A stretch of 20,734 nt of DNA, taken from a virus. The position numbers were made by a program, and so were the translations under genes. The notes below the pieces were generated by a model that was given only the letters and a program-made list of their open reading frames with translations, had not been told where the DNA came from and searched no databases. Positions 1-20,734 of this stretch are shown here, piece after piece (the stretch's first letter is position 1; every line of letters starts with the position of its first letter). The stretch lies in the IMG/VR virus record IMGVR_UViG_3300029448_000552, positions 1-20,734 of that record; one strand, written 5' to 3'.

Positions 1-159
1 CTCCTCACTGCTTAAATAAGCGATGGTATCGATCAGGACTTTTGACTTACCTGTCCCCATCTCCATGAAGAATCCAAACGAAGCCTTGCTAATACTGCGG
101 TTGAGAGCCTCTACCTGGTGTGCATACGGTGTCGTTTTAAATTTATAGTTGACAGTCAT
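1..159 (-). CDS. SF2 (SNF2/DEAD-like) helicase, N-terminus only, runs off the left edge
   Basis: Reading from an ATG at 159-157, 53 codons are open to the window edge. The peptide has an aromatic/Gln element (PYAHQVEAL, residues 11-19) followed by MEMGTGKSK (34-42), a Walker A/motif I P-loop. This pairing of a Q-like motif with a GTGKS loop is typical of SNF2/DEAD-type superfamily 2 ATPases, which in phages often work as replicative or recombination helicases. A strong Shine-Dalgarno sequence (AGGAGGG on the minus strand, 167-173) precedes the ATG by 7 bases. The gene is transcribed away from the replication operon and has its own promoter. The rest of the protein is outside the window, so motifs II-VI and the exact subfamily cannot be judged. 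Confidence 0.8.
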   Translation of the reverse strand, partial: MTVNYKFKTTPYAHQVEALNRSISKASFGFFMEMGTGKSKVLIDTIAYLSSEE

Positions 160-179
160 CCCATACCCTCCTATATACT
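149..179 (+). promoter_or_regulatory. Sigma-70-like promoter for the replication operon
   Basis: A perfect -35 hexamer TTGACA lies at 149-154, inside the first codons of the divergent helicase gene. It is followed 17 bases later by TATATA (172-177) or 19 bases later by TATACT (174-179, 5/6). Transcription would begin near 185, about 50 bases before the first gene at 237. The -10 region abuts that of the opposing promoter, so both cannot easily be occupied at once. Confidence 0.55.
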
Positions 180-208
180 AGCATAGGTTGTCGGAATGGT
201 TTCGTCAA
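180..208 (-). promoter_or_regulatory. Sigma-70-like promoter for the SF2 helicase gene
   Basis: On the minus strand there is a -35 box TTGACG (203-208, 5/6 to consensus) and a -10 box TATGCT (180-185, 4/6), separated by exactly 17 bases. The predicted start of transcription, near 173, lies at the Shine-Dalgarno sequence of the helicase gene, so the leader would be very short (about 14 bases). It overlaps and faces away from the plus-strand promoter. Seen in the sequence; activity is inferred. Confidence 0.6.
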
Positions 209-236
209 CATCAAACCTGAAGAGGATGTACTTGCA

Positions 237-809
237 ATGATGCAGAGTGAAACAATCTTTGATGAAGAAATGTTTGCAGACGCTGCAAGCCTAGACAATG
301 TCGGGGCTGACAGTGGCAAACAACTATCTGGCCTGGTGCGCCAGTTGAATAATGTGCAGGATCAGATCGATGATGCTGAAACACATTTGAAAGCACTGAA
401 ACAAGAAAAACAGCGGATAGCGTTTGAACAGATACCTATGCTTATGGATGAGATGGGTATCGAGCGTGTGGATGTTGACGGTGCAACCGTTAAACTGAAA
501 GCGTTTGTGTCTGCGTCTATCCCTGCTGACCGGAAGCAGGAGGCTTTCAATTGGCTCCGAGAACATGGTCTGGACGACATAATCAAGAACGACATCATCG
601 TGTCGTTTGGTCGTGGGCAGGATAACCAAGCTGGCGATGTCATGTATGACCTTGAACAGAAGGGTTTTCACCCAGAACAAAAAACTCATATTCATTCGAT
701 GACCTTGAAGGCGTTCATTCGTGAACAAGTCGAACAAGGTAAGCCTATTGATTTGGATATGTTTGGAGCGTTTGTAGCTAGAACTGCTGAAGTAAGGAGG
801 AATAAATGA
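237..809 (+). CDS. Conserved phage protein with N-terminal coiled coil, function unknown
   Basis: 190 residues, first gene of the rightward operon. Residues about 30-65 (Leu/Gln/Glu/Lys-rich, e.g. LNNVQDQIDDAETHLKALK) look like a coiled coil. A compact mixed domain follows, with the recognisable stretches WLREHGLDDIIKND and TLKAFIREQVEQGKPIDLDM. I have seen this architecture as an unnamed early protein in marine phages, next to ssDNA-binding and primase genes. It loosely recalls Gam-type DNA-end proteins in having a coiled coil plus a small domain, but I see no diagnostic Gam motif and do not assign that role. The start has a fair Shine-Dalgarno sequence (AGAGGA, 221-226), and a second ATG follows immediately at 240. 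The 3' end overlaps the next gene by four bases (ATGA), suggesting translational coupling. Confidence 0.8.
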   Translation: MMQSETIFDEEMFADAASLDNVGADSGKQLSGLVRQLNNVQDQIDDAETHLKALKQEKQRIAFEQIPMLMDEMGIERVDVDGATVKLKAFVSASIPADRKQEAFNWLREHGLDDIIKNDIIVSFGRGQDNQAGDVMYDLEQKGFHPEQKTHIHSMTLKAFIREQVEQGKPIDLDMFGAFVARTAEVRRNK

Positions 810-1603
810 GTACCAATGTAGTAAAAAAAGAAGAGGCTGGTCTGCCAGCCGAATTGATGGACGACATCATGTTAACTGCTGGAGAGGGTGTGGACTATGA
901 TACGTCTGAATTACAGATCCCTTTTATCCGTGTGATACAAGCCCTGTCGCCACAAATTAAAAAGAGCGATCCTGCTTTTATCAAAGATGCAGGGCAAGGC
1001 GATGCGTTCAACACGGTGACTGGACAGTTCTGGTCAGGTGAGGATGGCATTACTGTCATTCCATGTTTCCAAGAAACGAAATACTTGGAGTTTATACCAC
1101 TTGATCAGGGTGGTGGATTCGTTGGCGAACGAAAGGTTACGGATCCAGATCTGGCTAACACCGAACGTAATGGGGCGAAAGAGATTTTGCCTAACGGTAA
1201 CGAGTTGGTTAAGTCCGATCAGCATTACTGCGTTATTGTAGGCGAGGATGGCATGAACCAACCTGCAATCGTGGACATGAAATCAACGCAACTGAAAGTC
1301 AGTCGGCGTTGGAAGACTCAAATTGCAATGCAGAAGGTCAAAGACTCCAAGGGTCAGATGAGAACCCCTGCGTTGTACGCAACCATGTGGAAGCTATCAA
1401 CTACCGAGGAGTCCAATCAAATGGGCACTTGGTATAATTGGCAAGTCGAAAAGGTCGGGTTCATCCAGGACAAGGCGATGTTCGATGAGGCCAAGTCATT
1501 CCGCGAATCAATAGCTAAAGGCGAGGTCAAAGCCGCAGCGGATCCTGAGACAAGCGACTCAGGTGCTACGAAAGACCTCAAGGATGACGACATTCCGTTC
1601 TAA
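806..1603 (+). CDS. Candidate phage ssDNA-binding protein with SSB-type C-terminal tip
   Basis: 265 residues. The central part (about 30-220) is a mixed alpha/beta domain with many aromatic and basic residues (for example SRRWKTQIAMQKVKDSKG). After it comes a low-complexity acidic tail that ends in DLKDDDIPF (257-265). E. coli SSB ends in the same DDDIPF, the tip that binds partners such as primase, exonuclease I, RecO and PriA. That ending, an acidic linker, and the location directly before primase, helicase and polymerase genes support an ssDNA-binding role. I cannot show an OB fold from the sequence alone. The Shine-Dalgarno sequence is excellent (AAGGAGG, 794-800, 5 bases before ATG), and the start overlaps the previous stop as ATGA. 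A terminator-like hairpin lies just downstream. Confidence 0.7.
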   Translation: MSTNVVKKEEAGLPAELMDDIMLTAGEGVDYDTSELQIPFIRVIQALSPQIKKSDPAFIKDAGQGDAFNTVTGQFWSGEDGITVIPCFQETKYLEFIPLDQGGGFVGERKVTDPDLANTERNGAKEILPNGNELVKSDQHYCVIVGEDGMNQPAIVDMKSTQLKVSRRWKTQIAMQKVKDSKGQMRTPALYATMWKLSTTEESNQMGTWYNWQVEKVGFIQDKAMFDEAKSFRESIAKGEVKAAADPETSDSGATKDLKDDDIPF

Positions 1604-1630
1604 GTAAAGCACTGCAACTTATAGAACGGA

Positions 1631-1677
1631 GGGGGTGATGGTTTTGGGTTTTCCATTACCCCCACTTTAGCTTTTTT
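1631..1677 (+). terminator. Rho-independent-type terminator or attenuator inside the replication operon
   Basis: The arm GGGGGTGATGG (1631-1641) pairs with CCATTACCCCC (1653-1663) to form an 11-bp stem with one G-T wobble, closing an 11-base loop (1642-1652). A run of six T (1672-1677) begins eight bases after the stem. It sits in the 87-base gap between the SSB-like gene and the primase gene, the longest gap in this operon. I see no clear promoter between the hairpin and the primase Shine-Dalgarno sequence (GGAG, 1681-1684), so it probably reduces rather than stops downstream expression. Confidence 0.65.
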
Positions 1678-1690
1678 CGCGGAGTATATT

Positions 1691-3223
1691 ATGAATTTAG
1701 AGGACCGCTTTGCGGCGGCGTTTGAAGGGTCAAGCGTTGCACACGGTCAAACAACAGTAGGAAGCGTAAGAAAGAACGGAAAGACAGAAGCAAATAGTCG
1801 AATAGTCCGAGAGCCAATGACCATGGATCTAATCAATAGTCATCTCAAGGGCGGTGTAGGAGTCGGGTCTATACCCATCAACGATAAGAACTCGTGCAAA
1901 TTTGGTGCACTAGACATAGACACTTATCCTATCGACCATGTTGCGCTTGTGAAGAAATGTCGCCGTTTCAAGTTGCCGCTTGTTGTTTGCCGATCAAAAT
2001 CAGGAGGAGCGCACTTGTTCTTGTTTACTGATGAGTGGATCAGTGCAACGGACATGCGTGATCACCTTATGGAATTTGCTGCCGTGCTTGGTCATGGTGG
2101 CTGTGAGGTATTCCCCAAACAGAACAAGATTCTTGCCGAGCGTGGTGATGTCGGCAACTTTATCAATTTGCCTTACTTCCAGTCAGATAACACCCTTCGT
2201 TATGCAATTAACGAAAAGGGCGAAGAGCTGTCTCTGGAAAGATTTCTAAACCTTGTCGATAGAACCAAGACTAATTTGGAGGACTTACGAAAGCTGGAGT
2301 TTGCCAGTGACGATGATGAATTAAAAGAAATGCCACCATGCTTGCGGATTATGTTCGCAACCTCTGTGCCTGATGGCACGAGAAACAAAGTCATGTTTCA
2401 TGCTGCGGTAGCCGCAAAGATGATGCACCCAGACACATGGGAACAGACTCTGGAAAAATGGAATCAGAAGTATTGTAAGCCGTCCCTGCCAGCCAGTGAG
2501 ATTGTTACCATACAGCAAGGACATAAGAAGAAGGACTATGGGTATCTGTGCAAGGAAGAACCCATGGGCAGCCATTGTGACAAGGCGGCATGCCGTGAGG
2601 CAAAGTATGGGGTTGGCAAGAATAACTCGATGCCAGGGATAACTGGTCTGACCATACAGAAGTCGGAGCCTCGGCTGTACTTTCTTGATGTGGACGGCAG
2701 GCGTTTGGAACTATCCACCGAACAACTACAGATGCCTTTGCAGTTCCAACGTGCCTGTATGGAGCAACTGGACGTTATGCCACCGATTATGAAAGCACCG
2801 GAGTGGCAGACATATGTCAACGGTCTTCTTGACCATGCAACGCATGTCGAGGTTCCAAAGGAACTGACAATCAAGGGTCAGTTTGAAGAACTGCTGGAGA
2901 TTTATTGTACCAGTCGTATCAGGGCAAAGTCACCGCAGGAGATGCTGCTTGGTAAGCCTTGGACGGAAAGCGACCTGACAATGTTCACATTGAAGGGATT
3001 GATGGAGTTCTTACGCAACAGAAACTTCAGAGAACTAAAACGCCCACAGATACAACAACGGCTAAAGGATATAAACGGCGGTCATGAATGTAACACCATA
3101 CACAAGTTTAAAGACGAGGATACAGGTCAATGGAGGAATCTTCGCGTCTGGTTTGTACCAGAGTTTGACATCAACGAAACCGATCTACCGAAAGAGGAGA
3201 CATTAGATGACATACCCTTCTGA
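1691..3223 (+). CDS. Archaeo-eukaryotic-type (AEP) primase-polymerase with DDIPF tail
   Basis: 510 residues. Residues about 40-195 carry the AEP catalytic signature: motif I GALDIDTY (D75, D77), motif II SKSGGAHLFLF (SGGxH, H108), motif III EVFPKQ (139-144) and GNFINLPYF (155-163). The FPKQ and LPY elements match primases of the TOTE-conflict type, which are common in phages. Such enzymes make the primers, and sometimes the DNA, for replication. Downstream, YGYLCKEEPMGSHC (283-296) plus C301, with C262 before it, form a Cys cluster of PriCT-like character that could bind zinc or an iron-sulfur cluster. The C-terminal third (about 390-500) is unassigned. The protein ends in ETLDDIPF, an SSB-type tip unexpected on a primase. 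The last 17 bases overlap the next gene. Confidence 0.85.
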   Translation: MNLEDRFAAAFEGSSVAHGQTTVGSVRKNGKTEANSRIVREPMTMDLINSHLKGGVGVGSIPINDKNSCKFGALDIDTYPIDHVALVKKCRRFKLPLVVCRSKSGGAHLFLFTDEWISATDMRDHLMEFAAVLGHGGCEVFPKQNKILAERGDVGNFINLPYFQSDNTLRYAINEKGEELSLERFLNLVDRTKTNLEDLRKLEFASDDDELKEMPPCLRIMFATSVPDGTRNKVMFHAAVAAKMMHPDTWEQTLEKWNQKYCKPSLPASEIVTIQQGHKKKDYGYLCKEEPMGSHCDKAACREAKYGVGKNNSMPGITGLTIQKSEPRLYFLDVDGRRLELSTEQLQMPLQFQRACMEQLDVMPPIMKAPEWQTYVNGLLDHATHVEVPKELTIKGQFEELLEIYCTSRIRAKSPQEMLLGKPWTESDLTMFTLKGLMEFLRNRNFRELKRPQIQQRLKDINGGHECNTIHKFKDEDTGQWRNLRVWFVPEFDINETDLPKEETLDDIPF

Positions 3224-3425
3224 TGAGAAATATCTCAAAGTGGGTGATGTAGCCAACACCCTAGGGGTAGCACGAAGCACTATATACAGGTGGGTGAACT
3301 CAGGGCACTTTCCCAAACCTGTCGTGCTAGGACCTGAAACAGACAAGAACAGTCCGACTCGGTGGTTACGCACCGAGATTGATGAGTGGATAAAAACAAG
3401 GCCAAGGGAGAAGCTCGATGGCTGA
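3207..3425 (+). CDS. AlpA/excisionase-like helix-turn-helix DNA-binding protein
   Basis: 72 residues. The sequence is that of a small MerR-type winged helix as in AlpA, excisionases and P4 Vis: YLKVGDVANTLGVARSTIYR (residues 9-28) is the helix-turn-helix, WVNSGHFPKPV is the wing entry, and WLRTEIDEWIK (53-63) is the closing segment. Family members regulate transcription or assist excision. Here it is embedded in a replication operon: the ATG lies inside the codons for the primase DDIPF tail, and the stop overlaps the next start by eight bases. GAGGAGA (3194-3200) precedes the ATG by six bases as Shine-Dalgarno. A regulator of the phage's own promoters, an excisionase and an origin-binding factor are all possible; no integrase is visible. 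Confidence 0.8.
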   Translation: MTYPSDEKYLKVGDVANTLGVARSTIYRWVNSGHFPKPVVLGPETDKNSPTRWLRTEIDEWIKTRPREKLDG

Positions 3426-4938
3426 AGAAACACTTATCTTTGGTCCACCTGGTTGCGGTAAGACGCACACGATGATTGAGATCGTGCGTCAGGAGTTAGC
3501 CAACGGAACTGCGCCAGACAGGATTGGTTTCGTATCGTTCTCCCGTAAATCTATTCAAGAGGCAAGAGAGCGTGTGGGTGCCGAGCTACAGCTTACCGAA
3601 AAGGATGTGCCGTGGTTCAAGACGCTACATTCGATTGGCTTCAACTGGTTGGGCATGGAGAAGCACGAGACGATACAGCCTAGTGATCTTCGTGTGTTGA
3701 GCAATACGTTAGGCATGGAGTTTGATCGCAGCACCGCAGAAGTTATGGAAGAGGGTATGATCCCCATGTCCATGAAGGAGGGTAATCGCTATCTTAACGT
3801 GATCAGCCGCTCCAAGCTACGCTGTGTGTCCTTAGATGAGGAGTATAACGACCTTGGGGACTATGACCTGCATTGGTCGATGCTGCGCCGTGTGGAACAG
3901 GTGTATCAGGAATATAAGTCTGACACTGGCAAGTTTGATTTTACGGACATGATTGAACTGTTTGTCAACCAGGGCACAGGTCCCGTGTTGGAAGTATTGA
4001 TTGTAGATGAGGCGCAGGATCTAACGCCATTACAATGGAAGCAAGTAAATATATTAAAGGAAAGAGCCGCCAGGGTCTGGTACGCGGGGGACGATGATCA
4101 GTGTATCCACCGTTGGAACGGTGTTGATCTGCATAGTTTTATGAATGCTTGTGATCATAAGACGGTATTAAGTAAAAGTTATCGAGTCCCAGCCACCGTA
4201 TTTGATTTGGCTAACGACATTGTTAACAGGATTCATGTTAGGCAGGACAAGCGTTGGAGTCCGAGAGACGAGGCCGGATCTGTAGACTTTCACATGAACT
4301 GGTATGATGTGAATATTGATGAAGGTTCGTGGACGATTATGGCTAGAACCAACAAAGCCTTGAACTCAATTCACAATAGTTTACGCGATGACGGTTATTT
4401 GTTTGAGCGGTTTGGCAAGTCTGTGATTTCGCTTGAACTGCTTGAGGCCATGAACATATGGGAGCGGTTAGCAAGGGGCGAGACTGCCAGTGTGGGTGAG
4501 ATCAAGAAGATGTACACCTACATGCCAAAGTCGGGGGACAGGGCGTTATTGAAACGTGCCGCAGCAAAGACGTTTGATGCTGTCGATCCGCAGGGGTCAC
4601 ACAACTACGACAATCTGGTTGCCGAGCATGGATTGATTGCTCCGCAGGAGTTGAGGCCAGAGGTGATAGTCAACATGTCCTACGAGGATATTCGTTACAT
4701 GGCGGCTGTTCGCCGCCGTGGTGAGGATCTTACAAAGCCTCGCATCAGTCTATCTACCATTCACCGTATGAAGGGCGGCGAGGATGACAACATCCTGCTA
4801 CTGACCGACTCCTCATACCCAGCGGTAAACAACCCTGATCAGGATGACGAGCACCGAGTGTTCTACACCGCTGTTACACGAGCACGGCATAATCTGCATG
4901 TCGTGGAATCACGATCACCATATAGGTACACAATATGA
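3418..4938 (+). CDS. Superfamily 1 (UvrD/Rep/Dda-like) DNA helicase
   Basis: 506 residues with a full set of SF1 motifs. Motif I is GPPGCGKT (9-16), Ia FVSFSRKS (38-45), Ib TLHSIGF (69-75), II LIVDEAQD (194-201, DEAQ box), III WYAGDDDQCIHRWNG (221-235) and IV KSYRVP (253-258). Motif V is STIHRMKGGE (446-455) and motif VI FYTAVTRARHNL (482-493). It should translocate 3'-5' or 5'-3' on ssDNA using ATP; the polarity cannot be read from the sequence. At 506 residues it is shorter than UvrD/PcrA (over 650), so accessory 1B/2B domains are reduced, as in phage helicases. GGGAGAAG (3406-3413) serves as Shine-Dalgarno. It overlaps the AlpA-like gene by 8 bases and the next gene by 4 (ATGA). A likely role is opening the fork for the phage polymerase. 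Confidence 0.92.
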   Translation: MAEETLIFGPPGCGKTHTMIEIVRQELANGTAPDRIGFVSFSRKSIQEARERVGAELQLTEKDVPWFKTLHSIGFNWLGMEKHETIQPSDLRVLSNTLGMEFDRSTAEVMEEGMIPMSMKEGNRYLNVISRSKLRCVSLDEEYNDLGDYDLHWSMLRRVEQVYQEYKSDTGKFDFTDMIELFVNQGTGPVLEVLIVDEAQDLTPLQWKQVNILKERAARVWYAGDDDQCIHRWNGVDLHSFMNACDHKTVLSKSYRVPATVFDLANDIVNRIHVRQDKRWSPRDEAGSVDFHMNWYDVNIDEGSWTIMARTNKALNSIHNSLRDDGYLFERFGKSVISLELLEAMNIWERLARGETASVGEIKKMYTYMPKSGDRALLKRAAAKTFDAVDPQGSHNYDNLVAEHGLIAPQELRPEVIVNMSYEDIRYMAAVRRRGEDLTKPRISLSTIHRMKGGEDDNILLLTDSSYPAVNNPDQDDEHRVFYTAVTRARHNLHVVESRSPYRYTI

Positions 4939-5204
4939 AACGCGATAAGCTATTAGATGAAGCAAAGAACCTGGTCAATGGTCCGAGAGCCAAGGATTAT
5001 GGTGATGCATACGAAAACCATGAACGTGTTGCACAACTCTGGGGCACGATCCTAGGGCAGGATGTTTCGGTTTCTCAAGTTTATCAGTGTCTTATGGCTC
5101 TGAAACTTGCTAGACTAATTGTCAGTCCCACACATACGGACTCGTGGGTTGATATAGCAGGATATGCAAGTCTCGGAGGAGAGATAGATGGCAAAGGAAA
5201 GTAG
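4935..5204 (+). CDS. DUF6378-like small phage protein
   Basis: 89 residues, alpha-helical and soluble. The conserved look of the family is visible in AKDYGDAYENHERVAQLWG (residues 20-38), LMALKLARL (54-62) and DSWVDIAGYASL (69-80). This pattern (YG, NH, LW, MK-LAR, DS-VD-AGY) is that of DUF6378, widespread in phages next to nucleotide or replication genes. The helical HxN/D-rich character recalls MazG-like all-alpha NTP pyrophosphohydrolases, but I do not see the EExxE motif needed to claim that activity. The start overlaps the helicase stop as ATGA. The end overlaps the polymerase gene by 17 bases, so it is cotranslated with replication proteins. Confidence 0.8.
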   Translation: MKRDKLLDEAKNLVNGPRAKDYGDAYENHERVAQLWGTILGQDVSVSQVYQCLMALKLARLIVSPTHTDSWVDIAGYASLGGEIDGKGK

Positions 5205-7086
5205 CCAGATTACGTTCCTAAACAGGTTGGATTTGGACACGATTGAGAAGGACTGGGTGCCGCCAGAGGTATTTCCAGACCTGCGCGATTGTAAGTTCAT
5301 GGCTATCGACTTGGAGACTAGTGATCCTAACCTTACGACCCTAGGTCCAGGGTGGGCACGAGGTGATGGTTTCATCGTTGGTGTGGCGATTGCTGCCGGA
5401 GACTTTGTTGGTTACTACCCCATTGCACATGAGGGCGGCGGTAACATTCCACAGAACAAGGTCATGAAGTGGCTGGCAGAACAGCTTGCCACGCCTGACA
5501 TTCCAAAGGTTATGCATAACGCCACCTATGATGCTGGCTGGTTGCGGTGGGCAGGAGTCAAGATCCAAGGAAAGATTATCGACACTATGATAGCCGCGCC
5601 ACTGCTGAACGAGAACAGGTTTAGCTACAGCCTAAACAATCTGGCTAAAGATTATCTGGATGAGCGTAAAGACGAAAGAACACTTCGTGCTGCGGCGGCA
5701 GATTATGGCATTGATCCCAAGGCAGAGATGTGGCGGCTCAACTCACGGTTTGTGGGTGCATATGCCGAGAAGGATGCCGAACTTACACTCAAGCTGTGGA
5801 ATCATTTCAAGGTCGAACTGCAACAGCAAAGCCTTATGGATGTGTTTGACTTAGAAACATCCTTGATACCAGTCATGCTGGACATGCGAGAGAAAGGCGT
5901 AAAGGTAAATGTCGATGGCGCGGAGATGGCTAAGAAGAAACTCGTAGAGTTAAAGAAGGGCGTTACTTACGATATTCAGCATGAAACAGGCGTAAAGATA
6001 GAGCCGTGGGTGGCAAGAAGCGTAGCATCTGTGTTTGATCATTACGGAATATATTACAACAGGACAGAAAACAACGGACAGCCCTCCTTTACCAAAGCGT
6101 TCCTGCAAGCCTGTCCCCATCCTATCGCGGCAAAGGTCTTGCGGTTGCGTGAACTAGACAAGGCAACCAATACATTCATCGACAACATCCTCAAGTTTGC
6201 ACATAACGGACGCATACATTGCGAGTTTCATCAGCTTCGATCTGACGATGGTGGCACGGTCACAGGGAGATTTTCGTCTAGCAACCCAAACCTCCAGCAA
6301 ATCCCTGCACGAGATCCAGAAATTAAGGCCATGATCCGTGGACTATTTGTACCAGACGAGGGGTGCAAGTGGGGCAGCTTTGACTATTCAAGCCAAGAGC
6401 CAAGGCTCTTGGTACATTGGTGCGCTAGTGTAGGTAAGAAGTACCGGAGTCCAATGATTGACGAAGTTGTTGCCGAGTATCATCGAGGCGATGCTGACTT
6501 TCATCAGATGGTGGCTGACATGGCAGGTATTAGCCGCAAGCAGGCAAAGACCGTCAATCTGGGTATCATGTATGGTATGGGCGTGGGTAAACTGTCACAT
6601 ACGATGGATATTGATACGAAGGAGGCCAAGGAACTCTTGAACACTTACCATGACAAAGTTCCCTTTGTAAAAAGTCTGGCTGACCTGGTATCGACTCAAG
6701 CCAGCAAGTTTGGACAGATACGAACGATATCAGGACGGATGTGTCGGTTTGATATGTGGGAGCCAAGAACATTTGGCTATAACAAGCCCATGAAGCGCGA
6801 GGAGGCCGAGAAAGAGTACGGACCTGTATTGCGTAGGGCTTTTACTTACAAGGCTCTGAACAGGCTTATACAGGGTTCTGCGGCAGATCAAACCAAGGTT
6901 GCTATGGCAGAGTGCTACAAGGAGGGGCTGGTGCCCTTGCTGACGGTGCATGACGAACTTTGTTTCAATGTCGAGTCCGAGGAGCAAGCGTCAAAAATCA
7001 AGGAAATCATGGAGACAAGCATGGAACTCAAGGTGCCAAGCAAGGTGGATCAGGAGTTGGGAGACAACTGGGGGCAGGTAGGATGA
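5188..7086 (+). CDS. polA: Family A DNA polymerase with 3'-5' exonuclease (Leu762-type)
   Basis: 632 residues, the replicative polymerase. The proofreading domain has Exo I AIDLETSD (D41, E43), Exo II NATYDAGWL (N111, D115) and Exo III YAEKDAE (Y192, D196). The polymerase domain has motif A FDYSSQEPR (D399, E404, R406) and motif B RKQAKTVNLGIMYG (R450, K454, L458, Y462). QGSAAD follows at 562-567, and motif C is VHDEL (H588, D589). There is no 5'-3' exonuclease domain, as usual in phages. Leucine 458 (codon at 6559-6561) stands where E. coli Pol I has Phe762. Motif A reads SQ where Pol I has QI after DYS. The Shine-Dalgarno sequence GGAGGA (5175-5180) supports the start, and the gene overlaps the previous one by 17 bases. 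No DnaJ-like Cys insert is seen between the two domains. Confidence 0.96.
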   Translation: MAKESSQITFLNRLDLDTIEKDWVPPEVFPDLRDCKFMAIDLETSDPNLTTLGPGWARGDGFIVGVAIAAGDFVGYYPIAHEGGGNIPQNKVMKWLAEQLATPDIPKVMHNATYDAGWLRWAGVKIQGKIIDTMIAAPLLNENRFSYSLNNLAKDYLDERKDERTLRAAAADYGIDPKAEMWRLNSRFVGAYAEKDAELTLKLWNHFKVELQQQSLMDVFDLETSLIPVMLDMREKGVKVNVDGAEMAKKKLVELKKGVTYDIQHETGVKIEPWVARSVASVFDHYGIYYNRTENNGQPSFTKAFLQACPHPIAAKVLRLRELDKATNTFIDNILKFAHNGRIHCEFHQLRSDDGGTVTGRFSSSNPNLQQIPARDPEIKAMIRGLFVPDEGCKWGSFDYSSQEPRLLVHWCASVGKKYRSPMIDEVVAEYHRGDADFHQMVADMAGISRKQAKTVNLGIMYGMGVGKLSHTMDIDTKEAKELLNTYHDKVPFVKSLADLVSTQASKFGQIRTISGRMCRFDMWEPRTFGYNKPMKREEAEKEYGPVLRRAFTYKALNRLIQGSAADQTKVAMAECYKEGLVPLLTVHDELCFNVESEEQASKIKEIMETSMELKVPSKVDQELGDNWGQVG

Positions 7087-7148
7087 CAAGAGATATCCTC
7101 ATCATCCTTTGGTGCACCAGCTTTGTGTGTGGTCTAGTCTTCGGCTAA
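7083..7148 (+). CDS. 21-residue hydrophobic (single-pass membrane) micropeptide, candidate
   Basis: An ATG overlaps the polymerase stop as ATGA (7083-7086) and opens 21 codons, MTRDILIILWCTSFVCGLVFG then TAA. After a charged TRD head, some 17 residues are almost all hydrophobic, enough for one membrane helix. This four-base overlap is the commonest coupling type in the operon (also 806/809, 4935/4938), which favours real translation. GGGGGCAGG (7070-7078) could act as Shine-Dalgarno. The function is unknown; the gene is last in the replication operon and its 3' end overlaps the lysozyme gene on the other strand. A chance ORF cannot be excluded at this length. Confidence 0.5.
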   Translation: MTRDILIILWCTSFVCGLVFG

Positions 7149-7583
7149 CGCCCTCATCCGGTCTACCAAACGCCTAGCTCGGTTCGGAACTTGCGTATAC
7201 CATCTGGAATCAACCATCTCATCAGCTGCGGCGTTCCAGTCCCTGGCATCAACGCCAGCCTTCATACCCTTGAATTTGGAAAGACGCGGCCTGCCCATAT
7301 TAAACATCATATTGCAAATGATGTGCTGCACCTCTTCAGGCAGGTCGTCAAAGTCCTCGTAAAGAACTTTGCACTCGTCAATCGTTACCGCCATGTCTAA
7401 TGCAAACAGTTGACGCACACGTTCTTGTTCAACAACCGTACCCACGGATTTGCCGTGTTCTTCGTCAGACTCAAGAATGAGGTGACCAATTCCACAGGTT
7501 GGCAAATTTAAGTGATCTAAATATATCTCGTACTTGCATCCTTCGTCTTCCGCGATCTCCTCGCGTAATCTATCTTTGTTCAT
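7134..7583 (-). CDS. T4-type lysozyme (GH24 muramidase)
   Basis: 149 residues. It aligns by eye with T4 lysozyme: IAEDEG (E14, matching catalytic Glu11), IYLDHLNLPTCGIGH (D23 matching Asp20, T29 matching Thr26, H34 matching His31), and SRWYTQVPNRARR near the C-terminus, matching T4 SRWYNQTPNRAKR. It hydrolyses the beta-1,4 bond between MurNAc and GlcNAc. No signal peptide, signal-anchor or cell-wall-binding domain is present. It is the last gene of the minus-strand operon. Its ATG overlaps the stop of the 1083-residue ejection-like protein as ATGA, with the Shine-Dalgarno sequence GGAAGGA inside the last codons of that gene. It could be the endolysin or a virion-borne lysozyme; no clear holin gene lies beside it on the same strand. 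Confidence 0.93.
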   Translation of the reverse strand: MNKDRLREEIAEDEGCKYEIYLDHLNLPTCGIGHLILESDEEHGKSVGTVVEQERVRQLFALDMAVTIDECKVLYEDFDDLPEEVQHIICNMMFNMGRPRLSKFKGMKAGVDARDWNAAADEMVDSRWYTQVPNRARRLVDRMRALAED

Positions 7584-10500
7584 GGTGTTGTCCTTCCAAG
7601 ACTCTGCGCCAGTGCGGCTGTCGCAGGGTCAGGTAATAAGATTGGTGAAACTCCTCCAGCCGCACCAGGCTGTACGTTTGGTGCTTGAGTCATGGCTGTC
7701 TGAGCCGTCTGTAATGCTTGATTGGCTACAGGAGCGATCTGTTGTCTAGCCGCCGCTGTCACAGGGCGTACCTCTTCAGCCGTTTGCTCTACGCTCATGC
7801 GTGTGCCCTGAACCGTTGCCGCTGATGTCAACTGCCACATGGTTTGGAATCCTTGTGCAATCGGATCGTTAGACTTGAATTTACCAGACAAAAATTGTTT
7901 GACTGTGTTTGGTTGCCGCGAAGCCATCATCATCTTCAACACTTTCGGATTACGAAGTGCAACCGACATTACTTTAAATGCCACTGCCGTAGGAAGTGTA
8001 GCAAGAGGATTCATAATCAAACTGGCAACACCAAGACCAAGTGCAATGTTTGGTGCAGCAAGACCACCTTTGCCAGCAATCGAGGCGTTAGACGCACGAA
8101 CCATAGTCTCTGCCATGGCGTTCAATCCTTCGGCGGCACCCTTACCAAACATGGTGTTAAGTGTTTCGTCACCATAGGATCGGAGAACAGACTGTAGTTT
8201 GTTGCCCAGCCTGCCAGTCTTGAAGGACTCAACAAAGTCATCTGTCATACGGATCTGTCCAGCTTCGTCCACCGTAGCACCGATTTGCTTCAGGACTCTG
8301 CCCATGGCGGCATCGCGCACTAGTTCCATGGTTGGAACTTCACGACCATTGACGTTAGTTACCCTGTTGCCAAGAAACTTCTGCGCCTCTCGGATTGAGG
8401 CGGGGTTTCTGAATACGGTTTGCGCGATTACTTCAGGGTCGGTGGTTGACTGTAGCGTGCGGAGAACAACGTTGCTATCTACCGCTGCACGCCGCGCTTC
8501 TGCCGCTTGTAGATCTTTCAAAGCCTGACCAAGTGGCTTGCTTTGTAACTGTTGAATGATCCCTGGAGAAAGATTGGCCTTGCCTCGTTCCAGAACCGTC
8601 AGGATATCATTGACACTCTTCAAGTCATCGCCAAGGAGCTTGTCTACGGTTGTGCCCTTCTGCCTGATGTTCGCTACCAGCTTAATAGGGTCGATGACCT
8701 CGACTCCTGTAGCAGGGTCGATGGTCAAGGAGCGTTTGACTTGCTCCTGTAGATACATTTTAGACAGCCCCTGACGCACCGCTTCAGCTTGCTCGGCTCC
8801 TGTGCCACGGATTGTAGCACGCTCGGCAGCTTCAGCTTCGATCTCACGAGCCTGTTTTTCAACCATCATACGAGTACGATTATTAGCAGGTAGATCTTTC
8901 ACTGCTTCCAAAGCCTCTTCTACAGTACGAGTTCCAATAGTACGAGACTTTAGTATTCGTGTGCCCTCTGCAAGATCCACGATTCCAGTCTCTGCACCCA
9001 AGGCTTTACCTGTTGGTGCACCACGAATGGCCTTGAATAACTGATCTAGTGCCTCTGGATTGTCCTCTTGTATAATTTTGTCGAACACAAACTTCATGTT
9101 CATCTGACCAGATTTAGTCTGCTTTATAATGTCTTGGACAACGATGTTATCAAATCTACTAATACTGTCTTTGTAGAAGTCATTTGTTCTGTTCAATAAC
9201 CGTAATGCCTCACTTGCTTCACCCGTTGATAAATCCATTTTAAAACCATCAGGTCTGATGATTTTATCTCCCGCACGAGCAACTCCGGTCTCTAAACCTT
9301 GTGTAGACATTTGACCAAGCGTAATCTCCGCATCTGTAAACGCCTTATTAACAGATGCTTTTAGTGCGCCTAATGCACCTACGTTGACATCATTAAGAAG
9401 AGCTGGGTTGCGAGAAGCGTCAGTCAAGCCTGTACGAATACGAGACAGTTCTCTTGCTGTAGCGTAATCACCAAGACCTTTTACTTGTGAAGCAAACCGA
9501 GTTGCTCCAATATCCGCGATGCTATCCGTTGTTAATCGCTTCAACTCTTCTTTTATTCCAGCGGTTGGAATAATTGCTTGATTACGCAACTTATCATTGA
9601 CCACCGTATACAGGCGATCAACGTCTTCATCAAACACGGATTTGCGCTGACGAATCATATCATCAAGGTTCTTAGGAATGGTCGTGCCATCCTTTAAGTT
9701 TTTCATGATTTGGTCAATCTCACCTTTGACCGCATCGTCCATACGCATCTGTGCGTTAGCCAGCTTTTGATCCGAGGTAGAGTAAAAGTTATCAATGTCA
9801 CGCTTTACAATCTCGTCAAGATTGTTAATGGCTGTATCATCTGCAATTCCAAACGCACGCAATTGCGCCAGAGATTGCTCAAGGTTCTCCATCGCCGCCT
9901 TTTGATTCGGGAACACACCTTCATAGACAGCTTGAAGACGATTCAAGACTGGACGGAATGCTTCGTCTGTAGCACCAGCAATCGTGGGACGAAAACCCTG
10001 ACTAATTACTTCACGAGCCTGTGCACGCAAAGCCTCGTTCTCCGCACCCCCTGGACCTTTGATGATTCGACCAAATAGTTTAGAGACGCCTCGACCCACG
10101 CCCTCACCAAACATACCAAAGGCACCCTCTATGGCACTATCACGAGCAATGTCTGTGGGAGATTGCATCTGCAATCCTTCGGCAGCCTCGATGCCCTCAT
10201 CAAGTATTTTGCCTCCAGCGGTAGCGGCACCTACGATCAACATGCCTGGTACAAATCCTACACCAGACGCGGCAATCGCGGCACCTGTGCCAGCAAGAAT
10301 TGGCAACGCGGTTGCGCCAGCAAATTCTTTCACATCGTTAAACGAGAAACCTTCTTCGTCTACTGCAAGTTCACGGCCTTCACCCAAGCCAAGTTTAGTA
10401 CGCCCGTCCTGTGTCAGGATATGACGACCAAGCGCATCTACACGAAATCCCTCGTCACCAACTACCGTCTTTAGATAGTTGGACTTCTCCTCATCCGTGT

Positions 10501-10831
10501 CCATGCGACCAAATTGAAAGCGCGAGAACCCAGCAACACTATCTAAACCTGTGCGGTAATCGACACCAGGTTCTTTGTACTTGCTGACGTATTCGTCCTC
10601 GGTGATCTGACCACCCGTAACAGGATCTACACCAGCAAGTCTTGCCTGACGAGCATAGTCACGAATTTCTTCGACACTTGCTGTCGCTAAGTCAACTTCG
10701 CCAACTGTAGGTTGTTCTGATTGAAACAACTGAAAAAGCGTATCAAGCTCTTGTTGTGTTGGATCATCACCAGCAATTTCAACTTGCTCAATAGTTTTTG
10801 TAAAGGGGTTTTCAATTTTGACTATTGCCAT
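7580..10831 (-). CDS. Large internal virion / DNA-ejection protein (presumptive)
   Basis: 1083 residues, the largest gene here. I recognise no enzymatic domain. A glycine/alanine-rich hydrophobic stretch at about 171-207 (e.g. ATALPILAGTGAAIAASG) and another at about 920-962 (e.g. NIALGLGVASLIMNPLA) could insert in membranes. The long middle is charged and alpha-helical with coiled-coil character, and the last 60 residues are Ala/Gln/Pro-rich. Size, composition and position between other virion genes and a lysozyme resemble the ejection proteins of podoviruses (T7 gp15/gp16, P22 gp16/gp20), which build a channel through the cell envelope for DNA entry. This is inference from context. It starts three bases after the previous stop, with GGGG as weak Shine-Dalgarno, and overlaps the lysozyme gene by four bases. 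Confidence 0.7.
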   Translation of the reverse strand: MAIVKIENPFTKTIEQVEIAGDDPTQQELDTLFQLFQSEQPTVGEVDLATASVEEIRDYARQARLAGVDPVTGGQITEDEYVSKYKEPGVDYRTGLDSVAGFSRFQFGRMDTDEEKSNYLKTVVGDEGFRVDALGRHILTQDGRTKLGLGEGRELAVDEEGFSFNDVKEFAGATALPILAGTGAAIAASGVGFVPGMLIVGAATAGGKILDEGIEAAEGLQMQSPTDIARDSAIEGAFGMFGEGVGRGVSKLFGRIIKGPGGAENEALRAQAREVISQGFRPTIAGATDEAFRPVLNRLQAVYEGVFPNQKAAMENLEQSLAQLRAFGIADDTAINNLDEIVKRDIDNFYSTSDQKLANAQMRMDDAVKGEIDQIMKNLKDGTTIPKNLDDMIRQRKSVFDEDVDRLYTVVNDKLRNQAIIPTAGIKEELKRLTTDSIADIGATRFASQVKGLGDYATARELSRIRTGLTDASRNPALLNDVNVGALGALKASVNKAFTDAEITLGQMSTQGLETGVARAGDKIIRPDGFKMDLSTGEASEALRLLNRTNDFYKDSISRFDNIVVQDIIKQTKSGQMNMKFVFDKIIQEDNPEALDQLFKAIRGAPTGKALGAETGIVDLAEGTRILKSRTIGTRTVEEALEAVKDLPANNRTRMMVEKQAREIEAEAAERATIRGTGAEQAEAVRQGLSKMYLQEQVKRSLTIDPATGVEVIDPIKLVANIRQKGTTVDKLLGDDLKSVNDILTVLERGKANLSPGIIQQLQSKPLGQALKDLQAAEARRAAVDSNVVLRTLQSTTDPEVIAQTVFRNPASIREAQKFLGNRVTNVNGREVPTMELVRDAAMGRVLKQIGATVDEAGQIRMTDDFVESFKTGRLGNKLQSVLRSYGDETLNTMFGKGAAEGLNAMAETMVRASNASIAGKGGLAAPNIALGLGVASLIMNPLATLPTAVAFKVMSVALRNPKVLKMMMASRQPNTVKQFLSGKFKSNDPIAQGFQTMWQLTSAATVQGTRMSVEQTAEEVRPVTAAARQQIAPVANQALQTAQTAMTQAPNVQPGAAGGVSPILLPDPATAALAQSLGRTTP

Positions 10832-10834
10832 GTT

Positions 10835-13099
10835 TTACCCCAAATTGTAACGAATAATGCCGTCATCGCCTCTGGTGGCTCCAGTCTGTGTCGTGACTAG
10901 CTGACCATCTACATATACACCAGCACCTTTGCCGCCCCCAGCTCTCAAGCCTGCTTCTTGTAGTCGCCGTTGATCTTCTGACAAAAGACTTGCCGCTGAT
11001 CTATCTGTGCCAGGCTGTAGCAATGGAGTCAAGAATTGCTCCGTAGTTTTCATCGTAGAAAACGCTGACTTTTGAGAATTTCTCATTTTCCCAATGGCTC
11101 TTTGCATCCGTTTCACCAAATCAGTTTCAGTTTCCGCTGCAAACGTTAAGATGCCACCGTTAAGTGCCCCCGCACCAAAATATGCTTCAATCAAGAAATC
11201 AACGTCTCTGTTTGAAATAGAGTTAGCAGTTTGCGTTGATCCAAGAGTTACAGGAATAACGTCTTGTAATGCCGCTCTCATTGCATCTCTAACAGCTTTC
11301 TTGTCTCCATATTCTTCAGATAAATCCATGTTTAAGAAGGCTCCACCTCCTCTTACCATGTCTTTAAAGACACCTGTCATACCCGTTACATTACCATCAG
11401 TTACAGTAACCATGGCACCTTCAAGTAACGCGATACCAGACTCTGAATCAATCGCGGTTGTGACAGCTTTACTGTATTTTTCTATTTGCTTAGTATACTC
11501 GGCAGGAGTAATTTTTTTCTGGTCAAGTGCTGCTTTTAATGCTGCTGCATTTGCTGTTGCTTTGTTTTTTAACGCTGTTACGCCAGATGTTCCAAGAATG
11601 TTTGGAGGAAAAGATCCGGCTTTTAAATCACCCTTAGAAATAAATACAGACTCACCCTCGGCATGATTTCTGCCTTTATATGTCGTGCCACCTTGACCAA
11701 CAACCATCTCTACAACATCAGCATCGGCTCTTTTAACAGCACGTTCTTCTGCACTGATTTTGCTCGTTTCAGTCAATCCATACTGCAACGCGGACAGCTT
11801 CAACTGACGATTAAACTCGTCCTTCTTCGCCTTATCCTTGATTAACATGTCTGCACCATCACTCATGGCAGATGCGATGTTTTCTATGGCGTTAGGACTT
11901 TTACCCGCTGCCATAGCAAAGCCAATCTTGGCAAGTATCAAACCACTGTTTGCACTCTCGTAGCCTGGTGCCTTGTCCATAAACTCTTTGATAAACCCAT
12001 CCAGAGTGCTTTGTTGCTCTTCTTTAGTGCCACTGTTTATGACACGTTCAATTTCTTTTTTAGGATTGACATCATCTGTTGTAGTGCCGTCCTGTGTGCT
12101 TGGTGTAGCATCATCCTCGCCACCGTCATCAACGGTTGGCTTTGTTTCTATGAGAAAATCTGGCTGTTCATCTATCTCAACAGCGTCAGGATCCACATCA
12201 TCTACTGGTATTAAATCTTTCCTTGGTTCAACTAAATCATCAATTGACTCACCCTTAACTCTAACGGTTTGTGAACCAGGTGCCGCGTTCATGATCTCTA
12301 CTACATCCGCTACTTCTTGATTCTTTTGAAAGCCAGATAACTTAGCTAAATCAATGCCCGTTGAGTCTACTTTACCAGATAAGAGAGCCTCAGAAAGAGC
12401 CGTAGGAACAGAAATTTCACGATTATTAATTCTTTGTTTTACGCTGTCTGGCAGTGTTTGTTTTCCAGACACCACGGCATTAACAAAACCAGGAGTTAAC
12501 TCTTCACTAGCAAGTGGTGCAAGTAGATTACCAATAGCATCCATGGTGGTGGCAACTCCACCAACAACTGCATCTACAGGAGTTGCTGCCGCTTCAAGTA
12601 AATCACTACGAGTTTGTTGGCCTACAGTCATTGGATTTGGAGTGGTGACCACGGACTTTAATCCACCACCGTAGAAATCTCTTATGCTTTGTTTTGGTGC
12701 GGGGGTTCTTGACAAAATAGAACCAATGCCTGACAGAGAACTTGGGTCTAGGTTGATCGCGCCTGATCCCGCGTCCATGGTTTGACGTAGGGGGGCAGTC
12801 CCACGACCTTGAAGAACGTTCATTCGTGCGTTAAGTGTGGGCGAAGCATTTCTTGCTGCATTGATAGCTTGAGCATTAATTGATGAAACAGGGGTTTGTG
12901 AGTTATTCCCGCGAAGTGCGTTAAATACTCCACTAAAACTATTTGGAGCGTTCATAAACCTTTGAAGCATGTTTCCTTGATGAGTGTGCCCCACAGGACC
13001 ACCAGCATGAAACTTTTGAACAGGCATAATACCCGCCGCTCTGTTCAAAGCATTACGGGCGTTACGAGGCTTGAACATCTTACGATTAAGCACGCTCAT
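10835..13099 (-). CDS. Presumptive internal virion protein with acidic disordered middle
   Basis: 754 residues. The N-terminus is basic (KMFKPRNARNALNRAAG, residues 8-24) and leads into GIMPVQKFHAGGPVGHTH (23-40). Residues about 270-345 are strongly acidic and Asp/Thr/Pro-rich, probably disordered. Residues about 350-450 are helical, with AKIGFAMAAGKSPNAIENIA, a segment I associate with internal proteins of marine phages. The C-terminal part is alpha-helical with Gly-rich loops (RAGGGKGAGVYVDG). I see no catalytic motif. The start overlaps the upstream stop as ATGA. Local base composition is AT-richer than its neighbours in parts, with T/A runs around 11460-11660, which may reflect separate acquisition. 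The most likely role is a core or ejection protein; a structural tail protein is the alternative. Confidence 0.65.
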   Translation of the reverse strand: MSVLNRKMFKPRNARNALNRAAGIMPVQKFHAGGPVGHTHQGNMLQRFMNAPNSFSGVFNALRGNNSQTPVSSINAQAINAARNASPTLNARMNVLQGRGTAPLRQTMDAGSGAINLDPSSLSGIGSILSRTPAPKQSIRDFYGGGLKSVVTTPNPMTVGQQTRSDLLEAAATPVDAVVGGVATTMDAIGNLLAPLASEELTPGFVNAVVSGKQTLPDSVKQRINNREISVPTALSEALLSGKVDSTGIDLAKLSGFQKNQEVADVVEIMNAAPGSQTVRVKGESIDDLVEPRKDLIPVDDVDPDAVEIDEQPDFLIETKPTVDDGGEDDATPSTQDGTTTDDVNPKKEIERVINSGTKEEQQSTLDGFIKEFMDKAPGYESANSGLILAKIGFAMAAGKSPNAIENIASAMSDGADMLIKDKAKKDEFNRQLKLSALQYGLTETSKISAEERAVKRADADVVEMVVGQGGTTYKGRNHAEGESVFISKGDLKAGSFPPNILGTSGVTALKNKATANAAALKAALDQKKITPAEYTKQIEKYSKAVTTAIDSESGIALLEGAMVTVTDGNVTGMTGVFKDMVRGGGAFLNMDLSEEYGDKKAVRDAMRAALQDVIPVTLGSTQTANSISNRDVDFLIEAYFGAGALNGGILTFAAETETDLVKRMQRAIGKMRNSQKSAFSTMKTTEQFLTPLLQPGTDRSAASLLSEDQRRLQEAGLRAGGGKGAGVYVDGQLVTTQTGATRGDDGIIRYNLG

Positions 13100-13974
13100 G
13101 ATAGTAGATTCCCTAGGCCACCAAAGATACCACCCTGTCCAAAGGCTCCTGCCTGTTGCAGACCCGCGATGCCCATGCCTATACCGCCAAGCTGAGAGAT
13201 CATGCTAGGTGACGGTGCGGTCTTATTGGTAATCGTACTGGTTGTAGACGGTACGCCTCTGAAGATATCCGACATGAATCCAATTCGCTGATATGGCTCA
13301 AAGGATCGTTCAAGAGCCGTGTTCCGTTGTGCATCAAGCTCGGCCTGTTGTTGCTGTTGCTCCATGCCGCCAAGCTGTGACAGGATTCCAATGTCACGCT
13401 GTTGTGCGCCTTGTGCCGATTCACCCATGGCTGCCTGCTGGAGTCCGAGTTTACCAAACAACTCACCTGCCTGCTGTGAGCGGTCTTGTGCCGACTCAAA
13501 CGCCTGTGCTCTGAGTTGCGCCGATTGTCTGGCAAGAGCGTCCTGTGTATTACGTTGTAGTTCTTGTTCTGCAACGGCCTGACGAGATCCACCAAATGCA
13601 CCCGCCTGTACCGCTGCCGATCCGATACGTTGACGCTCCATGTCTGACTGTCTTTGTAAATCAGCCAAACTCTGATCAATCACATCCTGTGTATAAGGAG
13701 ACATATATTGCTGATATGCACCTGGTTGCAAGGAAGCTACGCCTTGACCCAAGGTTGCCGCACCTGCCTGCATCATGGGCTGATACGCACCAACACCGGA
13801 AATTCCCAAATTGATAGCCTGCTGTTGTGCAGGTGTAAAACCCTGTATTTGCTGTGCGGGTATGGGCACAGGCTGATTGGCTAACGTGCCTGTGCTTGCA
13901 AGAAGATCTTTAAGAAAAGTTTCCTGATAGTCTGGCAGTAAGGTAACTTGTTCCTGACGAATTGTTTCAGTCAT
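13096..13974 (-). CDS. Gln-rich virion/ejection-associated protein
   Basis: 292 residues, very rich in Gln and Ala. It contains GFTPAQQQAINLG (45-57), YMSPYTQDVIDQSL (90-103), AGAFGGSRQAVAEQELQRN (124-142), a long helical Gln/Ala/Arg segment to about 225 with a QQQQQ run at 206-210, and a Gly-rich hydrophobic end (GGIGMGIAGLQQAG). The combination PYQQDVID + GAFGGSRQ + helical tail recurs in aquatic phage genomes next to internal virion genes; the molecular function is not established. A helical amphipathic protein in this position suits a DNA-ejection or core role. The gene begins with a TAATG junction (one-base overlap with the previous stop) and ends in an ATGA overlap, so it is tightly coupled on both sides. 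Confidence 0.65.
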   Translation of the reverse strand: MTETIRQEQVTLLPDYQETFLKDLLASTGTLANQPVPIPAQQIQGFTPAQQQAINLGISGVGAYQPMMQAGAATLGQGVASLQPGAYQQYMSPYTQDVIDQSLADLQRQSDMERQRIGSAAVQAGAFGGSRQAVAEQELQRNTQDALARQSAQLRAQAFESAQDRSQQAGELFGKLGLQQAAMGESAQGAQQRDIGILSQLGGMEQQQQQAELDAQRNTALERSFEPYQRIGFMSDIFRGVPSTTSTITNKTAPSPSMISQLGGIGMGIAGLQQAGAFGQGGIFGGLGNLLS

Positions 13975-14774
13975 TATGCCATCCTCTCAAACTTATCCAT
14001 CATGGCGTACATGCGCTTGGCACCCACATCAGGATCTCCATTACCTGCGCCTTTCACCGCCTTGTTTGTCATTACGAACTCATCGTTAGAGAGCCGTGCT
14101 TCCTGTACTTTTTTACCGTTCTGGAATATTCCTGCCTTTATGCTGTCCGAGGTTCCAGTGCCAGGCCCCTCGATACGACCACCCATATTCAATGACACAA
14201 TCCCACCACCTGCCATCATCATGGCTTGCTCTCGTCTACTGGTGATAGCCTCTTCTAGTTCCTCGGCTGTGTCATACGCGATTCCTGTTTCCTGATCCAT
14301 GAATAAGCCCTTGATAGGCGTGCCTTTGTAATCAGGACGGGATTCAAGTTCCAACGGACCGCTGTCTTTATCGTCATCATCACCACCGAGTAATGAACCA
14401 CCCAATGTAGCAAGAAGAGATACATCACCAAGACCAAGACCTGTATTGAATATGCCGCCTTTTTTCGCAGCCTCGGTAACAGCTTGTCCCGCTAGACCAG
14501 ATGTTCCTTGTGTAAACGCTAACTCATCAGGAAGTGCCGCTTTAGCGATTGCATCTTTAGTCGCTTGTTCTGTAGCGGCGGCTCCAGCGGCAGACTGCGC
14601 CCCGCTACCAAACAGCGAACCAACGCCCTGTCCTAGTACACCAGCAAGAGCGGCATCCTTAATATCCCCACCAGCCAACAATGTCGCGATACCAGAGCCG
14701 ATACCTGGACCCACTCCGGTCATTGTACCAACAATACCACCCACTATTGGTGCGATTGATTTAAGAAAACTCAT
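13974..14774 (-). CDS. Gly-rich hydrophobic virion protein with C-terminal GPGTGTSD module
   Basis: 266 residues in two parts. Residues 5-60 and 105-130 are Gly/Ala/Ile-rich and membrane-like (SIAPIVGGIVGTMTGVGPG, LLATLGGSLLGG). After an acidic DDDDKD turn comes AGGGIVSLNMGGRIEGPG (about 187-204), then TGTSDSIKAGIF and LSNDEFVMTNKAVKGAG. This C-terminal module, roughly G-x-G-T-x-S-D-x-I … L-x-x-x-E-[FY]-V-M-T, occurs in many phage internal or tail proteins; I know no proven function. It could be a minor ejection or membrane-penetrating protein. The Shine-Dalgarno sequence is GAGGTGAAG, directly before the ATG, and the stop shares a base with the next ATG (TAATG). Confidence 0.65.
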   Translation of the reverse strand: MSFLKSIAPIVGGIVGTMTGVGPGIGSGIATLLAGGDIKDAALAGVLGQGVGSLFGSGAQSAAGAAATEQATKDAIAKAALPDELAFTQGTSGLAGQAVTEAAKKGGIFNTGLGLGDVSLLATLGGSLLGGDDDDKDSGPLELESRPDYKGTPIKGLFMDQETGIAYDTAEELEEAITSRREQAMMMAGGGIVSLNMGGRIEGPGTGTSDSIKAGIFQNGKKVQEARLSNDEFVMTNKAVKGAGNGDPDVGAKRMYAMMDKFERMA

Positions 14775-14783
14775 ACTTCACCT

Positions 14784-15071
14784 CTAAGATATTGACACTG
14801 TAACAGAACCGAGGGCTGTTGTCGCTACATTACTGTTACCAAAAATCTCCCCTGCTTGAACTATTCTGAGGAAGCCAGCGTCACCTATATACATATCCCC
14901 TACATCTAATGTTGCGGCACTACCCATCTCTGGTATTCCTTGGAAGTTAACGTCCGCATCTCGTACTTCATCAATCAAAAACTCCAACGCCCGTGCCAAC
15001 TGATTTACATACACAGGGTCATATTGCTCCGGTGCAATCGGCAATATCGGACGAATTGTCTTTTTTGTCAT
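14784..15071 (-). CDS. Small structural protein, 95 residues
   Basis: The ORF is open from an ATG at 15119 (111 residues). I choose the internal ATG at 15071, giving MTKKTIRPILPIAPEQYDPV as N-terminus, because it makes the ATGA overlap with the upstream stop that this operon uses repeatedly and because the extra 16 residues (METRCTQNRC…) look like out-of-frame sequence of the upstream gene. The protein has a helix (YVNQLARALEFLIDEV, 21-36) and then a small beta-rich, Gly-containing part (GDMYIGDAGFLRIVQ). Short proteins of this form commonly sit next to tail-hub or stabilisation genes in marine podoviruses, but no function is established. Confidence 0.75.
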   Translation of the reverse strand: MTKKTIRPILPIAPEQYDPVYVNQLARALEFLIDEVRDADVNFQGIPEMGSAATLDVGDMYIGDAGFLRIVQAGEIFGNSNVATTALGSVTVSIS

Positions 15072-16936
15072 CTTCTGCCATCCGGTCTCACATCTATTCT
15101 GGGTGCACCGAGTCTCCATTTAACGCCAGTAGCGGTGTTTTCGATACGAATTGACATCTGCCTGCCCCTAGCACGAAGGTCAAGTGTATCTGTGTATTGC
15201 TCTACGGGCGATGTAGCCGTCCTGACCGCCGAGTCAGAAGGAGATTCGGTGAAGTTGTCCCCACCAAAATCACGACTTCTGATCGTAAACAATGCAGCCG
15301 GATTAGACGCGGAGGATCCAGTAAAACTCAAATCAGGCAATATCCTGTTTAACAACATAAATTGCTGCCCGTCACCTATATCAAAGTCGGATGATTCAAT
15401 AAAGGCATTGATGGCAACGGCACTGCCCGTGCTGAAATCATCCAAGCCATCTTCATGATCATACAAGTAGAAGTCTGTGCCTGTAGCTTGTGGGAAGCTA
15501 CGAAGGCCAGAGGCTCTGTCGTTCCAAGCCGTTCTGACTAATGTCCCGTAATACCAGACTTGTTGACCGTAATTGTAGACTACATAACGATCAATCTCGC
15601 TAGAACCAGAAGAACAATAGAACCACCAGATCTCAGTCTGACTACCGATAGAACCCGCATGAAACTTGAAGGACTGCTGATTGTTCATGTCACTGAATAC
15701 ATAGTCCCGCACCGTGCACGGTATGACCTGGATACGTCCATCATATAGATAAAAGTTTTCCTGCCCCATCCAGAACACCACATCATTCACAGCGATGGCG
15801 GCGTTAGGGCCTGCTATTCTGATGTTGTCAGCAAGCATTGACACACCAAAAGTAAATGGCGGTCCAAGGAACTGCATCGAGTACAAGGACTGATCTGTCC
15901 AGACCAATATCTGACGACTGGTTTGAGCCGCAGTAATGATCTCACTACCTTTTGATAAACGTAAATCACCTGCCGTATTCGTAGCGGTTGGAGTCCAATC
16001 CACTACGGACTCCTGACTGGAGAAACGAATCAATAAAGGATCAAGAACCGCGCTTCCTAAAGGATTAGTTCCAAAGGCTATGCAATGCCTATCAACGTCA
16101 GATACAAGAACCTTACGAGCCTTGGTGGGCACATCACTTGCACCCGTCAGACTAGCTAATTCAACAGCTCTGGTGCTTGTTCCGTTGGTCGCGTCCCAAT
16201 AGTAAATGGTGCTATCCGCAATGTTAAAGATCAGATCTTCACCAAAATTGTCTGCCGACCACAATCGTAAGGTTTGACCAGACAAGGATCCAGAAGCAGA
16301 CCCCCAAGTAAAGCGACCCCATGTACCTGCACCCCAACCTGCGCCAAGAACCGTGGTGTTTATTCCTACATTTATCTGAAAAGCGGCAGTGCCGGAAGAC
16401 CCACCACCTGCGGTGCTGCCTGAAGTAGCTGATCCAGCGGTGGTAATTGTAAAAGTTGTAGTGCTCGGAACAGAGGTTATTGTGTGTTCGATATTTAACT
16501 GCGCGGCTGTTATACCATCAGTGGTTGTAAGACTGGCTAATGTAACAAAGTCTCCAGCTATGGCACCATGCGCGGACTGTGTTGTTACGGTAACAACGCC
16601 ACTTCCTGCGCCTCCGCTAGTGTTTACCGGATTCGCACCAAGACTGACAGTGGATCTAATGGGTGTAATGTCGCTGAAAGTGCCAGCGTTTTCTAAAAAT
16701 ACTTTTTGTTCTGTGCCGATAAACAACAGGTTTTGAGATGACAACGTCACAAAGTCAAAGATCTTGCGAGGGGTGCCTGTGACTTGATTGTTAGAAACTC
16801 TAGTCCAACCGCCTATGCGTTCTACATAGCCGTTTCTGTAACGGATCTTGTCTCCATTAAACCAACCACCTTCATTAGAGTAGTTTGTACCCTCTCTGTT
16901 GATTCCAGGTTTGAACTGTAGTTTGCTTAGAGGCAT
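15068..16936 (-). CDS. Tail structural protein, P22 gp10 / tail-tube-like, with inserted Thr/Ser/Gly domain
   Basis: 622 residues. The N-terminus KLQFKPGINREGTNYSNEGG, followed by WFNGDKIRYRNGYVERIGGW (residues 25-44), is the hallmark of a large phage family grouped with packaged-DNA stabilisation (P22 gp10) or tail-tubular proteins. The rest is beta-rich with many Trp and Tyr in short strands (SLYSMQFLGPP, ENFYLYDGRIQ, VVYNYGQQVWYYG), consistent with a beta-propeller-like tail-hub protein. Residues 100-187 form a Thr/Ser/Gly-rich insert, starting after SLGANPV and ending just before FQINVG, that breaks this pattern. The gene lies between fibre genes and ejection-protein genes, as expected for a tail nozzle or hub component. 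P22 gp10 homology is probable, not proven; T7 gp12 is the main alternative. Confidence 0.7.
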   Translation of the reverse strand: MPLSKLQFKPGINREGTNYSNEGGWFNGDKIRYRNGYVERIGGWTRVSNNQVTGTPRKIFDFVTLSSQNLLFIGTEQKVFLENAGTFSDITPIRSTVSLGANPVNTSGGAGSGVVTVTTQSAHGAIAGDFVTLASLTTTDGITAAQLNIEHTITSVPSTTTFTITTAGSATSGSTAGGGSSGTAAFQINVGINTTVLGAGWGAGTWGRFTWGSASGSLSGQTLRLWSADNFGEDLIFNIADSTIYYWDATNGTSTRAVELASLTGASDVPTKARKVLVSDVDRHCIAFGTNPLGSAVLDPLLIRFSSQESVVDWTPTATNTAGDLRLSKGSEIITAAQTSRQILVWTDQSLYSMQFLGPPFTFGVSMLADNIRIAGPNAAIAVNDVVFWMGQENFYLYDGRIQVIPCTVRDYVFSDMNNQQSFKFHAGSIGSQTEIWWFYCSSGSSEIDRYVVYNYGQQVWYYGTLVRTAWNDRASGLRSFPQATGTDFYLYDHEDGLDDFSTGSAVAINAFIESSDFDIGDGQQFMLLNRILPDLSFTGSSASNPAALFTIRSRDFGGDNFTESPSDSAVRTATSPVEQYTDTLDLRARGRQMSIRIENTATGVKWRLGAPRIDVRPDGRR

Positions 16937-16939
16937 TCA

Positions 16940-17116
16940 TCAATCCGCATCTGCAATGGTTAGTTCGCCAGCCGCTACTTGTTTTTGGATTTCTGCGTAA
17001 TGACGATTGTCAGCAATTATTGGAACAGACCAAACTTCGCCGTTGTCGAGGGTTAATTTAATTGTTGTTGTGACGCCCTTTAAGTCATTAACATACTGTG
17101 CTGATGTAATATTCAT
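16940..17116 (-). CDS. 58-residue phage protein beside the fibre genes
   Basis: A short ORF that fills what would otherwise be a 180-base gap. It encodes MNITSAQYVNDLKGVTTTIK, then a strand-rich middle with NGEVWSVPIIADNRHYAEI, and ends AGELTIADAD. The pattern YVND … SI/TIK … G … VP … N-x-x-Y-x-x-I … V-x-A-G-x-L-x-I-x-x-A is a recurring small phage protein near tail fibres, function unknown. The ATG directly follows the stop of the fibre gene (TAAATG) and the stop is three bases before the next start, so the spacing fits the operon exactly. Coding strand, frame-filling length and family look all support it. Confidence 0.8.
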   Translation of the reverse strand: MNITSAQYVNDLKGVTTTIKLTLDNGEVWSVPIIADNRHYAEIQKQVAAGELTIADAD

Positions 17117-18187
17117 TTATAACTCCGCATCAAATTCTACACGCTTAAACTCATAGTTACCATTTGACTGACCGGGAACGTGTAAAATAAGCCCTCTAGT
17201 TACTGTGGCATAGTTTGCCGTTTGTACTGTTTCATAATCAGTGTTAGTAGAATCACGGGCTTTTCCAGATTCAGCTTTATCATCTGCCCCATAAACAGTG
17301 AAAGCGGGTAGACTTCGCATTTCAGTAGAAAACGGAAAATTCCACCATATTTGTGCGTCCACTGGTCCCTGCACTGCCCACATTGTTCTGTCATCGTTAG
17401 AAGGCATGAAAAAGTACCGCTGACACTTGGCTAACGTAGTTCCTATGTCCTCATGCTCAAAAGGCGTGGCTACTTCTCCGATTTCAAATTGTACGCCTGT
17501 CAGGTAGAAGTTGTTGCTGGTGTTATCAAAGAAATTTACTTGTCCAACAAATCTATTTGCATCTGTTTGGTTTTGCCAAGTTGTAGCTAGTGAACCACTT
17601 GTGTGGTCTGTACCTGACATCAATACCCATTGGACATAAAAAGTAGCAGCGTTATCATTATCAGTCGCTATAGATGTATCACCTGAAAAAGTTAGTGTTT
17701 TATATTCCCAAGTGTCAGCCTGATTAATTGTGTACTGATGACTTTGAGTTCTGGCAGTAGAATCAGCGTGATAAATATCAACAACGTAAATTCCAGTTTT
17801 TGTTGAACGTACCCAGAATGATATGGTTAAAGATTTTGCTCCTGATGTGCCATACGCTAGTCTTTGAAGGTTTTGACCCTCAATAATTTGCCTTAGAAGG
17901 GCAACTTCTGCTGCGCCAACAGAAGAATCTACAGTTGTGCAGTCTACTAAAATGCTGTTGTTAAAACCTTGCCCAGAAGGAACCACTGTAGATTGTTGTA
18001 AATTAGCAGCTAACGCACCGCTGTTGTGATACATATTCCAACGGTCAACAAAATATACGGCAGAACCATTACTTGCGGTTTGATTGCCACGTTGATGAAC
18101 TGTTGCTGCACCGTTGATAATCAGATTTTTATTACCCTGCGCCTGTTGCCCACCAATCAGCGCGGCTAATTCTGCTGCTTTACTCAT
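17117..18187 (-). CDS. Tail fibre / carbohydrate-binding receptor protein
   Basis: 356 residues. The N-terminus MSKAAELAALIGGQQAQG resembles short N-terminal segments of marine phage fibres. It is followed by NLIINGAATVHQRGN (21-35) and YFVDRWNMYH (45-54), the common NxxInG … W/HQRG … DRW start of phage fibre domains with a jelly-roll, carbohydrate-binding-like fold. Residues about 118-225 are beta-strand rich (LTISFWVRSTKTGIYVVDIY). FYLTGVQFEIGEVATPFEHE (227-246) and CQRYFF (255-260) are also standard in such fibres. The C-terminal 95 residues probably form the receptor-contacting head. The ATG overlaps the previous stop (ATGA), with Shine-Dalgarno GGAGA lying in that gene's GDLA codons. Confidence 0.8.
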   Translation of the reverse strand: MSKAAELAALIGGQQAQGNKNLIINGAATVHQRGNQTASNGSAVYFVDRWNMYHNSGALAANLQQSTVVPSGQGFNNSILVDCTTVDSSVGAAEVALLRQIIEGQNLQRLAYGTSGAKSLTISFWVRSTKTGIYVVDIYHADSTARTQSHQYTINQADTWEYKTLTFSGDTSIATDNDNAATFYVQWVLMSGTDHTSGSLATTWQNQTDANRFVGQVNFFDNTSNNFYLTGVQFEIGEVATPFEHEDIGTTLAKCQRYFFMPSNDDRTMWAVQGPVDAQIWWNFPFSTEMRSLPAFTVYGADDKAESGKARDSTNTDYETVQTANYATVTRGLILHVPGQSNGNYEFKRVEFDAEL

Positions 18188-18558
18188 GCTAGGTCTCCTA
18201 GAATTGATAATGAAATATTAGTACAATCAGTTTTTGTGCTGTCATCTCTAATAGTTCCAATGCGTAAAGACCCAGCCGCTTTTGACGCAATGCTAACACC
18301 TAGTCCTGCTCCCCCATCTGCTAGAGAAGCACCAATAGGATGAGAATAGTTTGCTGAACCCATGTCTGAGGAGATTGCAAATGTATAATCTCCTGTTCCA
18401 TTATCTGTTGTACTGGCAAGATTAAATGAATCAGATGCTGCTGCACCCGCATTTGAAATAGCCCAGCATTTCGCACTACCCCCCGCAACAAAGCTAGTAG
18501 CCACGCTGTTATTACCGCTTGCATCCTTTAATGTATTAACTCTAAGTTCGCTTGCCAT
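18184..18558 (-). CDS. GDLA-ending short fibre module, copy D
   Basis: 124 residues, the shortest of four related proteins. It begins MASELRVNTLKDASGNNSV, has the family core SDSFNLASTTDNGTGDYTF (42-60) and SDMGSANYS (64-72), and ends ILGDLA. Unlike copies A and C it lacks the LQQGLAKAW segment, keeping only AKCWAISNAG at about 29-38. The composition (Ser, Thr, Gly, Asn, Ala; almost no Lys) suits an extracellular beta-structured fibre or decoration protein. It starts at a TAATG junction with copy C and ends as ATGA with the larger fibre gene. Family membership is seen; a receptor-binding role is inferred from position. Confidence 0.72.
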   Translation of the reverse strand: MASELRVNTLKDASGNNSVATSFVAGGSAKCWAISNAGAAASDSFNLASTTDNGTGDYTFAISSDMGSANYSHPIGASLADGGAGLGVSIASKAAGSLRIGTIRDDSTKTDCTNISLSILGDLA

Positions 18559-18998
18559 TACGCTAGGTCTCCATGTATTGTACAGAGTGCTAAATATACA
18601 TCAAGCTCTTGCAGATCAGAACTTGTACCTAGGCTATATCCTCCCGTCCAACTGGTAGCAGAAGTGCTATAAACTACAGTTCCTTTTGAAGTAGGCCAAA
18701 GCCAATAAGCTGTAGAAGATGTTGCGCCATATCTAGCAGAATGACCAGCACCAACGTAATCATCATTAGCAAAATTGTTTGTATAATTGGTAGTTGTTTG
18801 ACCCGAACCTGTATCACTTAAACTGGCTACATTAAGACTATCTCGCACTGTATGGCTTGAAGATTGTTCAAAGTTACACCAAGCCTTTGCCAACCCCTGC
18901 TGAAGATTAGTCGTGGTTGAGTTGCCCTCGCCAGTGACTGCAATAGAACCAGCGGTGGTTACACCTGTCAGGGTATCTACTTTTAGAATACTAGCCAT
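18558..18998 (-). CDS. GDLA-ending short fibre module, copy C
   Basis: The open frame extends to an ATG at 19016, but I choose 18998 (MASILKVDTLTGVTTAGSIA, 146 residues). That start matches the MAS-x-L-x-V-[DN]-T-L opening of copy D, forms a TAATG junction with the previous gene, and has GGAGA at the right distance. The core is NLQQGLAKAWCNF (31-43) and VRDSLNVASLSDTGSG (51-66). Its distal half is richer in Tyr and Trp (TAYWLWPTSKG, TSWTGGYSLG) than in the other copies, as expected for a diversified receptor-contact region. It ends CTIHGDLA. Family membership is seen; a fibre role is inferred. Confidence 0.74.
   Translation of the reverse strand: MASILKVDTLTGVTTAGSIAVTGEGNSTTTNLQQGLAKAWCNFEQSSSHTVRDSLNVASLSDTGSGQTTTNYTNNFANDDYVGAGHSARYGATSSTAYWLWPTSKGTVVYSTSATSWTGGYSLGTSSDLQELDVYLALCTIHGDLA
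18886..18902 (-). repeat. 17-base direct repeat, copy in fibre module C
   Basis: CAGCAGGGGTTGGCAAA on the minus strand encodes QQGLAK. It is identical to 20176-20192 in copy A, about 1.3 kb away, although the flanks have diverged. Identical third-codon positions suggest recent duplication or recombination between the modules. Confidence 0.8.
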
Positions 18999-19408
18999 TA
19001 TGCAAGGTCTCCACAACTATGTACAGCTACTCTGCTTTCATCTGCATTTGAATGAGATGAGTTATAACAAGCAATATTAAGTGTTCCTACGGCGTTAGCC
19101 GCATCATTAACCGCATGATACGCACCAGAACCTTCAATAGAAGCGTGATTGGCATTTGAAAAATCATTGTTAATATTCACTGTATAGTTACCTGTCCCTG
19201 AGTCTGTAAAACTACTTACGTTAAATGAATCTAGTTCTCCAAAACTACTACCATTAAATTTCGCCCACACTTTAACTAGACTTTGCACGGTGTTCTGCGT
19301 AGCACTGCCACCATCAGCTACATAGGTAGATGTATTAGCCATCTTGACATTAGAGCCGCCAGAGCCAGCTTTATCTACAATGGTATCTACATTTAACTGA
19401 CTGGTCAT
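18998..19408 (-). CDS. GDLA-ending short fibre module, copy B
   Basis: The frame is open to 19420, but the ATG at 19408 (MTSQLNVDTIVDKAGSGG, 136 residues) is preferred. It overlaps the upstream stop as ATGA and has GGAG seven bases upstream, and the N-terminus then lines up with copies C and D (…L-x-V-[DN]-T). The core is VQSLVKVWAKFNG (41-53) and LDSFNVSSFTDSGTGNYTV (59-77), followed by NNDFSNANHAS. It ends HSCGDLA. Compared with copy A the segment LQQGLAKAW has become VQSLVKVW. Function is presumed to be as for the other copies: a small beta-rich tail-fibre or decoration protein. Confidence 0.74.
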   Translation of the reverse strand: MTSQLNVDTIVDKAGSGGSNVKMANTSTYVADGGSATQNTVQSLVKVWAKFNGSSFGELDSFNVSSFTDSGTGNYTVNINNDFSNANHASIEGSGAYHAVNDAANAVGTLNIACYNSSHSNADESRVAVHSCGDLA

Positions 19409-19863
19409 ACGATACTCCAATATCCGTTAACAGTAACGGTGGCAGACTGCGTTATAGGACCGCCAGATACGCCATTCTCATCACTATCAATCGTGATGTC
19501 TGCGCTGATGGTTTGCCCATTCAAGCGGATGATGCTGTTATTGCCTTTGAATGGATAGCGTGTATCACTCTCTGTCTTGGTGTAACTGCTGGATATAGCA
19601 AAGGTGTCATAGACCACCATCTCAACCACATCGTTAAGTGATGCGCCTGTAACCAGTACAACCGTTGTACCTGTCGTAGCGGCATAGTCAGTTCCAGGCT
19701 TGAGAAGCACCCCGTTCTGATAAACATCCATATACAGGCTATCCGTATATTTCAATGTTTTCGCATCACCATCAGATCCACTAAAGCTAGTTTGACCAGC
19801 CGTGGCTTGATACACGAAGCGGTTACGAACACCGAACTCTGGGGATTTACCTATATATGGCAT
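19405..19863 (-). CDS. Short tail-fibre adaptor protein
   Basis: 152 residues. The start MPYIGKSPEFGVRNRFVYQA, then TAGQTSFSGSDG (21-32), YMDVYQNGVLLKPGTDYAAT (44-63) and VVYDTF (83-88), is the standard opening domain of many podoviral fibres, related in style to the tail-attachment part of T7 gp17-type fibres. YTKTESDTRYPFKGNN (94-109) is a coiled or trimeric connector motif. The end, GPITQSATVTVNGYWSIV, is a usual fibre C-terminus. So it looks like a complete minifibre, a tail adaptor with almost no distal shaft. It begins at a TAATG junction after copy A and splits the GDLA array. Its last codons TGG AGT supply the GGAG for copy B. Confidence 0.8.
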   Translation of the reverse strand: MPYIGKSPEFGVRNRFVYQATAGQTSFSGSDGDAKTLKYTDSLYMDVYQNGVLLKPGTDYAATTGTTVVLVTGASLNDVVEMVVYDTFAISSSYTKTESDTRYPFKGNNSIIRLNGQTISADITIDSDENGVSGGPITQSATVTVNGYWSIV

Positions 19864-20276
19864 TATGCGAGGTCTCCCATAAAGTGCATCTCATTTGCCG
19901 CATTGTCATATTCTGTTAAACCACCAACAGTTCCAGCGTCATAACCTGTCGTTATTCTTATAGTCCCTGTAGTTTTTGTGTTAGAACCAAATTGCCTAGT
20001 ATTAAATGCAGCAACAGCACTACCACCGCTATACGCAGAAGATGCATAATTTGCGTTGTTAAAAGAATTTGTGTACGCAAGGGTGTAATCGCCTGTTCCA
20101 TTATCAGTTACGCTTGCATGATTAAAACTGTCACGGGCGGCAGGTGTGCCTTGACCATTAAAATTAATCCACGCTTTTGCCAACCCCTGCTGCAAAGAAG
20201 TAGTTACAGCACCGCCCTCAGAAGTGACAGTGTTACTGGCACCAATACCTGTGCCTATTACTTGAGTCAGTGCCAT
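19863..20276 (-). CDS. GDLA-ending short fibre module, copy A
   Basis: 137 residues. Its N-terminus (MALTQVIGTGIGASNTVTS) differs from the MAS-x-L-x-V type of copies C and D. The core is TSLQQGLAKAWINFNGQG (26-43), RDSFNHASVTDNGTGDYTL (48-66) and NSFNNANYASS (70-80), and it ends MHFMGDLA. The core shares exact or near-exact DNA with copies C and D. Its Shine-Dalgarno sequence is AAGGAAA, 6 bases before the ATG, in an 11-base gap after the upstream gene. It is the first gene of the array. Fibre or decoration function is inferred from position and composition. Confidence 0.74.
   Translation of the reverse strand: MALTQVIGTGIGASNTVTSEGGAVTTSLQQGLAKAWINFNGQGTPAARDSFNHASVTDNGTGDYTLAYTNSFNNANYASSAYSGGSAVAAFNTRQFGSNTKTTGTIRITTGYDAGTVGGLTEYDNAANEMHFMGDLA
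20176..20192 (-). repeat. 17-base direct repeat, copy in fibre module A
   Basis: Same sequence as 18886-18902. Copy A also shares a 20-base segment with one mismatch (20086-20105) with copy D (18386-18405), encoding DNGTGDY. The array therefore has DNA-level as well as protein-level repetition. Confidence 0.8.
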
Positions 20277-20287
20277 AACTTATTTCC

Positions 20288-20659
20288 TTATGCGTAAGGG
20301 CTTGTACCCAACACAGATGTATCCCAAGCTGCTTTTAGCTTTGCGATTGTATCTGCATCGCTAATTGCAGAAGCGGCTGGTGCATCACGCAATGCCTTCT
20401 TCTTATTTACAGAGTTGGTCTTTGCAGTAGCATCATCAGCTTCAAGAGCCTTCATGTACACGACATCCTCTGCATCAAGCAGTGGTGCGCGAACTTCACG
20501 GATTTTACTCTGAAAGATCTTTTTTGCTTCTGTCATGTCCTCAGAGATGACTTTACCACTCAAAGTCCATGCTCCACGAAAATGGCGGTCAGATGGAACG
20601 GTAGCTGTTGAAGCATCAATTTGATTACCGTCCTTGTCTACGATATATGTTGTTGCCAT
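20288..20659 (-). CDS. Phage tail accessory / fibre-assembly-type protein
   Basis: 123 residues, mainly helical. VPSDRHFRGAWTLSGKVISE (21-40) followed by the helix DMTEAKKIFQSKIREVRAPLL (41-61, ending in RAPLL) and KKKALRDAP (86-94) is a widespread phage pattern: R-x-A-W … D-x-x-x-A … I-R-x-x-R-x-P-L-L … K-x-x-L-R-D. Proteins of this type lie beside tail-fibre genes and are often called tail-assembly chaperone-like, without direct proof. Shine-Dalgarno AGGAGAAA stands directly before the ATG. The gene lies 11 bases before copy A of the fibre array, in the same operon. Confidence 0.68.
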   Translation of the reverse strand: MATTYIVDKDGNQIDASTATVPSDRHFRGAWTLSGKVISEDMTEAKKIFQSKIREVRAPLLDAEDVVYMKALEADDATAKTNSVNKKKALRDAPAASAISDADTIAKLKAAWDTSVLGTSPYA

Positions 20660-20669
20660 GAGGTTTCTC

Positions 20670-20734
20670 CTATGCGGCTACGGTTTCATCAGTGGCTAAC
20701 TCTTCACTTATCTTCCAAGCATTGCGCCACTCAC
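20670..20734 (-). CDS. C-terminal end of an upstream tail-region protein, partial
   Basis: Only the last 20 codons are in the window: EWRNAWKISEELATDETVAA, then TAG. It is on the same strand and ten bases upstream of the next start, so it belongs to the same operon. The R-x-A-W stretch followed by an acidic helix faintly resembles the N-terminal part of the downstream 123-residue protein (FRGAWTLSG), but 20 residues are too few to claim relationship. Confidence 0.6.
   Translation of the reverse strand, partial: EWRNAWKISEELATDETVAA

Follow-up and report, generated by a model that had tools for sequence, protein, structure and literature searches.

A GDLA-ending joint and a shared block of about 120 nt in a slot-ordered array of variable fibre genes from HMO-2011-like marine phages

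Four short fibre genes of a virus end in the same four residues, Gly-Asp-Leu-Ala (GDLA), and the codons of this ending carry the ribosome-binding site (RBS) of the gene that follows. Are these bases held for the RNA, for the protein or for both, and what part do they play in the exchange of fibre modules? The window analysed here is a stretch of 20,734 nt (IMG/VR record IMGVR_UViG_3300029448_000552), in which all features discussed lie on the minus strand. Modules A (19863..20276, 137 aa), B (18998..19408, 136 aa), C (18558..18998, 146 aa) and D (18184..18558, 124 aa), delimited by ORF and profile match, all matched the tail fiber protein family phrog_11355 (E 8e-18, 1.5e-10, 5.6e-14 and 2.3e-8, respectively) over some 100 of its 131 profile positions. 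Pfam gave no match for any of the four, and a sequence search of solved structures returned chance-level matches only. An earlier note on this DNA had described them as a tandem array; their positions and GDLA ends were confirmed, but they are not contiguous, since an unrelated fibre ORF, X (19405..19863, start MPYIGKSP, end WSIV; phrog_18345, E 9e-5), separates A from B. The gene preceding A (20288..20659) matched phrog_20196 and, weakly, the tail fibre assembly family phrog_4912, and the fibre gene downstream of D (17117..18187, start MSKAAELA) matched the C-terminal part of phrog_4492 (E 5.7e-55).

The array has a counterpart in the isolated phage HMO-2011 (NC_021864), within its tail fibre array gp28-gp41. 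There, gp34-gp33-gp32 reproduce the order A-X-B and gp29-gp28 correspond to D and the downstream fibre gene, gp35 being the counterpart of the gene that precedes A; at the position of C, HMO-2011 has instead a C1q-domain gene (gp31) and gp30. Exits in GDLA, as in the window, are found for gp40, gp37, gp34, gp32 and gp29. The joint goes unmentioned in the HMO-2011 record, where the annotation is of tail fiber proteins.

Read from the sequence, the joints are GGAGACCTCGCATAATG from A to X (19861..19877), GGAGACCTTGCATAATG from B to C (18996..19012), GGAGACCTAGCGTAATG from C to D (18556..18572) and GGAGACCTAGCATG(A) from D to the fibre gene (18185..18198), the exit of D reading GGAGACCTAGCATGA. 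All four exits have the codons GGA-GAC-CTN-GCN fused to the next ATG, and GGAGA lies 9 nt ahead of this ATG at A, B and C and 6 nt ahead at D, which bears out the spacing of 6 or 9 bases given previously. ORF X ends in TGGAGTATCGTATGA, with a GGAG of its own (TGG AGT) right before the ATG of B.

We retrieved 706 genes of the family via internal peptides, and grouped their C-termini into 500 clusters (<45% identical). GDLA is the C-terminal end of 638 of the 706 genes and of 456 of the 500 clusters, far above chance. Information content peaks at 2.0 bits per base within the 12-nt joint, whereas the bases immediately upstream carry about 0.2. Stop and start overlap in 621 of the 638 GDLA-ending genes (TAATG in 407, ATGA in 214), and GGAG is present 6-9 nt from the ATG in 449 of 465 overlapping joints. 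Codon choice at the end of these genes differs from that within them: the terminal Gly codon is GGA in 97% of cases versus 24% internally, the terminal Asp codon GAC in 86% versus 32%, and internal GDLA is encoded mainly by GGT-GAT. The Leu codon departs synonymously in 273 cases and non-synonymously in 4, with no Phe at this position where 76 were expected, figures that are possibly inflated by the shared descent of a few haplotypes. Because Gly is biased to GGA while Leu varies almost only synonymously, the 12 bases are, as judged from codon choice, under constraint both as an RBS and as Leu-Ala. The two-way constraint proposed in the earlier note is thus upheld, the Gly and Asp codons tracking the RBS and Leu-Ala being held as amino acids; neither GDLA ends lacking GGAGA codons nor a majority of homologues without GDLA, the two observations it had named as contrary, was encountered.

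Could the RBS alone be selected, GDLA being a by-product of GGAGACYTNGCA read in one frame, with no role in the protein? Genes that depart from GDLA do retain the Shine-Dalgarno (SD) motif (GGAGAA in GELA, GGAGGC in GGLA, GGAGCT in GALA, GGGAGT in GSLA), and two loci with an early stop (L289 and L098) have lost the peptide and kept GGAGACYT before the ATG. Outgroup fibres, moreover, end in FR, FSS or FGN, without GDLA. Against this, the Leu codon varies at its first and third bases and yet never gives Phe, and Ala is retained although its first two bases fall outside the SD. Other genes of the same arrays also have an identically spaced RBS within different peptides, as in HMO-2011 gp38, ending in CGGAGAAACCATAATG (PEKP), and gp30, ending in GAGGACTTTAGTTAATG (EDFS). 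Finally, one lineage (L157, L124 and L141) has lost GGAGA (AGTGATTTGGCA), acquired a new RBS after the stop, and retained SDLA. We therefore consider a pure RBS by-product unlikely, and disfavour it mainly on the absence of Phe codons. 

The GDLA exit is almost entirely confined to one domain family. A search of the genome collection with the family profile found no relatives, and a search of it with A gave 17 loci, mostly single fibres with different endings. GDLA as a universal joint of array genes was rejected, other families having their own endings.

Conservation might also be mainly a matter of descent: gene conversion or recent duplication would have spread the joint, and neither the RNA nor the protein would be under much selection. 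The Leu codon CTC is over-represented at the joint (42% versus 5% in the background), as for a spreading haplotype, and the leaders that follow are near-identical. This would nevertheless leave unexplained the 40 haplotypes of the 12-nt joint found among 461 cluster representatives, whose departures are almost all synonymous Leu changes, and the retention of the 12 nt between flanking bodies less than 45% identical. We regard descent as an improbable main cause, and return to a joint constrained at both levels.

This joint is only one end of a longer conserved segment. In 407 contig pairs, we found an isolated near-identical block with a median length of 120 nt (100-138 nt) and unrelated genes on both sides, containing the RBS, the stop/start overlap and the leader, i.e. 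the first 28-40 codons of the next gene. Breakpoints were placed by an unconstrained scan of the pairs. The switch from different to near-identical sequence occurs at -14/-11 from the ATG, and within -40..0 in 1192 of 1217 pairs, which are phylogenetically non-independent and amount to some 180 non-overlapping left-edge cases. The reverse switch occurs at +80..+160 in 514 of 536 pairs, most often no more than 12 nt from the Lys codon that opens the knob. The tetrapeptide, taken earlier to be the joint, is only the 5' edge of this block. In the window, the same mosaic is seen against relatives: the B exit and C leader (18877..19012) are 85-96% identical to many relatives with differing flanking bodies, the matches starting at position 1723 of the reverse complement, the first G of GGAGAC, and the C exit and D leader form a second such block (18470..18572; reverse-complement positions 2163-2265). 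In the isolate, the leader of gp29 is up to 87% identical and its body 24-28%.

The left edge alone cannot place crossovers, since conservation starts at GGAGAC in nearly all members. The evidence of exchange lies rather in leaders that are near-identical although the bodies flanking them are unrelated, and the near-identity of the blocks points to homologous recombination as the most likely agent. As the block stops where the predicted H-type-lectin-like knob starts, these comparisons indicate that knobs are replaced domain by domain. Most of the sequences are contigs from metagenomes, where assembly can create false joins at shared blocks, and small-k-mer chimeras are possible for some pairs. 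That the swaps as a whole are assembly chimeras, formed at a block whose length approaches that of short reads, seems a little less probable even than descent: exact runs of at least 99 nt are present in 47 of the 407 pairs, but 398 have mismatches inside the block (9 are mismatch-free), the longest exact run is below 77 nt in 301, and the isolate HMO-2011 has the same joints with its own bodies.

The AlphaFold monomer of D has a pLDDT of 85.7 and an ordered C-terminus. Its body, from residue 28 onward, is predicted to adopt an H-type-lectin-like or tailspike C-terminal knob fold, with modest Z values against the Pam1 tailspike receptor-binding domain (8.8), the phiAB6 tailspike C-terminus (8.6), H-type lectins of the Helix agglutinin type (6-6.5) and the R1 pyocin (5.8); the AF2 model of C (maa79c674488c) is weaker (Z 6.0). 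The knobs are putative receptor-binding domains.

How freely do the modules move? One exit precedes 68 N-terminal types, unrelated families included. Slot order is however strongly fixed (B followed by b in 138/143 cases, b by a in 149/169, and a by the fibre gene in 143/162), with moved slots in some contigs (L005, L277 and L356), so that modules appear to be mostly exchanged in place. Of the portable joint for insertion, loss or shuffling of modules proposed earlier, portability thus holds, and free shuffling was rejected as the main mode. Tandem variable receptor genes are common targets of invertase and retroelement systems, but programmed switching of knobs within one phage by a DNA invertase or a diversity-generating retroelement is very improbable here, because whole domains rather than scattered codons are replaced, no shufflon-like inverted repeats surround the modules in the 20.7 kb fragment, and no recombinase/invertase or reverse transcriptase was found among its main ORFs searched.

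We thus favour, with good though not full confidence, a slot-ordered knob array in HMO-2011-like marine phages, in which a dual-use GDLA joint is combined with block recombination that swaps whole knobs. Its components, namely dual constraint, block edges, knob replacement and slot order, are each demonstrated at the level of sequence comparison. Each gene has three parts: an N-terminal leader of 28-40 residues that is specific to its slot, a lectin-like knob of about 100 residues that is hypervariable, and the GDLA tail, whose GGA-GAC-CTN-GCA codons double as the SD site of the next gene. Given an SD within the upstream tail and an ATG overlapping the stop, neighbouring genes are probably translationally coupled. 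The 12 nt and the next leader make up the block of about 120 nt nearly identical between phages, and recombination within it would most likely swap one whole knob while leaving frame, stop/start overlap and RBS intact. Across the wider knob family, Gly-Asp closes the last beta strand; Leu-Ala is retained through selection at the protein level and also determines the ATG spacing. More tentatively, and as a real possibility rather than our expectation, Leu-Ala may also be a C-terminal signal required of array knobs (e.g. one read by a fibre chaperone or needed to close the knob trimer), a role of the assembly or trimer-cap type suggested in the earlier note, the 120-nt block then being a standard part for knob trading.

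Translational coupling and boundary-sequence recombination are both known, and the array joint is a variant of them. It shares with translational coupling the overlapping TAATG/ATGA, the upstream SD and the 6-9 nt spacing, but differs in that the tail encoding the SD hardly varies across hundreds of divergent upstream C-termini and is separately constrained as amino acids. For mosaic phages, conserved boundary sequences have been put forward as joints at which general recombination could act (PMC3029335); these too are short conserved sequences at gene boundaries between exchanged modules, whereas the block described here spans two genes, takes in an RBS together with the final codons of the gene upstream, is found at several slots, and has a domain boundary as its far edge. 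The predicted fold of the D body resembles H-type lectins and the knobs found at the C-termini of tailspikes and R-pyocin fibres, but the knobs here are encoded by a series of free-standing genes, each about 125-150 aa long, with only a short leader and neither a long fibre nor a catalytic spike. In metaviromic islands, genes of host recognition (tail fibre, C1q, lectin-like) likewise make up the most variable regions among near-identical marine phages; the part of that study considered here deals with under-recruiting islands and not with a module joint (PMC3909814). A literature search found no description of the joint, which is weak evidence as most subscription journals lay outside its scope, and the combination of GDLA, phage and tail fiber was found in no paper.

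The limits of the joint can be given at single-base resolution, from the RBS inside the upstream gene to the start of the receptor knob, and with such edges metagenomes can be used to measure how an abundant group of phages exchanges domains. Codon analysis can separate the constraint on the RNA from that on the protein within the same 12 bases, and both can be tested at the bench. If the two-way code is true, a block of 120 nt would let abundant ocean phages trade knobs with expression and assembly intact.

Modules A (19863-20276), B (18998-19408), C (18558-18998) and D (18184-18558), all on the minus strand, were located with their exits as the earlier note had stated. At each exit, read from the window sequence, the Gly-Asp-Leu-Ala (GDLA) codons also form the ribosome-binding site (RBS) of the next gene, and the stop overlaps its ATG (exit A, GGAGACCTCGCATAATG; B, GGAGACCTTGCATAATG; C, GGAGACCTAGCGTAATG; D, GGAGACCTAGCATGA). 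All four proteins matched PHROG 11355, annotated as a tail fiber protein, and a Pfam search gave a match for none of the four. The four modules had been described as a tandem array; they are present, but not as an uninterrupted run. X (19405-19863), a fibre ORF unrelated to A-D, with C-terminus WSIV and its own GGAG before B, separates A from B, and the genes run A, X, B, C, D, fibre. In the structural half of the window, two large minus-strand proteins of 1083 aa (7580-10831) and 754 aa (10835-13099) matched no PHROG and, at the Pfam cut-off, no Pfam family, and the phage collection gave no match to the former. A literature search, with most subscription journals outside its coverage, returned no description of the GDLA joint.

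Related loci were fetched from IMG/VR with internal peptides of A-D, so that C-terminal codons were unselected in the sample. A profile built from A-D defined 706 distinct closed family genes, 638 of them ending in GDLA and 16 in GELA. After clustering on the 60 residues preceding the tail (45% identity cut), GDLA terminated 456 of the 500 C-terminal clusters, in which information reached up to 2.0 bits per base in GGAGAC..GCATAATG and about 0.2 directly upstream. A separate scan for GGAGACCTNGCNTAATG matched at least 120 contigs; among the matches listed, there were up to 5 joints per contig, and 422 of the 429 ORF-assignable joints fell in the A-D family. The GGAGACCTNGCNTAATG exit was also seen in another fibre domain family, with ORFs ending approximately in ...W-x-x-[IFV]-GDLA (L350, joint 7067; L358, 3505; L387, 8566; L410, about 5331, minus strand), possibly by convergence. 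Two contigs filed under bacterial MAGs, L440 (Bacteroidetes) and L443 (Cohaesibacteraceae), look like phage sequence and carry arrays of the kind found in the window, with GDLA or close variants.

Constraint was visible at the RNA level. Among the GDLA enders, the terminal Gly codon was GGA in 621/638 and the Asp codon GAC in 546/638, compared with 24% and 32% elsewhere in the same genes. The comparison with internal GDLA proposed in the earlier note came out likewise: internally, the same loci mostly use GGT-GAT, unlike the exits. The next ATG overlapped the stop in 621/638, and overlapping joints contained GGAG in 449 of 465 cases and GGGGA in most others. Departures at Asp mostly retained GGAG, even via a register shift (GSLA as GGG AGT). 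In L289 and L098, an early stop leaves a protein ending in HR or VR, and GGAGACYT is retained before the next ATG.

Leu-Ala showed conservation of the protein. Leu codons at the exit were CTC, TTA, CTA, CTT or TTG, and Phe was never observed at this position, against about 76 expected among 461 cluster representatives if Leu codon bases 1 and 3 varied freely (Fisher p ~3e-62). Departures from consensus were 273 synonymous versus 4 non-synonymous at Leu, and 23 versus 4 at Ala. In L157, L124 and L141, which look like a single lineage, GGAGA is lost (AGTGATTTGGCA, Ser-Asp-Leu-Ala), DLA is retained and a new RBS (TAGGAGAYATGATG) lies downstream of the stop. An RBS at a gene end needs no GDLA, since in the isolate HMO-2011 gp38 and gp30 place it within last codons encoding other peptides (CGGAGAAACCATAATG, PEKP; GAGGACTTTAGTTAATG, EDFS). 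Shared descent may contribute to Leu/Ala conservation, CTC being far over background (42% of exits versus 5%), an excess that such descent may explain.

It has been proposed that conserved sequences at boundaries serve as recombination joints, yet such sequences are absent from most mosaic boundaries (PMC3029335). We compared every pair of the 894 joints over the interval -260 to +520 relative to the next ATG, leaving the break position free. In 1192/1217 pairs, the change from unrelated DNA to DNA with 95% identity or more fell at -40 to 0; the positions peak at -14 for TAATG joints and at -11 for ATGA joints, i.e. the first G of GGAGAC. This left edge by itself is the expected outcome of exit conservation. 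Switches from identical to unrelated DNA fell at +80 to +160 in 514/536 pairs; for both leader lengths (the leader being the N-terminal 28-40 residues), most lay no more than 12 nt from the Lys codon of a K-x-W motif. Both edges were present in 407 pairs, delimiting an isolated block with a median length of 120 nt (5-95%: 100-138) and unrelated bodies on either side. These alignments indicate that the unit extends beyond the tetrapeptide and that the GDLA codons belong to a larger block. Module exchange is suggested because leaders are near-identical while bodies are unrelated; leaders that are shared differ at 6% of third positions and are therefore recent copies. The window itself shows this mosaic: relatives, L021, L208 and L274 for example, align with it over the gene preceding A, over X plus the start of B, and over blocks beginning at the GGAGAC of B and of C, and its knob bodies have no match in them.

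Shared blocks are also places where assemblers can misjoin, and a minority of pairs may be chimeric. The block was mismatch-free in only 9/407 pairs, 301/407 lacked any exact run of 77 nt, and in gp29 of the isolate HMO-2011 the leader reaches 87% identity to environmental leaders, the body being at chance level.

Slot order is nearly fixed: by leader type, B was followed by C-type in 138/143 cases, C-type by D-type in 149/169, and D-type by the MSKAAELA fibre gene in 143/162, with departures in L005, L277 and L356. GDLA exits stand before 68 N-terminal types, unrelated genes among them, and in HMO-2011 the slot of C is occupied by a C1q-domain gene together with a small one. The MSKAAELA leader was found on differing bodies (long fibre, TPDFQG-type protein or knob), which points to exchange of very short leaders as well.

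AlphaFold models of C (pLDDT 74.9; strands begin at residue 39, final strand 136-143) and D (pLDDT 85.7; final strand 114-120) were obtained, and GDLA of D is ordered in the model (block mean 87), where L123 forms a bridge. The modelled D body resembles C-terminal receptor-binding domains of tailspikes (Pam1, Z 8.8; phiAB6, Z 8.6); its similarity to H-type lectins and to the knobs of R-pyocin fibres is weaker. Long cyanophage tail fibres are among the predicted viral proteins sharing this fold. Single fibres of this family in other phages end in FGD, IGDQ, FGN or FR, and in some (L435, L441) GGAGAC is already a possible RBS, suggesting that Leu-Ala was added to an older Gly-Asp as an array-specific extension. 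Single fibres of L441, L438 and L447 have a GDQ C-terminus, and the L441 end, GGAGACCAATAATG, is a second peptide yielding the same RBS and overlap. The contig L446, from a Flavobacteriales MAG, encodes five family fibres, all ending in FGN (GGGAAT or GGCAAT) without GGAG; the phylum of this host makes little use of Shine-Dalgarno sequences.

Host-recognition genes are described as the most variable genes of marine phages (PMC3909814). For replication and structural genes of the window, the nearest phages include 023Pt_psg01, DSL-LC04, HTVC023P and HTVC027P, and for its array HMO-2011 is the closest. Since the array and the other genes have different closest phages, the array is probably common to different phage types.
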